The notes under the pieces: model-generated
Databases searched by the model: none
Told to the model about the DNA's origin: nothing
Seen by the model: the letters and a program-made list of their open reading frames with translations, nothing else
Made by a program: the position numbers and the translations under genes
Shown: in pieces, positions 1 to 64,000 of the stretch
Layout of the letters: every line of letters starts with the position of its first letter
Position numbering within the stretch: position 1 is the first letter of the stretch
DNA from: Alphaproteobacteria bacterium
Lineage (GTDB): Bacteria > Pseudomonadota > Alphaproteobacteria > Caulobacterales > Parvularculaceae
Length of the DNA: 64,000 nucleotides
Reading direction: 5' to 3'
NCBI GenBank assembly: GCA_030433215.1
Contig: JAUIMC010000005.1
Span: forward strand, 62,001 to 126,000

Positions 1-737
1 TCGGCGACGCCGCGCGCCATCATCTCCGTGCAGACACCTTGCACGTAATCGTCATCGACGCCGATGACCGCGAGGTCTTTGTCCGTCTGATTGAGGAAGA
101 TGCGTTTCTTGGCCTTGAGATAGCCTTCGACCGTGCCGTGACGCTCGATATGGTCCGGCGACAAATTAAGGAGCGCCGCCGCGTCGAGCCGCAGCGAGGC
201 GGTGAGGTCGAGCTGGAAAGACGACAGCTCAAGCACGTAAATCGCGTCGCTCTCGAAGGCGGGCAGCGACAGCACCGGCTCGCCGATATTGCCGCCGACA
301 AAGACCTCCTCGCCGGCCTGTTTCAATATATGGCCGACCAGCGCCGTCGTCGTTGATTTCCCGTTCGAGCCGGTCACGCCGATGACGCGCGGGCGCGCGC
401 GCGGCTCCAGCGCATTCAAGGCGCGCGCGAACAACTCCGTGTCGCCGATGACCGGAACCTTTTCCATCTTCGCCTTGCGGACGATGGCGTGGGGTTTGGG
501 ATGGGTCAGCGGCACGCCCGGCGACACGACGACCGCGTCGAGCTCTTTCCAGGGCCAGTTCTTCGGATGCTCGCAGCGATATTCGGTGTCCGCGACCTTG
601 TCGCGCGCCTGACGGTTCTCATCGAAAGAAAACACATGCGCGCCCGACGCGGCCAAAGCCTCGCAGGTCGCGACGCCGGACAGCCCGAGGCCGAACACGC
701 CGATCTTCTTTCTTTTGACGTCAGGGATCAGGATCAT
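1..737 (-). CDS. murD: UDP-N-acetylmuramoylalanine--D-glutamate ligase, 3' end cut off by window
   Basis: Cytoplasmic ATP-dependent ligase that adds D-glutamate to UDP-MurNAc-L-Ala in murein precursor synthesis. The visible 245 N-terminal residues contain the Mur-ligase ATP-binding loop VTGSNGKSTT (about residue 115), then ELSSFQLD and the LNLSPDHIERHG segment typical of MurD. The start ATG at 735-737 lies 8 bases after the mraY stop, so the two genes are cotranscribed. The C-terminal ligase domain lies beyond position 1. Identification is firm from the motifs and from the gene order within the dcw cluster. Confidence 0.95.
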   Translation of the reverse strand, partial: MILIPDVKRKKIGVFGLGLSGVATCEALAASGAHVFSFDENRQARDKVADTEYRCEHPKNWPWKELDAVVVSPGVPLTHPKPHAIVRKAKMEKVPVIGDTELFARALNALEPRARPRVIGVTGSNGKSTTTALVGHILKQAGEEVFVGGNIGEPVLSLPAFESDAIYVLELSSFQLDLTASLRLDAAALLNLSPDHIERHGTVEGYLKAKKRIFLNQTDKDLAVIGVDDDYVQGVCTEMMARGVA

Positions 738-745
738 TGTCGTCC

Positions 746-1879
746 CTAGCGCAGTTTCAAGGTTGCAAGACCGATCATCGCAAGAACGAAAGCGATGATC
801 CAGAAGCGAATGACGATGGTCGACTCTTTCCAGCCGAGCTGTTCGAAATGGTGGTGGATGGGCGCCATGCGGAACACCCGCTTGCCGAAGAGTTTGAACG
901 AAGCGATCTGGATCATCACCGACAGCCCTTCGAGCACGAAAAGCCCGCCGACGATCGCCAGCACGATTTCATGCTTCGCGGCGACGGCGATGGAGCCGAT
1001 GGCGCCGCCTAGCGCCAGCGAGCCCGTATCGCCCATGAAGATCGCCGCGGGCGGCGCGTTGAACCAGAGGAAACCGAGACCGGCGCCAATGATGGCGCCG
1101 CAGATCACGGCAAGCTCGCCCACCTGGGGCACGAAGGGCACGCCGAGATACTCGGCATAGATTGCATTGCCCACGAGATAGGCGATCAGCGCATAGGCGC
1201 CGGCCGCGATCATCACCGGCACCGTCGCAAGCCCATCGAGCCCGTCGGTGAGGTTCACCGTGTTGGAGGCGCCGACAATCACGAAGGCGGCGAAGGGAAT
1301 GATGAAAATCCCGAGGGGCACGCCCGGCGCGTTGAACCAGTCCTGGAACAGCGTCAGGGGCACGAAAGGAACGCCCACGGAGCGGGCGAGCCCTTCCGGC
1401 GCGTCCGGCGCCGCGGCCAGCGCGTCCATGCAGAAATAGCCGGCGAGCAGCGCCACGGCGAACTGCACGATGAGTTTGAGACTGCCGACGACGCCGTCGG
1501 AGGATTGCTTCGTCACTTTCAGATAGTCGTCGATGAAGCCCAGCGCGCCGAAAGACAGGGTCACGCCCATGACGATCCAGACATAGAGATTGTCGAGCCG
1601 CGCCCACAGGAAGGTCGCGATGGTGAGTGAGATCAGGATGAGAACCCCGCCCATGGTCGGCGTGCCGGCCTTTTCGATGATGTGCCCCTGAGGCCCGTCA
1701 GAGCGGATCGGCTGGCCCCGCCCCTGCTTGCGGCGCATCCAGCGGATCAGCGACGGCCCGAGAAGAAACGAGATCAAAAGCGCCGTCATCACCGCCGCGC
1801 CTGTGCGGAAGGTGAGATAGCGGAATACGTTGAACAGTTGGAACTGATCCGCGTAAGGGGTCAGCAGGTGATACAGCAT
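746..1879 (-). CDS. mraY: phospho-N-acetylmuramoyl-pentapeptide-transferase
   Basis: Integral membrane enzyme (377 aa, about ten membrane segments) that transfers phospho-MurNAc-pentapeptide to undecaprenyl phosphate, giving lipid I. Family signatures are visible: FIDDYLKV with the acidic pair on the cytoplasmic loop, [10 protein letters not shown], and the histidine motif [12 protein letters not shown] near the C terminus. The length is normal for the family. Its ATG shares one base with the murF stop codon (TAATG), indicating translational coupling inside the dcw operon. Confidence 0.97.
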
Positions 1880-3345
1880 TACGCCAGGCTTTCCTTTTGC
1901 TCTTCTTTGCCGCCGCTTTGCTTGAGCGCGCGCGCCACGGCGCTCACTTTGGAGGCGTTCGATCCTTTGACCATGACAATATCGCCCGGCGCGACCGCGT
2001 CGAGCACCGGACCGACGAGGCCGACGGCGTCGTCGGCATAGAGGCCGCGCATGGCGGCGGGAATGGCGTCCCAGAGATGGCGCATCAATTGGCCTGCTGC
2101 GTAGACCCGGTCAACCTTGGCCGCAACTAACGCCTCGGACAGATTGGCGTGCAATTGCGGGCCTTCGGGCCCGAGTTCCAGCATTTCGCCGAGCACCGCG
2201 ACGCGCCGCCCGCCCGGCTCCGGGTGGGACGCCCCCAAAAGCCCGATCGCCGCCGCCATGGAGGCCGGATTGGCGTTGTAGCTTTCATCGATCAGCACCG
2301 CCGCGCCGTCATCGAGGGCGATGGGCGCGCGCGCCCCCCGGCCCTCTGCGGGGGTGATGGCGCCGAGCGCCTTGATCGCCGGGTCGAGGGGAACGCCGAC
2401 CGCATCGGCGGCGGCGAGCGCGGCGAGCATATTGGTCGCCTGATGGCGCCCCGGCACGCCCGCGAAAAAGGCGCGGGGTTTGCCCTTGATCTTCACGGTC
2501 AGCTCCGCGCCGGCGCCTTTCGCGCGATAGTCGAGAAGCTGGAAGTCGGCGCCGTGCTTTTCGCCGAAAGAAACGAAACTCGCGGCGCCGGCTTCTTCGG
2601 CGCGTTTTTTCAGGAGCGGGAAATAATCGTTGTCGAAAGGCAGCACCGCGACGCCGCCCGGCGCAAGACCGGAAAAGATTTCCGCTTTTGCTTCGGCGAT
2701 TTCCTCGACCGATTTGAAAAACTCAAGATGCGCCGCCGCGACCGTGGTGACGATGGCGGCGTGAGGACGCACAAGCTTTGTCAGCGGCGTGATCTCGCCC
2801 GCATGGTTCATGCCGATTTCGAAGACGCCGTAATCGGCGCGCATGGGCAGCCGCGCCAGGGTCAGCGGCACGCCCCAATGATTGTTGAAGCTCTTGTCGG
2901 CGGCGTGCACCTCTCCGGCGCTGCCCAGCACCGCGCGCAGGATTTCCTTGGTGGAAGTTTTCCCGGCGCTGCCCGTGACGGCGACGCGCTTGCCGAAATT
3001 GCGGGTGCGCGCGGCTTCCGCCAGATCGCGCAAGCCCTCGAGCGTGTCGCCCACAACCAGCAAGGGCGCGCCCTCGGGCGCGTCTTCGGGCGCGCGGGAG
3101 ACCAGCGCCGCCGAGGCTCCGGCCTCGAACGCGTTTTTCAGAAATTCATGGCCGTCGCGCGCATCGCGCAGCGCCACGAAAATATCGCCGGGCTTTAAGC
3201 TGCGCGTGTCGATGGAAACGCCGCCGGCGTTCCATTCTTCCGCCGTCCAGCTTTTCGGATCGCCGCCGCGCGCGCACAAGGCGCCGCCGGTCGCGGCCGC
3301 GGCTTCGTAAGCGCTCCACAGATTTTCCATCATGTCTTTCACCAT
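1879..3345 (-). CDS. murF: UDP-N-acetylmuramoyl-tripeptide--D-alanyl-D-alanine ligase
   Basis: Adds D-Ala-D-Ala to UDP-MurNAc-tripeptide, the last cytoplasmic step of precursor synthesis. The ATP loop [12 protein letters not shown] is at about residue 125, and [11 protein letters not shown] and [11 protein letters not shown] are typical of MurF. I chose the ATG at 3343-3345 because AAGGAG sits 8 bases before it; a GTG one codon earlier has shorter spacing. The ATG overlaps the murE stop by one base (TGATG). 488 aa is slightly longer than usual, with a short lysine/glutamate-rich tail. Confidence 0.96.
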
Positions 3346-4781
3346 CACCCGAGCTCCTTCAACTGGTCGGCGGCGGCGTCGCGCGCGACACTCGCATCGT
3401 CGAACGGAAAGATTTCATCCCCCACCTGCTGGCCCGCTTCGTGCCCCTTCCCCAAAATCAGGAGCACGTCCCCTTCCGACAGCATCGCAACCCCTTTTGC
3501 GATCGCTTCGGCCCGATCGCCGATCTCCATGGCGTCCGGACAGCCTTGCATCACCGCCGCGCGGATCGACGCCGGATCTTCGGTACGCGGATTGTCATCG
3601 GTCACGATGACGACGTCGGCGTTTCTGGCGGCGGCCGCGCCCATCAGCGGGCGCTTGGTCTTGTCGCGATCGCCCCCGGCGCCGATGATCGCAATCACCT
3701 TGCCCGGCGCATGGGCGCGGATCGCCGACAACGCCGTCGCCACCGCATCCGGGGTGTGCGCATAGTCCACGTAAACGCCGCCGCCCCAGACTTCGGTGAT
3801 AAATTCCATGCGGCCCTGCGCGCCCTCGAGATTGTCGAGCTGCAACATCACGTCATAGGCCCTGGCGCCGCCGGCGATGGCGATCCCCGCGGCGAGGAGC
3901 GCGTTCTCCGCCTGGAACGCGCCGATCAGCGGCGGGTCGGCGCGATAGACATAGCCATTGCACTCGATCTCCAGCGCCAGTCCGCCGAGATGCGGCTTGC
4001 AGCTAAGGAGTTTGACGTCGCGGCCCTTCACGCCGGTCTGAACAGTCGGCAGATTGCGCGCGCGGGCGAGCTCGACGATGCCGTCGGCGCCCTCGCCGTC
4101 CATATTGATGGCGGCGGTCCCCGAGGTTTTCAGTAATTGCGAGAACAGCCGGCCTTTCGCCGCGAAGTAATCGTCGAAGGACGCATGATAATCGAGATGG
4201 TCCTGGGTGATGTTGGTGAAGGCGGCGACGCGGAAATTGACGCCGTCGGGCCGGTGCTGCGCCAGGGCATGACTCGAGACTTCCATGGCGAGATGGGTGA
4301 CGCCGGCGCGCGCCATGCCGTCGAGCGTTTCGTGCAAGGTCACGGGGTCGGGCGTCGTATGGGCGAGCGGGCGCTCGTAAACGCGCGACTGCGCGCCGAG
4401 CGTGCCGATGCTGCCGGCTTCATTCCCCAACAGCGACCACAACTGCGCGGCGAACCGCGCCGTCGATGTTTTCCCGTTGGTGCCGGTGACGCCCGCGACG
4501 ATCTCGGGCTGGCGCGGATGGAAGCGCGCCGCCATCTGCGCCAGACGCCGGCGAGGTTCGCGGTCCTCGATCACCGGCAGTTTCGACGTCACGCCCGGCC
4601 TTGCGAGGATCGCCGCGGCGCCGTTTTCCTCTGCCTGCGGAATAAACTCCGCGCCGTCCGACTTGACGCCTACCAGCGCCGCAAAGAGAAAGCCGCGCGA
4701 CACGGCGCGGCTGTCTGCGGTCAGCCCCTCTATCTGCGGGTCCGGCGAGACCGTCTCATAGGCGAGTTCGGATAGCCTCAT
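3345..4781 (-). CDS. murE: UDP-N-acetylmuramoyl-tripeptide synthetase, meso-DAP type
   Basis: Adds the third amino acid to UDP-MurNAc-dipeptide. The ATP loop VTGTNGKTST is at about residue 99. The motif DDNPR (within VTDDNPRTEDP, about residue 397) is the known signature for meso-diaminopimelate rather than lysine, so the organism should make DAP-type murein. The start codon overlaps the ftsI stop by 4 bases. 478 aa is normal for the family. Confidence 0.97.
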   Translation of the reverse strand: MRLSELAYETVSPDPQIEGLTADSRAVSRGFLFAALVGVKSDGAEFIPQAEENGAAAILARPGVTSKLPVIEDREPRRRLAQMAARFHPRQPEIVAGVTGTNGKTSTARFAAQLWSLLGNEAGSIGTLGAQSRVYERPLAHTTPDPVTLHETLDGMARAGVTHLAMEVSSHALAQHRPDGVNFRVAAFTNITQDHLDYHASFDDYFAAKGRLFSQLLKTSGTAAINMDGEGADGIVELARARNLPTVQTGVKGRDVKLLSCKPHLGGLALEIECNGYVYRADPPLIGAFQAENALLAAGIAIAGGARAYDVMLQLDNLEGAQGRMEFITEVWGGGVYVDYAHTPDAVATALSAIRAHAPGKVIAIIGAGGDRDKTKRPLMGAAAARNADVVIVTDDNPRTEDPASIRAAVMQGCPDAMEIGDRAEAIAKGVAMLSEGDVLLILGKGHEAGQQVGDEIFPFDDASVARDAAADQLKELG

Positions 4782-6580
4782 GGCGCCCCGCCTCCCGCAA
4801 CGTTTTCTTCCCCGGCCTCGGCGACGCCGTCGATGGAAAGTCTGGCCTGGCGTTGCAGCGCCGGCGGCTTGCCCGACACGAAAGAGGCGAGCGCCGTCGC
4901 TTCGCTGACCGGCGCAAGGCCGAGGAGCGGCGCGGCGCGCTCCACGAACCGCGCGAAAGCCGGCGCGGCGTTCCAGCCCGCCGTCGCATAACCGTAAGTC
5001 CCTTCCTGGGGCTTGGGATTATCGAAAGAAATGAGAACGGCGTAGCGCGGCGCATAGCCCGGCACGGCGCCGACGAAACTCGCAATGCGCGCATCCTCGC
5101 GATAGCCGCCGCTCTCGGACAGCTTGTCCGCGGTCGCGGTCTTGCCGATGGGATAATAGCCGGCGGCTTCAGCATAAGAGGCCGTGCCGTCGGTGATGAC
5201 CCGGCGCAGGATGCGGCGCATGGCGGCGCTGGTCCCGTCGGAGAACACCCGGCCGCCCTCATGCGCGCGCGCCCCGGCGAGGAAAGTCGGCGCTTTATAA
5301 ACGCCGCCATTCACCACCGCAGCATAGGCGGCGAGAAGATGCAGCGGCGTCACCGCGATGCCGTGGCCATAGGAGATGGTCGCGGTCTCCACCGGGCCCC
5401 ATTGCCAGGGAAGCTCCGGCGCACGGTTTTCCGCAAGCTCGATGGGCAGCGGCGCGAACAGTCCGAGCGCTTCGAGATAACGCTGCTGTTCTTTCGCGCC
5501 GAGATCGAGCGCCATGCGCGCCGCGCCGATATTGGAGGAATGCTGCACCACTTCGGAAAGCGTCAGGATGCGGTTTTCGCCGTGGAAATCGGTGATCCGC
5601 CGGTCCGCCACCTTGAAGCTGCCGCGCGCGTCATAAGTCGTCGTTTCATCTCCGAGTCCGTTTTCGAGCACCGCCGCCACGGTGAAAGCCTTGAACGCCG
5701 AGCCAAGCTCGTAACGGTCATAGGTGGCGCGATTGCGGCGGGAATCCGCCGGATAGGCGCCCGGCGTGTTGGGATCGAAATCGGGCAGGCTTGCGAGCGC
5801 CACAACCTCGCCGGTCTCCACATCCATGACCGCGCCCCAGGCCGCTTCCGCCTCGAAATGCGTCATGGTCTCGGCGAGCTCTTCCTCAAGGATCTGCTGC
5901 ACGCGAATGTCGAGGCTGGCGCGCATCGGTCCTTTTTCCCGGAACCGGTTCGCGGCTTTTTCAAGCCCCATGACGCCGCCCTTGCCCGGCTCGTCATGGC
6001 CGACAATGTGAGCGGCGAGCTGGCCTTGCGGGTAGAACCGTTTCACCCGCGCGGCGAACCGCACGCCCGGCAGGCCGAGATCGAACACCGCCTGGCGTTC
6101 CGCCGGGGTCAGATCCGCACGGACTTCCACATAGCGGCCGTCTTCGAGTTTCGCTTCAAGCTCTTCGGCATCGATATCCGGCAGAACGGCGGCGAGTTTT
6201 TGCGCCGCCTCTCCCGCGTCCCAGACGTCGCGGCCCGCAACCTCAAGCGCGATCACCGGCAGATCGGCGGCGAGGAGCGCGCCATTGCGGTCGACGATTT
6301 CCGCGCGCGGCGCATCGGCGAGCGGCGCGGCCGCATAGGTCTGCGACGGTCCGAGCCCGCCAAAGGACACGAAAGCAAGGCGCACGCCGAGGGCGGCGAA
6401 AACAAAGACGAAAACCGACGCGCACATCATCACGCGCACGCGCGCGCGTTCGGCGATGCGCCCGCGCGCGCCAAGCGCGCGCACTTTCAACGCGCCGGCG
6501 TCGGCGTGACCCTCATCCGCCTCGGCTTCGGCGATGACATAGGCTCTTGGTTTCGCTCTTTTGAGTTTGCGCCGGAACAT
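4778..6580 (-). CDS. ftsI: septal penicillin-binding protein FtsI (PBP3)
   Basis: Class B transpeptidase that cross-links septal murein. 600 aa: a basic cytoplasmic N terminus of about 50 residues, one membrane anchor at about 52-72, a PBP dimerisation domain, then the transpeptidase domain. The catalytic SxxK is in ELGSAFKAF (about residue 292) and the SxN motif in QHSSNIGA. The third motif, normally KTG or KSG, reads KTA here (PIGKTATADK); the DNA at 5137-5152 is unambiguous. GAGGGG precedes the ATG by 6 bases. A gap of 29 bases separates it from ftsL. Confidence 0.95.
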   Translation of the reverse strand: MFRRKLKRAKPRAYVIAEAEADEGHADAGALKVRALGARGRIAERARVRVMMCASVFVFVFAALGVRLAFVSFGGLGPSQTYAAAPLADAPRAEIVDRNGALLAADLPVIALEVAGRDVWDAGEAAQKLAAVLPDIDAEELEAKLEDGRYVEVRADLTPAERQAVFDLGLPGVRFAARVKRFYPQGQLAAHIVGHDEPGKGGVMGLEKAANRFREKGPMRASLDIRVQQILEEELAETMTHFEAEAAWGAVMDVETGEVVALASLPDFDPNTPGAYPADSRRNRATYDRYELGSAFKAFTVAAVLENGLGDETTTYDARGSFKVADRRITDFHGENRILTLSEVVQHSSNIGAARMALDLGAKEQQRYLEALGLFAPLPIELAENRAPELPWQWGPVETATISYGHGIAVTPLHLLAAYAAVVNGGVYKAPTFLAGARAHEGGRVFSDGTSAAMRRILRRVITDGTASYAEAAGYYPIGKTATADKLSESGGYREDARIASFVGAVPGYAPRYAVLISFDNPKPQEGTYGYATAGWNAAPAFARFVERAAPLLGLAPVSEATALASFVSGKPPALQRQARLSIDGVAEAGEENVAGGGAP

Positions 6581-6609
6581 GCGCCGCCCCTCGCTTGACG
6601 AATGAAAGT

Positions 6610-6984
6610 TTATCGCGCGTCCGATACAAGCGCCATGGCGAGCGCGTTGCGGATCACATCGCTCTCCGGAGCCGGCGCTTCTTCTTCGGCGAGATAGTCC
6701 TCATCCCCGAAAAACGCCGCGAAATCGCGGGCGTTGACGCGCTGGCCCAATGTCGAGGGGCGCAAGTCGGTCTTGGTTTCCGCAATTTTCGCCAAGCGGT
6801 CGGGATTTTCGAGATAGGCGATTTCCGCGCGCAGCATCTGGATTTCGCGCAGCTCCTCGACCTTGCTCGTTTCAATATTTTCAATATCCTCGCGCAACTC
6901 GCGCACGGACACCTCCGCGCGGTAACGGCCGAACGCCGCAGCAGCCAGCAACATACACAAAAATATAGTTGTTATACGGATCAT
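6610..6984 (-). CDS. ftsL: cell division protein FtsL
   Basis: Small bitopic divisome protein (124 aa) that works with FtsB/FtsQ to activate FtsWI. One membrane segment at residues 4-19 is followed by a coiled coil (about 25-60, heptads of E/L/I), and LENPDRLAKIAETKTDL resembles the conserved FtsL tail. Sequence similarity in this family is low, so the call rests on topology and on position between rsmH and ftsI. Its ATG overlaps the rsmH stop by 4 bases. The last 30 residues are acidic. Confidence 0.88.
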   Translation of the reverse strand: MIRITTIFLCMLLAAAAFGRYRAEVSVRELREDIENIETSKVEELREIQMLRAEIAYLENPDRLAKIAETKTDLRPSTLGQRVNARDFAAFFGDEDYLAEEEAPAPESDVIRNALAMALVSDAR

Positions 6985-7991
6985 TTTTTTACGCCTCCGT
7001 CCATAAATGAGAGTCTGATTTCCTTGGGCGCGCCGAGATCGCCGCCATCCGGCGACGGCGGCGCGTCGGTGCGGATGCCGGCCCGCAATTTCGCCGAGCG
7101 CGCGCGGGCGTTGCCCTCCACTTCCTCGTCGGAAGGGGCGACCGCGCGCGGATAGAGAAGCTGGAACGAGGCGGGCGGTTCGTCCGCCGGCGGCAGGTGC
7201 CGCGAGCCGGCGCTGCGCGCCTCCGACCGCCCCGTGAGGAACCGCTTGACGATGCGGTCCTCGAGCGAATGAAAGGCGACGACCACGAGCCGCCCGGCGG
7301 GGCGCAGCAGCCGCTCCGCCGCGCGCAGGCCCGCAACGAGCTGGCCGAGTTCGTCATTGACGAAAATCCGCAGCGCCTGGAAGACGCGGGTCGCCGGGTG
7401 GATCTTGAGCCGCGCCGCGCCGGGCGACGCCTTTTCGACGATTTCTGCAAGCCGGCCCGTGGTTTCAATGGGCGCCGTCTCGCGTTCGCGCAGGATCGCG
7501 CGGGCGATGGCGCTGGCGCGTTTTTCCTCGCCATAGCGCCGGAAGATCGCGGCGAGATCCTGGGCGTCGCCGCGGGCGATCACATCGGCGGCGTCGGGCT
7601 TGCCGCCATCCATGCGCATGGACAAGGGCCCGTCATGACGAAAGGAAAAGCCGCGCTCCGGCTCATCGAGATGCATGGACGACACGCCGAGATCGAAGAC
7701 GACGCCGTCCACGGTTTCAACGCCCTCTTCGGCGAGCGCTTCGCGCATTTCCGCGAAAGGCCGGTTGATGAGAAACAGGCGCCCGGCGAAGTCGGCCGCC
7801 CAGCCTTTGGCGCGCGCGATCGCCGTCGGGTCGCGGTCGAAACCGTAAACCGTGCAGTCGGCGGCGTCGAGAATGGCGCGCGTATAGCCGCCGGCGCCGA
7901 AGGTTGCGTCCACATAAACGCCGCCGTCTTTCGGCGCGAGCGCGTCGACAACTTCTTTCAGCATGACGGGTTTGTGCGGCGCGTCGGTCAT
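6981..7991 (-). CDS. rsmH: 16S rRNA (cytosine(1402)-N(4))-methyltransferase
   Basis: SAM-dependent methyltransferase (336 aa, formerly MraW) acting on C1402 of 16S rRNA. Visible signatures are HKPVMLKEVVDAL at the N terminus, the SAM motif VDATFGAGGYTRAIL, DLGVSSMHLDEPERGFSF, and FHSLEDRIVKRF near the C terminus. Its ATG overlaps the mraZ stop by 4 bases. It keeps its standard second place in the dcw cluster. Confidence 0.96.
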   Translation of the reverse strand: MTDAPHKPVMLKEVVDALAPKDGGVYVDATFGAGGYTRAILDAADCTVYGFDRDPTAIARAKGWAADFAGRLFLINRPFAEMREALAEEGVETVDGVVFDLGVSSMHLDEPERGFSFRHDGPLSMRMDGGKPDAADVIARGDAQDLAAIFRRYGEEKRASAIARAILRERETAPIETTGRLAEIVEKASPGAARLKIHPATRVFQALRIFVNDELGQLVAGLRAAERLLRPAGRLVVVAFHSLEDRIVKRFLTGRSEARSAGSRHLPPADEPPASFQLLYPRAVAPSDEEVEGNARARSAKLRAGIRTDAPPSPDGGDLGAPKEIRLSFMDGGVKK

Positions 7992-8470
7992 TCCGCGCCT
8001 CCCGTGTCTCTGGGATTGCGCAAGGACCGTTTGGCTTCAATGGCGATTTTCTTGGCTTCGTCGAGCGGCGCTTCGAAAAGTTCGGGGTTCCAGATCTGAA
8101 ACGAACGGATATGGCCGGCGAACAGCGCCTGGCCGTCAAGCTGCGCGTGCGTGCGCAGATTTTCCGGCAGGTTGATGCGCCCTTCCGTATCGGTCGTCAC
8201 CGGCGTCATCTGCGTCGCCATCGCCCGTTCGAGCGCGATGCGCTTTTCCGAATAGGGGTCCATGTCCTCGATCATGGCGAGCAGATAGTCGATGTAATCG
8301 GCGCCGCCGCATTCAAGACACGGCTCCTCCGTAGACGGACGGCAATAGATGACATTCTCCGAGGCGAGATCGAGCACGCGCCGAAAGGCCGCCGGCGTCG
8401 CCAGCCGCCCCTTTGCGTCGATCTTGTTGATGTAGGACCCGAAAAACCGGGCCCCGGCCCCGCGCCGCAT
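7988..8470 (-). CDS. mraZ: MraZ, nucleoid-associated transcriptional regulator of the dcw cluster
   Basis: SpoVT/AbrB-fold DNA-binding protein (160 aa) that represses its own operon in other bacteria. Both half-domains are visible: FFGSYINKIDAKGRL at the N terminus and TTDTEGRINLPENLR at about residue 110, each with the DxxxR motif. I chose the ATG at 8468-8470 because GGAGGAGG lies just upstream and the family starts there; the frame stays open upstream but gives an atypical GR-rich extension. Two Cys pairs around residues 49-62 (CRP...CLECGG) are unusual for MraZ. Confidence 0.93.
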   Translation of the reverse strand: MRRGAGARFFGSYINKIDAKGRLATPAAFRRVLDLASENVIYCRPSTEEPCLECGGADYIDYLLAMIEDMDPYSEKRIALERAMATQMTPVTTDTEGRINLPENLRTHAQLDGQALFAGHIRSFQIWNPELFEAPLDEAKKIAIEAKRSLRNPRDTGGAE

Positions 8471-8539
8471 GCCGCCTCCTCCGATGCGCCGCGCCTTCCG
8501 GTTTTCGCCGGGCGCACGCCGCCCCAAGCCCTGTATTCA

Positions 8540-8573
8540 TGGGCTTAGATGGGATAGCATGGGATTTCATGGG
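8540..8573. promoter_or_regulatory. candidate MraZ operator: four TGGG repeats at 10-bp period
   Basis: On the plus strand TGGG occurs at 8540, 8550, 8560 and 8570, an exact 10-base period with non-identical spacers. MraZ proteins are known to bind TGGGN repeats separated by 5-nt spacers in front of mraZ, which gives the same period. The array is 70-103 bases upstream of the mraZ ATG. Relative to mraZ transcription the repeats read as CCCA, so orientation should be checked against characterised sites. Confidence 0.75.
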
Positions 8574-8677
8574 GGGTCAAAGGATGATTCGCCTTCGCGC
8601 CCCTTTATCTCCGCATAGTTCCGGAACAGAAATGGAACATAGCGAATCAGTTCCAAGCAATGTTCCGTAAACATCGG

Positions 8678-8692
8678 TTAACAAAGGGTGAA
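8678..8692. promoter_or_regulatory. near-consensus CtrA site between mraZ and the FliJ-like gene
   Basis: TTAA-CAAAGGG-TGAA matches the CtrA full site TTAA-N7-TTAA with one mismatch, and the left half extends to GTTAAC. It lies about 210 bases upstream of mraZ and just after the FliJ-like gene. The same GTTAACAAAGGGT core recurs in the perfect site at 48918. Direct control of mraZ is an inference. Confidence 0.45.
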
Positions 8693-8739
8693 TTTTCCCT
8701 GGCCCTTGGGGAAAAATTTCCCCGCCGAACTGCGCAGCG

Positions 8740-9090
8740 CTAGAGGGCGCGCGCTGTGCGGCTTGAAAAGGCGGGGGTTTCCGCCGCCTTGGGAGCTTCG
8801 CCCGCCCGCGCCATCAGCGCCTCGAGGCGGATGACCAGCGCGCCCGCCGCCTCGAGCTTTTCGCGGACCTGGCGCTCCGCTTTCTCGAGGGTCGCCAGCG
8901 TCGCCGCGAGCCGGCGCCGGCGCGCCGGGGCCTCTGCGGCCCCCGCCTCTTCCATCCGGCTGAGCGAGAGCGCCGCGGCGGCGCGCGCCGCCGCCACATC
9001 GGCAAGGTCTTCGCTGAGATCGGCGCTGTCCTCGCGGGCCAGCCGCAAAAGTTTCTCAAGCGCGATACGGTCTTTTCCGGCAATGGTCAT
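8740..9090 (-). CDS. FliJ-like coiled-coil protein
   Basis: 116 aa, rich in Ala, Glu, Arg and Leu, predicted to be almost entirely helical coiled coil from residue 5 to 95, with no membrane segment. Flagellar export chaperone FliJ has this size and composition, and I recall fliJ lying beside ctrA in several alphaproteobacteria; both support but do not prove the call. GAGGGG precedes the ATG at 9088-9090 by about 7 bases; the frame remains open upstream but loses coiled-coil character. No other flagellar gene is in the window. Confidence 0.55.
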   Translation of the reverse strand: MTIAGKDRIALEKLLRLAREDSADLSEDLADVAAARAAAALSLSRMEEAGAAEAPARRRRLAATLATLEKAERQVREKLEAAGALVIRLEALMARAGEAPKAAETPAFSSRTARAL

Positions 9091-9545
9091 GCGTCGCCCC
9101 TCTTCAAGACTATGGGCGCTGCTTCGCCCGGCTTGTCCAACACCTCTTCGCCCGCAAAGGCTGGGTTCATTCCCTGTACGCATTGACGCCCATGTCGCGA
9201 CGATCTCTTTTCGCAAACGACATGACCACTCCCGCACGCGCGCGCATGGCGCCCGCCGGCTGCGTCCTTTCCTGTTAACAGGGCCCGCTTAAACGCCGGT
9301 AAATTGGTGAACCGCTTTAACGCGAAAAAAGTCGAACATGCTTAATGACAGGGCCCGCAAATCAAGCAATCACTGGGGCCTGCCAGTAAGAAGTGTTTTC
9401 GCGCCCTTAAAAAGCGCCCGAGAAAGCAGCGAATTTAATTCACGCTGTTAACCATTATGAAAGCTTATCGTCGTTAACTTCCGGACGATAACGCGAATAA
9501 GGCGCGACGAGTTCGAGGGGAACAGCGCGCAACAGGAGACGGACA
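9091..9545. promoter_or_regulatory. long intergenic regulatory region between the FliJ-like gene and ctrA
   Basis: 455 bases without a convincing gene. It is less GC-rich toward ctrA and contains several GTTAAC/TTAAC half-sites (near 9273, 9448 and 9474) and two copies of ACAGGGCCCGC (near 9277 and 9348). None of the TTAA pairs has the exact 7-base CtrA spacing. Caulobacter ctrA is known to be autoregulated through such sites, so promoters probably lie here, but I cannot place them precisely. Confidence 0.5.
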
Positions 9546-10247
9546 ATGCGGGTTCTGCTGATCGAAGACGATGGCGCGACGGCGCAAAGCATCGAACTGA
9601 TGCTGAAGTCGGACGGGTTCAACGTATACACCACTGATCTCGGCGAAGAAGGCGTCGACCTCGGCAAGGTCTATGACTACGACATCATTCTTCTCGACCT
9701 CAACCTGCCGGACATGACCGGCTTCGACGTTCTGAAATCCCTGCGCGTTGCAAAGATCAACACGCCGATCCTTATCCTGACTGGCCAGGGCGACATCGAA
9801 ACGAAAGTGCGCGGCCTCGGATTTGGCGCCGACGATTACATGACCAAGCCTTTCCACAAGGACGAGCTGGTTGCGCGCATCCACGCGATTGTGCGCCGCT
9901 CGAAAGGCCATTCCCAGTCGGTCATCACCACGGGCAAACTCGTCGTCAATCTCGACGCGAAAACGGTCGAGGTCGCGGGCCAGCGCGTCCACCTCACCGG
10001 CAAGGAATACCAGATGCTGGAGCTTCTCTCGCTCCGCAAGGGCACGACGCTGACCAAAGAGATGTTCCTCAACCACCTCTATGGCGGCATGGACGAGCCC
10101 GAACTCAAGATCATCGACGTCTTTATCTGTAAGCTGCGTAAGAAACTCGCCGCCGCGACACAAGGCGAGCATTATATCGAAACAGTCTGGGGGCGCGGCT
10201 ACGTTCTTCGCGACCCGCAGGAGGAAAAAGCCCAATCCGTCGCGTAA
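9546..10247 (+). CDS. ctrA: cell-cycle response regulator CtrA
   Basis: OmpR-type response regulator, 233 aa. The receiver domain (1-120) has the phospho-acceptor Asp51 in LLDLNLPDM, the acidic pair EDD at 7-9 and Lys in TKPF. The winged-helix domain (about 125-225) contains [32 protein letters not shown], interrupted here only for description, a strongly conserved CtrA recognition region. In Caulobacter, CtrA controls replication initiation, division, motility and envelope genes. AGGAG precedes the ATG by 8 bases, and a strong terminator follows, so the gene is monocistronic. It ends in SVA rather than the Ala-Ala known for Caulobacter ClpXP recognition. Confidence 0.97.
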
Positions 10248-10296
10248 GACTCAACAGGCTGAGGCGACGTATTCTAAAACTTGCACCAGTTCAGAA

Positions 10297-10324
10297 ACGC
10301 CCCGGAGACATCCGGGGCGTTTTT
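10297..10324 (+). terminator. rho-independent terminator after ctrA
   Basis: Perfect 9-bp stem ACGCCCCGG / CCGGGGCGT with a 6-base loop, followed by TTTT. It lies 50 bases after the ctrA stop. Confidence 0.9.
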
Positions 10325-10351
10325 GGTTTCGGAGCCCTGATTTGAAAAGGA

Positions 10352-11224
10352 TCAGGCGGCGCTGACCGCCTCTTCCATCGCCAGGACGGTCTTCTTGCGC
10401 TCGACGCCCCAGCGGTAATTGTGGATGACGCCGGAGGACAGGATCACCCGATGGCAGGGGATGAGCACCGAGATGAGGTTCGCGCCGACAGCCGCCCCCA
10501 CCGCGCGATTGGCTTTCGGCTTGCCGATCTCGCCGGCGATATCGCCATAGGTGCAGCGCGCGCCGTAAGGGATTTTCAAGAGCGCTTCCCAGACCTTGAG
10601 CTGGAAATTCGTGCCCCGCACATGGAGCCGCAAAGGCTCGTCGAGATTGCGGTTCAGCGCGAAGGCGAAGGCGCGCGCGGCGAACGGCGCAACATAGTCC
10701 TTGTCCTGAACGAAATCGGCCGCCGTCCAGTCATGCATCAGCTCTTCTAGATGGCGCGCGTCGCCGCCCTCTTCGGCGAAGCTCAGCCAGCAAACGCCTT
10801 TGTCCGTCGCCGCGATGAGCACGCGCCCCAGGGGCCCGTTAATGAAGGCGTAACGGATGACGAGCCCGGCGCCGCGGCGGCGATACTCGCCCGGCGTCAT
10901 CGCCTCGGCGGCGAGAAACAGATCATGGAGGCGCGAGGCGCCGGAAAGCCCCGCCGAAAACGACGCCGACAGAATGTCCTCGCCTTCGGCCATGGCGCGC
11001 TTGGCTTCCTGGGCGGCGAGATATTGCAGGAAGCGCTTGGGCGAGACGCCCGCGCCTGCCTTGAAGACGCGCTGGAAATGCGCCGGCGAGAGGCCCACAT
11101 GCGCGGCCGTTTCTTCAAGGCCGGGCTTGGCCTCGGCGTTGGCGGCCAGGAAATCGATGGCGCGGGCTACGGGCTCGTAAGCATCAAGGCGCCGGGACGG
11201 GAGGAATGAGGACATATCGGTCAT
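10352..11224 (-). CDS. AraC-type HTH / O6-methylguanine-DNA methyltransferase fusion (Ada-like)
   Basis: 290 aa. Residues about 10-105 form an AraC helix-turn-helix region (GLSPAHFQRVFKAGAGVSP). The C-terminal methyltransferase domain carries the suicide active site IPCHRV (Cys about residue 256) after NRAVGAAVGAN. It repairs O6-alkylguanine by self-alkylation. Compared with E. coli Ada it lacks the N-terminal zinc/methylphosphotriester Cys domain, so it cannot sense damage by that route. The ATG at 11222-11224 follows AAGGG; an upstream start at 11260 is possible. It converges with ctrA. Confidence 0.9.
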   Translation of the reverse strand: MTDMSSFLPSRRLDAYEPVARAIDFLAANAEAKPGLEETAAHVGLSPAHFQRVFKAGAGVSPKRFLQYLAAQEAKRAMAEGEDILSASFSAGLSGASRLHDLFLAAEAMTPGEYRRRGAGLVIRYAFINGPLGRVLIAATDKGVCWLSFAEEGGDARHLEELMHDWTAADFVQDKDYVAPFAARAFAFALNRNLDEPLRLHVRGTNFQLKVWEALLKIPYGARCTYGDIAGEIGKPKANRAVGAAVGANLISVLIPCHRVILSSGVIHNYRWGVERKKTVLAMEEAVSAA

Positions 11225-11354
11225 GAAGCCCTTTTGAACGCAAAAACCCGCCGCAGACACCCGATTCTTGCGGGAAAAGCCCGGCCTCTTTTACGCGGCA
11301 TTAACCCTAATGGCGCCTAAATAAGCTCGCAACAATCCGGAGGAGATCCCCAAG

Positions 11355-11705
11355 ATGGAAGATCTCAATTACATTATCGGCATTGGGTTTTCCGGCGCGG
11401 ATCTGCCGCGGGCGGTCATTCTGGCCTTCCTGTTCGCGATGTTCGCGCAAGGCAACACGAATGTCTGGAAAGTCGGTCTCCTGGCGCTTCTGATCGACCG
11501 CACGGTCTGGCCCATTGCGGCCATGGGCACGTCGGGCGCGGAGCTTCAGTCCATCTATGCGGCGATCGCCGGCATGGTGAAAAGCTTCAAGGACGATCTC
11601 GGCATTTACATCGTCCGCTATATCGGCCTTGTCCTGATGGTCGGCGGGTTCCGCTGGATGCGCGCCGCGCTTCACGGGATAACCCCGAAAAAGGCCGCCG
11701 CCTAA
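11355..11705 (+). CDS. small membrane protein of unknown function
   Basis: 116 aa with probable membrane segments at about 18-32, 38-56 and 86-103, and the basic tail PKKAAA. I do not recognise the family. GGAGGAG lies about 10 bases before the ATG, supporting translation. It is transcribed alone, away from the Ada-like gene and convergent with the ketosynthase gene 8 bases downstream. Confidence 0.75.
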   Translation: MEDLNYIIGIGFSGADLPRAVILAFLFAMFAQGNTNVWKVGLLALLIDRTVWPIAAMGTSGAELQSIYAAIAGMVKSFKDDLGIYIVRYIGLVLMVGGFRWMRAALHGITPKKAAA

Positions 11706-11713
11706 GAGTTGGC

Positions 11714-12922
11714 TTAAACCTTTTCGAATGCGACGACCGCATTCAGGCCGCCAAATGCAAACGAATTTGAGAGCGCGACGGAAACGTCGCGCTCTTTTGC
11801 TTCATTGGGCGTGTAATCGAGATCGCATTCGGGATCCGGCTCGTCATAATTGACCGTAGGCGCAACGACGCCATTTCTCAGCGCGAGGATCGCCGCGATC
11901 GATTCAATCCCGCCCGCAGCGCCGAGCAGATGGCCGTGCATGGACTTCGTCGACGAAACGGCGAGATCGTCCGCGCCCGCGCCGAATACGCTGCGGATGG
12001 CTTTGGTCTCGGTCGGGTCGTTCAACAGCGTGCCGGTGCCGTGGGCGTTGACATAAACCGATTTCGGATCGGCGATCTCGATGTCCTTCAAGGCGAGCTT
12101 CATCGCGCCGGCGGCGCCGTTCACATCCGGGTTGATCATGTCCTTGCCGTCGGCGTTCATGCCAAAGCCGGAAAGCCGGCAGAGAATGTTCGCGCCGCGC
12201 TTTTTCGCGTGTTCTTCTTCCTCGAGAACGAACACCCCCGCGCCTTCGCCGATGACGAGGCCATTGCGGTTTTTCGAAAACGGCCGGCAGGTCTCGTCGG
12301 CGAGAATGTGCATCGCCTTCCAGGCTTCGAGCGCGCCGTAGCACAAGATCGCTTCGCTCGCCCCGGCGATGCCGGCGTCGGCGGCGCCCGACTTGATCAG
12401 CTCGGCCGTGACGCCGAGCGCGTGGGCGCCGGTGGCGCAGGCGCTGGAGACGGCGAAGGACGGCCCTTTGACGGCGTATTTGATGGTGAGATGGCTCGCC
12501 GCCGCGTTGGGGATCAGCTTCAGGATGGTCAGCGGATGCGGCCGGCGCTCGCGGCAGAGCATCGAGATATAGCCCTGGTCGAAGGTCGACTGCCCGCCGA
12601 TCCCGGTGCCGATGATGCAGGCCGTGCGCGCGCCCAGGGCTTCATCAAACTCAAGGCCGGACTGCGCCACCGCCTCTTCCGCGGCAAGCGCCGCGAGCTG
12701 CGAGAAGCGGTCGGCGCGCATGAGCTGAACGCCGAGGCCCTTGATGCGTTCGTCGACACCGTCCACGGGCGCGACCGGGAGGGTCAGCGAAAACCGGTCC
12801 GCCGCATAGTCGCGCTTTTGAATGGCGCAGCGTCCCGCCGTCAGGCCGTCCCAGAACGCATCGACGCTCGCGCCGAGCGGCGTGACCGCGCCCATTCCTG
12901 TTACGACAACATTTCGCGTCAT
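11714..12922 (-). CDS. beta-ketoacyl-ACP synthase, KAS II/FabF type
   Basis: 402-aa thiolase-fold condensing enzyme for acyl chain elongation. The catalytic triad is complete: Cys in SSACATGAHA (about 162), His in NAHGTGT (about 303) and His in KSMHGHLLGAAGG (about 338). The C terminus SFAFGGLNAVVAF is typical. It lies 4 bases after a private acyl carrier protein gene, and no fabD, fabG or fabZ is nearby, so it probably makes a specialised acyl chain (compare NodE/NodF or the AcpXL-linked synthases) rather than serving bulk synthesis. That role is inferred. Confidence 0.9.
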   Translation of the reverse strand: MTRNVVVTGMGAVTPLGASVDAFWDGLTAGRCAIQKRDYAADRFSLTLPVAPVDGVDERIKGLGVQLMRADRFSQLAALAAEEAVAQSGLEFDEALGARTACIIGTGIGGQSTFDQGYISMLCRERRPHPLTILKLIPNAAASHLTIKYAVKGPSFAVSSACATGAHALGVTAELIKSGAADAGIAGASEAILCYGALEAWKAMHILADETCRPFSKNRNGLVIGEGAGVFVLEEEEHAKKRGANILCRLSGFGMNADGKDMINPDVNGAAGAMKLALKDIEIADPKSVYVNAHGTGTLLNDPTETKAIRSVFGAGADDLAVSSTKSMHGHLLGAAGGIESIAAILALRNGVVAPTVNYDEPDPECDLDYTPNEAKERDVSVALSNSFAFGGLNAVVAFEKV

Positions 12923-12926
12923 GCGG

Positions 12927-13175
12927 TTATTTCTTGATCAGGTTTTCGAGGGCGTCGAGGAGATCGCCAACGGTCGCCATCTCGCCGAACGGATTTTCAT
13001 TGGCGTTGAACGGCACTTCCACGTCGAGCTTTTCCTCGACTTCGTAAATGATTTCCACGACCGAAAAGGAATCGATGCCGAGATCGGCGATGGGCGTGTC
13101 GCGATTGAGCTCGCCGGTAAGCCCCACCGCGTGCTCCTTGATGATCTCGAGAAGGCTCGCTTCCATATCGGCCAT
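12927..13175 (-). CDS. acyl carrier protein
   Basis: 82 aa, acidic, four-helix ACP fold. The phosphopantetheine attachment serine is in LGIDSFSVVE (Ser about 37), following ADLG. It diverges from housekeeping AcpP, which has DSLD at this site; Phe follows the serine here. It lies immediately upstream of, and presumably partners, the ketosynthase encoded by the next gene. AGGGAGACC lies just before the ATG. Confidence 0.9.
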   Translation of the reverse strand: MADMEASLLEIIKEHAVGLTGELNRDTPIADLGIDSFSVVEIIYEVEEKLDVEVPFNANENPFGEMATVGDLLDALENLIKK

Positions 13176-13263
13176 ATCGGTCTCCCTGTCCTTACCCCGG
13201 GTCTTAACCGACGCCGCCGGAAATGCCTAGGCCGGGGCGCCGTTCCAGTCGGTTTTCAGGGGG

Positions 13264-13749
13264 TTAGTCCCGGAAATTCTGATATTGCAGGGGCTGTTCG
13301 AGCTTCATGCCCTTCACGAAGGCGATCACCTCCTGAAGGTCGTCGCGCTTCTTGCCGGTGATGCGCAGGGAGTCGCCCTGGATCGCCGCCTGGACCTTGA
13401 ATTTCTCGCCCTTGATCGCTTTCACGATCTTCTTGCCGAGCTCCTTGTCGATGCCCTGCTTGATGAGGACGCGCTGGCGCACGGACTGGCCCGCCGCCGG
13501 CTCTTCCTTCTGATAGTCGAGGGAGCCGGGCTCGATGCCGCGCTTTTGCATGGCGCCTTGCAGGATCTCGTGCATCTGGCGCAGCTTCAATTCGTCATCC
13601 GCGAAGATGGTGATGACGCCGTCCTTCATCTCCACCGAAGACTTCGATCCCTTGAAGTCGTAACGCGTCGCGATTTCGCGCGTGACGTTCTGGACGGCGT
13701 TGTCCGCTTCGGAGAGGTCGACTTCGGAAACAATGTCGAATGACGGCAT
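13264..13749 (-). CDS. YajQ family nucleotide-binding protein
   Basis: 161 aa, almost exactly the family length. It starts MPSFDIVSEVD and contains NAVQNVTREIATRYDFKGS and the C-terminal YQNFRD, all hallmark YajQ (UPF0234) segments. Some members bind cyclic di-GMP and act as transcriptional coregulators; the function in this organism is unknown. I chose the ATG at 13747-13749, with GGGAG 7 bases upstream, over an in-frame TTG two codons earlier. Confidence 0.95.
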   Translation of the reverse strand: MPSFDIVSEVDLSEADNAVQNVTREIATRYDFKGSKSSVEMKDGVITIFADDELKLRQMHEILQGAMQKRGIEPGSLDYQKEEPAAGQSVRQRVLIKQGIDKELGKKIVKAIKGEKFKVQAAIQGDSLRITGKKRDDLQEVIAFVKGMKLEQPLQYQNFRD

Positions 13750-13772
13750 GCGCAATCTCCCAAATCCTTTTG

Positions 13773-13856
13773 CCGCTCATCCCGGCGAAAGCCGGGATCT
13801 TTTATGGCGGCTTGCAAAGCGTGGCCAGAGATTCCGGCATTCGCCGGAATGAGCGG
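13773..13856. repeat. dispersed palindromic repeat, family B
   Basis: CCGCTCAT...ATGAGCGG flank two internal hairpins (CCCGGC-GAAA-GCCGGG and TTCCGGCATTCGCCGGAA). This is the common alphaproteobacterial 'tcatcccggcgaaagccgggatc' style intergenic unit. It lies between yajQ and rnpB. A related element is split across 53485-53648. Confidence 0.7.
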
Positions 13857-13896
13857 AGTGAAACTTTTCATAGTTGATACGCTCCGAAATAAAAGC

Positions 13897-14352
13897 GCCA
13901 GACGGTCTGTAAGCCGGGTTCTGTACGCCTTACGGCGCGACGACCATTCCTCTAGGCCGCACATTGCTGCGCGGCTCAAGCAACCAACCCGGACGCCTCG
14001 GCGCGGAAACACGCCTGCCCCTTGCGGGGCGCGCCGTCCCTATTCGGTTTTGCTCCAGGCGGGGCTTGCCGTGCCCGTCCCATTGCTGGTCCGGCGGTGC
14101 GCTCTTACCGCACCTTTTCACCCTTGCCTCTATGAAAGAGGCGGTTCGTTCTCTGTGGCGCTATCCCTCAGGCCCTTCATTGCTGAAAGACCCGGCCGGG
14201 CGTTACCCGGCGCCTTGTCTCCATGGAGCCCGGACTTTCCTCCCGCCTCCGCTCTGCGAGCTACGGCGCGGCAAGCCCGCAGCGTGAAAACCGCTAGGCT
14301 TGCCAGGCCATAGCCCGTAGGGCGAAGGCCGGCGGCCGTCCGACCGTCTGGC
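13897..14352 (-). ncRNA. rnpB: RNase P RNA (type A)
   Basis: Catalytic RNA of RNase P, which matures tRNA 5' ends. On the minus strand the universal 5' block GAGGAAAGTCCGGGCTCC is at about 14230-14247, GGTAACGCC follows, and the 3' block CAGAACCCGGCTTACAGACC ends near 13902. The terminal helix P1 can be read directly: GCCAGACGGTC at 13897-13907 pairs with GACCGTCTGGC at 14342-14352. About 456 nt, within the normal range. The open frames across it are not genes. Confidence 0.95.
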
Positions 14353-14367
14353 CGGAAGGATGTGTCG

Positions 14368-14383
14368 CCTCAGCGCGCTGAGG
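14368..14383. promoter_or_regulatory. 16-bp perfect palindrome in the likely rnpB promoter
   Basis: CCTCAGCGCGCTGAGG is fully self-complementary. On the minus strand it overlaps a TTGACC -35-like hexamer (14382-14387) and ends a few bases before the expected -10 region of rnpB. It could be a protein-binding site or part of an upstream hairpin. Confidence 0.4.
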
Positions 14384-14439
14384 TCAAGGCTGCGTGAATG
14401 CCGGTTCCCCCGCCCCGCGCCGCCTCTTATGATCCGGGT

Positions 14440-14964
14440 ATGAAACGGATTTCCCTCCTGCGGCACGCCGAGGCCGCCGACAGATCGCCGGCGATCACCG
14501 ACCGGGAACGCCCCCTGACCAAGAAAGGGCGCGAGGATTCGCGGCTGATGGGCGGGTTTATCGCCAAAAGCCGCTATCTGCCCGACCTCGCCTTGTGCTC
14601 GCCCTCGACCCGCACCCGGGAAACGCTCGAGGAGGTTTGCACCCGCCTCGAGGAAGCGCCCGAGACCATGTTCGAGGCCGCCATCTACGAGGCGACGGAA
14701 GAGGATATCCTCGAGGCCGTCAGGGCGCTGCCCGACGACTTCGATCATGTGCTGGTCGTCGGCCACAATCCGGGCTTCCACGCCCTCGGCGTCAGGCTCG
14801 CCGATCCCGCCGCCAGCGACGCCCGCGCCCTCGAGCGCATCGCCAACAAGTTCCCGAAAGGCGCGCTGGCGGATTACGAGTTGGAGATCGGGTCCTGGCG
14901 CGAGACCGCTTTCGGGTGCGGGCGCCTTGTGACGTTCACGCGGCAGAAAGATTTGCGCCAATAG
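14440..14964 (+). CDS. SixA-like histidine phosphatase
   Basis: 174-aa branch-1 histidine phosphatase superfamily protein. The phospho-accepting histidine is in SLLRHAEA (residue 8, RHA in place of RHG as in SixA) and the second catalytic His is in VVGHNPGF. SixA removes phosphate from histidine phosphocarriers; the partner here is unknown, and no kinase or PTS gene is nearby. I chose the ATG at 14440 because the RHA motif then sits at the usual distance from the N terminus; the frame is open upstream with Pro-rich filler. Confidence 0.85.
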   Translation: MKRISLLRHAEAADRSPAITDRERPLTKKGREDSRLMGGFIAKSRYLPDLALCSPSTRTRETLEEVCTRLEEAPETMFEAAIYEATEEDILEAVRALPDDFDHVLVVGHNPGFHALGVRLADPAASDARALERIANKFPKGALADYELEIGSWRETAFGCGRLVTFTRQKDLRQ

Positions 14965-15038
14965 CGCCCGACCGTCTGGCGCGACCGCAAAAGCCGGTCT
15001 AAGACGACCGGACAAGCAGAAAAGAAGGAACGCGCGTC

Positions 15039-15482
15039 ATGGCGGCGCTGTATCATTACAGCTCCGAAGCGGAGATTATTCGCATCGGAGAGAGGTTTTT
15101 CGACCGCACTCTTCCGAAGGCGGAATGGACGCATGGCGCTCACTGGGCGGCGGCCTTCTGGCTGATCGCGAAGCGCCCGGACATCGATCCCGAACGCGAC
15201 ATGCCGGATCTCATCCGCCGCTATAACGAAGCGACAGGAACCGTGAACTCCGACAGCTCGGGCTATCACGAGACCATCACGCAAGCCTCGCTGATCGTCG
15301 CGCGCGGGTTTCTTGCGGCGCAGGAGGGCGAACCGTCCCTCGACGAACTCTGCAATCGCCTCTTCGCCTCGCCTTTCGGCGAGAGCGACTGGCTGTTCGA
15401 TTACTGGTCGAAAGAAGTCCTGTTTTCCGTGAAAGCCCGCAAGGAATGGGTCGCGCCGGATATCAAACCCCTCGCGCTATAA
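15039..15482 (+). CDS. conserved-looking cytoplasmic protein of unknown function
   Basis: 147 aa, soluble, rich in Trp and His, with WTHGAHW (about 28-34) and GYHETIT (about 74-80) that could form a metal or substrate site. I do not recognise the family. AAGGA is 9 bases before the ATG, and the gene reads as well-coded alphaproteobacterial sequence. It stands alone between the SixA-like gene and a small membrane-protein gene. Confidence 0.8.
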   Translation: MAALYHYSSEAEIIRIGERFFDRTLPKAEWTHGAHWAAAFWLIAKRPDIDPERDMPDLIRRYNEATGTVNSDSSGYHETITQASLIVARGFLAAQEGEPSLDELCNRLFASPFGESDWLFDYWSKEVLFSVKARKEWVAPDIKPLAL

Positions 15483-15586
15483 GCTAACAGAACCTTGCGC
15501 CGGTGCTTCGATCTTGCGTGCGCATTCTTAAACGAAATTAGAAATCCTCGGTTAGCTAGGATGCGCCTTCGCATTCCGGACCAGCC

Positions 15587-15862
15587 ATGCAGACCCTGTC
15601 GAGACCCTCTTTTGGCGCTATCCTGTTCATCGCCGGCGCCGTCGCCTCGGTGATTGTCCTGCAATTCCCGTGGTTTTCCTATCTGATGACCTTTGTGATC
15701 TGGACGGCCTTGCGCGCGCCCGAAACCATCGGCGTCGGCGGGATATTGAACATTTCCCCGGCCCGCTCGCTGTCGGAAGCCGCCTATGAAGGATTATGGG
15801 CCGCGACGGGCCTCGTCTTCGGCGTTACCCTGAGCTTTGAAGTCGTCAAAGCTTTCCTTTGA
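15587..15862 (+). CDS. small membrane protein of unknown function
   Basis: 91 aa with membrane segments at about 9-38 and 67-88. No recognised motif. There is no strong ribosome-binding site before the ATG. Its last 17 bases overlap the 3' end of the convergent amidase gene, which lowers confidence a little, but the hydrophobic pattern is coherent. Confidence 0.6.
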   Translation: MQTLSRPSFGAILFIAGAVASVIVLQFPWFSYLMTFVIWTALRAPETIGVGGILNISPARSLSEAAYEGLWAATGLVFGVTLSFEVVKAFL

Positions 15863-16529
15863 CGGCGATCAGCGCCGCGCGCGTCGCCGCATCGAAGCCC
15901 TGCCCCAAAGACTGCGGACAGAACCGCCGCTGAAAGGCGATGAGCCCCGCGGCGTAATCGCCGGGCCCGGCGTCGTAACCGATCGCCTGAAGCGCTTCCA
16001 AAGCCGCCTCATACGTCACCGCCTCGCCAGCGCGCGCATCGCCCTCGAAGGGCGCCAGCGCGAGACCTTCGTCACTCAGCTTCTTCCAGGGAAATTTTTC
16101 GCCCGGATCTTCCTTGCGGCGCGGCGCCACGTCGGAATGGCCTATGACCCGCGCCGGATCGATCTTATGACGTGTGCGGATTTCCTTCACCAGTGCGATC
16201 ACAGAGGCGATCTGGACGTCCGGAAAATCGCGATAGCCGAACTGGTGGCCGGGATTGACGATCTCGACGCCGATAGAGCGGGCGTTGATGTCGGCTTCGC
16301 CGCGCCATGAGGAAACGCCGGCGTGCCAGGCGCGCTTGTCCTCATCGACGAGCTTGTAGACGTCGCCGTTTTCCTCGACGAGGTAATGGGCGCTCACTCT
16401 CGCCGCCGGGTCCTGCAGGCGCTCAAGAGCCTCGGCGCCCGTCTTCATCCCCGTATAATGCAGGATCACCATATCGACCGGCATGTTCCGGTCGTCGAAA
16501 TTCGGGGACGGGGCGTCGATGAGCTTCAT
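15846..16529 (-). CDS. N-acetylmuramoyl-L-alanine amidase, AmpD/AmiD type
   Basis: 227 aa. Amidase_2 domain (about 15-150) with zinc ligands His in VILHYTG, His in VIGHSDVAP and Asp in KEDPG. The C-terminal third (about 165-225) looks like a peptidoglycan-binding-1 helical domain. It cleaves the MurNAc-L-Ala bond in murein turnover. No signal peptide is visible, so a cytoplasmic AmpD-like recycling role is more likely than an outer-membrane AmiD role. The stop of the following EamA gene lies 4 bases upstream of its ATG. Confidence 0.92.
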   Translation of the reverse strand: MKLIDAPSPNFDDRNMPVDMVILHYTGMKTGAEALERLQDPAARVSAHYLVEENGDVYKLVDEDKRAWHAGVSSWRGEADINARSIGVEIVNPGHQFGYRDFPDVQIASVIALVKEIRTRHKIDPARVIGHSDVAPRRKEDPGEKFPWKKLSDEGLALAPFEGDARAGEAVTYEAALEALQAIGYDAGPGDYAAGLIAFQRRFCPQSLGQGFDAATRAALIAVKGKL

Positions 16530-16533
16530 GGGC

Positions 16534-17448
16534 TTAGACCTGCGGCTCCGGCAAGGCGTCAGTATTACCCTTTTTCTTTACATTCCGGAAAAGCACCACC
16601 GCAACGCCCGCCAGGGTCATCAAGCCGCCGACCGCCATGCGCGGGCCGAACGGATCGCCCAGCAAGAGGACGCTCGCCGTAATGGCGATCACGGTCGTAA
16701 ACAGGACGGTCGGCGCCACCATGCTGATCGGCAGGCGCTGCAACAGCCAGTAATAGGCCGTATGGCCGATGAGCGAGGCGCCCAGCGCCGAATAGATGAT
16801 CGCGCCGACAATCATGGTGCGGTCCGCCGCGGCCCAGGCCGCGCCCTGCCCCTCCTCGAACAGGAACGACATGGTCATCAACGCGCCGGCGCCGATGAGC
16901 GCGAACCAGGCGAGCAGCTCATGGGGCTTGAAGGCGTTTGTGCGTTTGACGATGACCGCGCCCACCGCCTCGGAAAAGGCGCCGGCGGCGACAAGACCGA
17001 CGCCAAGGCCGATGCGCGCCGTCTCCATCTCCGCGCCGCCGCCTTCCGCGCCGCCGAGCGCAATGACCGCGACCCCGGCAAAGGCGAGCGTAATGCCGAA
17101 AATGCGCCGCCAGCCCGGCCGGTCGCCAAGAAACAGAACCGCCAGCACCGTTGAAAAAGGCACGTTCAGCTCGATCGCGATCGCCGCGGCGGAGGCCGGG
17201 GCGAATTTCATGCCCGAAAACATCAGCGCATAGTTGAACGCGCCAAGACAGAACCCGCCCAGGATCACCAGCCCCATCTCGCCTTTCCGCCAGGTCAGGA
17301 ACGGCGACAGGATCAGCGCCACCAGCACCATCCGGATGCCGGCGTAAAAGATCGGCGGCAAGACGCCGACCGCGAGCTTGATCACCACGAAGTGCAGCCC
17401 CCAAACGACGCAAACCATAAACAGGATGAGAAATTCGCGCAGGGACAC
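16534..17448 (-). CDS. EamA/DMT family transporter
   Basis: 304-aa inner-membrane protein with about ten membrane helices in two EamA repeats (VVWGLHFVVIK at the start of the first, SALGASLIGHTAYYWLL in the second). These carriers export or import small metabolites; the substrate cannot be predicted. The ATG is only 4 bases upstream of the amidase gene in the transcript, suggesting cotranscription. Confidence 0.92.
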   Translation of the reverse strand: MSLREFLILFMVCVVWGLHFVVIKLAVGVLPPIFYAGIRMVLVALILSPFLTWRKGEMGLVILGGFCLGAFNYALMFSGMKFAPASAAAIAIELNVPFSTVLAVLFLGDRPGWRRIFGITLAFAGVAVIALGGAEGGGAEMETARIGLGVGLVAAGAFSEAVGAVIVKRTNAFKPHELLAWFALIGAGALMTMSFLFEEGQGAAWAAADRTMIVGAIIYSALGASLIGHTAYYWLLQRLPISMVAPTVLFTTVIAITASVLLLGDPFGPRMAVGGLMTLAGVAVVLFRNVKKKGNTDALPEPQV

Positions 17449-17571
17449 GGCAAAGGCGCCTTATCAATGAATATGAGGGCTGGGGAATGATGCCCCCCCG
17501 CCATAAGGGGTCGCCCGGCAGGCCGCAAACGAAATAAACTGATGGGAAGAAGAGCCTGGCGCGGCCGGGCG

Positions 17572-17790
17572 CTACGCGCCGGCGGAACGCCAGCCGCGCG
17601 GGGCGCCGGGCTTGGCGAACAGGCCGGCGATGGCGGACGCCGCGAGCACGAAAGGCGCGGCCATGGCGACGGCGATAATGGCGAGGCAGGAAAAGGCGAC
17701 GACGCAGGTGAACAGCGTGGCTTCGCTCAGACGCCGGGCGAGCGACCCGGTCGCTACTGCTTCGTCTTGCTGTGCAATTGGCTCTGCCAC
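17572..17790 (-). CDS. possible small single-pass membrane protein
   Basis: 72 aa from a GTG start. One hydrophobic segment at about 26-58 lies between a short polar N terminus and a basic tail (PRGWRSAGA). No family recognised and only a weak Shine-Dalgarno. The opposite strand is also open but gives low-complexity Arg/Gly sequence, so this strand is preferred. Confidence 0.5.
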   Translation of the reverse strand: MAEPIAQQDEAVATGSLARRLSEATLFTCVVAFSCLAIIAVAMAAPFVLAASAIAGLFAKPGAPRGWRSAGA

Positions 17791-17879
17791 TTCAGGAACC
17801 TACTCGACGCGACTTAAGGCCATAAGATCAAATTCAGGGGCCCGCGTCCAGCAGACAGCGCACCCCATGCGCCGCAAAT

Positions 17880-18575
17880 CTAGGCGTAATCGGTTAAAAT
17901 CTGCTCATAGGCGGTGTTGATCGCCGCCATCCGGCCTTCGGCGATCCGCACCAGGTCCGAGGGGACCCCGCGCGCCATCAGGGCGTCGGGGTGATGGTTG
18001 CGGGAAAGCGCGCGATAGGCGGATTTGACCTCGTCGAGCGGCGCCCCCGGCTCCACCCCCAGGATCAAATACGGATCGTCCGCGCCAAGGCCCAGATGCA
18101 CCGCTTTCAGCCGGTGATAGGCCGGTTTCGAGATCTTGAAGATATCCGCCGCCTTTTCCAGGAGCTCCAGCTCGCGCGGATGGGCGACGCCGTCGGCGGT
18201 CGCCACATGGAACAGGCAATCGAGCACATCCTCCAGCACCGCCGGCGCGTCCTCGAAGATCTTCGCCACCCGGCGCAGATATTCCTCAAAGCCCGCAACA
18301 TCCTGCTGAGCGAGCTGATAGATCATGCGAACCTTGTCCGCTTCCTTTTTGGGAAAGGAAAAGAAGTCCTTGAAGGCGGCGATCTCGTCGTCGGTGACGA
18401 TCCCGTCGGCCTTCGCCATCTTCGCCGAGAGCGCGATCAGCGCAATCGAAAACGCCGTCTCGTTGCGGCGCTGTTTCTGGGCGGCGAACGCTTCCAGAAA
18501 CGCGCCCAGCGTGCGTTTGCGGGCTTCGACAATGGCGGTCTCTATGCGGTCCCATACGGCCATGGCGGGGTTCAT
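17880..18575 (-). CDS. TerB/DjlA-like protein with C-terminal J domain
   Basis: 231 aa. Residues about 45-155 form a helical TerB-like domain (MAKADGIVTDDEIAAFKDFF, repeated as VATADGVAHPRELELL). Residues about 165-230 are a J domain with its HPD tripeptide in NHHPDAL. It resembles DjlA, a DnaK co-chaperone, but lacks the N-terminal membrane anchor of the E. coli protein, so it is probably cytosolic. The ATG at 18573-18575 was preferred over a TTG six codons earlier. Confidence 0.88.
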   Translation of the reverse strand: MNPAMAVWDRIETAIVEARKRTLGAFLEAFAAQKQRRNETAFSIALIALSAKMAKADGIVTDDEIAAFKDFFSFPKKEADKVRMIYQLAQQDVAGFEEYLRRVAKIFEDAPAVLEDVLDCLFHVATADGVAHPRELELLEKAADIFKISKPAYHRLKAVHLGLGADDPYLILGVEPGAPLDEVKSAYRALSRNHHPDALMARGVPSDLVRIAEGRMAAINTAYEQILTDYA

Positions 18576-18825
18576 AAGTCGCGCCGACGGCAAAATCCAG
18601 CTTGGGCCCGATATTCCGCACGCACACTGGAAATTCGAGGGGATAATCTGGGGAAAAATTTCTGTAAAAATTATTTCACAAAGATACGCAAACGCTTACC
18701 CGCGCCTCAGCGCATGGAGTGCGCCGGGGCGCAGCCCTTGCGCTTTGCCAAGCCGCGTTTTCGCAGACACACTTTCCCCATACCGACCGACAGGCGTTGA
18801 AACGGAATGCGGAAGGGGTCCGGCC

Positions 18826-18927
18826 ATGGGGCGTACGTTTCAAGAAGTTGGCGTTTTGGTGAGCGGATTGGCATGCGGCGCGGGCTTTACCCTGATCGCG
18901 CTGGCGCTCGCCGGGGTGCTTCACTGA
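18826..18927 (+). CDS. possible 33-aa membrane peptide
   Basis: Short frame with AAGGGG 8 bases before the ATG. The product is a single hydrophobic helix (residues about 8-32). It sits alone between two minus-strand genes. Size and position make this a tentative small-protein gene. Confidence 0.35.
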   Translation: MGRTFQEVGVLVSGLACGAGFTLIALALAGVLH

Positions 18928-18979
18928 GCGCAGAACTGATCGCAGACGCCCCGCCGGCCTGACCGGCGGTGCTGGCGGA

Positions 18980-19963
18980 TCAGGTAAGGCAGCGCCAGAT
19001 CTTCACCGTCAGTTTCTGGCTTTCGCCCGACGCCGGCGAGAGCGTTTCGGTCTTATCGAGCTTCAGGCCTGACGCCCTGCACCAGTCGCGCACTTCCGCG
19101 TCGGAAAAGCCCAACCGCCGGTGGGCGTGTTCCTCGCGCAAAAACTCCACTTCATGGGGCGCGAAATCGGAAATGATCAGGATGCCGTCTTTTTTGAGAA
19201 GCCGCGCCGCTTCCGCCACGGCCGCGGTCGGGTCCACCAGAAAGTGCAGCACCTGGTGCAGGCAGACGCAGTCCGCGACGCCGTTTTCGAGCGGCAGGGC
19301 GAGAATGTCGCCATGGCGCACCTGCGCGCCCGTAACCCCCGCCCGATCGAGATTGGCGCGGGCGATGGACAGCATTTCATGGGAGAGATCGTAACCGATC
19401 GCGGCTTCGTAATGGCCGGCGAAAATTTCCAGCATGCGGCCGGTGCCGGTGCCCATATCGATGAACAGATCCATTTTTCTGTCGCCGGCGAGCGTCAGGA
19501 TGCGCGCCTCGATATCCTGCTCGGGCAGATGCAGACTGCGAAGCCGGCTCCATTCCTGGGCGTTTTCCTCGAAATAGGCGGCGGCCTGCGCGGCGCGGGC
19601 GAGCCGGGTCTGCTCGAACCGCTCCCCGTCCCGCGCCAGCAGCCGGTCGCCGGAAGCGGCCAGCGCCGCCGCGGCTTCGACAACCGCCCGGCGCGCCGCA
19701 TCGTCATTGCCGCCTGACGCCGCGCGGTAGAACATCCAGGCCCCTTCGCGATGGCGCTCGGCAAGGCCGGCGTCCGCGAGAATTTTCAGATGACGGCTGA
19801 CGCGCGGCTGGCTCTGGCCGAGAATGGCGGTAATCTCGCTCACGGTCAGTTCCCCCCGGATCAGGAGCACCATGATCCGGAGCCTGGTTTCCTCGCCGAT
19901 GGCGCGAAACACATGGAGAGCGGCGTCCAGCGCCATCGGAGACCTTTGCGGTGAGTCAGCCAT
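18980..19963 (-). CDS. ArsR-family regulator fused to a SAM-dependent methyltransferase
   Basis: 327 aa. N-terminal winged helix (about 10-90) of the ArsR type with ELTVSEITAILGQSQPRVSRHLKIL, then a class I methyltransferase domain (about 145-300) with the SAM motif FIDMGTGTGRMLEIF. This fusion is recurrent in alphaproteobacteria; its target and methyl acceptor are unknown to me. No CxC metal-binding motif is seen in the HTH part, so it may sense SAM or a related metabolite rather than a metal. The ATG at 19961-19963 is preferred over very long upstream frames without conserved sequence. Confidence 0.88.
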   Translation of the reverse strand: MADSPQRSPMALDAALHVFRAIGEETRLRIMVLLIRGELTVSEITAILGQSQPRVSRHLKILADAGLAERHREGAWMFYRAASGGNDDAARRAVVEAAAALAASGDRLLARDGERFEQTRLARAAQAAAYFEENAQEWSRLRSLHLPEQDIEARILTLAGDRKMDLFIDMGTGTGRMLEIFAGHYEAAIGYDLSHEMLSIARANLDRAGVTGAQVRHGDILALPLENGVADCVCLHQVLHFLVDPTAAVAEAARLLKKDGILIISDFAPHEVEFLREEHAHRRLGFSDAEVRDWCRASGLKLDKTETLSPASGESQKLTVKIWRCLT

Positions 19964-19973
19964 TTTTTCTTGA

Positions 19974-19993
19974 CATATAAAGATATATTTATG
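19974..19993. promoter_or_regulatory. candidate ArsR-type operator
   Basis: CATATAAAGATATATTTATG is an AT-rich imperfect inverted repeat in a GC-rich context, starting 11 bases upstream of the ArsR-methyltransferase ATG. Autoregulation through an AT-rich dyad is typical of ArsR proteins. It also lies about 160 bases upstream of divergent mlaA. Confidence 0.4.
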
Positions 19994-20150
19994 CCCGGGC
20001 AACTGAAAGAGGCGCCAGAAAGAGCGTCCGGGGGCCCGAACTGCCCGCCAGATAGCGCGTTTGTTCATTGTTCGGGAGGCGCAAAGCCTTATATGGTGCC
20101 GCACAGATCCGAATAACGGGCCGAAAGCGGCCCATCGCCCGGGGGGCGCT

Positions 20151-20957
20151 ATGAGATTTTTTGCGTATATCGCCGCATCCTGCCTTGTCTTTTCGGGGAC
20201 CGCCGCCGCCCAGCTTTCAGGCGCGGGCGACGATCCGGAAGATATCGCCCGGGAGCTCGAAACCGCGAATACGGCGACGGACAGCGGCGTGGCCGATCCC
20301 TGGGAGGGCTTCAACCGCAAGATGTTCGCCCTCAATGACGGCCTCGACCGGAATCTCATGGTGCCGGCGGCCAAGGCCTACAGGACCGTCACCCACAAGA
20401 AGCAGCGCAAGGGCATCCGGAATTTTCTCTCCAATCTCAGAACCCCGGTCACGCTGGTGAACGACATCCTGCAAGGCGAGTTCGGCCGCGCCGGAGAGAC
20501 CATGGGGCGCTTTGTCATCAACTCGACCATCGGCTTCGGCGGCATGGGCGATCCGGCCGAACGGCTCGGCATCGAACAGCACTCGGAGGATTTCGGCCAG
20601 ACGCTGGCGGTCTGGGGAGTCGATTCCGGCCCCTATCTGGTGCTGCCCTTTTTCGGCCCCTCCACCTTGCGCGACGGTTTCGGCTCGGCGGTGGACCTGA
20701 CGACCGATCCGGCGTTCTGGATCCGCACCGATCCGGCCATGTATTACCGCTTCTCGCGCGCCGGCATGAATGTCGTCAGCGCGCGCGAACCGCTGATCGA
20801 ACCGCTTGCGGACATCAAGATGGATTCCCTCGATTATTACTCGTCCCTGCGCAGCTTTTATCTGCAATCGCGCAAGCGCGAGATCTTGAACGGCCGCACC
20901 AATTTCGAAGACCTGCCGGATATCGGCGAGTTCGAAGAATTCGACGACCTTGAATAG
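20151..20957 (+). CDS. mlaA: MlaA/VacJ family outer-membrane lipid asymmetry protein
   Basis: 268 aa. MlaA removes mislocalised phospholipids from the outer leaflet and passes them to MlaC. Family blocks are present: DPWEGFNRKMFALND, NFLSNLRTPVTLVNDILQG, GRFVINSTIGFGGMGDPA and GPYLVLPFFGPSTLRD. The signal peptide (1-21) ends AAAQ with a signal peptidase I style site; I see no good lipobox, whereas classical MlaA is a lipoprotein. The C terminus is acidic. mlaC follows after 28 bases. Confidence 0.93.
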   Translation: MRFFAYIAASCLVFSGTAAAQLSGAGDDPEDIARELETANTATDSGVADPWEGFNRKMFALNDGLDRNLMVPAAKAYRTVTHKKQRKGIRNFLSNLRTPVTLVNDILQGEFGRAGETMGRFVINSTIGFGGMGDPAERLGIEQHSEDFGQTLAVWGVDSGPYLVLPFFGPSTLRDGFGSAVDLTTDPAFWIRTDPAMYYRFSRAGMNVVSAREPLIEPLADIKMDSLDYYSSLRSFYLQSRKREILNGRTNFEDLPDIGEFEEFDDLE

Positions 20958-20985
20958 ATTTGTGAGTTCAGGAGGAGCCCAAGTC

Positions 20986-21609
20986 ATGCGCACCCTCGCC
21001 CGCCGTTTCGTTTTCCGCATCGCCGCCGCCGCCGCGTTCTGTTTCGCCGCGCAGCCGGCTTTCGCCGACCAGGCCGCGGAAGACTATGTTCAAACCATTC
21101 TCGACGAAGCCGAACCTGTTCTTTCGACCGACGATCACCAGTCGATGCTCGACGGCGTTGAAGATCTGGTCGACAAATATGTGGACATGCGCCGCATCGG
21201 CCGCTTCGTGCTCGGCCAGTATGCGCGGCGGATGACCGAAGCGCAGGAAGAACAGTATTATCCGCTATTCAATCGCTATGCGAAAATGATCTACCGCAAT
21301 ACGCTTTCCGATTATGCGGGCGAACAGATCAAGGTCACCGGCTCCGTCGACCGGTCAGAACGCGACATAATCGTCAATTCAAAACTCGCCAACCCCGAAC
21401 CCGGCAGCGCTTACGCCAACACGGTCATTCACTGGCGCGTCTATCGCAGCCGCGACGGTGAGATGAGCGTCGTCGATGCGGGCGCGGATAATGTCTGGCT
21501 CGCCATCGAACAGCGCAGCCAGTTCGGTTCGATCATCGCCAATAATGGCGGCGGCGAGAAAGGCGTTGACGCGCTGATCGCCGAAATCAAGTCGCGCGTC
21601 GACGGCTAG
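20986..21609 (+). CDS. mlaC: MlaC/Ttg2D family periplasmic phospholipid-binding protein
   Basis: 207 aa with a signal peptide (about 1-27, cleaved after AFA). It contains the MlaC pattern VDMRRIGRFVLGQYARRMT and WRVYRSRDGEMSVVDAGADNVWL. It shuttles phospholipid between MlaA and the inner-membrane MlaFEDB complex, whose genes are not in the window. GGAGGAG is 8 bases before the ATG at 20986. A terminator follows. Confidence 0.92.
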   Translation: MRTLARRFVFRIAAAAAFCFAAQPAFADQAAEDYVQTILDEAEPVLSTDDHQSMLDGVEDLVDKYVDMRRIGRFVLGQYARRMTEAQEEQYYPLFNRYAKMIYRNTLSDYAGEQIKVTGSVDRSERDIIVNSKLANPEPGSAYANTVIHWRVYRSRDGEMSVVDAGADNVWLAIEQRSQFGSIIANNGGGEKGVDALIAEIKSRVDG

Positions 21610-21650
21610 GCGAGCCTGCTCCGCCGCACAGCAACACTGCCGCAAATGAA

Positions 21651-21679
21651 AAAGGCCGCCCGAAGGGCGGCCTTTTTTG
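21651..21679. terminator. bidirectional terminator between mlaC and rpsD
   Basis: Stem AAAGGCCGCCC / GGGCGGCCTTT (11 bp) with a GAA loop, followed on the plus strand by a T run and on the minus strand by TTTCATTTG. It serves both convergent genes. Confidence 0.9.
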
Positions 21680-21699
21680 TGAGAAAGAAAACGTCCGGG

Positions 21700-22317
21700 T
21701 TAGGACGAATAGAATTCGACGACCAGGTTCGGCTCCATGGTGCACTGATAAGGCACCTCGGCGAATTCCGGCACGCGCAGATAGGTGACGGTCATTTTCT
21801 TCGGGTCGACCTCTAGATAGTCGGGGATGTCCCGCTCGGCGCTTTGCAGGGCTTCAAGCACCAGCGCCATGTTCTTGGACTTGTCCTTGATCTCGACGAC
21901 GTCGCCCGGCCTCAGGCGCGCCGAAGGAATATTGGTGCGCACGCCGTTCAGTTTGACGTGGCCGTGATTGACGAACTGGCGCGCCGCGAACACGGTCGGC
22001 ACAAACTTCGCGCGGTAGACGATCGCGTCGAGGCGGCTTTCCAGAAGCCCGATCAGAAGCTCGGCGGTGTTGCCGCGCTGGCGGTCGGCCTCGTTGTAGA
22101 TCTTCTCGAACTGCTTTTCGCAGATATTGCCGTAATAGCCCTTGAGCTTTTGCTTGGCCATCAGCTGAAGGCCGAAGTCGGACAGCTTGCCCTTGCGGCG
22201 CTGGCCGTGCATGCCCGGGCCGTAATCGCGTTTGTTGATGGGAGATTTCGGCCGGCCCCAGACGTTTTCGCCGACCCGGCGGTCAAGCTTGTGCTTGGCG
22301 CTGATGCGCTTTGACAT
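21700..22317 (-). CDS. rpsD: 30S ribosomal protein S4
   Basis: 205 aa, primary 16S rRNA-binding protein of the small subunit. It starts [14 protein letters not shown] and has the conserved [16 protein letters not shown] and the S4 RNA-binding domain ([32 protein letters not shown], written in two parts in the family profile), ending [12 protein letters not shown] lies 6 bases before the ATG. It is monocistronic, with a 170-base upstream region in which I see no regulatory structure. Confidence 0.97.
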
Positions 22318-22485
22318 CGTATCCTCGTTTTCCGGCGCGGCCCGGCGACGGGGCCCATCCCCGGCGCAATCTCAACGGCGGTCCACGCGCCACCCGTCAG
22401 AAGCGGCGGGAGTTACCGGCGGGGGGGCGGAATGTCAACTCGCGAGGGGCCTTTAAATCCGCGCTTTCAAGAGACCCGCCCAAGA

Positions 22486-22512
22486 AAAAACCCGCCTCGA
22501 GGGCGGGTTTTT
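22486..22512 (-). terminator. rho-independent terminator after the VPLPA-CTERM gene
   Basis: Stem AAAAACCCGCC / GGCGGGTTTTT with a 5-base loop, T-rich on both strands. It lies 25 bases after the stop of the minus-strand VPLPA-CTERM gene. Confidence 0.85.
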
Positions 22513-22536
22513 CCGGATCGTGTTGAGCCTTGGCCC

Positions 22537-23043
22537 TTAGGCGGCCTTGCGCTTGCGGCTCGCCGCGCCAAGCCCGCCGAGACCGGCGATCATCAGCCAG
22601 GCGGCAGCCGGCAGCGGCACTTCGGACACTTCGCCGAACACCGGACGCAGGTTCGAAAGAGCCGCGCTCGAGTAAGGGGTAATGTCGAAATCCACCACGC
22701 CCGCATTCATGAGCATGTCGCTCGTGAAAGCGAAGATGATGACGTCGTGGGACGCTTTCACCAGGAAGCCGAGCAGCACCTGGCCGTCCGGCAGATCCCA
22801 GGTCAGCGTGTCGAGACCGGCGTCCAGCGAATAGTCGCCGGCGTCGAATGAATTTTCGCTTTCGAGCGGGCCCCCGAGAACGGCGTCCGTGCCGAAATAG
22901 GAATCCTTGAAGGTCTCAGCTTGCGCGGCATAACCCGGAGGCGCGCTGAAAGTTTCTTCGCCGATTTTGAGAAGAGCCGCGCTGGCTTGAGCGCCGGCGA
23001 GAGCAAAAAACGCAGCGGCAATTGCCGTAACCGCTTTAATCAT
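22537..23043 (-). CDS. exported protein with VPLPA-CTERM sorting signal
   Basis: 168 aa. A signal peptide (about 1-22, cleaved after ASA), a beta-rich body of unknown function, then EVPLPAAAWLMIAGLGGLGA plus a basic SRKRKAA tail: the VPLPA-CTERM tripartite signal (motif, hydrophobic helix, basic end). Such proteins are processed by an exosortase; none is encoded in this window. GGGGGA precedes the ATG. It is probably surface-located or part of extracellular matrix. Confidence 0.92.
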   Translation of the reverse strand: MIKAVTAIAAAFFALAGAQASAALLKIGEETFSAPPGYAAQAETFKDSYFGTDAVLGGPLESENSFDAGDYSLDAGLDTLTWDLPDGQVLLGFLVKASHDVIIFAFTSDMLMNAGVVDFDITPYSSAALSNLRPVFGEVSEVPLPAAAWLMIAGLGGLGAASRKRKAA

Positions 23044-23091
23044 ACCAGTCCCCCTGGACTAAACTAACTACAGCCTGCGAAAACCACGAAG

Positions 23092-23114
23092 AAAGCCCTT
23101 TCGCAAGGGCTTTT
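23092..23114. terminator. stem-loop downstream of the monooxygenase gene
   Basis: AAAGCCCTT / AAGGGCTTT, 9-bp perfect stem with a 4-base TCGC loop, about 110 bases past the stop of the minus-strand monooxygenase gene and upstream of the VPLPA-CTERM gene. The T run is better on the plus strand (TTTT) than on the minus strand (CTTTCTTC), so its direction is uncertain. Confidence 0.5.
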
Positions 23115-23224
23115 CAGCGTTAACGGCGTAAAAATAAGCGCAAACAATGCGCAACTACATGCCTTAAGAGGCGGGCGCTTCAGCAGCCGCAACCAAGGCG
23201 CGAATATTCACCTTAAGCCCCCGC

Positions 23225-24736
23225 TTAACGGGCGGCGGCGCGCACGCTGTATTCGGAAAAATCGGGCCGCTTCATCTCTTTCAGATAGGTCCGCACATTA
23301 TGCGGATAGAGCGTGAAGTTGCGCCCCTTCTCATCCACATACCAGGCGCCGCAGCGCCCGGCCCAGACCCGGTCCTGAAGCGCGCGCTGGATGCGGTCGT
23401 CATAGGCTCTCGCCGCTTCGCGGCGCGGCTCGATCAGACCGCCCTCCCCGGCGCGGCGCATCAGGTCGATGACGTAATTCACCTGAGCCTCGATCATCAG
23501 CACCACGGAATTATGCCCGAGCCCGGAATTGGGGCCCAGCAGCATGAAGAAATTGGGAAAACCGGGGGCCATGACGGTGCGGTGCGCGGCGATGCCGTCT
23601 TTCCAGATTTCCCGCAAGTTGCGTCCGGAAGGCCCTGCAACCTCGATCGATTCCAGGATGTCGAAGGGTTTGAACCCGGTGGCGAGGACGATCACGTCCG
23701 CCGCCCGGTCGCGCCCGTCTTTCGTCTTCACGCCGGTCTCCGTGATGGCGGCGATCCCCTCGGTGACGATGTCGACATTGTCTTTTTGAACGGCGGCAAG
23801 GTAATTGTCGGAGATCAGGATGCGCTTGCAGCCGACCTCGTAGTCCGGCGTCAGTTTTGCCCGCAGATCAGGATCTTGCACCTGTTCTTCAAGGTGCTTG
23901 GCGAAGGTCTTGCGGACCATGTTCTTGACGTAGTTCTCATTCTTGTGGAACGCCGCGAAGCGCCATTCCATGAGCGTGAAATAGAACCCGCGATAGGCCC
24001 GGGCCAGCAGCGGGAGTTTCCCGAAAAGCCCTTGCAGCCATTTCGGATAGGCGTAGCTCTGGCGCGGCATCACCCAGTTGGGCGTGCGCTGATAGAGGTC
24101 GAGATGCGCGACCTTGCCGGCGATTTCGGGGACCACCTGCACGGCGCTGGCCGCAGAGCCGATCACCGCGACGCGCTTGCCGGTCAGATCCACATCGGCG
24201 CGCCACCTCGCGGTGTGGAACACCGGTCCCCCGAAAGACCCGATGCCGGGAAAATCGGGAATATTTGGCTCATGGAGCCCGCCGAGGCCGCTGACCACAT
24301 AATCAGCCGTCACCGAAGGCCCGTCCTTGAACGCGACCGTCCATTCGCTTCCGTCATGGCGGATCGCGGTAACCGTCCTGCCGAAGGCGATGCGCGGATA
24401 GAGATCGTATTTGCGCGCACAGGCCTTCATGTAGTCCCAGATCTCGCCGCCCGGCGAGAAGCGCCGCGACCAGCGCGGATTGGGCGCGAAGGAAAAGGAA
24501 TAAAGATGGGACGGCACATCGCAGGCGACGCCGGGATAAACATTCTCCCGCCAGGTGCCGCCGACCTCGTCCGCCTTTTCATAGATGACGAAATTCTCGA
24601 AGCCTTCCTGACGAAGGCGGATGGCCATGCCCATGCCGGAAAAGCCGGCGCCCAGAATGGCGATGCGCGGGCCCTTGCCGCCCTTGTTCAGAACCGGCGG
24701 CGCGGCGTCCGTCAGGGGTCTGTGATCGTCAGCCAT
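23225..24736 (-). CDS. flavin-containing monooxygenase, Baeyer-Villiger type
   Basis: 503-aa FAD/NADPH enzyme. First Rossmann motif GAGFSGMG (about 29-36), then GGTWRENVYPGVACDVPSHLY written over two family blocks, then FGGPVFHTARW, which fits the BVMO fingerprint FxGxxxHxxxW. The second nucleotide fold is VIGSAASAVQ. Likely reactions are oxygen insertion next to a ketone or heteroatom oxidation; the substrate is unknown. The gene is monocistronic. Confidence 0.9.
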   Translation of the reverse strand: MADDHRPLTDAAPPVLNKGGKGPRIAILGAGFSGMGMAIRLRQEGFENFVIYEKADEVGGTWRENVYPGVACDVPSHLYSFSFAPNPRWSRRFSPGGEIWDYMKACARKYDLYPRIAFGRTVTAIRHDGSEWTVAFKDGPSVTADYVVSGLGGLHEPNIPDFPGIGSFGGPVFHTARWRADVDLTGKRVAVIGSAASAVQVVPEIAGKVAHLDLYQRTPNWVMPRQSYAYPKWLQGLFGKLPLLARAYRGFYFTLMEWRFAAFHKNENYVKNMVRKTFAKHLEEQVQDPDLRAKLTPDYEVGCKRILISDNYLAAVQKDNVDIVTEGIAAITETGVKTKDGRDRAADVIVLATGFKPFDILESIEVAGPSGRNLREIWKDGIAAHRTVMAPGFPNFFMLLGPNSGLGHNSVVLMIEAQVNYVIDLMRRAGEGGLIEPRREAARAYDDRIQRALQDRVWAGRCGAWYVDEKGRNFTLYPHNVRTYLKEMKRPDFSEYSVRAAAR

Positions 24737-24875
24737 GGTGATCGCGGGTCATAAGGCCCCTCCCAGGGGGAATGGCGGATCTTGAACCGCCCGCCTCTAC
24801 ACCGATCAGTTTACTTCCTCTTCGGCCCCTTCTTCAAGAGCAGCGCGCAGCCGGCGGACGGGCGAGAAGGCCCGC

Positions 24876-25625
24876 TCAAGACCGGATGGAGAAGGGCGTA
24901 AAGGCCGTGTCCGTGTCGTAGACGTCGACGCCTTCGGCTTTTTTGAGCATCGCCACCACGCGATAGGTGACCGGCGTCAACACCGCTTCCCAGAGGACTT
25001 TCAGGAAATAATTCGTCAGGAGCACGGTCACGACCTGGCTCACGGTCCACACGCCGAGAAAGGCGACCGGGTAAAAGATCAGGCTGTCGACGCCCTGCCC
25101 CACTACTGTCGAACCGATTGTCCGCTGCCAGAGATGTTTGCCGCCCGAGGCGACTTTCATCCGGGCCATGACGAAGGCGTTGGAAAGCTCGCCCGCCCAG
25201 AACGCCATGATCGACGCCAGCACGATGCGCGGGGTGAGCCCGAACACCGCCTCATAGGCTTCCTGGCCTTCCCAGCCTGGCGCGGGCGGCATCGCCACCA
25301 CGACCCATGACATGAACGCCATGAAGAGGACCGCGGCAAAGCCCGCCCAGACGACGCGGCGCGCCCGGGCGTAGCCATAGACTTCCGTCAGGACGTCGCC
25401 GAGCACATAGGACAGCGGGAAGAAAAGAATGCCGGCGCCGAACATCCCGACATTCCAGCTTCCGATCTTGAACTCGGAAATCTGCACCAGCTTCGCGGCG
25501 CCGATGAGATTGGAGCAGATGAGGATCGCCACGAACGCCGCCATGGCGAAGTCGTAATATTTGAAGCGATGCAGATGCAGCGCATCGGCGTGGTCGATCC
25601 GTTCGATGGTCTTTGCGTCAGACAA
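24876..25625 (-). CDS. yhhQ: YhhQ family queuosine-precursor transporter
   Basis: 249 aa with about six membrane helices. It shows ILICSNLIGAAKL, FPLSYVLGDVLTEVYGY and the region around FWAGELSNAFVMARMK that typify YhhQ/QPTR proteins, which take up queuosine precursors (preQ0/preQ1) for tRNA modification. The start is TTG at 25623-25625, with AAGGG about 8 bases upstream. It follows the amidohydrolase gene by 26 bases, leaving no room for a riboswitch. Confidence 0.9.
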   Translation of the reverse strand: MSDAKTIERIDHADALHLHRFKYYDFAMAAFVAILICSNLIGAAKLVQISEFKIGSWNVGMFGAGILFFPLSYVLGDVLTEVYGYARARRVVWAGFAAVLFMAFMSWVVVAMPPAPGWEGQEAYEAVFGLTPRIVLASIMAFWAGELSNAFVMARMKVASGGKHLWQRTIGSTVVGQGVDSLIFYPVAFLGVWTVSQVVTVLLTNYFLKVLWEAVLTPVTYRVVAMLKKAEGVDVYDTDTAFTPFSIRS

Positions 25626-25651
25626 GGCCGCGCCCTTTCCGAGAAAGCCGG

Positions 25652-27379
25652 TTACTCGCCGGCGGCTTCATTCCAGCCGACCCAGCCCGGCCCGCGCACC
25701 ACCTGGCCGGCTTTGGCGCCGGTGTGTTCGCCGTCGCTCAAGGTCAGAACGCCGTTGACGAAAACCTCTTCAACGCCGACCGCGAGCTGGTGCGGTTCCG
25801 CAAAGGTCGCCTTGTCCTGAATCGCATCGGGATCGAAGACAACGACATCGGCGTAATAGCCGGGCGCGAGCATGCCGCGGTCTTTTATGTTGAGATTGCC
25901 CGCCGGCAGCGAAGTGAGCTTCCTGACAGCCTCTTCGATGGTGAGGACGCCTTCCTCGCGGACATATTTGGCGAAGATGCGCGCAAAATTACCGTAAGCG
26001 CGCGGATGGGTGCTCTGTTCGAGGAACACGCCTTCCGGCGCCATGGAGCCGCCGTCGGAGCCGAAGCTGACCCAGGGCAGCGCGATCTTCTTTTTGATGT
26101 TGTCTTCGGACATGGAGAAATAGACGACCTGCACCCGGCTGCCGTCCTCGATGACGAGGTCCATGGCAGTTTCGGGATAGGGCGTGCCGCGCTCTTCGGA
26201 AACTTCAGCGAGGCTCTTGCCGATATAGTTGCGCAGCTCGGGATTGCGGAAGCCGACCAGGAGGACGCCCTCAGGCCCCCCGGCGTTGGTGATGCCGCTG
26301 ACGAACATATCGGAACCGTTGAGGATTTCCTCGGAAACTTTGGCGCGGATTTCCGGGTCTTTGAGGCGCTCGGCCCATTTCTCATAGCCGCCCTCCTGCA
26401 CCCAGAGCGGCATCGCCGCGTCGAGGCCCGTCGAGCTCGCGGGATAGGCGTACATGTCCGCCGTGATCTTGAGGCCTTCCTTCTGCGCCCCCTCGACCTT
26501 CGCGATGACGTCGTCGAGCTTGCCCCAATTCGCCCTTCCGCTCGCCTTCAGGTGATAGATCTCGGCGGGCGAATTGGTCGCGCGCGCGATCGCGATCAGC
26601 TCGTCGACGGCTTCCAGCAGCTCTTCGTCCTCGGACCGGATGTGGGAGATATACATGCCGCCATATTCGCTCGCGGCGCTCATCAGCGCGATCAGCTCTT
26701 CGGTGTTCGCGAAATTCGCCGGCGCATAGATCAGCGAGGAGCCGACGCCGAGGGCCCCTTCGCGCATCGCCTCGCGCACCATGGCTTGCATCTCTTCCAG
26801 CTCTTCCGCGCTCGCTTGCCGGTTATCGTAGCCGATGACCGAGGCGCGCAAGGTGGTCGCGCCCACGAAGGAGGCGACATTCGGGGAAACGCCTTTGCTC
26901 TCCAGATATTCGAGATATTCGCCGAGGGTCGTCCATTCGATGTCGTAATAGATATCGCTCTGGCGCTGCTTCGCCTGGGCCTTGATTTCATCAGACCACG
27001 GACCGTAGGAAACGCCTTCGCCGAACACCTCCAGCGTCACCCCTTGCGAGATGTCGCCGAGGCTGCGGCCATCCTCGATCAGGTCCTCGACCGCCCAGGA
27101 GAGCATGTTGATAAAGCCCGGCGCGACAGCGAGGCCTTCGGCGTCGATGACGGTTTCGGCGGTCGCGCCGTCGAGATCCCCGACCGCGGCGATGCGCTCG
27201 CCCGCAATGGCGATGTCGACGGCCTCTCCGGGCGCGCCGGAGCCGTCATAGACCGTCCCGCCGCGAATGATCACGTCATAGCGCGCCGGCGCGTCGACGC
27301 CCGTTTCCGCGCCGCCCCAGCACGCCGCTGCGAACAGCGTCGCCGCCGCGGCCAATCCTTTCAACAACCAAGCCTTCAT
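25652..27379 (-). CDS. amidohydrolase of the N-acyl-D-amino-acid deacylase family, exported
   Basis: 575 aa. N-terminal signal (1-22) ending FAAAC, a possible lipobox. The amidohydrolase body starts DVIIRGGTVYDGSGAPG. Metal-ligand segments ISHIRSED, IYHLKASG and GSDGGSM are recognisable. At the usual PGFID-HTH site it reads PGFINMLSW, so the HxH pair is absent, and the nearby Cys of D-aminoacylases is not seen. The family hydrolyses N-acyl-D-amino acids; substrate and even activity are uncertain here. I chose the ATG at 27377-27379 to place the signal peptide at the N terminus. The 3' neighbour is yhhQ. Confidence 0.88.
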   Translation of the reverse strand: MKAWLLKGLAAAATLFAAACWGGAETGVDAPARYDVIIRGGTVYDGSGAPGEAVDIAIAGERIAAVGDLDGATAETVIDAEGLAVAPGFINMLSWAVEDLIEDGRSLGDISQGVTLEVFGEGVSYGPWSDEIKAQAKQRQSDIYYDIEWTTLGEYLEYLESKGVSPNVASFVGATTLRASVIGYDNRQASAEELEEMQAMVREAMREGALGVGSSLIYAPANFANTEELIALMSAASEYGGMYISHIRSEDEELLEAVDELIAIARATNSPAEIYHLKASGRANWGKLDDVIAKVEGAQKEGLKITADMYAYPASSTGLDAAMPLWVQEGGYEKWAERLKDPEIRAKVSEEILNGSDMFVSGITNAGGPEGVLLVGFRNPELRNYIGKSLAEVSEERGTPYPETAMDLVIEDGSRVQVVYFSMSEDNIKKKIALPWVSFGSDGGSMAPEGVFLEQSTHPRAYGNFARIFAKYVREEGVLTIEEAVRKLTSLPAGNLNIKDRGMLAPGYYADVVVFDPDAIQDKATFAEPHQLAVGVEEVFVNGVLTLSDGEHTGAKAGQVVRGPGWVGWNEAAGE

Positions 27380-27425
27380 CGTCCCTGCTCCTTTCGCGCC
27401 CGCGCTCGCCATCCGGCGGTCCCCT

Positions 27426-28223
27426 TTATTCCTTGCGGCCCTTCACGAGCGCCTTGATGACGCCGCGCAGGGCGCGCACCTCGCCCTGGGTCAGGCCGGC
27501 CCGTAAAAAGGCGACCTTCAGATTGCGCTCCATATTGGGCCGCTTTTCCTCCGGAAAGAAGTAGCCTGTCTGTTCAAGCTCTCCGACGAGATGGGCGATG
27601 AACCGCTCGAAATCCTCCCGGGGCGCCGGAACCGCCTCTTCGAGTTCGGAGGGCGGGGCCGACATGCCTTCGGCTTTCGACCACTCATACGCGACAATCA
27701 TCGCCGCCTGCGCAAGATTGAGCGAGGCGAAGGCCGGATTGACGGGGATCGAGACAACGGCGTCGGCATGGGTCACGTCTTCATTGGAAAGCCCGGCCCG
27801 CTCGCCGCCGAACATCACCGCGCAGCGTTCACCGCGGTCGATGCGGGTTTTGAGCGCGCGGCCGGCCTCGGCTGGATCGAGCACCGGCAGCAGCGCCTCG
27901 CGTGGGCGGGCCGTCGTCGCCAGCACATACTGGCAGTCGGCAAGCGCCTCCCCCGTCGTCCCGAAGACCCGCGCCAGATCGATCACCAGGGTCGCGCCCG
28001 CCGCCATGGCGCCGGCTTTCTCGTTCGGCCAGCCATCCCGGGGCTTGACCAGCCGCAGGCCGGAAATCCCGAAATTGAGCATGGCCCGGGCCGCCGCGCC
28101 GATATTCTCGCCCATCTGCGGCTCCACCAGGACGAATAGCGGCGCAGGCGTCAAGCGCCCGCGCCCGTCCCGGCGGGCGATTCGCGCCGCTTCCGGGCGG
28201 TTATCAGTCTTTTTTTTCGTCAT
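27426..28223 (-). CDS. trmJ: TrmJ-like tRNA 2'-O-methyltransferase (SpoU family)
   Basis: 265 aa. SPOUT trefoil-knot methyltransferase: [23 protein letters not shown] (family motif 1, shown across two blocks), [15 protein letters not shown] (motif 2) and [22 protein letters not shown] (motif 3). TrmJ methylates position 32 of several tRNAs. An N-terminal basic tail (about 25 aa) and C-terminal helical region follow the family plan. An ATG six codons upstream is also possible. The gene diverges from icd. Confidence 0.92.
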
Positions 28224-28374
28224 AGCCTCAGGATTTCTCATCGCCGGCGCGCTTGTTCCCGCAGGCTCTTTTCATTTGGCCCCGCCCGATGCTAAGAGCC
28301 CCGCAACACCCATTCAGATTAATCGCCAGCACACACGCCTTCCAGCGCGTCCTAAAGGTCCGGTAGGAAATTCC

Positions 28375-29595
28375 ATGGAAAAAATCAAAGTCGATAACCC
28401 GATCGTAGAGATGGACGGGGATGAGATGACCCGCATCATCTGGCAGATGATCAAGGACAAGCTGATCCATCCCTATCTCGATATCGACCTGAAATATTTC
28501 GACCTCGGCATGGAAAGCCGCGACGCGAGCGACGACCAGATCACCATTGACGCCGCGGAAGCCACCAAGAAATACGGCGTTGCGGTCAAATGCGCCACCA
28601 TCACGCCGGACGAAGCGCGGGTCGAGGAATTCGGCCTGAAAAAGATGTGGCGCTCGCCCAACGGCACGATCCGCAACATTCTCGGCGGCGTCGTCTTCCG
28701 CGAGCCGATCATCATCCGCAACGTGCCGCGCCTGGTGCCGGGCTGGACCCAGCCGATCATCATCGGCCGCCACGCCTATGGCGACCAGTATCGCGCCACC
28801 GACATGCTGTTCCCCGGCAAGGGCAAGCTGACCCTGAAATGGGAAGGCGAGAATGGCGACGTCATGGAGGAAGAGGTCTTCGACGCGCCCTCCTCCGGCA
28901 TTTACATGGGCATGTACAATCTCGACGAGTCGATCCGCGATTTCGCCCGCGCCTCGTTCAACTACGCGCTCAACCGCAAATATCCGCTCTATCTCTCCAC
29001 CAAGAACACCATCATGAAAAAATACGATGGACGGTTCAAAGACCTCTTCCAGGAGATGTACGAGACCGAGTTCAAGGAGAAGTTCGACGCGGCCGGCCTT
29101 ACCTATGAGCACCGCCTGATCGACGACATGGTCGCGGCCTGCCTGAAATGGTCCGGCGGTTATGTCTGGGCCTGTAAGAACTATGACGGCGACGTGCAGT
29201 CCGACACGGTCGCGCAAGGCTTCGGTTCGCTCGGCCTCATGACCTCGGTCCTGATGTCGCCTGACGGCAAGACGGTGGAAGCGGAAGCCGCGCACGGCAC
29301 GGTGACGCGCCACTACCGCGCCCATCAGCGCGGCGAGGAGACCTCGACCAACTCCATCGCTTCGATCTACGCCTGGACGCGCGGCCTCGCCCATCGCGGC
29401 AAGCTCGACGACAATGACAAGCTGATCAAATTCGCCACGACCCTCGAGGAAACCGTCATCAAGACAGTCGAGTCCGGTCACATGACCAAGGACCTCGCGC
29501 TCCTGATCGGGGCCGAGCAGAAATGGCTGACCACCACCGGCTTCCTTGAAAAAGTCGACGAGAACTTCAGCAAGGCGCTCGCGGCGAAGATCTAA
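28375..29595 (+). CDS. icd: NADP-dependent isocitrate dehydrogenase
   Basis: 406 aa, eukaryote-like homodimeric type common in alphaproteobacteria. Starts [18 protein letters not shown] and contains [13 protein letters not shown]-type substrate loop ([14 protein letters not shown]), [16 protein letters not shown] and [16 protein letters not shown]. It converts isocitrate to 2-oxoglutarate in the TCA cycle. TAGGA lies 8 bases before the ATG. The frame stays open far upstream but that part is antisense to trmJ. Confidence 0.96.
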
Positions 29596-29742
29596 ATCCG
29601 CCAATAAACTCAGGACGGACCGCCCTTCCTCGCAGATTCAGGGCGGTTCGCCGCATATGGCTCGCCTTCGCGAGCCCGCCATGGCAGCATGGACCGCGTC
29701 GGGGCGTTGCGTATCAACCCCTTCGAAGGAGCCGGCTGACCC

Positions 29743-30399
29743 ATGTATCGAACCGCCATTGCGCTGAGCCTTGCGGCAAGCCTCGTCGCCCTGCCTGCGG
29801 CGGCGGAGACCCGGACCTACGACCTTCCCGAATTTGACGGCATCGACATTACCACGGGCCTGCGGCTCGTCGCCGAAGCCGGCGCCGCCCAGAGCGTCTC
29901 CGTCGAGAGCGAAACCGGCGATTTCAGCGAACTGGAGATCGAGGTCGAGGACGGCGTTCTCAAGCTGTCGCGGGAATGGAACCGCCTGCGCTGGCACCAA
30001 AAGAAAAACGATTACAAAATCGTCGTCACCGCGCGGGCCATCGAAAGCATCGAAGCGTCCGCCGGTTCGCATGCCTCGCTATCGGCGATCGACGCCGGAC
30101 GGTTCGCAGCCGATATTTCAAGCGGCTCCTTCGTCGCCATCGAAGGACGCGGCGGCGATTGCTTGATCGACATTTCCAGCGGCGCCAATCTCGAAGCGCG
30201 CGGCCTCGTCTGCGAAAAGGCCAATGTCGACGTATCGAGCGGCGGCCATGGCGAGATTTCTGTGTTGCGCGTGCTTGTCGCCGACGCCTCGAGCGGCGGC
30301 CACATGGCCGTGTTCGGCGCGCCGGAGCGCGTCAATATCGACCACTCTTCGGGCGGGCGCATCAAGATCAAGGCGCCCGTCTCCGCAAGCAACGAGTGA
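29743..30399 (+). CDS. exported GIN-domain (DUF2807) protein, copy 1
   Basis: 218 aa with a signal peptide (about 1-21, after AAA). The body fits the 'head GIN domain' beta-helix family: regularly spaced turns marked SSGS, SSGA, SSGG recur about every 17-22 residues (residues about 127-205). The first mature residues ETRTYD are shared with the next gene, so these are tandem paralogues. Function is unknown; periplasmic or surface location is likely. GAAGGAGCC lies upstream of the ATG. Confidence 0.85.
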   Translation: MYRTAIALSLAASLVALPAAAETRTYDLPEFDGIDITTGLRLVAEAGAAQSVSVESETGDFSELEIEVEDGVLKLSREWNRLRWHQKKNDYKIVVTARAIESIEASAGSHASLSAIDAGRFAADISSGSFVAIEGRGGDCLIDISSGANLEARGLVCEKANVDVSSGGHGEISVLRVLVADASSGGHMAVFGAPERVNIDHSSGGRIKIKAPVSASNE

Positions 30400-30475
30400 A
30401 GCCGGGCATCGGCCCCCTTCGCGCATAAAAAAGCCGGATAACGGCCCCGCGCCAGAGAAAAGGAAAGGATTCCCC

Positions 30476-31117
30476 ATGAACAAGACACTGATCTTCAGCG
30501 CCTGCGCGGCGTCCGTTTTTGCCGTCACCGCCGCCCATGCGGAAACCCGCACCTATGATTACAGGGGCTTCAGCACGGTCGACGCCTCCGCCGGAGTCGA
30601 GGTGGAGATTACGGTGGGCGGCGATTACGCAGTCCGCGCCGAAGGCGAAAGCGAAGCGCTGGACCGCTTGCGCATCGAGATCGACGGCGACGCGCTGGAG
30701 GTCGGGCGCAAAAGCAATCGCGGCCTTTTCTCTTTCGGCCGCAAGCACCATTCGATCGTCTATGTCTCCATGCCCTCGCTTGAAGGCGTCAATGTTTCCA
30801 GCGGCGCGGAAATCACCGCCACCGGCATCGATGCGGGCGAATTCTCCGCGTCCGTCTCAAGCGGCGCCGATGCGGAACTCAGCGGCAATTGCGGGATGCT
30901 GAACGCCAATGGCTCAAGCGGCGCCGATCTCGAGGCGGAAGAGCTGAAATGCACCGATGCCATCGCCAACGTCTCCTCCGGCGCCGATCTCGACATCTAC
31001 GCCTCGCAAAGCGTTGAAGCGAATGCCTCGAGCGGCGGCGACATCACCGTTTATGGCGGCCCGCAAAACACCGATGTGGACGAGTCGTCGGGCGGCGACG
31101 TCAATATCCGCGACTAG
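30476..31117 (+). CDS. exported GIN-domain (DUF2807) protein, copy 2
   Basis: 213 aa with a signal peptide (about 1-23, cleaved after AHA). It shares ETRTYD and the overall plan with the preceding gene, with six regularly spaced SSGA/SSGG turns in the C-terminal half, consistent with beta-helix coils. It has two Cys (in GNCGM and KCTD) that could form a disulfide. GGAAAGGA lies before the ATG at 30476. It is probably cotranscribed with copy 1 (76-base gap). Confidence 0.85.
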   Translation: MNKTLIFSACAASVFAVTAAHAETRTYDYRGFSTVDASAGVEVEITVGGDYAVRAEGESEALDRLRIEIDGDALEVGRKSNRGLFSFGRKHHSIVYVSMPSLEGVNVSSGAEITATGIDAGEFSASVSSGADAELSGNCGMLNANGSSGADLEAEELKCTDAIANVSSGADLDIYASQSVEANASSGGDITVYGGPQNTDVDESSGGDVNIRD

Positions 31118-31172
31118 CGCGTAAGGCGAATACCCATTTTCTTGCCCGGACCATTACGGACAATCACTTACT

Positions 31173-31237
31173 GTGTCATGCCCGGGCTTGTCCCGGGCAT
31201 CCAGACTGGATCACCGGGACAAGCCCGGTGATGACAC
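31173..31237. repeat. dispersed palindromic repeat, family A, copy 1
   Basis: 65-bp element: GTGTCAT at the left end and ATGACAC at the right, each enclosing a hairpin (GCCCGGG-CTTGT-CCCGGGC and CACCGGG-ACAAG-CCCGGTG), with ATCCAG/CTGGAT at the centre. Other copies are at 43314-43405 and 53525-53600. It lies between convergent genes and could act as a terminator. Confidence 0.85.
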
Positions 31238-31286
31238 GGCGGACAGGCGCTGCCGATTACGCTTCCTGGCCCGGCTCAAATAAACC

Positions 31287-33947
<2,661 letters not shown>

Positions 33948-34192
33948 CGGGAGCCTGCCTGTTTTCGCCCTCGCGCGCCGCTCTTTCAGGGGAGCGGCGG
34001 CCGCTAAGGGCCTCATATCCATATAGAACCGCGCCGGCCCCTCTTGAAGGCGCCGGCGCGGCAAAGGTCTTAAGCTGATGAGCTCCGCCCGTCTAGGCGG
34101 CGGGAAGCGGGGAAAAGCGCTCGGCCCCGCGGCGGGCCTCAGCCCCTCCCCGGTCAGCGCAGGCCAGTCAGCACAGTTCGATCAGCGCTTTA

Positions 34193-34567
34193 TCACCCTT
34201 GGGTCATGCAAAAGGCGTTCAGCTTGTTGCCGTCGGGATCGCGGAAATAACCCGCATAGAATGCATCGCCCCGGGGGCCTGCCGGGCCTTCGTCCTTGGC
34301 GCCGAGCTCGATCGCCTTTTTATAGATCCGGTCCACGGTTTCCGGCTTGTCGCAGGCGAGCGCCACCATGGTGCCGTTGCCGATTGTAGCGGCGTTTCCG
34401 TCATAGGGCTTGGTGACGCTGAAAGCGGGCTGATTGTCCCCGGCGCTCCAGGCGACAAAAGTGTCCGCCTCCATCATGCGTTTACCGCCGAGCTCGGCCA
34501 GTAGATCGTCGTAGAATTTCACCGCCTTTTCGAAATCGTTGGTTCCCAGCATTACATAACCAATCAT
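34193..34567 (-). CDS. VOC superfamily (glyoxalase-like) protein
   Basis: 124 aa, two beta-alpha-beta-beta-beta modules. It starts MIGYVMLGTNDFEKAVKFYDDLL and ends YFRDPDGNKLNAFCM, typical of the glyoxalase/bleomycin-resistance/dioxygenase fold. Substrate unknown. GGAGAG lies just before the ATG at 34565-34567; an ATG four codons upstream is possible. The 251 bases between its start and the recA stop hold only a short CCCGGA-AAA-TCCGGG dyad near 34795. Confidence 0.85.
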   Translation of the reverse strand: MIGYVMLGTNDFEKAVKFYDDLLAELGGKRMMEADTFVAWSAGDNQPAFSVTKPYDGNAATIGNGTMVALACDKPETVDRIYKKAIELGAKDEGPAGPRGDAFYAGYFRDPDGNKLNAFCMTQG

Positions 34568-34818
34568 GTCTCTCTCCATGTTGAATGATTGAAATCGTCC
34601 GGCAGGCAGTCTTCCGGCGCGCGCCCGCACGCCAAAGCACAGTTGCGCCTTGGCGCCCGGCAAGCTTACGTCCGGGACGTGACGGGAAAAGCGCGGTGCG
34701 CAGCTTCGGGCCGGCCTGCGGCGTCACAACTTCGCGATGAGACGCCGCTCCTTACGCGTGAAACGGGCTTCGTATAATCACCCGCCCCCGGAAAATCCGG
34801 GCGCGGGGCTGCGGCAGG

Positions 34819-35904
<1,086 letters not shown>

Positions 35905-35951
35905 CTCCGCCTCCGTTGCCTGACAAGGGCCGTCCCTGTCAATGAGGCGCG

Positions 35952-35980
35952 AATGTACTCCATTTGTTCTCTTTTGACAA
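35952..35980 (-). promoter_or_regulatory. recA promoter with LexA (SOS) box between -35 and -10
   Basis: On the minus strand TTGTCA (35975-35980) and TACATT (35952-35957) are separated by exactly 17 bases. Between them lies GAAC-AAATGGA-GTAC, read on the plus strand as GTAC-N7-GTTC (35955-35969), one mismatch from the alphaproteobacterial LexA direct repeat GTTC-N7-GTTC. The predicted start is about 40 bases before the recA ATG, so LexA would block polymerase directly. Confidence 0.8.
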
Positions 35981-36452
35981 TATCTTTTATGATATTGTTT
36001 TTTCTATATAAATCATATAATGTTCTCATTCTGTATCTATCGTCTAATACCGGGATATTATCGCTGACAAACCCTCCCCAGGCGCGGGGGGCTGAAAAGC
36101 GATTCTCCGGCTACACTCCTCCAGTATGCTGGCCCCCAGTATGCTGGTCTCGGGTATGCTGGTCTCGGGTATGCTGGTCTCGGGTATGCTGGTCTCGGGT
36201 ATGCTGGTCTCGGGTATGCTGGCCCTCATATGCCGGACCCGCTACACGGGCGCCATATTCCGGTGCTACGCCTTCTCCGGGAAGAACCGCCGGGCACAGC
36301 CTTCCGGGGCCGCCGCCCGGGAACAATCGGCGGGGCCAAGGCCTTTCCCAACGGGCCGAAGCGCTGCTTGTGTAGGCCGGAGCCCGCTGGCTCCCCGCGC
36401 GGGCGCCGACCGCCGCCAGAAGAAACGCCGCTTTAGAACAAAGAGCCGATCC
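35981..36452. other. AT-rich patch and long leader between recA and the AsmA gene
   Basis: About 470 bases without a convincing gene. 35981-36060 is strikingly AT-rich for this genome, with a hairpin ACAATATC-TTTTAT-GATATTGT followed by T6, and a consensus -10 TATAAT at 36016-36021 on the plus strand preceded by TTGTTT at 15 bases. The rest holds the minisatellite and GC-rich sequence. The plus-strand promoter could drive the AsmA gene through a leader of about 420 nt. Confidence 0.5.
36123..36227. repeat. 15-bp tandem repeat (minisatellite), seven copies
   Basis: Unit ATGCTGGTCTCGGGT. ATG recurs at 36126, 36141, 36156, 36171, 36186, 36201 and 36216, exactly 15 bases apart; the five central units are identical and the first and last differ. 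The unit length keeps frame and encodes MLVSG on the plus strand, in the same frame as the AsmA gene downstream. Confidence 0.9.
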
Positions 36453-38594
36453 ATGAACCGTATCGTTTTCATCCTCATCGCCCTCGCCGCCCTTCTCCTG
36501 GCGGTGCTCCTGTTCCTGCCGGGACTCATTCCCGTCGCCGCCTTCAAGGGGCGGATCGAAACGCAGGCTTCGCAAGCGCTGGGGCGCGAGGTGACCATCG
36601 GCGACAATCTCTCCTTCCGGATCTTTCCGCGCACGGCCTTTCACGTCGAGGATCTCGTCATCGCCAATGCGGAAGGGTTCGAGGGCGATTATCTCGCCCG
36701 GGTCGAGGAAGCGGATATCGGCGTCAAGCTGATCCCGCTTCTGTCGCAATCGGTGGAGATCGACCGCTTCGTCCTGACTCGCCCCGACATCCGCCTCGCA
36801 CGCGCCGCCGACGGCGCCGTCAACTGGAACCTCGCCAGCGCCGAAAACGCGCCGGCCGAAACGCAGCCCGAAGACAGCGCGGGCGGCGGCCAGCTGCGCG
36901 ATCTGAAACTCGGCGACGTGCGCATTGTCGACGGCGCGGCGCGCTATGCGGACGCAGCAGGCGGCGCCAGCTATGCAATGGAGAACATCGATCTGTCCGT
37001 CGTTTTGAAGAGCCTTTCCGAACCGCTCGAGGCGAACGGCACGCTGCAGTTCCAGGGCGAGCCGGCGAAGATCGACATGGTGCTGACGAGCCTCGCCGAC
37101 ATCATGGCAAAACGGCCGGGCAATCTGAAACTCAATCTCGATATCGGCGAGGCTTCGGCGGGCGCCGATCTTGAGATCGCCACCGCGGACGGGATTCGCT
37201 ATTCCGGCCCGGCAACGCTCGACGCCCCGGACCTGCCGGCTTTCGCCGCCCTTGTGGGCACGGAGCTCGCCGACGCGCCGGGTTTCGACAATCTCTCGGT
37301 CAAGGGCGACATCGACGGCAGCGACACGCAGATGCGCCTCGACAACACCGCGATCACCTTCGACGAGATCGAGGCGCAGGGCGCGCTGGCGATCGACTGG
37401 TCCGGGGCGCGACCGAAAGCGAGCGGCGTTCTGTCTACGGATCAACTGGACTTGCGTCCCTACATGCCGCCCCCGGCGGAGAGCCCGGAAGGCTTCCCGA
37501 AATGGTCCGAGGCGTCGATGGATTTCGCTAGCCTCAACAATATCGACGCGGATTTCGATATTTCGACCAACCAGATCCTCATCAACGATCTTGAATTCGG
37601 CGAAAGCCGCATCAAGCTGACCATCGACCGGGGCCGCATGACGGCGCAGATCCCCGAGCTTTCCATGTATGGCGGGCAAGGCTCCGGCCGGCTCGTCGTC
37701 AATGCGCAAGGCGCGACGCCGTCTTTCGCGGGCAATTTCGATGTCGGCTCGGTGCGGGCGCAGCCCTTCGCGACCGATCTCATGAAGACCGACAATCTTC
37801 TGGGGCTCGGCTCGTTCAAGCTGAACTTCACCGCGTCGGGCGCCAGCCAGGCCGCGATCATGCGCACGATCGACGGCTCGGGCGGGTTCGACCTCGCCGA
37901 CGGCGCCATCAAGGGCGTCAATATCGCGGCGCTGGTGCGCGCGGCGGGCGAATTGACGGAAGGGTTCAACCTCGCGGCTCTGCAAAGCGCGGTGTCGCAG
38001 GCGCGCGGCCCCGCCGAACAGACGGACTTTTCCGAATTCCTGTCGGACTTCTCGATTACCGACGGGCTGATCAACGCGCCGACCATCTCTCTCGAAGGGC
38101 CCTATCTCACCATGTCCGGGACGGGCACGGTCAATCTCGCCGAACAGACTATCAATATCAGCCTGTCGCCGCGCGCCACGACCACCATCGACGGCCAGGG
38201 CGGGCGCGCCTTCCAGGCGCCGGTGAAAATCGGCGGCACCTTCTCCAAGCCCTCCATCGGCATCGACGCGCAGGCGCTGGCGAAAAAGGGCTTCCAGCGC
38301 ACGCTCGAAAACGTCCTCTCGCGCGACAAGGGCGGCCAAGAGGGAGAGGGCGAAGAAGGGGCTGAAGGCGAAGAAGCCGAACAGGACCCGGCGCGGCAGA
38401 TCCTTGAAGGGATCATCGGCGGCCAGAAAAAGAAGAACGGCGAAGACCCGGCCGGCGAGGAAGAAGCGAGCGCCGAGTCCTCCCCGGAAGGCGCGCTGAT
38501 CAATGAGGGCCTGAACGCCATCTTCCGCAACAGGCAAAAGGCCGAAGAGACGCAAACTGAAGCAACACAGGCTGAGGAAGACCCCCAGCAATAA
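36453..38594 (+). CDS. AsmA family protein
   Basis: 713 aa. N-terminal membrane anchor (about 5-27), then the AsmA start IPVAAFKGRIETQASQALGREVTIGDNL with the typical PRTAFHVEDLVIAN, a long beta-rich repetitive body, the AsmA_2 block GASQAAIMRTIDGSGGFDLADGAIKGVNIAALVR (quoted only to locate it at about residues 465-500 in the family profile), and an acidic Glu-rich tail after residue 625. AsmA-like proteins bridge inner and outer membranes and influence lipid transport. I start at the ATG before the anchor (36453); the same frame runs upstream through the minisatellite to 36126. Confidence 0.9.
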   Translation: MNRIVFILIALAALLLAVLLFLPGLIPVAAFKGRIETQASQALGREVTIGDNLSFRIFPRTAFHVEDLVIANAEGFEGDYLARVEEADIGVKLIPLLSQSVEIDRFVLTRPDIRLARAADGAVNWNLASAENAPAETQPEDSAGGGQLRDLKLGDVRIVDGAARYADAAGGASYAMENIDLSVVLKSLSEPLEANGTLQFQGEPAKIDMVLTSLADIMAKRPGNLKLNLDIGEASAGADLEIATADGIRYSGPATLDAPDLPAFAALVGTELADAPGFDNLSVKGDIDGSDTQMRLDNTAITFDEIEAQGALAIDWSGARPKASGVLSTDQLDLRPYMPPPAESPEGFPKWSEASMDFASLNNIDADFDISTNQILINDLEFGESRIKLTIDRGRMTAQIPELSMYGGQGSGRLVVNAQGATPSFAGNFDVGSVRAQPFATDLMKTDNLLGLGSFKLNFTASGASQAAIMRTIDGSGGFDLADGAIKGVNIAALVRAAGELTEGFNLAALQSAVSQARGPAEQTDFSEFLSDFSITDGLINAPTISLEGPYLTMSGTGTVNLAEQTINISLSPRATTTIDGQGGRAFQAPVKIGGTFSKPSIGIDAQALAKKGFQRTLENVLSRDKGGQEGEGEEGAEGEEAEQDPARQILEGIIGGQKKKNGEDPAGEEEASAESSPEGALINEGLNAIFRNRQKAEETQTEATQAEEDPQQ

Positions 38595-38596
38595 GA

Positions 38597-38627
38597 AAAC
38601 CGCCCTCCTTTATTGGGAGGGCGGTTT
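38597..38627. terminator. terminator between the AsmA gene and a convergent membrane-protein gene
   Basis: 12-bp perfect stem AAACCGCCCTCC / GGAGGGCGGTTT with a 7-base loop, directly after the AsmA stop. AT at both stem feet lets it work in both directions. Confidence 0.85.
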
Positions 38628-38659
38628 CGGCGTTTCCTCTTTGATCGGCCTTGTCGGCG

Positions 38660-39037
38660 TCAGCGATGCGCCGCCGGATCGGGACAGTCCGATTTCGACC
38701 GCCGCATCAGCATGACAATCAAAATCAGCGCGATGATCGGCGAGGCGACAATGAACAGCGTCAGCGCCACCGCGCCGCCCGCCGCGACAAGGCCGAGCAG
38801 CGCGCCGAGAAGCCCAACAAAAAGGCCGAACACCGCCGCAATCAGGCCGATGATGATGCCGGCGAGCCCGCCGAAACCGGCGGCGACCGACTCCGCAAGC
38901 GTCAATTGCGGGTCGCTGTAGAAATAGGCGCCGACCGAAAGAGCCGCGCCAAGAAACAGGATCAGGACCACCGGCGCCAGGATCCATCCTGCGCCGCCGG
39001 ACCGCGCCGGTTCGCGATAATCGTCAGTTGTCGTCAT
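38660..39037 (-). CDS. membrane protein of unknown function
   Basis: 125 aa. Short polar N terminus MTTTDDYREPARSGG, then hydrophobic segments at about 18-38, 52-80 and 82-112, and the basic tail RRSKSDCPDPAAHR. Gly/Ala/Leu/Ile-rich, without recognisable motif. AAGGGG lies 7-8 bases before the ATG at 39035-39037, which decides the start over a much longer open frame. Confidence 0.75.
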   Translation of the reverse strand: MTTTDDYREPARSGGAGWILAPVVLILFLGAALSVGAYFYSDPQLTLAESVAAGFGGLAGIIIGLIAAVFGLFVGLLGALLGLVAAGGAVALTLFIVASPIIALILIVMLMRRSKSDCPDPAAHR

Positions 39038-39315
39038 ATCAGCACCCCTTTTTCGGACGGCGCAAAATCCCGTCCGCTTAATCCTTGTTGTTCTGTGAGC
39101 CCATCTGATCGATCCGCCCGGCCTTGCCGGCGGCGGAAATGAGGCTGTGATACGCCTTTTACGGCGCCGATCATGCCCTCCTGAAACGCCCGTCTCAAGC
39201 CGGTTTGTCGCAGGATCCGGCCTCTTGGTCGCGAAACGCCAATGCCTGGCGGTGCTGAAAGAGGAACCGCCGCCTCTGAGGCCTGTTCGCAAGGAAGCCG
39301 AAAAAGGAGCCATCC

Positions 39316-39543
39316 ATGTGGGAAGTTTTTTACGGCGCCGGCGCGCTCATTCTTGGCGCCGTGATCGCCGGGACGCTCTTCTGGAACCGGGGCCGCTCGA
39401 AACGCAAGGAAGAGGTCGCCGAAGAAGCAACGCATGAGATGTATAAACATCCCGTCGCCTATGAAGATCATGAACGCGCCGAACTACAGCGCGAAGCCGA
39501 ACAGATTTCCGAAGACGACAAGACCAAGACCGGCGCGCCGTAA
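39316..39543 (+). CDS. small single-pass membrane protein
   Basis: 75 aa. One membrane segment at residues 4-23, then a highly charged cytoplasmic tail rich in Glu and Lys (about 26-75). AAGGAG lies 7 bases before the ATG, strong support for translation. Function unknown; architecture resembles small YtxH/ExbD-like anchors only superficially. Confidence 0.8.
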   Translation: MWEVFYGAGALILGAVIAGTLFWNRGRSKRKEEVAEEATHEMYKHPVAYEDHERAELQREAEQISEDDKTKTGAP

Positions 39544-39625
39544 TCCTTTTGCGACCCAGGCGCTGACGCTTGCGGGTCTCGCCTGCGTTTGCTAGGGCGC
39601 TTGCCTCGCCAACAGGAACCGCCGC

Positions 39626-40243
39626 TTGTCTTCGTCCTCATCGTCTTCCCCGCCCCGCGCCTGGCAGCGGATGCTCTCGGGCCGCCGGCTTGACCTCCTC
39701 GATCCCTCGCCCGTGGATGTGGAAATCGAGGACATCGCCCACGGCCTTGCCCGCGTCGCGCGCTGGAACGGTCAGACCAAAGGCCCCATCCCGTTCAATG
39801 TCGCGCAACACTCGCTGATCGTCGAAAACTTCTGCGGCGAGCTGAAACCCGGCTGGCCCGTGAAATGGCGTCTCGCCGCCCTCCTTCACGACGCGCCGGA
39901 ATTCGTCATCGGCGACATGATCTCCCCCTTCAAGGCGCAGCTCGGCGGGCCCTACAAGACCATCGAAAGCCGGCTGATGCAGGCGATCCATCTGCGTTTT
40001 GAACTGCCCGCGCATCTGCCCGACACAATCGAGAAACTGATCAAGCGCGCCGACCGGGCCTCGGCCTATTTCGAAGCGGTGCAAATCGCCGGTTTCGAGC
40101 TTGAGGAGGCGGAAAAGTTTTTCGGGTCCCCGCGCGGCGTCAGCCCCCTGACCCTCAATGTCATGACCACGCTCGAGGCCCAGGAGGCTTATCTGAAGCG
40201 CTTTTCCGAACTTTATCAGAAACATGCGGGCCAGGCTGCGTAA
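39626..40243 (+). CDS. HD-domain phosphohydrolase, YfbR-like
   Basis: 205 aa. HD-superfamily metal ligands: His in NVAQHSLIVE (about 65), HD in LLHDAPEFVIGD (about 88-89) and Asp in KRADRASAYF. The layout matches YfbR-type 5'-deoxynucleotidases. The start is TTG at 39626, with AGGAA 8 bases upstream; a Ser-rich stretch follows (SSSSSSSPPRAWQRM), and the conserved part begins at RAWQRMLSGR. Substrate is inferred. Confidence 0.85.
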   Translation: MSSSSSSSPPRAWQRMLSGRRLDLLDPSPVDVEIEDIAHGLARVARWNGQTKGPIPFNVAQHSLIVENFCGELKPGWPVKWRLAALLHDAPEFVIGDMISPFKAQLGGPYKTIESRLMQAIHLRFELPAHLPDTIEKLIKRADRASAYFEAVQIAGFELEEAEKFFGSPRGVSPLTLNVMTTLEAQEAYLKRFSELYQKHAGQAA

Positions 40244-40379
40244 GGCGGCGGCGTAACATTTGCGGCATTTCAAGCGGCTGTGAGGGCGCGGCGCATTCCC
40301 TCAAGGGCCCGAAGCGCCTATCTTTCAAGGCGAAATCGCTCTTAAACAGTGTCAAAAGGTTAAGATTACCGCGTTCCGA

Positions 40380-40871
40380 ATGCCCCATCTCGCCATCAGT
40401 TCTCTCGAAGCCGCGCCCGGCGCCTGCGATCGCTGCGACCCGGGCTTTGTCGTCTCTATCCTCGACAGCGGCGATGCGCTTCCTGAACGCTTGCGGGCCT
40501 TGCCGAAAGAACGGCATCTAAAGCTCGATCCCGCCACAAGCGAAACCGACATGGCGCCCGCCGTCATCGCCTTTGCGAAGGCCTGGGCGGCGACCGACGA
40601 AAACCTCCTCATCCATTGCCATCGCGGCGTCGCCCGCTCCACCGCCATCGCCTATATCGCCATGTGCGTGCGCGAGCCGGATATGTGCGAGGAGAAGATC
40701 GCCGAGCGGCTGCGCGCCGCCGCCCCGCACGCCGACCCGAATGTGCTGATGGTCTCCGAGGCCGACCGGCTGCTGGAACGGGACGACCGCATGGTGGGCG
40801 CCATTCTCGATCTCTGCCCGTGCTGCTCCACGGTCTGCGCGCCGGTCGTGACCTTGCCTCTCGACACCTAA
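40380..40871 (+). CDS. dual-specificity-like tyrosine phosphatase
   Basis: 163 aa. Cys-based phosphatase loop HCHRGVARS (CX5R, Cys about 81) after LLIH, with the general-acid Asp probably in the SETDMAP region. The family often appears as 'tyrosine phosphatase' of 18 kDa in alphaproteobacteria. The physiological substrate is unknown. It ends 20 bases before nadQ, so it may be cotranscribed with the NAD regulator. Confidence 0.85.
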   Translation: MPHLAISSLEAAPGACDRCDPGFVVSILDSGDALPERLRALPKERHLKLDPATSETDMAPAVIAFAKAWAATDENLLIHCHRGVARSTAIAYIAMCVREPDMCEEKIAERLRAAAPHADPNVLMVSEADRLLERDDRMVGAILDLCPCCSTVCAPVVTLPLDT

Positions 40872-40891
40872 ATCCGCCATAGACTGGGCTT

Positions 40892-41905
40892 GTGAGGAAA
40901 ACGCCCGCCCCATCGCTCGCGACCAATGTCGCCATTGCGCTGAACGCCGTGATCGCCGTCGTGGACGGCGACCGGCCGAAAGTCCTTTGCGTGCGCGCGC
41001 CCTCGGGCGGCCCCGGCCAGGAAGCGGGCCGCGAGCTTGCCCTGCCCTACGGGCCTTTCGACCCCGAACGTCACCGCACCTTTGAAATCGGCGTGCGCGA
41101 ATGGGTGGAGCGCCAGACCCATGTCACGCTCGGCTATGTGGAGCAGCTCTACACTTTCGGCGACAAGGGCCGCGAAGCCCCGGCGGCGGCGCTGGCGGGC
41201 GGGGCCGGCGAGCGCGTCGTCTCCGTCGGCTATCTGGCGCTGGCCCCCGGCCTTGCCGAGCTTCACGCCGAAGACGCCCTGTGGGCGGACTGGTATTCCT
41301 TTTTCCCGTGGGAAGACTGGCGCGGCGGCGAACCGGCGATCCTCCGGGAACTGATCATCCCCGGCCTTGAAGGCTGGGCCGGGGCGGCGGACAGCAAGGA
41401 ACAAAAAAAAGCCCGCCAGGCGCGCGTCAATCTCGCCTTCGGACTCGACGGCTTCGGCTGGGAGGAAGAGCGCACCCTCGACCGTTATGAGCTGATGTAT
41501 GAAGCTGACCTTGTGGTCGAAGCCTTGCGTGATCGGGGCGATGAGAAAACCCAGACGCCAGGAACCGGCGTCGCCATGATCTCCGACCATCGCCGCATTC
41601 TGGCGACGGCCATCGGGCGCCTGCGCGGCAAGCTGAAATACCGCCCGGTGATCTTCGAGATGACAGCGCCGGCCTTCACGCTATTGCAGCTTCAGCGCTC
41701 GGCTGAGACCATCGTCGGCTTCAAGTTTCACAAACAGAATTTCCGCCGCAGCGTCGAGAAGTCCGGTTTCGTCGAGGCGACCGGCGAGATGACCGGCGAG
41801 ACCGGGGGGCGGCCCGCCGCCCTCTTCCGCGTCGACCGGGACGGCCTGAAAGACCGGGCTGCGGCGGGCCTCGCCATTCCCCGGCTGCGGCGGCCCGGCG
41901 ATTAG
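40892..41905 (+). CDS. nadQ: NadQ-type NAD biosynthesis regulator (Nudix-like plus winged helix)
   Basis: 337 aa from a GTG start. N-terminal Nudix-fold domain (about 15-150, RTFEIGVREWVERQTHV where the Nudix box would be, lacking its full catalytic pattern), and C-terminal winged-helix region (about 225-320, QLQRSAETIVGFKFHKQNFRRSVEKSG in family context). It matches the NrtR-like family annotated as NAD regulator in alphaproteobacteria (NadQ). It lies 260 bases before nadA on the same strand. The degenerate Nudix box suggests ligand sensing rather than hydrolysis. Confidence 0.85.
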   Translation: MRKTPAPSLATNVAIALNAVIAVVDGDRPKVLCVRAPSGGPGQEAGRELALPYGPFDPERHRTFEIGVREWVERQTHVTLGYVEQLYTFGDKGREAPAAALAGGAGERVVSVGYLALAPGLAELHAEDALWADWYSFFPWEDWRGGEPAILRELIIPGLEGWAGAADSKEQKKARQARVNLAFGLDGFGWEEERTLDRYELMYEADLVVEALRDRGDEKTQTPGTGVAMISDHRRILATAIGRLRGKLKYRPVIFEMTAPAFTLLQLQRSAETIVGFKFHKQNFRRSVEKSGFVEATGEMTGETGGRPAALFRVDRDGLKDRAAAGLAIPRLRRPGD

Positions 41906-42061
41906 ATGAAACTGGCGCGCCAGCGCGCTTTTCCTCTTAATTCCTTGATCTACCTGCCAGAAAGGAAGATTTTTTCGCCAGAATGCGCTCCCGGCCCCAC
42001 GAATGCGTGACGGTCGATTGACCAAGCGCGGATTTTCACTAGGTTTGCCGCCTTACAGCCC

Positions 42062-42106
42062 TTGCGGGCTGATTTTTTCGCACTATATATGCTCTAGTTG
42101 AGCATA
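42062..42106 (+). promoter_or_regulatory. nadA promoter with NadQ operator candidate
   Basis: TATGCTC-TAGTT-GAGCATA (42088-42106) is a perfect 7-bp inverted repeat. A possible -35 TTGCGG (42062) and -10 TATATA (42084-42089) with 16-bp spacing would place the operator over the -10 and start site. It ends 59 bases before the nadA ATG. Binding of NadQ here is inferred from position and from the regulator next door. Confidence 0.75.
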
Positions 42107-42165
42107 ATTACTCAGCGACAAGGCCTGGCGTCTATCAGGCGAAGAAAAAGACGGGAGGCGATGAA

Positions 42166-43278
42166 ATGCCGGATTCTTCTGGACCTGTGATCGGCGAACG
42201 GGTGGAGACCCCCCTTGCCTATACGGATGAGGTGAAAGCCAAGACGGACCACATCTATCCGAAGGTCGCCAAGCTCATTCCCGAAATCGAATGGCGCGTC
42301 CACGCGCCCTACATCGCCGCGATCAACGATCTCAAGAAAGAAAAGAACGCCGTCATCCTGGCGCATAACTACATGACGCCGGAAATCTTTTACGGCGTCG
42401 GCGATTTTGCAGGCGACTCGTTACAGCTCGCCAAGGAAGCGGCGAAGTCAGACGCCGACGTGATCGTCCAGGCGGGCGTTCACTTCATGGCCGAGACCTC
42501 GAAAATCCTCGCGCCCGAGAAAACCGTGCTGATCCCGGATCTGCGCGCGGGCTGCTCCCTTGCCTCCTCGATCACCGGCGAGGACGTGCGCCTCATGAAA
42601 CAGAAATATCCGGGCGTTCCGGTGGTCACCTATGTGAACACCACCGCCGACGTCAAAGCCGAGACAGACATCTGCTGCACCTCGTCGAACGCCGTCGAGG
42701 TTGTGGAACACGCCGCAGAAGAATTCGGCACGGACACGGTGATCCTCATCCCCGATCAGTTCCTTGCAAAGAACGTCGCGGCGATGACCAAAATCAAGAT
42801 CGTCACCTGGGCCGGCGCCTGCGAGGTGCATGAGCGCTTCACGGCGCAAGACATTCGCGAGATCCGCGAGGGCAATCCGGGCGTCGTGGTGCTCGCGCAC
42901 CCCGAATGCCCGCCGGACGTGCTCGCGGAAGCCGATTTCGCCGGCTCCACCAGCGGCATGTCGAATTATGTGAAAGACAAGCAGCCCAACAATGTGGTGC
43001 TGATCACCGAATGCTCCATGTCGGACAATGTGGCGCTCGAAAACCCGGAAGTGAATTTCGTGCGGCCCTGCAATCTCTGCCCGCATATGAAGCGCATCGA
43101 CCTGCCCGGCATCCTGCGCGCGCTCCAGACCATGGAGCACAAGGTCGAGATCGATCCCGAGATCATCGAGAAAGCGCGCAAGCCCATCGAACGGATGATC
43201 GCCCTGCCCCTAAAGAGGCAGTCCATGTACAACCACCTTCACCCGGCGGAAGTCGCGGCGATCGAGGCGCGGGTTTGA
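42166..43278 (+). CDS. nadA: quinolinate synthase
   Basis: 370-aa 4Fe-4S enzyme condensing iminoaspartate with dihydroxyacetone phosphate to quinolinate. Visible: [20 protein letters not shown], the cluster cysteines in [19 protein letters not shown] and [10 protein letters not shown], and a C-terminal helical end. GGGAGG lies before the ATG. First gene of the nadA-nadB-nadC de novo NAD operon. The 120-base gap to nadB is filled by a family A palindromic repeat. Confidence 0.97.
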
Positions 43279-43313
43279 GATTCCGTTTATGCGAAATGCG
43301 CAAAACACACTTT

Positions 43314-43405
43314 GTGTCATGCCCGGGCCCGTCCCGGGCATCCAGCGTTCTAGGCGCCGTCTTTCCATAACGACTGGATCGCCGGGACAAGCCCGGCGAT
43401 GACAC
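43314..43405. repeat. dispersed palindromic repeat, family A, copy 2, inside the nad operon
   Basis: GTGTCAT...ATGACAC ends with two hairpins (GCCCGGGCCCGTCCCGGGC and GCCGGG-ACAAG-CCCGGC) and ATCCAG/CTGGAT flanking a 28-base centre longer than in copy 1. The right end, ATGACAC, includes the nadB start codon at 43399. Confidence 0.85.
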
Positions 43406-44949
43406 AGTCAAATAACGACATCCTCATCATCGGCGCAGGCGTCGCGGGGCTCTACACGGCCCTGAAACTGGCGCCCCGTCCCGTCACGGTCGTCACCGCG
43501 CGCCCGCTCGGCAAGGGCGGCGCGACGCCATGGGCGCAAGGCGGGCTCGCCGCCGCCGTCGGCCCGAACGATACGCCGAACCTTCACTTCTCCGACACCA
43601 TGCAGGCGGGCGCCGGACTGGTCGATCCGGAAGCGGCGCACCTTCTCGCGCTCGGCGGACCCGCGGCGGTCGAAGATTTGCTCCGCATGGGCGTTAAGTT
43701 CGACACGGATGAAGACGGCAATCTCAAACTCGGCCGCGAGGCCGCCCATTGCCGCGACCGCATCGTTCACGCCACGGGCGACCAGGCGGGTGCGGCCATC
43801 ATGAAGGCGCTGATCGACGCGGCGCGCCGCGCCGAGCACATCACCATCCTTGAACGGATCGTCGTCGAAGATCTGCTGACCGACGACAATGGCGTCGTCA
43901 GCGGCGCGCTCGTCTATGACGTCGATGCAGGCGAACGCGAAGCCTATGAATTCGGTGAAACCGTGCTCGCGACCGGCGGGCTCGGCGGGCTTTACGCCGT
44001 CACCACCAACCCGACGCCGGCGCAAGGCCACGGGCTCGCCTTCGCGGCGCGCGCCGGCGCCATCATTCGTGATCCGGAATTCGTGCAGTTTCACCCGACG
44101 GCGCTCAATATCGGCGCCGACCCCGCGCCGCTGGCGACCGAGGCCCTGCGCGGCGACGGCGCGCGGCTCGTCAATGCGGACGGAACGCCTTTCATGGAGC
44201 GCTATCATTCGGGCGGCGACCTTGCGCCGCGCGACATCGTCGCCCGCGCCGTGGAGACGGAGATCAAGGCCGGGCGCGGCGCCTTTCTCGATGCGCGCGA
44301 GGCCATCGGCGCGACGTTCCCGGACGCTTTCCCGACCGTGTTCGCCGCCTGTCAGTCGGCCAAGATCGACCCGCGAACCGATTTGATGCCCGTCGCCCCG
44401 GCGGCCCATTATCACATGGGCGGGGTCGAAACCGATCTCGACGGGCGCGCCAATGTGGAAGGCCTGTGGGCCGTGGGCGAAGTCGCCTCCACCGGGGTTC
44501 ACGGCGCCAACCGCCTCGCCTCCAATTCACTGCTCGAAGCCATCGTCTTCGGCGCGCGCATCGCCGACCAGCTGCGCGACGCGGAGATCGACGCGCCCGA
44601 CGGCGCCGGCGCGCCGGGCGACCGCATGGAGCTGCCGTCGAAACCCGCGCCCGCCGCAGACATGGCGAAGCTGCGCGCCGCCATGAGCGAGCATTGCGCG
44701 TTGATCCGCAATGGCGAAGGTCTCGCCGATCTTCTCGACATCGTGCACGAGATGCAGGAAAGCCCGGACCTCACCAGCGGCCTCAAAAGCGCGCTCGTTA
44801 CGGCCGAACTCATCGCGCAAGGCGCGCTCGCCCGCGAGGAATCGCGCGGCGGCCATTTCCGCAGCGACTTTCCCGAGACCGACAGCGAGCCCTATCACAC
44901 GGAAATCGCCGCGACGCATGTTTACGACGATGAAGAGGAAGATTCATGA
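43399..44949 (+). CDS. nadB: L-aspartate oxidase
   Basis: 516-aa FAD enzyme making iminoaspartate from L-aspartate for NadA. FAD motif DILIIGAGVAGLYTALKL at residues 7-24, GGLAAAVG, GLWAVGEVASTGVHGANRLASNS with the catalytic region. The only standard start before the FAD motif is the ATG at 43399, the end of the repeat element; no Shine-Dalgarno is seen, so translation may depend on readthrough or structure. The C terminus (DDEEEDS) is acidic. Its stop overlaps the nadC start by 4 bases. Confidence 0.96.
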   Translation: MTQSNNDILIIGAGVAGLYTALKLAPRPVTVVTARPLGKGGATPWAQGGLAAAVGPNDTPNLHFSDTMQAGAGLVDPEAAHLLALGGPAAVEDLLRMGVKFDTDEDGNLKLGREAAHCRDRIVHATGDQAGAAIMKALIDAARRAEHITILERIVVEDLLTDDNGVVSGALVYDVDAGEREAYEFGETVLATGGLGGLYAVTTNPTPAQGHGLAFAARAGAIIRDPEFVQFHPTALNIGADPAPLATEALRGDGARLVNADGTPFMERYHSGGDLAPRDIVARAVETEIKAGRGAFLDAREAIGATFPDAFPTVFAACQSAKIDPRTDLMPVAPAAHYHMGGVETDLDGRANVEGLWAVGEVASTGVHGANRLASNSLLEAIVFGARIADQLRDAEIDAPDGAGAPGDRMELPSKPAPAADMAKLRAAMSEHCALIRNGEGLADLLDIVHEMQESPDLTSGLKSALVTAELIAQGALAREESRGGHFRSDFPETDSEPYHTEIAATHVYDDEEEDS

Positions 44950-45791
44950 CCGCCCGCCTGTCCCCGCTGCTGGTTGAAGACGCCGTCGCGCGCGCGCTCA
45001 AGGAAGATCTTGGCGACGCCGGGGACATCACCACCAATGCGACCATCCCGGCGGCGGCAAACGCAAAGGCTGTCATCGCGGCGAGAAAGCCCGGCGTCAT
45101 TGCGGGCGTTGACTTAGGGCTTGCCGCCTTCCGCCTCGCCGACCCGGCCATTCGCGTTTCCATCGAGAAAGACGACGGCGCGCGCGCCCAAAAAGGCGAC
45201 GCCGTTCTTTCTATCGAAGGACCGGCGCGCGGCGTTTTGTCCGCCGAGCGGGTCGCGCTCAACTTCATGGGCCATCTTTCCGGCATTGCGACGGCGACAG
45301 CCGCGCTTGTAGATGCAGTCGAGGGCACAGGCGCGAAAATCGCCTGCACGCGCAAGACGACGCCCGGCCTTCGCGCCTTTGAAAAACACGCCGTCCGCTG
45401 CGGCGGCGGGCACAATCACCGTTTCGGGCTCTATGACGCGGTGATGATCAAGGACAATCACATCGCCGCCGCCGGCGATATCGCCAAAGCCCTCGCCGCC
45501 GCGCGCGCCAGCGTCGGCCATATGGTGAAAATCGAAATCGAGGTCGACGGTCTCGAGCAGCTTGAAGAAGCGCTTGCGAACGGCGCCGATGTTGTCCTGC
45601 TCGACAATATGGCGCCGGCGGATCTGAAACGCGCCGTCGCCATCAACAAAGGCCGCGCCGTTCTCGAAGCCTCAGGCAATGTCACGCTCGAGACCGTGCG
45701 CGCCATCGCCGAAACCGGCGTCGACGTTATCTCTTCGGGCTGGATCACTCATTCCGCGCCGACCCTCGATCTCGGTCTTGATTTTCTCTGA
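44946..45791 (+). CDS. nadC: nicotinate-nucleotide diphosphorylase (carboxylating)
   Basis: 281 aa. Quinolinate phosphoribosyltransferase, third step of de novo NAD synthesis. Conserved TRKTTPGLRAFEKHAVRCGG, HNHRFGLYDAVMIKDNH, IEIEVDGLEQLEEAL and the C-terminal SSGWITHSAP are present. ATGA overlap with nadB indicates translational coupling. The tail-sheath-like gene starts 45 bases after its stop. Confidence 0.97.
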   Translation: MTARLSPLLVEDAVARALKEDLGDAGDITTNATIPAAANAKAVIAARKPGVIAGVDLGLAAFRLADPAIRVSIEKDDGARAQKGDAVLSIEGPARGVLSAERVALNFMGHLSGIATATAALVDAVEGTGAKIACTRKTTPGLRAFEKHAVRCGGGHNHRFGLYDAVMIKDNHIAAAGDIAKALAAARASVGHMVKIEIEVDGLEQLEEALANGADVVLLDNMAPADLKRAVAINKGRAVLEASGNVTLETVRAIAETGVDVISSGWITHSAPTLDLGLDFL

Positions 45792-45836
45792 TCCATGCTA
45801 GGCTCGCGCCTAATCGCGTCATCAGGGGGAGACTGA

Positions 45837-47096
45837 ATGAACCGCATCCGCAAAGTCAGCCGCCGGCTGTTTCTCGGCGGCCTCGCCTCGGGCGCCGCAA
45901 CGCCGCTCTTCGCGCAATCCACTATCAAAAAGCCGGCGCCCGACCTGCCCGGCGCCAGGCGCCCCGCCGCCAAATCGCGCGCGCTCTCGCCGGGCGTCTA
46001 TGTGGAGGAAATCCCCTCCGGCGTGCGCCCTATCGCGGAACCGGAAACCTCCGCGACGCTATTCATTGATGTTTTCGGCGGCGCTGACCTTGCGACCGTG
46101 ACGAGCCTTTCGGAATTCCAGGCGCAATTCGGAACGCTTCCCGGCGCCAGCGAAGCCGCGCTCGAAACCGTCACGCTCTATTTCCGCAATGGCGGCCGCA
46201 AGGCGTTGATCGCCAGCGTCGGCGACGCCAGCATGGCTTCCCTTCTCGGCGCGCCGGGCGCGGGCGGCCTGCGCGATCTTATGGATGCGCCGGCGCTCGG
46301 GATCGATTTTATCTGCATCCCGCCCGCCGCCGCGCTGCCGGTTGCGGACGCGGCAAGCGTTTATGCGGAGGCGCTTTTGCTGGCCGAGGCGCAAAAGGCG
46401 ATGCTGTTCCTCGATGCGCCTGTGGCGCCGGCTTTCAACGCCAGTGAGATCGTCACGGACTGGCGCGGCGCGCTCGGCGTCAATCATGCGAACGCCGCGA
46501 TGTATGCGCCGCGCCTTGAGGCCGCCGGCGTCGTGCCAACGCTTTCGGCAAGCGCCGCAGCCGCCGGGATCGCCGCGCGCATCGACGCGGCGCAGGGCGT
46601 CTGGAAAGCGCCGACCGGAACCGGCGCCGTTATCGCCGGCGCAACGGCCGCCGCCGCGCTCACCCCCGCCGATACGGAAACGCTGACCCGGGCGAACATA
46701 AACGCCGTGCGCAACCTGTCCGGCCTCGGCGACGCCGTCTGGGGCGCGCGCACGCTCTCGACCGAGGCCGAATGGAAATATCTGCCGGTGCGCCGCACCG
46801 CGCTTTTCATTGAGAAAAGCCTCGACGCGGGGATGCAATGGACCGTGTTCGAACCCAACGGCGAACCGCTCTGGGAACAGATCGAAATGGCGGTCGGAAC
46901 TTACATGCAGTCGCTTTTCCGCAAGGGCGCCTTTGCGGGCGCAACGCCGCGCGAAGCCTATTTCGTGCGCTGCGACCGCTCGACGACAACCCAAGCCGAT
47001 ATCGACCGGGGCGTCTGCAATCTCGAGATCGGGTTTGCGCCCTTGAAGCCTGCGGAATTCATCCTCATCCGCCGCACGCTGCGAACGGCCCCTTAA
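45837..47096 (+). CDS. phage tail-sheath-like protein with twin-arginine signal
   Basis: 419 aa. Residues 1-26 are a Tat-type signal: SRRLFLGGLASGAATPLFA (SRRxFL core). After it, SPGVYVEEIPSGVRPI (about 50-65) and the C-terminal FEPNGEPLWEQIEMAVGTYM, RKGAFAGATPREAYFVRCDR, DIDRGVCNLEIGFAPLKPAE are the conserved N- and C-terminal segments of contractile tail sheath proteins (phage_sheath_1 family). The middle is Ala-rich and shorter than in phages. No tube, baseplate, spike or other phage gene is nearby. GGGGAG precedes the ATG. Function unknown; export of a folded sheath-like protein to the periplasm is inferred. Confidence 0.9.
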   Translation: MNRIRKVSRRLFLGGLASGAATPLFAQSTIKKPAPDLPGARRPAAKSRALSPGVYVEEIPSGVRPIAEPETSATLFIDVFGGADLATVTSLSEFQAQFGTLPGASEAALETVTLYFRNGGRKALIASVGDASMASLLGAPGAGGLRDLMDAPALGIDFICIPPAAALPVADAASVYAEALLLAEAQKAMLFLDAPVAPAFNASEIVTDWRGALGVNHANAAMYAPRLEAAGVVPTLSASAAAAGIAARIDAAQGVWKAPTGTGAVIAGATAAAALTPADTETLTRANINAVRNLSGLGDAVWGARTLSTEAEWKYLPVRRTALFIEKSLDAGMQWTVFEPNGEPLWEQIEMAVGTYMQSLFRKGAFAGATPREAYFVRCDRSTTTQADIDRGVCNLEIGFAPLKPAEFILIRRTLRTAP

Positions 47097-47126
47097 AACC
47101 GGCGTGCAAGCATCCTGAACGCCGCT

Positions 47127-47822
47127 TCAAGGCGAAAGGCTAATCGTCACCGCCAGGATGTGATCGAACTTGTCGGCGCCGGAGACCGGTTCGTACTGGT
47201 TGATATAGCCGGCCTCGACGCTCGCCGCTTCCGTCAGGTCGAAACCGACGCCAACCCTGCTGCGCAACCTTTGAAGTCCGCTTTCAGCGCCCCAGTCCGT
47301 GTCATTGAGATAGAAAAAGCTCTCGCCGGAACCGTAGACATAGACGCTTTCGCTCACCGGCAGCGTCGCCTTGATTTCATTGCGCGCGCGCCACCCGACA
47401 TCGTCCCCGGTGCTGAAAAAGCGTTGCTCGATACGGGCGCGCAAGGCGATGGTCACATCGGAACCCGTCTCCGGCTTCCAGACAAGTTGTTGCCATAGCC
47501 GGTTTTCATGAGTGTCGGGCGCATTCTCGATATTCGAGATCATGTGGCCATAGCCAAATCCGGCCGTGAAATCTTTTCCAACCTTGCGCGAGAGCAGCGT
47601 CTTGAGCTGCGTCTCTGTGTAACGCCTCAAATCGTCGCCGAACCGGCCTTCAGCCTCGACCTTCAACGCCCAATCCCTGTTCAGGTTCAGTTTCGCGGAA
47701 GTTGCGAGCCAGGCCTTGGCTTCATGCTCGGCGGCGCGCGCCGGCGCGACGGCGGTGAAACCGGCCATTGCGCACACAAGAACGCCGACAAGACCAAAGG
47801 GGGCGTGAAAAATACTCTTCAT
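47127..47822 (-). CDS. DUF2490 family outer-membrane beta-barrel protein
   Basis: 231 aa. Signal peptide (about 1-30, cleaved after ARA), then alternating amphipathic strands with WLATSAKLNLNRDWALKVEAEGRF, ENRLWQQLVWKP and RARIEQRFF, typical of DUF2490. It ends in VTISLSP rather than a terminal aromatic residue. The function of the family is unknown. I chose the ATG at 47820-47822 so that the signal is N-terminal; a GTG 20 codons upstream is also open. Convergent with the tail-sheath-like gene (30-base gap). Confidence 0.85.
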   Translation of the reverse strand: MKSIFHAPFGLVGVLVCAMAGFTAVAPARAAEHEAKAWLATSAKLNLNRDWALKVEAEGRFGDDLRRYTETQLKTLLSRKVGKDFTAGFGYGHMISNIENAPDTHENRLWQQLVWKPETGSDVTIALRARIEQRFFSTGDDVGWRARNEIKATLPVSESVYVYGSGESFFYLNDTDWGAESGLQRLRSRVGVGFDLTEAASVEAGYINQYEPVSGADKFDHILAVTISLSP

Positions 47823-47856
47823 AAGGACTTTTATTCGCCCGAACAGGCAGGCGCAT

Positions 47857-47879
47857 TTTGTGCGCCTATACAGCACAAA
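47857..47879. promoter_or_regulatory. inverted repeat upstream of the DUF2490 gene
   Basis: TTTGTGC-N9-GCACAAA, perfect 7-bp arms, 35 bases upstream of the chosen ATG in a short intergenic region. It has the form of a dimeric repressor/activator site but fits no consensus I know (it is not the CRP/FNR spacing). Confidence 0.4.
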
Positions 47880-47973
47880 CAAAAATCAATGTCGAGAGCA
47901 GAAAAAATATCGTTTGAAGCGAGCCTGAAGCCGCCGGCTTGCAGCCGCGAGGCGAGACTACATCGCCGCCAGA

Positions 47974-48828
47974 TTACATCGCAGCGGGGGCCGCCGCGAT
48001 GGTGCGCCGGCTCGGGAACTTGTAGAATTTATGCGTGCCGATGGTCGCCGTCGGGGTCAGCGTATCCGCCCAATGGGGGTTCACGTAATCCGCATGATAA
48101 TGGGTCGCGTTGCGGCTGATCGGCGCGCGAACGCCCGCGAGAATGGCGCCGGACAGATCCTGCGATTCTTTCCATTTGCGCTTGTTGACGCGCGCCTGCA
48201 TGGACCCGTCGCATGTAAAGGAGAACTGGCAGCCGGTGCGCCGTTCCGAGCCCTGAAAAACAACGCCGCAGATCGAGTTCGGATAGACCGGGCTTTTCAC
48301 GCGATTGAGCACCACATCCGCCACCGCAAGCTGTCCGACGCGCGGTTCGGAGCGCGCTTCGTAATAGATGGCCTGCGCGAGGCATCGGCGTTCTTCGGCG
48401 TCGAGTTTCGCCACGGTGAGATCGGTGAAGTCGAAGGAAGCGAGCCCTTCGGTCGGATCTTCCGACGCAATCAGGTCGCCGGTGGCGACCGCCGGCTTCA
48501 GGCGCGGGCCGTCCATGGCCTGACGCGTCGCCGCGGTTTCTGCGGCAAGATAGGTCGCGAGGTCGGCGACAAGCTCTGCTTCCTGCGCGATCGCGGCCTC
48601 TCGCTGGCGTTCTTCCTCCGCGCGGCTCGCATTGACAGTGGCGCTCATGGCGCTGGCGACGACGCACACGGAGAGAAGCCCCGCCGCCAGAAGGCTGCGC
48701 AGGGTCCAGTTCACGTCGAGGCCCAATCCCGTATGGTGGGCGGGCGCATGGATGTCGGTCGCGTTTTTCACTGTCTTCTCGTTACGACGTCTTTTCGTTA
48801 CGACGGTCGCGCCAGGCGTCTTCTGCAC
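47974..48828 (-). CDS. cell wall hydrolase, SleB type
   Basis: 284 aa. Cytoplasmic N terminus (about 1-42), one membrane segment (about 43-65), an Ala/Glu-rich stalk, then the SleB/hydrolase_2 domain: LAQAIYYEARSEPRVGQLAV, DVVLNRVKSPVYPNSICGVV and CQFSFTCDG, with the family's catalytic Glu in YYEARSE. It would cut murein glycan from the periplasmic side. A perfect CtrA box lies 90 bases upstream of its ATG. Confidence 0.9.
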   Translation of the reverse strand: MQKTPGATVVTKRRRNEKTVKNATDIHAPAHHTGLGLDVNWTLRSLLAAGLLSVCVVASAMSATVNASRAEEERQREAAIAQEAELVADLATYLAAETAATRQAMDGPRLKPAVATGDLIASEDPTEGLASFDFTDLTVAKLDAEERRCLAQAIYYEARSEPRVGQLAVADVVLNRVKSPVYPNSICGVVFQGSERRTGCQFSFTCDGSMQARVNKRKWKESQDLSGAILAGVRAPISRNATHYHADYVNPHWADTLTPTATIGTHKFYKFPSRRTIAAAPAAM

Positions 48829-48917
48829 TATGACGCAAAAAACGCGCCTTGAAAGCGCGCTTACGCGAACGGAATATGGCGCCCGCGCATGGCTTTCGCA
48901 AACGAATTTGGGCCCTG

Positions 48918-48933
48918 TTAACCCTTTGTTAAC
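48918..48933. promoter_or_regulatory. perfect CtrA binding site
   Basis: TTAA-CCCTTTG-TTAAC matches the CtrA consensus TTAA-N7-TTAAC exactly, and GTTAAC on both sides makes it readable in either direction. It lies 90 bases upstream of the SleB-type hydrolase gene and past the 3' end of ppdK, so the hydrolase is the only plausible target. Confidence 0.75.
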
Positions 48934-49001
48934 CCTGCCAGGAAGGCCGCAACCCTTTGTTTTTATTGGGTTTCAAAAAGGGTCACGGGATCGTTAACCG
49001 T

Positions 49002-51692
49002 TTAGGCGGTTGAGCCGCCGTCGGTTTTTTCAAGTTTGGCTTGTGCTGCGGCCAATCGCGCAATCGGCGTCCTGTATGGCGAACAGGACACATAATCGAG
49101 CCCCGCGCCCTCAACGAAACGGATGGAATCCGGGTCGCCGCCATGCTCGCCGCAAATGCCGAGCTTGATGTCCGGCCGGGTCTTGCGGCCCTTTTCCGTG
49201 GCGATGTGAATGAGCGCGCCGACCCCATCGGGATCGAGCGTCACGAAAGGATCGCGTTCGAAGATGCCCTGACGCAGATAATCCGGCAGGAAGGCCGCGC
49301 TGTCGTCGCGCGACAGGCCGAAGGTCGTCTGGGTGAGGTCGTTGGTGCCGAAGGAGAAGAACTCCGCATCCTGCGCAATCGCATCGGCTGTGAGCGCGGC
49401 GCGCGGCAGTTCGATCATGGTGCCCACGAGATAGTCGAGCTTGATGTTCTTTTCCTTCAGGACCGCCAGCGCCACCGCGTCGGCGCGGTCTTTCAGGATG
49501 GAAAGCTCTTCGCGCTTGGCGACGAGCGGGATCATGATTTCCGGCGTCACCTTGTCGCCGGTCTCCTCGGCGATGGCGCAGGCCGCCTCCATAATCGCGC
49601 GCACCTGCATTTCGTAGATTTCCGGATAGGACACGCCGAGGCGGCAGCCGCGATGACCGAGCATCGGGTTGAATTCATGCAGCTTGTGCGCACGGTCTTT
49701 CAGCTTGCCGGCATCCATGCCCGACGATTTCGCAACTTCCTCGATCTCTTCGTCCGAATGCGGAAGGAATTCGTGCAGCGGCGGATCCAGAAGGCGGATC
49801 GTGACAGGCAAGCCGCTCATCACCCGGAACAACTCCTCGAAATCCGAACGCTGCATCGGCAGGAGCTTGGCCAGCGCCGCTTCGCGGCCTTTCTTGTCTT
49901 CCGACAAGATCATTTCGCGCACGGCGATGATCCGGTCCGATTCGAAGAACATGTGCTCGGTGCGGCAAAGCCCGATGCCTTCGGCGCCGAAATCGCGGGC
50001 CACCTGCGCATCGTGCGGGGTTTCGGCGTTGGCGCGCACTTTCATGCGGCGCACCTTGTCGGCCCAGGCCATGAGCGTCGCGAAGTCGCCGGAAAGCTCC
50101 GGCTGGACGGTCGGCACCGCGCCGGCGAAGACCTTGCCGACGCCGCCGTCGATGGTGACGCGCTCGCCCTTGTTCACCTGGCGGCCGCCGACGGTGAAGA
50201 AGCTTTCGGACTTGTCGATCTTGAGATCGCCCGCGCCGCACACGCAGGGCCGGCCCATGCCGCGCGCGACCACGGCCGCGTGGCTGGTCATGCCGCCGCG
50301 CGCCGTGACGATGCCTTTCGCGGCGTGCATGCCGTGAATGTCTTCCGGGCTGGTTTCGACGCGCACCAGGATGACCGGCTTTCCTTCCTGGGCGAGGCGC
50401 TCGGCCTCGTCGGAATTGAAGACCACTTCGCCTGACGCCGCGCCCGGCGAGGCCGGCAGGCCGGTAAGAAGCTGGTCGCGCGGCGCGTCCGGATCGAGCG
50501 AGGGGTGCAGAAGCTGGTCGAGGGAATGCGGATCGACGCGGCAGACCGCCTCTTCTTCGGTGATCAGGCCTTCCTTGCACATGTCGACGGCGATTTTCAG
50601 CGCGGCTTTCGCCGTACGCTTGCCGTTGCGGGTCTGCAGCATCCAGAGTTTCTGATTCTGGATGGTGAACTCGATGTCCTGCATGTCGCGGTAATGCTTC
50701 TCGAGCTTGTCGAAAACCTTCTCGAGTTCGGCATAGGCTTTCGGCATCGCCTCTTCCATGGAGGGCGCGTCGTCGTCCATCTCCTCGCGGGCGCGCTTGG
50801 TCAGCGCCTGGGGCGTGCGGATGCCGGCGACGACGTCCTCGCCCTGGGCGTTGACCAGGAATTCGCCGTAATACTGCTTGTCCCCCGTCGAGGGGTTGCG
50901 CGTGAAGGCGACGCCGGTCGCGGACGCATCGCCCATATTGCCGAACACCATGGCCTGGACGTTGACCGCCGTGCCCCAGCTTTCAGGGATGTGGTGCAGG
51001 CGGCGATAGGTGTTCGCGCGGTCATTGCGCCAGGAGCCGAAGACGGCGCCGATCGCGCCCCAGAGCTGTTCTTCCGGGTCCTGCGGAAACGGCTTTCCGA
51101 GTTCATCGGCGACGATTTTCTTGTAGCCTTCGATGATCGTCTTCCAGTCCTGCGCCGACAATTCCGTGTCGAGGAAGTAATCGTGCTCTTCCTTATAGGT
51201 TTCGAGGAGTTCCTCGAAGGAATGGTGATCGACCTCGAGCACCACGTCGGAATACATCTGGATGAAGCGGCGATAGCTGTCATAGGCGAAGCGCTCGTCG
51301 CCGGAGAGCGCGGCGAGCCCTTTCACCGTCTCGTCGGTGAGGCCGAGATTGAGGACCGTGTCCATCATGCCGGGCATCGAGGCGCGCGCGCCGGACCGCA
51401 CCGAGACCAGGAGCGGGTTCTTCTGGTCGCCGAAATTCATGCCGACCGCCTCGCCCACCTTGGCGAGCGCTGCATTGACCTGCTCGGTCAGCCCGGCGGG
51501 ATAGTTCCGGTCATTGGCGTAAAAGGCGGTGCAGACTTCCGTGGTGATGGTAAAGCCCGGGGGCACCGGCAGCCCGAGGCTCGCCATTTCAGCGAGATTC
51601 GCGCCTTTGCCGCCCAGAAGATTGCGCAGGGACGCATCGCCGTCCGACTGTCCTGCGCCGAAAGAATAAACCCACTTTGTCTTGTCGCTCAT
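49002..51692 (-). CDS. ppdK: pyruvate, phosphate dikinase
   Basis: 896 aa. Interconverts pyruvate, ATP and Pi with PEP, AMP and PPi. N-terminal ATP-grasp domain (KTKWVYSFGAGQSDGDASLRNLLGGKG region, about 4-60), phosphohistidine domain with catalytic His in GGMTSHAAVVARGMGRPC (about 455), and the PEP/pyruvate barrel with Cys in GICGEHGGDPDS (about 835). Length and order are normal. Monocistronic. Confidence 0.97.
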   Translation of the reverse strand: MSDKTKWVYSFGAGQSDGDASLRNLLGGKGANLAEMASLGLPVPPGFTITTEVCTAFYANDRNYPAGLTEQVNAALAKVGEAVGMNFGDQKNPLLVSVRSGARASMPGMMDTVLNLGLTDETVKGLAALSGDERFAYDSYRRFIQMYSDVVLEVDHHSFEELLETYKEEHDYFLDTELSAQDWKTIIEGYKKIVADELGKPFPQDPEEQLWGAIGAVFGSWRNDRANTYRRLHHIPESWGTAVNVQAMVFGNMGDASATGVAFTRNPSTGDKQYYGEFLVNAQGEDVVAGIRTPQALTKRAREEMDDDAPSMEEAMPKAYAELEKVFDKLEKHYRDMQDIEFTIQNQKLWMLQTRNGKRTAKAALKIAVDMCKEGLITEEEAVCRVDPHSLDQLLHPSLDPDAPRDQLLTGLPASPGAASGEVVFNSDEAERLAQEGKPVILVRVETSPEDIHGMHAAKGIVTARGGMTSHAAVVARGMGRPCVCGAGDLKIDKSESFFTVGGRQVNKGERVTIDGGVGKVFAGAVPTVQPELSGDFATLMAWADKVRRMKVRANAETPHDAQVARDFGAEGIGLCRTEHMFFESDRIIAVREMILSEDKKGREAALAKLLPMQRSDFEELFRVMSGLPVTIRLLDPPLHEFLPHSDEEIEEVAKSSGMDAGKLKDRAHKLHEFNPMLGHRGCRLGVSYPEIYEMQVRAIMEAACAIAEETGDKVTPEIMIPLVAKREELSILKDRADAVALAVLKEKNIKLDYLVGTMIELPRAALTADAIAQDAEFFSFGTNDLTQTTFGLSRDDSAAFLPDYLRQGIFERDPFVTLDPDGVGALIHIATEKGRKTRPDIKLGICGEHGGDPDSIRFVEGAGLDYVSCSPYRTPIARLAAAQAKLEKTDGGSTA

Positions 51693-52005
51693 CGGGTGTC
51701 CCGCTGCCTTCTGTCTGCCTTCCCCCGTCCCTTGACGGGACGCGGCCCTGCCTTAAAGCGCCGCAGCGCAACATCCAAGCCGGAAATTGCCGCATCGGCG
51801 TCATTGGCCATTTCTTTCAAGCACGTAGCATAGGGCCACAGCAAATGTCGCGGATAACTATCCCCGGCATTTTTTTCCGTGTTAGGCTGGGCCGCCGGCC
51901 CTTTTTCACGCGCTTTTTCCAGGCGTAAGGAAGGGGACGGCGGCACGCCACGATCGGGGGATGACCGGGGGAACGCGGGGTGAGCGGCCCCCGCCGGGGA
52001 GCCAT
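51693..52005. other. intergenic region upstream of ppdK
   Basis: 313 bases between the divergent ppdK and unknown membrane-protein genes. It should hold promoters for both, but I see no clear -35/-10 pair, no known operator and no hairpin with a T run. The frames across it are low-complexity. Confidence 0.5.
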
Positions 52006-53472
52006 ATGGGGAACGGGGGCGGCATTCTGGCTATGATGCTGGCGGGCGCGGCGGGTTTTTCCGGCGCGCTGGCGCAGGACCGTCCTGACGCCTTTGCCGC
52101 AGAGATCGCAGGCCTTTCCATTTCCGCTATCGCCGGGACAAGCGCCGTCCTCGCTTTTCTGGGGGCGGTCCTGTTTGCGGCGCTGACCTCGCGGCGGCTC
52201 GAAGGCTCTTCCCTCTTCAACCGGCTTTTCGTCGTGGTAGCGGTCACAGCCGGATTTTTCAGCGCCGTCAGTTCGGCCATCGGATTCGGCCTCATCACGT
52301 CCCAGGAACAGGCCGATTTCCTGCGCAATGCGGTCCTGCCCCCGGCCTTCGGCGCCTTTGTGTTCTGCCTCGCCGTAGCGATCTGGGTCGGCGGCGCCGA
52401 TTTCGTGCGCCACCGCGACTGGTTCCGCACTGTCGGCGGCGGGTTTTTGGGCGATGTCCTGTTTTTCCTGGAACGCGCCATCAAACTTTTCATCATCGTC
52501 CCGGCGCTGGCGCTGATCCTGTTTTTCGTGTCGACCTGGACGACGGTGGTGGGGATCGGCGGCGTCGACGCGGTGCGCCACACCTACACCTATGAAATCG
52601 ACCGGCTGGCGAGCGAATGCGCCGGCATCACCGCCTGGCGCCAGCGCGATTACCTGTTTCTGGAAGACCTGCGGCTTTCGGTGAACGACGTCACCCGCGT
52701 CGCCGAGGGCGAACGCGACGGCGGCGCGCAATCGGGCGCGGCGGGCGCCGGCGCCGTCACCGATTATTTCATGGGCATCGCAAACTGGTATGGCGGCCTT
52801 GCGGAAAGCGTCGCCGCCATCCTCGAGGCGCCGGACCCCTCAGGCGTCGATCCTTACGACCCGGATATCTGCACCGCGCGCACCGACGAGCTGAAACGCC
52901 TCCTCGCCCGCGGCGCCTTCGACAATGTGGACCGCTGGAACCGCGAGTTTGAAACCGCCTTCAACGATTTCGCCGGCGTCCTCAACCGCTGGCGCCATGA
53001 CAAGCGCATCGAACGCCTCCTGGACCAGCAGCTCGACACCTTCGCCCGCGCCAATCCGAAACCAGCGCGCATCACGGCCGCGCAGCGCAGCGCCATCGAC
53101 GCCTACGCCGAAGACGTCGAGGACGCGCTGAAGTCCCTGATCCGCTCGCAGAAACTGCAAAAGCCGCCGGTGCCGGTGAAGTCGGCGGCGGAGCTCTCTC
53201 CCGCCCGCGGGCTCGACATTTTCCGCGAGATTTTCAACCCGCCCCCGCCGCCGGAAGAACCGGAAACCGTTTCGCGCCGGCAATCGGTGGTTGATGCGGA
53301 GTTCGTGCCCGGCCTTTCGACCATCAGTCCCCGCGACGCCGTGTTGAAGCATGCCAACATCTTTTCCGATGTCTGGGCCCTCGCCATCGCATGGGATTAC
53401 GCGCCCTATATCCTGATGCTGGCGTTTTTATTCTTCCCTAGCGCCGAGCGCGCGAAGGGGTTCAAGGATTAG
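52006..53472 (+). CDS. large membrane protein of unknown function
   Basis: 488 aa. Probable signal/anchor at residues 5-22, membrane segments at about 35-58, 68-92, 101-122 and 150-180, then a mainly helical soluble region (about 190-440) rich in Arg/Asp with a Pro-rich stretch NPPPPPEEPE, and a final membrane segment at about 458-476 (YAPYILMLAFLFF). No family recognised. The ATG at 52006 has GGGGAG 5 bases upstream; an ATG 15 codons earlier is also open. Confidence 0.8.
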   Translation: MGNGGGILAMMLAGAAGFSGALAQDRPDAFAAEIAGLSISAIAGTSAVLAFLGAVLFAALTSRRLEGSSLFNRLFVVVAVTAGFFSAVSSAIGFGLITSQEQADFLRNAVLPPAFGAFVFCLAVAIWVGGADFVRHRDWFRTVGGGFLGDVLFFLERAIKLFIIVPALALILFFVSTWTTVVGIGGVDAVRHTYTYEIDRLASECAGITAWRQRDYLFLEDLRLSVNDVTRVAEGERDGGAQSGAAGAGAVTDYFMGIANWYGGLAESVAAILEAPDPSGVDPYDPDICTARTDELKRLLARGAFDNVDRWNREFETAFNDFAGVLNRWRHDKRIERLLDQQLDTFARANPKPARITAAQRSAIDAYAEDVEDALKSLIRSQKLQKPPVPVKSAAELSPARGLDIFREIFNPPPPPEEPETVSRRQSVVDAEFVPGLSTISPRDAVLKHANIFSDVWALAIAWDYAPYILMLAFLFFPSAERAKGFKD

Positions 53473-53484
53473 GCGCCCGCCCCC

Positions 53485-53648
53485 GTTCATCCCCGCGCAG
53501 GCGGGGATCCACAAAAAAGTTGATGTGTCATCGCCGGCTTTATGCCGGCGATCCAGTCTTCATAAAAACTGGATGCCCGGGACAAGCCCGGGCATGACAC
53601 ATTGAAATCTTGCGGATGGTTCTGGATCCCCGCTTTCGCAAGGATGAG
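53485..53648. repeat. family B palindromic repeat, split by a family A copy
   Basis: Left arm at 53485-53512 (TTCATCCCCGCGCAGGCGGG then GATCCA) and right arm at 53622-53648 (TGGATCCCCGCTTTCGCAAG then GATGAG) are the two ends of one 'catcccc...ggggatg' unit. The space between them is occupied by a complete family A element. Confidence 0.75.
53525..53600. repeat. dispersed palindromic repeat, family A, copy 3
   Basis: 76-bp element with GTGTCAT/ATGACAC ends, hairpins TCGCCGGC-TTTAT-GCCGGCGA and GCCCGGG-ACAAG-CCCGGGC, and ATCCAGT/ACTGGAT around the centre. Nested inside a family B unit. Confidence 0.85.
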
Positions 53649-53665
53649 CACAAAAAAACCAGCCC

Positions 53666-53968
53666 TCAGGCCCAGTGACCGCGCTTGTATTTGACGCCGT
53701 GCTTTTCGCAGATATCGCGCAGGCGGTCGGTGGCGTTCGCATCGCCCGCGAAAAATTCCTGCGCGAGCGCAAGGAGAAGATCGCCCCAGGCTTCTTTCGG
53801 CACGATGGTCCAGAACTCGTAATCGCCGTCGTCGTAAATCTTTTTGACGAGCTCGCCCATGTCCTGGGTGTCGATGAGAAATTCGTCTTTCTCGAGCCGC
53901 GCGCGCACGGAGCGGAAGGGATCGCCCTCCTGGAGGAAAAGCTCGACGCTTTTGCCGTCATCGGCCAT
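53666..53968 (-). CDS. conserved-looking small protein downstream of glyS
   Basis: 100 aa, acidic, soluble, with aromatic residues (DYEFWTIVPKEAWGDLLLALAQ, cited as position about 49-70) and two Cys-free ends. I do not recognise the family. It starts 2 bases after the glyS stop, so it is almost certainly cotranslated with glyS. The palindromic repeats follow it. Confidence 0.78.
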   Translation of the reverse strand: MADDGKSVELFLQEGDPFRSVRARLEKDEFLIDTQDMGELVKKIYDDGDYEFWTIVPKEAWGDLLLALAQEFFAGDANATDRLRDICEKHGVKYKRGHWA

Positions 53969-53970
53969 GA

Positions 53971-56064
53971 CTAGCCCTCAAGTTTGGAAAAGTCCGCGAC
54001 TTTCGCCGTGGCGGCGGTAAGGCGCGCGAGGAGCGACAGACGATTGGCGCGCAGCTTCGCGTCATCGGCGTTGACCGTGACTTTTTCGAAGAAGGCGTCG
54101 AGCGGCGCGCGCAATTTCGCCAGCGCCGACATGGCCGCTTCGAAATCTTCGTCCGCGACGGCCTTTTCGGCGGTCGCTTCGGCGTCTTTCAGCGCCGCGA
54201 ACAGCGCCTTTTCCTCTTTTTCTGCGAGCGCGCCCTCTTGCACGGCTTGCGGATCAGAGGGGGAGCCATCCTTCTTCTCTTCGGCCTTCAGGATGTTGCC
54301 TGCGCGCTTGTAAGCCGCCGCGAGATTGGCGCCGTCATCGGTTTTGAGAAATGCTTCAAGCGCATCGAGACGACTAACGATCAACACAAGATCATCATGG
54401 AGATCGCCGTCAGAGTCTTCCAGCACCGCATCGACATGATCGTGCCGGCTGCCGCGTTCGCGCAAATGGACTTTCAAGCGGTCATGGAAAAACTCAACAA
54501 GACTCGAACCGTGTGTCAGATGCGCCGCGACAGCATCGGGGTGCACGCTCTCAAGGTTTTTGAACGCCGGCATGAAAACATGAAAAAGGTTTTGCCGAAT
54601 ATTATTGTTAAGCGTGACGGCAATCACTCCCAACGCAGCACGCCGCAACGCAAAGGGATCGCTTGAGCCGGTCGGTTTTTTATCGATGGCCCAGAAGGCG
54701 GTCAGTGTGTCGATCTTGTCGGCGAGCGCCACCGCAACACTAACCGGCGCAGTCGGAACCTCGTCGTCCTGACCGGCGGGTTTGTAGTGATCGCGGATGG
54801 CGTTCGCGATGTCTTCGGGCTCGCCCTGCGCCAGTGCGTAATAGCGGCCCATGACGCCTTGCAGTTCGGGAAACTCGTAGACCATGCCGGTGACGAGGTC
54901 GGCTTTCGCGAGCATCGCCGCGCGTTTCGCCAGGTCCGGATCGGCGCCCACTGACGGCGCGATTTCTTCGGCCAGCGCCGCGATGCGCCGCGCCTTGTCG
55001 CCGACGCTGCCGAGCCCTTCAAAGAAGGTCACCTGGTCGAGACGCTCAAGGCGTTGGGCCAGCGGCGTTTTCAGATCCTGATTGTAAAGGAACCACGCAT
55101 CGGAAAGCCGCGCGGTCAACACGCGCTCATAGCCCTCGCGCATGGCTTTCCCGCCGTCCGGCGCCTCGATATTGGCGACGTAAACGAACCTGTTCGCGAG
55201 CGCGCCCGTCTTCGGGTCTCTCACGGAAAAATATTTCTGGTGGCCGCGCATGGAGGCGGTCAGCACTTCGTCGGGCACGGTGAGGAATTTCTCGTCGAAC
55301 GAGCCCATCATGGCGACCGGCCATTCGGCGAGGCCCGCCACTTCGTTGAGGAGTCCCTGATCCTCGACCAGCTCCAAGCCTTGCGCCTTGCACAGCGTCG
55401 CCGCGTCCTCCGCGATCATCTCTTTGCGTTCATCCGTATCGAGAACGACCTTGGCCTTTTTCAGCGCCGCCGCATAAGCCTCGAAGGAGCGCGCCTGGAT
55501 GACATCCGGCGCCAGGAAGCGGTGCCCTTGCGTCTCATCGCCCGCGACGACGCCGTCGATCTCGAACGGAATCACCTCGCCATCGAAGGCGCACAGGATC
55601 GAGTGAAGCGGGCGCACCCAGCGCAAGTCGCCGTCGCCCCAGCGCATGCTTTTCGGCCAAGAAAAGCCGCGCACAATGTCAGGCACGAAGCCGGCGATGA
55701 GATCGCTCGTCAGGCTCCCCTTGCGATCGATCACCGCCACCCAATAGGCGCCTTTTTTATCCTCGCGCTGCTCGCACTCGTCGAGGCTGGAAAGCCCCGC
55801 GGATTTGAGGAACCCTTCCACCGCCTTTTCGGGCGCGCCGACGCGCGGGCCCTTTTTCTCCTCGCGCCGGTCGGGCTGGCGCGCGGGCAGGCCGTCCGCC
55901 ACGAGGGTCAGCCGCCGGGGCCCGGCGAAAGCCTTCACCCCTTCGGGCATGAAGCCGGCGTCCAAAAGGGCCTTCATCACCGCCTTTTCAAGGTCGGCGG
56001 CGGCGCGGGTTTGCATACGCGCGGGGATTTCTTCGGAGCGGAGTTCGAGGAGCAATTCGGGCAT
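53971..56064 (-). CDS. glyS: glycine--tRNA ligase, beta subunit
   Basis: 697 aa. Begins MPELLLELRSEEIPARMQ, the canonical GlyS start, and has GFSWPKSMRWGDGDLRWVRP and RKEMIAEDAATLCKAQG-like tRNA-binding segments, an HD-like central region and a C-terminal anticodon-binding part. It pairs with GlyQ to form the alpha2beta2 enzyme. The alpha-subunit gene lies 3.9 kb away instead of adjacent. Confidence 0.97.
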   Translation of the reverse strand: MPELLLELRSEEIPARMQTRAAADLEKAVMKALLDAGFMPEGVKAFAGPRRLTLVADGLPARQPDRREEKKGPRVGAPEKAVEGFLKSAGLSSLDECEQREDKKGAYWVAVIDRKGSLTSDLIAGFVPDIVRGFSWPKSMRWGDGDLRWVRPLHSILCAFDGEVIPFEIDGVVAGDETQGHRFLAPDVIQARSFEAYAAALKKAKVVLDTDERKEMIAEDAATLCKAQGLELVEDQGLLNEVAGLAEWPVAMMGSFDEKFLTVPDEVLTASMRGHQKYFSVRDPKTGALANRFVYVANIEAPDGGKAMREGYERVLTARLSDAWFLYNQDLKTPLAQRLERLDQVTFFEGLGSVGDKARRIAALAEEIAPSVGADPDLAKRAAMLAKADLVTGMVYEFPELQGVMGRYYALAQGEPEDIANAIRDHYKPAGQDDEVPTAPVSVAVALADKIDTLTAFWAIDKKPTGSSDPFALRRAALGVIAVTLNNNIRQNLFHVFMPAFKNLESVHPDAVAAHLTHGSSLVEFFHDRLKVHLRERGSRHDHVDAVLEDSDGDLHDDLVLIVSRLDALEAFLKTDDGANLAAAYKRAGNILKAEEKKDGSPSDPQAVQEGALAEKEEKALFAALKDAEATAEKAVADEDFEAAMSALAKLRAPLDAFFEKVTVNADDAKLRANRLSLLARLTAATAKVADFSKLEG

Positions 56065-56107
56065 GGGAGCGCGTTCTAAGGGGGGTTAAGGCTCGCGGCA
56101 AGCGGCC

Positions 56108-56554
56108 TCAGCCAGTCATCCGCCGGACCTGCACGGCGTTAACCCGGACGGCGAGCTTTTCCTGCGCATTCCTGAAATCCGCCTCCACATGGATGAGGGT
56201 CTTGGCGGCGTTGGTGACCCGCCCCTCGATCACCGCCACGGGCATGGTGAGGGGCCGGAAATAATTCGTCTCGAGCCTGGAGGTGCGGAAACGCTCCTTC
56301 TCCTCGGTCAGGACCGTCATGGTCGCGAGCCCCGCCACATGGTCGGCCACCGAGGCGATATGCCCGCCGAACATCACCCCGTCGGGCATGACGAAGCGGT
56401 CGTCGATCTCCCAGCGCATCTTGATAAGGCCCCAGGACCAGTCGAGCAGGACAAGCTCGCCGAGTTTCTCGCGCGCCCAGTCGTTGAAGCGCGAGCCGCC
56501 GTCCTTGTAGCCGTTCAGAATGTCGGTGTGGCGCTCTGAGGTGGTGCGGGTCAT
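56108..56554 (-). CDS. hotdog-fold thioesterase, PaaI-like
   Basis: 148 aa. The active-site segment PDGVMFGGHIASVADHVAGL has the Gly-Gly-His and Asp pattern of PaaI-type acyl-CoA thioesterases. Substrate unknown. Its ATG overlaps the stop of the DUF6438 gene by 4 bases, and glyS starts 43 bases after its stop. Confidence 0.87.
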   Translation of the reverse strand: MTRTTSERHTDILNGYKDGGSRFNDWAREKLGELVLLDWSWGLIKMRWEIDDRFVMPDGVMFGGHIASVADHVAGLATMTVLTEEKERFRTSRLETNYFRPLTMPVAVIEGRVTNAAKTLIHVEADFRNAQEKLAVRVNAVQVRRMTG

Positions 56555-57117
56555 TGGGTTTCTTCTTCGCCGCCGTAAAACGCTTCGCGCGGACCAATGA
56601 AACTGTCGAGGTCCAGCACCTTGTCGATCTCGAGGATCATCGCGTCGAGGTCTTCGCGCCCTTCAAAGCCCATGCAACCCTGATAGAGGCTGACGGAATG
56701 GGAAAGCCGCGCGGCGTCGAAAGAGACAATGACGCTCGGCATGTCGGTGGCGCGGCTCGGACAATTGGACCCGTCCTCATCGGGATAGGCCGCGTCGTAA
56801 GACGAGAAATCATGGTCCTTCGCGATCCGGATCAGTTTCCGGAACGAGCCGTCGGGCAGCCGCTTGCTGACCGCGCCTTCGTCTTCCCTGACGAAACGCT
56901 CGCCCTTGAAGACCAGCACGTCGCGCTCATCGACCAGCACTTCGTATACCGGACAGAAGCCGAAACAGGCCGTGCGCTGCAGCGTGAACTGGTCATACTC
57001 CTCGGTCTTGTCTCCCGTATTGACGCCGCGCGTCACATAGGGATCGTAGCCCGTGGGCGTGCCGCATGCGACGAGAAAAAGCGCGCTCAACAGCGTGGTT
57101 GTCATCAGTCGTTTCAT
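56551..57117 (-). CDS. lipoprotein with DUF6438-like domain
   Basis: 188 aa. Signal with lipobox FLVAC (Cys18). The domain carries LQRTACFGFCPVYEVLVDE with the CFGFCP Cys pair, typical of DUF6438, and two further Cys (NCPSR, GCMG). The function of the family is unknown. It overlaps the upstream peptidyl-prolyl isomerase gene by 4 bases. Confidence 0.85.
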   Translation of the reverse strand: MKRLMTTTLLSALFLVACGTPTGYDPYVTRGVNTGDKTEEYDQFTLQRTACFGFCPVYEVLVDERDVLVFKGERFVREDEGAVSKRLPDGSFRKLIRIAKDHDFSSYDAAYPDEDGSNCPSRATDMPSVIVSFDAARLSHSVSLYQGCMGFEGREDLDAMILEIDKVLDLDSFIGPREAFYGGEEETQ

Positions 57118-57722
57118 GATTTGCGTTTCACCGTTTCAATGATCACCGGATTGACGAGGATCTGCGCCTCGAAGCCGTCGCCCTCGCGCGCCGCGCTTTC
57201 ATGAATGGCGCGCACGGCGTCCATGCCGCGCACGACCCGTCCGAACGCGGCAAAGCCCTGCCCGTCGGGATTGCGCGCGCCGCCGAAATCGAGCGACGGG
57301 TTCGCGCCCACATTGATGAAAAATTCCGAGTTCGCCGTTCCCGGCTCCAGCCGCGCCATGGAAATGACGCCATCCTCATGGGAAAGGCCGCTCATTTGCG
57401 TCGTCTCATGCACGATGGACGGAAAGGGCGCTTCATAATCCGGGTCCATGCCGTCTTCCCAGGGGGTCCAGAGCCCGCCCTGAATGGCGGAGACCAGAGG
57501 ATCGTTGCCGGGCCGGACGACGCGGTAGAAATGAGCGCCGTCAAAGGCGCCCGCGTCGACATAGCGAAGGAAATTCGCAACCGTCAGCGGCGCAGCCTCG
57601 GGATAAAGCTCCAGCGTGATCGCGCCTTCCGGCGTCTCCATGACGACGCGCGGATTTTCAGGCGCGCCCTCAGCGCAGGCGGCCAGCGAAAGACAGGCAA
57701 GAATGAAAAGCAAAGGCTTCAT
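57114..57722 (-). CDS. cyclophilin-type peptidyl-prolyl isomerase, lipoprotein
   Basis: 202 aa. Lipobox SLAAC (Cys16) puts it in the envelope. Cyclophilin body: VVMETPEGAITLELYPEAAP, FYRVVRPG, SMARLEPGTANSEFFINVG (catalytic-region segment) and FAAFGRVVRGMDAVRAIH. It would help fold periplasmic proteins. Cotranscribed with DUF6438, thioesterase and glyS. Confidence 0.93.
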   Translation of the reverse strand: MKPLLFILACLSLAACAEGAPENPRVVMETPEGAITLELYPEAAPLTVANFLRYVDAGAFDGAHFYRVVRPGNDPLVSAIQGGLWTPWEDGMDPDYEAPFPSIVHETTQMSGLSHEDGVISMARLEPGTANSEFFINVGANPSLDFGGARNPDGQGFAAFGRVVRGMDAVRAIHESAAREGDGFEAQILVNPVIIETVKRKS

Positions 57723-57751
57723 CTAAGGAGTCCTTAAAGGCAACGCCCGCC

Positions 57752-58075
57752 TTACGAAAGGTCCACGGGCGTGAAGGGAGAAAACATCTGCCCGGCCTCG
57801 GCGAGATCGCCGATCGTCACATAATCGCAGACATCCGCATAGGCTTTCCACATCTCAAGCACAGCCGGATTCTCATGGGCGGCGTCGATGGCCTCGCGGG
57901 ATTTCCACGAAAAGACCTCCACGAATGTTCCATCGCCGGCGCGCCCGCAAAGCGAGGGCCCGTCGCCCACAAGGCCTTCCGCACGCAGGGTCGGCAGGTG
58001 CGTTTTCATGAGCGCCAGCAGTTCGGCGTCTTTTCCCGGCTTCGGCCGGTAACAGGCAATCACCATCACGCTCAT
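57752..58075 (-). CDS. small dimeric alpha-beta-barrel (ABM-like) protein
   Basis: 107 aa, ferredoxin-like fold suggested by VMVIACYRPKPGKDAELLAL, FVEVFSWKSREAIDAAHENP and the final FTPVDLS. It resembles antibiotic-biosynthesis-monooxygenase/EthD-like proteins, but the substrate is unknown. It lies 15 bases after mtgA in the transcript. Confidence 0.75.
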   Translation of the reverse strand: MSVMVIACYRPKPGKDAELLALMKTHLPTLRAEGLVGDGPSLCGRAGDGTFVEVFSWKSREAIDAAHENPAVLEMWKAYADVCDYVTIGDLAEAGQMFSPFTPVDLS

Positions 58076-58090
58076 TCTGGCCTCCCTTTT

Positions 58091-58837
58091 TCAGTTCAGC
58101 ACGCAGACATCCAGCCCGTCGCGGCGCACCTGGTTCATGCGGGCGCGCACCGTGCCGGCGCGTTCGCGCACATAAGGCCCCGGCGGGTCGACGCGCCATG
58201 TATGCGGGTTCGGCAACACGCTGGCGAGGAGCGCCGCCTCATAGGGGCTCAAGTCTTTCGCGCTCTTGCCGAAGCGCGCCTGCGCCGCCGCCTCCGCGCC
58301 GAAATGGCCGTCGCCCCATTCGGCGATGTTGAGATAGACCTCCATGATCCGTTTCTTCGGCCAGAAGGTCTCGATCAGCACGGTCATCCAGGCTTCGCCG
58401 CCCTTCCTGAGCCAGCCGCCGCCGTTCCAGAGGAACGCATTCTTGGCCGTCTGTTGCGAGACCGTCGACGCGCCGCGCAGGCGCCGGCCCCGTTCGGCCT
58501 CTTCAAGCGCCTTGTCGATGGCCTCGAAGTCGATGCCGTTATGAAGGCAAAAACGGGTGTCCTCCGCCGCGATGACGGCGGTGACAAGGCTCGGCGAAAT
58601 ATTTTCAAGCTTCGCCCAGGGATGAATGATGACGTCGCCGCTCATCTTGCGCTGAAGCATCAAGAGCGTGCCCGGCGGCGCGGCGACGGCGTAAAGCCCG
58701 GCCCAGATCACCGACCCGCCGATCATCACCGCAAGGCCCGCCGCCAGCGCGCCCAGCGCGAGTTTAAAACGCGAGCCCCGCGCTTTTTTCTTTTTGCGCT
58801 TCTTGCGGCTTTTTCGTTTGGGCGCGGTCAACGCCAT
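58091..58837 (-). CDS. mtgA: monofunctional biosynthetic peptidoglycan transglycosylase
   Basis: 248-aa GT51 enzyme polymerising lipid II into glycan. Very basic N terminus (KRKSRKKRKKKKARG), one membrane anchor (about 27-50), then the catalytic Glu in VIAAEDTRFCLHNGID, GASTVSQQTAKNAFLW, LIETFWPKKRIMEVYLNIAEWG and AALLASVLPNP. Normal length. A terminator separates it from the upstream DUF1761 gene, so it heads the mtgA-to-glyS transcript. Confidence 0.95.
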   Translation of the reverse strand: MALTAPKRKSRKKRKKKKARGSRFKLALGALAAGLAVMIGGSVIWAGLYAVAAPPGTLLMLQRKMSGDVIIHPWAKLENISPSLVTAVIAAEDTRFCLHNGIDFEAIDKALEEAERGRRLRGASTVSQQTAKNAFLWNGGGWLRKGGEAWMTVLIETFWPKKRIMEVYLNIAEWGDGHFGAEAAAQARFGKSAKDLSPYEAALLASVLPNPHTWRVDPPGPYVRERAGTVRARMNQVRRDGLDVCVLN

Positions 58838-58865
58838 GGGGATCCCCGACTACACGACGGCAAAG

Positions 58866-58892
58866 AAAAAGGGGCGGCGTCTGAGCCGCCCC
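58866..58892 (-). terminator. terminator after the DUF1761 gene
   Basis: 8-bp perfect stem GGGGCGGC / GCCGCCCC with a 6-base loop; read on the minus strand it is followed by TTTTTCTTTG. It lies between the DUF1761 stop and the mtgA ATG. Confidence 0.88.
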
Positions 58893-58916
58893 GTCTCCTA
58901 AAATGACGCCGCAGGC

Positions 58917-59324
58917 CTATTTTATCAAGGCGAGGACGGCGGCCGAAATCACCCAACCGACGAGCAGATGCGTGGCGTCGATCATGAACAGCGACGCGCT
59001 CGTCGTCCCGTAAATATAGCCATAGGCGGAAAAAGGCAGCGCGAAGACCAGCCACAGGACAAGGGCGGTCGTGACCGCCCCGGCGATTCCCGCCGCATTC
59101 TTCCATTTCAGGACCAGCCCGAGGCCGACCACCTGCAGGATGGTGATGACTAGTCCGATGCCGAGCATGGCCGGGCTCATGCCCTCCGCGTCCGCCTCCG
59201 ATATGCCCATGGACGCCATATACTCGTCCATGAACAGGACGCCGTACCAAAGCCACCCGACCATATAGAACGCAATTGTCGCAATCAGCACGCCGACGAG
59301 ATTCAAACCGAGAATTCTGGGCAT
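58917..59324 (-). CDS. DUF1761 membrane protein
   Basis: 135 aa, four membrane segments (about 7-27, 53-71, 79-99, 112-133). It starts MPRILGLNLVGVLIATIAFY with GWLWYGVLF, the pattern of DUF1761. Function unknown. Monocistronic: about 130 bases separate it from the upstream GFA gene and a terminator follows. Confidence 0.88.
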   Translation of the reverse strand: MPRILGLNLVGVLIATIAFYMVGWLWYGVLFMDEYMASMGISEADAEGMSPAMLGIGLVITILQVVGLGLVLKWKNAAGIAGAVTTALVLWLVFALPFSAYGYIYGTTSASLFMIDATHLLVGWVISAAVLALIK

Positions 59325-59456
59325 GGGGCCCTCCCTCTGCTGTTGTCTGTCGGGATTTTACCGCGCCGCGCATGAACCGCGCAACGCGGAAATGTCCGTG
59401 GGCCCCGGAAATCGATGCTGCGCCCGCGAATTGATCCGGGTCCGGCCTATTTAGGC

Positions 59457-59927
59457 CTACTGGGGAAAGAAGCCGAAACTGCGAAACCGCTGAACCAGCG
59501 CGTTGAAATCAGCCGGCTGCCTATCGCTTAAGATATCGTCCTCGACGAAGGTCACCCAAGGTTGGGCGCTTTGCACCCAGATATGGCCGGCGGGGCGCAC
59601 CCATGACGCATCGTCGAGCGTTCCGGCGCGCACGCTGAGAATGCCGGTTCCCGGCTTGTGACCATGAGCAATGCGCGAGCCGCACTCGCCGCAGAACCAG
59701 CCGACGCGGGCGTTGCCGGCGTCGGAGACCCATTCGATTTCTTTCGGCGCGCCGGCGCTGAACCGAAAGGAGGGCTCCGCCGCCATGATGTTGACGGCGA
59801 AGGCGCCGCCGCCGATTTTCTGACAGTTCGTACAGTGACAGACCGCTACGGTCACAGGCGCGGCGCTGATCTCGTAGCGCAGAGCGCCGCAGTGACACCC
59901 GCCCTCAAGGGGAAGCGCGACGCTCAT
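59457..59927 (-). CDS. GFA (CENP-V/Gfa) family zinc protein
   Basis: 156 aa. Zinc-ligand cysteines in GGCHCGALRYE, CHCTNCQK and CGECGSRIAHG. Members are annotated as glutathione-dependent formaldehyde-activating enzymes, but most have unproven activity. It starts 4 bases after the glyQ stop and may be cotranscribed with it. Confidence 0.92.
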   Translation of the reverse strand: MSVALPLEGGCHCGALRYEISAAPVTVAVCHCTNCQKIGGGAFAVNIMAAEPSFRFSAGAPKEIEWVSDAGNARVGWFCGECGSRIAHGHKPGTGILSVRAGTLDDASWVRPAGHIWVQSAQPWVTFVEDDILSDRQPADFNALVQRFRSFGFFPQ

Positions 59928-59931
59928 GACC

Positions 59932-60870
59932 TCAGGCTTCCGCGTAATCGACGACGCCGGCCCCTTCGCCTGCGCCTTGGGGGCTTTCTAGCCAGGCTTC
60001 GCAACAGGCCTTGGCGAGCGTCCTGACCCTCAAGATATAGGACTGCCGCTCGGTCGCGGAGATAACGCCGCGCGCGTCGAGCAGGTTGAACAGATGCGAG
60101 GCCTTGATGCACTGCTCGTAAGCCGGCAGCGGATAGGCTTTGCCGTCTTTCTTGCCGGCTTCGATAATCGCCATGCAGTTTTCCTCCGCCTCCTTGAACT
60201 GACGGAAGAGAATTTCTGTGTTGGCGAGTTCAAAATTGTAGGCCGACTGTTCGACTTCGTTCTGGTGGAAGACGTCGCCATAGGTGAAGGGCGAGCCGTC
60301 CGGCTTGGCGCCGCCATAGACGAGATCGAAGCCGTTATCGACGCCCTGCACATACATGGCGAGGCGCTCGAGCCCATAGGTGATCTCGCCCGTCACCGGC
60401 TTGCAGTCGAAGCCGCCGACCTGCTGGAAATAGGTGAACTGCGTCACTTCCATGCCGTCGCACCAGACTTCCCAGCCGAGGCCCCAGGCGCCGAGCGTCG
60501 GGCTTTCCCAGTCGTCCTCGACGAACCGGATGTCATGCACGCTGCGGTCGACGCCGATGGCGTCGAGGCTGCCGAGATAGAGCTCCTGAATGTTGTCGGG
60601 GCTCGGCTTCAGCGCCACCTGGAACTGGTAGTAATGCTGGAAGCGGTTGGGGTTCGCGCCATAGCGCCCGTCGGTCGGGCGCCGGCAGGGCTGGACGTAA
60701 GCCGCGTTCCACGGCTTCGGTCCCAACGAGCGCAGGGTCGTCGCCGGGTGAAAGGTCCCCGCGCCCATCTCCATGTCATAGGGCTGGAGGATGACGCAGC
60801 CCTGGTCGGCCCAGTAATTCTGAAGCGTCAGGATGAGGTCCTGAAAGGACTTGTTTTTGTTCTGGGCCAT
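59932..60870 (-). CDS. glyQ: glycine--tRNA ligase, alpha subunit
   Basis: 312 aa. Typical GlyQ sequence: [60 protein letters not shown] and [20 protein letters not shown]. Forms the catalytic alpha subunits of the alpha2beta2 enzyme with GlyS. The 238 bases upstream, shared with the divergent module, become AT-richer after 61020. Confidence 0.97.
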
Positions 60871-61108
60871 GGGTTTCCGGAGGCTGGCTTCGCGCGAGCG
60901 GCGTTTTCAGGAGGTTGCACCGGAAAACGCCGCCCCGGTCAAGCGGTCATGGACAACGCAGGCGCTGGCAAGAGGTTGATTACGCGCGCAATTAGGGCGC
61001 TGAAGCAATATTGGCCAAGGCTTCTCTGCTAAAATCACATCAATTTTCTATTGTCTACACTGTCTGTATTGCGATAGCGTGAAAATATCGGGGTGAAGAC
61101 TCTAGTCA

Positions 61109-62785
61109 GTGGGGTGCGGGGGCACGTTGGCGAAATCTAGTAAGGATGAGCTCGAGCTATCGCTCGGGTTTGACGCCACTACGGGGCGGATCAACTTTTC
61201 CATCAAACTCAGCGACATCACCAAAAAGGTCACGGGCCTTGTTCGGTATGTCGAGCGCAAGATCCTGTGGCCTTCACGCGTCAGGAACAATGCTGTGCGG
61301 GATGCGAAGAACGGGGAGCCCCCTTCCGACGCGTCGGCGCCAACCGGCTTCGAGACCGAGATCATGGCGCAGCGCGACACCGATGTGGGCATCGTCGGCG
61401 CAAACCTCTCCCGCGCCTATGGCGCCGCGCGCGACTGGATTTCCCGCTGGACCCCGCGGCGCATTTCGGTGACGGCGAACCGGGACGAAATCTCCGCCTT
61501 TATTTCCGACAAGCTCAATTACGCCCAAGCCACGCTGAAGGAACGGGTGGAAGAATATAAAGTGGCCAAGGAACGTCTTGACCGATTCAAGGACGAACAC
61601 GGGCTCGACCGCAACCCCACCGCCCATGAAAAGTGGATCGCCGGCGTAGCGCCCTTGTTTGCGCTCGGCGTCCTCGAAGTCATTCTCAATGCGAGCCTTT
61701 TGGGGAGCGTCAGCCAGGGGGGCTTTTTCGGCGGCGCGTTCTTTGCGTTCATCTTTTCGTTTTTCAACGTGGTCTGGGCCCTTTTGATCGGCCTTGTGGG
61801 CCTGCGTTACGCCTTTTTCGGCAAGGGCATGCAAAAATATGCGGCGATCGCCTTCACGCTCTTGGGCATATCGGTGGCTTTCCTGATCAACTGGTTCATC
61901 GCGCATTACCGCGAAGCCGCCGAAATGGCGCTCGCCAACGCCAATACGACCGGGGGACAATTGCAGGTCCTGGAATCGGTTCCCGTTTCGGAAGTGATCG
62001 CACGGCTCGGGTCGCCGCTCCATCTGCAATCTATCGAGCCCCTGTTCCTTTTGATTCTCGGCCTGTCGATATCGGTGTTCGCAATGTATGAAGGGGCATG
62101 GCGGCTTGTGGACCGCGTTCCCGGGTTCGCGACAAGATGGCGGGAATTCCGCTCAGCCGCCCGTCAGCGAAACGACGCTTATCGCATCATGAACCGGGCT
62201 ATCGTGAGCGTGCTCGACGCCGCTTCGGTGCAGGTCGGCCTAGCACAGGCTTTTCATAACACCGTCGAAGCGGAAATGCGCAGGGCGAAAAACTGGATTA
62301 TGTCTGTCGGCGAGCAAGCGAGCCAGCTGCAGAGCTACCTGGATGGATGGGCGACGACCTGGATCGGCAAATACCGGCGCATCAATGGCGACCGCCGACG
62401 CAGCCTGTCGCGCAAGGCGCAAAGAAAAGACACAGTCAAAGATCCGGGTCAGCCGCCAGATTATTTCCAGCAAAAGATCATTTTCGCGAACGAAATGCCG
62501 TCGAATGAAGCGACCATGAGCATGGTCGATGATGCAATCGACGATCTGAACTATAATATCGAAGCTCTCGAAGAGCTGCGTTCATGGATCGCCCAGCGCA
62601 AAGAGAAACTCAAAGACGAGATCAATTCCAAGGTCGTCAACGACGAGTTTCATTTCCTTGACGAGGACCGCCTGATCCCGGTGCTGCGCGCGTCTTTCCG
62701 CGAGAAGACCTCTTTTGAACATGTCAGACACGCGCCGGCGCCGGCGATCGCTGCCGAACGGACAGAAGGCGAGGCCTTCGCATGA
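61109..62785 (+). CDS. large membrane/coiled-coil protein of unknown function, gene 1 of a two-gene module
   Basis: 558 aa from a GTG; a TTG at 61127 with GGGGG upstream is an alternative start. Soluble N-terminal part (1-175) with a charged coiled coil (about 130-170), four membrane segments (about 178-200, 207-232, 240-262, 303-325), then a long soluble C-terminal part (330-558) with coiled-coil-like helices. No family recognised. The next gene starts inside its stop codon (ATGA), so the two products probably work together. Codon use looks like the rest of the window. Confidence 0.8.
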   Translation: MGCGGTLAKSSKDELELSLGFDATTGRINFSIKLSDITKKVTGLVRYVERKILWPSRVRNNAVRDAKNGEPPSDASAPTGFETEIMAQRDTDVGIVGANLSRAYGAARDWISRWTPRRISVTANRDEISAFISDKLNYAQATLKERVEEYKVAKERLDRFKDEHGLDRNPTAHEKWIAGVAPLFALGVLEVILNASLLGSVSQGGFFGGAFFAFIFSFFNVVWALLIGLVGLRYAFFGKGMQKYAAIAFTLLGISVAFLINWFIAHYREAAEMALANANTTGGQLQVLESVPVSEVIARLGSPLHLQSIEPLFLLILGLSISVFAMYEGAWRLVDRVPGFATRWREFRSAARQRNDAYRIMNRAIVSVLDAASVQVGLAQAFHNTVEAEMRRAKNWIMSVGEQASQLQSYLDGWATTWIGKYRRINGDRRRSLSRKAQRKDTVKDPGQPPDYFQQKIIFANEMPSNEATMSMVDDAIDDLNYNIEALEELRSWIAQRKEKLKDEINSKVVNDEFHFLDEDRLIPVLRASFREKTSFEHVRHAPAPAIAAERTEGEAFA

Positions 62786-63552
62786 TGGGATGGGTCCGAC
62801 GTCACGGCTACTGGCTCTTGATGTGGTCGTCGATGCTTGCCTTGGCGGGCTTCGTTTTTGTGGCGATATCGCTGCGCGACGAGCCAGTCGGCCCCGATAA
62901 TTGCCGTCAGGACGGCGTCATCCCAGCACACACCGTCTTCCTGATCGACCAGTCCGACCCCTTCAACGTACAAGACACGCATTGGGTGAACCAGCTTATC
63001 TCAAGCGAGTCCAGAAGCCTGCAGCGTTATGGAAAGTTTACGGTCCTGGCCATCTCGCGCGATGGCGGGCGCGAACCGCTTGAGATTTTCTCGCGTTGCT
63101 CTCCCGGCGCACCAAACGCATTCACTTTCCTTTTCCGCAACGAACGGCTGACCGAGCAGGATTGGAGCGAGAAGTTCAAACTCGACCTTGAAGAGCGCGT
63201 CGCAGATGTGATGCTGAACAAGCAAGCCAATTACTCCCCCTTGCTGGAGCATTTCGAAGCGGTCATGCGGCGCCCGGATTTCGCTCCATTTGTAGAAAAC
63301 AGGCGGCTGGTGGTGGTGACCGACCTCGTCCAGAACACGCCGCGCTGGTCGCATTACCGGAACGGCGCTGATTGGGACGACTTCGAGCGCACCCTCGATT
63401 ATTCCGCTGCGAAAAAATTCGAGAACGTCTATGTCCGAATCCATGTTGTCGAACGCCATAACGGCCCTGACCCGCAAGCGTTGCGGGAGTTCTGGCGCGT
63501 TTATTTCGAGGACATCGGAGGCGGCGAAGTTGACTATGTGATAGACTTCTAA
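62782..63552 (+). CDS. membrane-anchored vWA-like protein, gene 2 of the module
   Basis: 256 aa. One membrane anchor at about 11-30, then a periplasmic domain beginning HTVFLIDQSDPFN (about 49-61), followed by LVVVTDLVQNTP (about 173-184). The DxSD loop after a hydrophobic strand and the second Asp after a strand resemble a von Willebrand A fold with a partial metal site; this is inference from pattern. Two Cys (CRQD, CSPG) could form a disulfide. Translationally coupled to gene 1. Confidence 0.78.
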   Translation: MMGWVRRHGYWLLMWSSMLALAGFVFVAISLRDEPVGPDNCRQDGVIPAHTVFLIDQSDPFNVQDTHWVNQLISSESRSLQRYGKFTVLAISRDGGREPLEIFSRCSPGAPNAFTFLFRNERLTEQDWSEKFKLDLEERVADVMLNKQANYSPLLEHFEAVMRRPDFAPFVENRRLVVVTDLVQNTPRWSHYRNGADWDDFERTLDYSAAKKFENVYVRIHVVERHNGPDPQALREFWRVYFEDIGGGEVDYVIDF

Positions 63553-63592
63553 GCCGGATCACATCGCATCAACTTCGCTTTTCCTATGATTG

Positions 63593-64000
63593 TCAGCTCC
63601 CCGGCGCGGTTTTCTTGAAGCCGTCGAGGGCCATGACCCGCTCGTTCCAGGCATTGATGTTCGGATAATCGCCGAGGCGGATCCCCATGCCCGCCGCATA
63701 GGTGAGCCCGGCGCCTACGGCGAAATCGGCGAGGGTCGGCCCGTCGCCCACCAGCCAGACCTTGCCGTCGAGCGCGGCGTTCAAAAGGCCCGCTTCGCGC
63801 TGGAACCGGATCATCGCCGCTTCCACCGCCGCCTCATCGGGTTCGCCCATATTCAGCATCGGCTTGATCGCGCGCTCGAACTGGATCGGCTGATAGGCCG
63901 GCGTCCAGTGCGCCACATCCCAGAACAGCCACTGATTGACCAGCGCGCGCGCCTGCGGCTCGTCCGGGTAAAGAGCGTTGCCCGCCTTGCCCGCGAGATA
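63593..64000 (-). CDS. glutathione S-transferase family protein, 5' part outside window
   Basis: Only the C-terminal 135 residues are present; the frame is open to the window edge. They form the all-helical GST C-terminal domain: QARALVNQWLFWDVAHWTPA, then VWLVGDGPTLADFAVGAGL, the conserved N-capping box region, and YPNINAWNERVMAL. The thioredoxin-like glutathione-binding domain lies beyond position 64000. It converges with the two-gene module. Confidence 0.88.
   Translation of the reverse strand, partial: YLAGKAGNALYPDEPQARALVNQWLFWDVAHWTPAYQPIQFERAIKPMLNMGEPDEAAVEAAMIRFQREAGLLNAALDGKVWLVGDGPTLADFAVGAGLTYAAGMGIRLGDYPNINAWNERVMALDGFKKTAPGS

Follow-up and report, generated by a model that had tools for sequence, protein, structure and literature searches.

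A tail sheath protein with a predicted twin-arginine export leader and no detected tail locus in its alphaproteobacterial genome

Introduction

Known contractile tails and contractile injection systems assemble in the cytoplasm, where the sheath surrounds a tube that stands on a baseplate. The locus described here raises the question of what a tail sheath might be doing when its gene begins with a leader of the twin-arginine translocation (Tat) type. The gene (45837..47096, + strand; 419 amino acids from an ATG start) lies in a 64-kb stretch of DNA, the whole of which is called the window below, and its product is referred to as the Tat sheath. What appears new is the predicted place and the company of this sheath; the fold is already known.

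Results

Gene and locus

The Tat-sheath gene is preceded by a ribosome-site-like sequence, GGGGGAGA (45825..45832, +; read from the sequence), which ends 4 bases ahead of the ATG. The start of the relative in genome G023 is also preceded by GGGGGAGA, and that in G014 by GGGGAAGA. Immediately upstream lies nadC (44946..45791, +), itself preceded by the gene of a nadB-like flavoprotein (43399..44949, +) that we take to be nadB from gene order. The convergent downstream neighbor (47127..47882, −) encodes a DUF2490 protein and is no tail gene. A first-pass annotation of this DNA had placed the sheath gene 45 bases past the nadC stop, and the sequence bears this out. The gene order nadB-nadC-sheath is common to the window's genome (G000), G023, and G014. 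No sigma-70-like promoter was found between 45500 and 47400 (shuffled sequences gave 0.2), and the terminator scan reported with it returned 2 sites, compared to 2.7 in shuffles. Given the 45-base gap, the common strand, the order kept in G023 and G014, and the absence of a sigma-70-like site in that interval, it is plausible that nadC and the Tat-sheath gene share one transcript.

Sheath identity and fold

The first-pass annotation had likened the C-terminal third of the protein to tail sheaths. This match was confirmed with Pfam, where the protein scored above the curated cut-offs of PF17482 (1.1e-8; 35.5 versus 26.9 bits) and PF04984 (8.7e-8; 32.6 versus 31.4 bits), giving a subtilisin-like Phage_sheath_1 domain (46299..46757, +; residues 155 to 307) and a Phage_sheath_1C domain (46764..47072, +; residues 310 to 412). 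PHROG 23, "tail sheath," matched residues 47 to 412 at 7.5e-45, and solved injection-system sheaths matched from 1.1e-48, with 32% identity to 9gts chain 2A across 323 aligned residues. Because of these Pfam, PHROG, and solved-sheath matches, the similarity extends well beyond the C-terminal third and covers nearly the whole mature protein. Profile and structural model agree on the sheath core fold; in the model, which was built on an alignment of ten rows, residues 1 to 61 fall below a pLDDT of 50.

Both end motifs of sheaths are present. The N-terminal arm motif, LSPGVYVEEIP, occupies residues 50 to 60 (45984..46016, +), and the C-terminal arm motif, GFAPLKPAEFILIRR, residues 399 to 413 (47031..47075, +); PGVY of the former and PAEF of the latter are invariant in the ten Tat sheaths described below. 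The role of N-terminal arms in sheath proteins is treated in PMC10811340.

A Tat-type leader that recurs within the order

Residues 1 to 26 (45837..45914, +) comprise a basic start, SRRLFL, an uncharged hydrophobic stretch, and LFA before Q, followed by a linker (residues 27 to 51; 45915..45989, +) of low conservation and low pLDDT. The leader, MNRIRKVSRRLFLGGLASGAATPLFA-QS, satisfies a Tat rule of our own writing, distinct from SignalP, that asks for a twin arginine, an uncharged hydrophobic stretch, and a cleavage-like site. Since 98 of 2000 shuffled N-termini of the protein satisfy the same rule, as do 2 of the 66 window genes (the Tat-sheath gene included), this leader by itself is only suggestive. 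The other window gene to pass is at 20950-21609, and its leader resembles a Sec leader more.

Relatives of the protein were then considered. A plain search recovered sheaths in 8 of 100 kin genomes, own included, with a Tat-type leader at the start of six of the eight. A profile search extended this to sheaths in 31 of the 398 genomes of the order, and a Tat-type leader is possible at the sheath start in ten (G000, G014, G023, G041, G045, G059, G186, G210, G313, and G348), a patchy distribution (10/398) spread over three families. The twin arginine and a leucine three residues further are invariant in these leaders, and the remainder varies; for G023, G313, G348, and G210 the start codon was taken inside the longest ORF. 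The ten were chosen by eye for their leaders, so that a 10/10 leader score is by construction and the finding lies in the contrast with the remaining sheaths.

That contrast was drawn with a strict scan, in which a leader was sought ahead of the PGVY motif from any start codon and ORFs without a recognizable PGVY (4/19, 13/28, 5/82, and 23/166 in the order, class, GTDB, and viral sets) were left unscored. No leader was detected in 15 scorable ORFs among the 19 others of the order, in 15 of the 28 from class loci, in 77 of the 82 from 80 named GTDB loci (the best 80 of 549 relatives), or in 143 of the 166 from 80 viral loci (the best 80 of 116), which overlap, making these 143 partly duplicates. 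The 549 GTDB relatives came from a scan with alignment A4; a GTDB scan with the single window protein found none. A looser scan passed one control ORF each in the order, class, and GTDB sets (1/19, 1/28, and 1/82), none of which the strict scan counts: the passes in L026 (behind PGVY) and L099 lie inside the chain, and that in L190 uses an RR just ahead of the sheath's own start. In the GTDB set, the nearest methionine stands 5 to 7 residues ahead of PGVY in 73 of the 82 ORFs. In a phylum sample, where 32 of 398 genomes (own included) have a sheath, inspection by eye gave no Tat leader among the 24 N-termini visible in 26 loci; these were taken from longest ORFs, L295 and L299 show no N-terminus, and L300 had been encountered before. 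All leader counts are for matches extracted as separate loci, which some genome matches (e.g., G358:C4, G172:C45, G140:C24, and others) were not.

Nine other sheaths in the order carry a leader of this kind, and no scored control does; we therefore regard the predicted Tat leader as convincing, in agreement with the N-terminal Tat signal of the first-pass annotation. The putative exported form was seen only in the host's order, with none in the scored order, class, GTDB, viral, and phylum controls. The annotation had also called for a tabulation of neighbors; the only one shared among the ten is nadC, in three species. No shared partner emerged otherwise, the identified neighbors being unrelated besides nadC, ribF, and ribD. 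Genes for NAD or flavin synthesis adjoin several Tat-sheath genes, namely nadC (three species, one locus), ribF (G059), and ribD (G045) (L011, L013, and the window), a link that is post hoc and possibly chance.

TatC, the one Tat component searched for, was found in all ten Tat-sheath genomes, the window's included. At the cut-site position the window protein has LFA rather than AxA, and LFA-Q recurs in G023. We infer cleavage after LFA, at residue 26; this would leave 25 residues ahead of PGVY, more than in the usual sheath. A cut at AxA would leave 5 to 7 residues in four of the ten (G014, G045, G059, and G348; a second site in G014 would leave 9), 9 in G041 and G186, and 14 in G210, and G313 has AxA sites 28 and 11 residues ahead of PGVY.

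Tail genes and tube homologues with export leaders

The earlier statement that no tail gene is nearby holds for a second sheath and for a tube throughout the 64-kb window, and neither was found near any of the ten Tat-sheath genes. A genome-wide search returned this one sheath only. No tube in the window's genome matched PF06841, phrog_4542, or profile A2, the first two of which also match in 0 of 14 control genomes. Searches for gp25 (PF04965) and Phage_base_V (PF04717), which do match in 2 of the 14 controls, gave nothing in any of the ten Tat-sheath genomes, own included. A tail locus elsewhere in the window's genome was therefore rejected within the reach of these five profiles, which cover the tube and two baseplate families; the assembly, in 37 contigs, has a completeness of 98%, so that the absence is not absolute.

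Three Tat-sheath genomes, G014, G059, and G045, encode tail-tube homologues (PF06841) with export leaders, two of them in tandem in G059; for the tubes of G014 and G045 and the second one of G059, we placed the start inside the longest ORF. Sheath and tube genes are on separate contigs in all three, and a detectable tube is missing from seven of the ten genomes, own included. In G014 (L191:5560-10564), the tube with a Sec-type leader stands behind genes for DUF6607 and DUF4198 proteins and one that looks receptor-like on inspection. In a same-genus relative, G012, a 291-amino-acid protein (L194:3718-4593, −) begins with a Sec-like leader and has half of a gp19 tail-tube domain at its end (PF06841, 4e-7; 7adz chain 1a, 2.2e-12); the order-wide profile search found no sheath in this genome. 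Nor did it find one in G314, which has a leaderless tail-tube protein (L064:1492-2055). Second tubes in the injection loci L067 and L068 have an uncharged N-terminal run without a basic start and were not counted as exported.

Selection and history

Compared to G023, at the same locus, dN/dS was 0.22 for the sheath, 0.07 for nadA, 0.14 for nadB, and 0.09 for nadC. Identity to the G023 protein was 89% over residues 1 to 27, 37% in the linker, and 75% in the core. The Tat sheath is a real protein under purifying selection, recurrent but rare.

The Tat sheaths include a short group, to which the window protein belongs, and another of a longer, FPNSVV kind. In a tree of sheaths with leaders removed, five changes of leader label were needed, two of them forced by well-supported branches. 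The tree was made by a quick method with 46 chosen leaderless rows (12 from the order, 14 from the class, and 20 of the 80 GTDB loci) and carries warnings for three long terminal branches (L036 plus two Tat rows, G059 and G041, with G041 joined to G186 and G210) and for eight rows of odd make-up. Because two label changes are forced, the leader appears to have been gained or lost more than once; the changes may be gains or losses.

Short sheaths without a Tat leader also exist. L119:9902-11068, L086, and L087 share the basic N-terminus MALKQVVRWMRSMTR; L119 is from a Sphingomonadales MAG and has no tube match within 21 kb. L113:4983-6128, from a Gammaproteobacteria MAG, is short and leaderless, with no tube match within 10 kb. 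Lone sheaths may be more frequent than has been assumed. In G320, a degenerate sheath start follows a Sec-like leader (L053:2714-3079), after which sheath similarity is lost and the frame stops.

Discussion

A proposed exported sheath polymer

We consider it somewhat more likely than not that the product of this gene is a stand-alone sheath of the contractile-tail type that has become a Tat substrate and polymerizes outside the cytoplasm. The sheath monomer would fold in the cytoplasm before export, the fold being given by profile and model, and the twin-arginine leader would carry it, folded, through the Tat machinery, to which the leader and TatC point. A folded sheath monomer is a reasonable cargo, since 6gkw, by its title, was crystallized as a free monomer in the pre-assembled state. 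Signal peptidase would then cut after LFA, so that the N-terminal arm motif stays on the sheath. Interlocking of the N- and C-terminal arms would join the mature subunits into a tube or lattice resembling polysheath, either in the periplasm or at the cell surface. That the mature sheath is the form that polymerizes is suggested by the predicted AxA cuts, by the 6gkw monomer, and by the tubes that a lone sheath is reported to form (PMC6357053); an uncut leader would, we guess, hinder assembly before export.

The first-pass annotation had proposed that the sheath travels folded to the periplasm, which would put the fold to a new use. Sheath fold, recurring Tat-type leader, TatC, purifying selection, and a genome in which no tail locus was found all support this proposal. 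As to function, a polymer is our best bet. It would probably be structural rather than an injector, since gp25 and Phage_base_V occur in none of the ten genomes, and a periplasmic polymer is favored because the end motifs are retained and three relatives have tubes with export leaders. In those three, the assembly may consist of sheath plus tube, with the window's species building without a tube; a sheath-tube assembly cannot be general, as the window's genome and six others have no detectable tube. More tentatively, the two polymer-forming halves of a tail may both have moved out in this line of bacteria, with Tat taking the sheath and either Sec or Tat the tube, perhaps repeatedly, to make a baseplate-free extracytoplasmic filament, sleeve, or spring of a kind not described before.

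Alternative readings

The strongest competitor, which we nonetheless hold unlikely, is that the exported sheath fold acts as a monomer or small oligomer, such as an envelope binding or scaffold protein, and that the three tube homologues are independent exported proteins. The seven tube-less genomes and the separate contigs fit this, as does the G012 protein, whose half tube domain behind a Sec-like leader cannot be that of an ordinary tube. Against it stand the invariant PGVY and PAEF, although folding by itself could account for the retention of the arm motifs, and the confinement of full exported tubes to Tat-sheath genomes: 3/3, against 10/398 Tat-sheath genomes in the order, gives a hypergeometric value of 1.2e-5, which becomes 4.5e-5 if the half tube is taken as a miss, both computed with relatedness ignored and with a profile made from these very tubes.

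A scattered but complete injection machine, assembled outside the cytoplasm with a baseplate too divergent to detect, would account for the export-leader tubes, including the tandem pair in G059, and fast-changing baseplate genes can escape profiles, of which the search covered two families. We judge it very improbable, as gp25 and Phage_base_V were detected in controls but in none of the ten genomes, and no second tube or sheath lies near the ten genes.

Similarly poor odds attach to an uncut leader that serves as a membrane anchor of the sheath. That the window protein and G023 have LFA-Q in place of an AxA site would suit such an anchor; yet seven of the ten have AxA 5 to 14 residues ahead of PGVY, G313 makes an eighth, and the linker that follows the leader is free to vary.

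A prophage or injection-locus remnant with a Tat-like start by chance is hardly credible and was rejected: phages and injection systems do have sheaths, shuffles of single leaders satisfy the Tat rule in 0.45 to 10%, and two genomes of the order (G320 and G374) hold short or degenerate sheath pieces, but the leader occurs in ten species and in no scored control ORF, is 89% conserved in an intact ORF with the dN/dS given above, and sits at a nadC locus common to three species.

Implications and comparison with known systems

If the sheath is exported folded and without a baseplate, its lattice would be usable as building material of the cell envelope. The Tat sheaths would then be a naturally occurring example of sheaths that assemble independently of the baseplate and, in most of the ten genomes, of the tube, as well as a new class of Tat cargo.

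Sheaths of injection systems and R-type pyocins are not known to carry a leader and are encoded with tube and baseplate. The Tat sheath has in common with the R-type pyocin sheath and with one-domain injection-system sheaths (Streptomyces coelicolor CIS 8bky/9gts, AFP, and PVC) the core fold and both end motifs, but it differs in its predicted Tat leader, and the search for tail genes next to it gave none. None of the marks of a contractile injection system or phage tail that we considered, namely a tube, gp25 or a spike hub, and a leaderless sheath, was found in its own genome. The PF06841 tubes of G014, G059, and G045 likewise have the fold of injection-system tubes but carry Sec- or Tat-type leaders and lie away from the sheath gene.

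The usual Tat cargo is a cofactor enzyme. With Tat substrates the Tat sheath shares the layout n-RR-h-A, and TatC is present in the window's genome; literature searches aimed at exported, solitary, or incomplete sheaths listed no sheath as Tat cargo. A parallel to the state proposed here is polysheath, in that lone recombinant gp053 of phage FV3 forms tubes (PMC6357053), a sheath polymerizing without other tail proteins. However, gp053 was a recombinant product, while the Tat sheath is a natural protein with an export leader.
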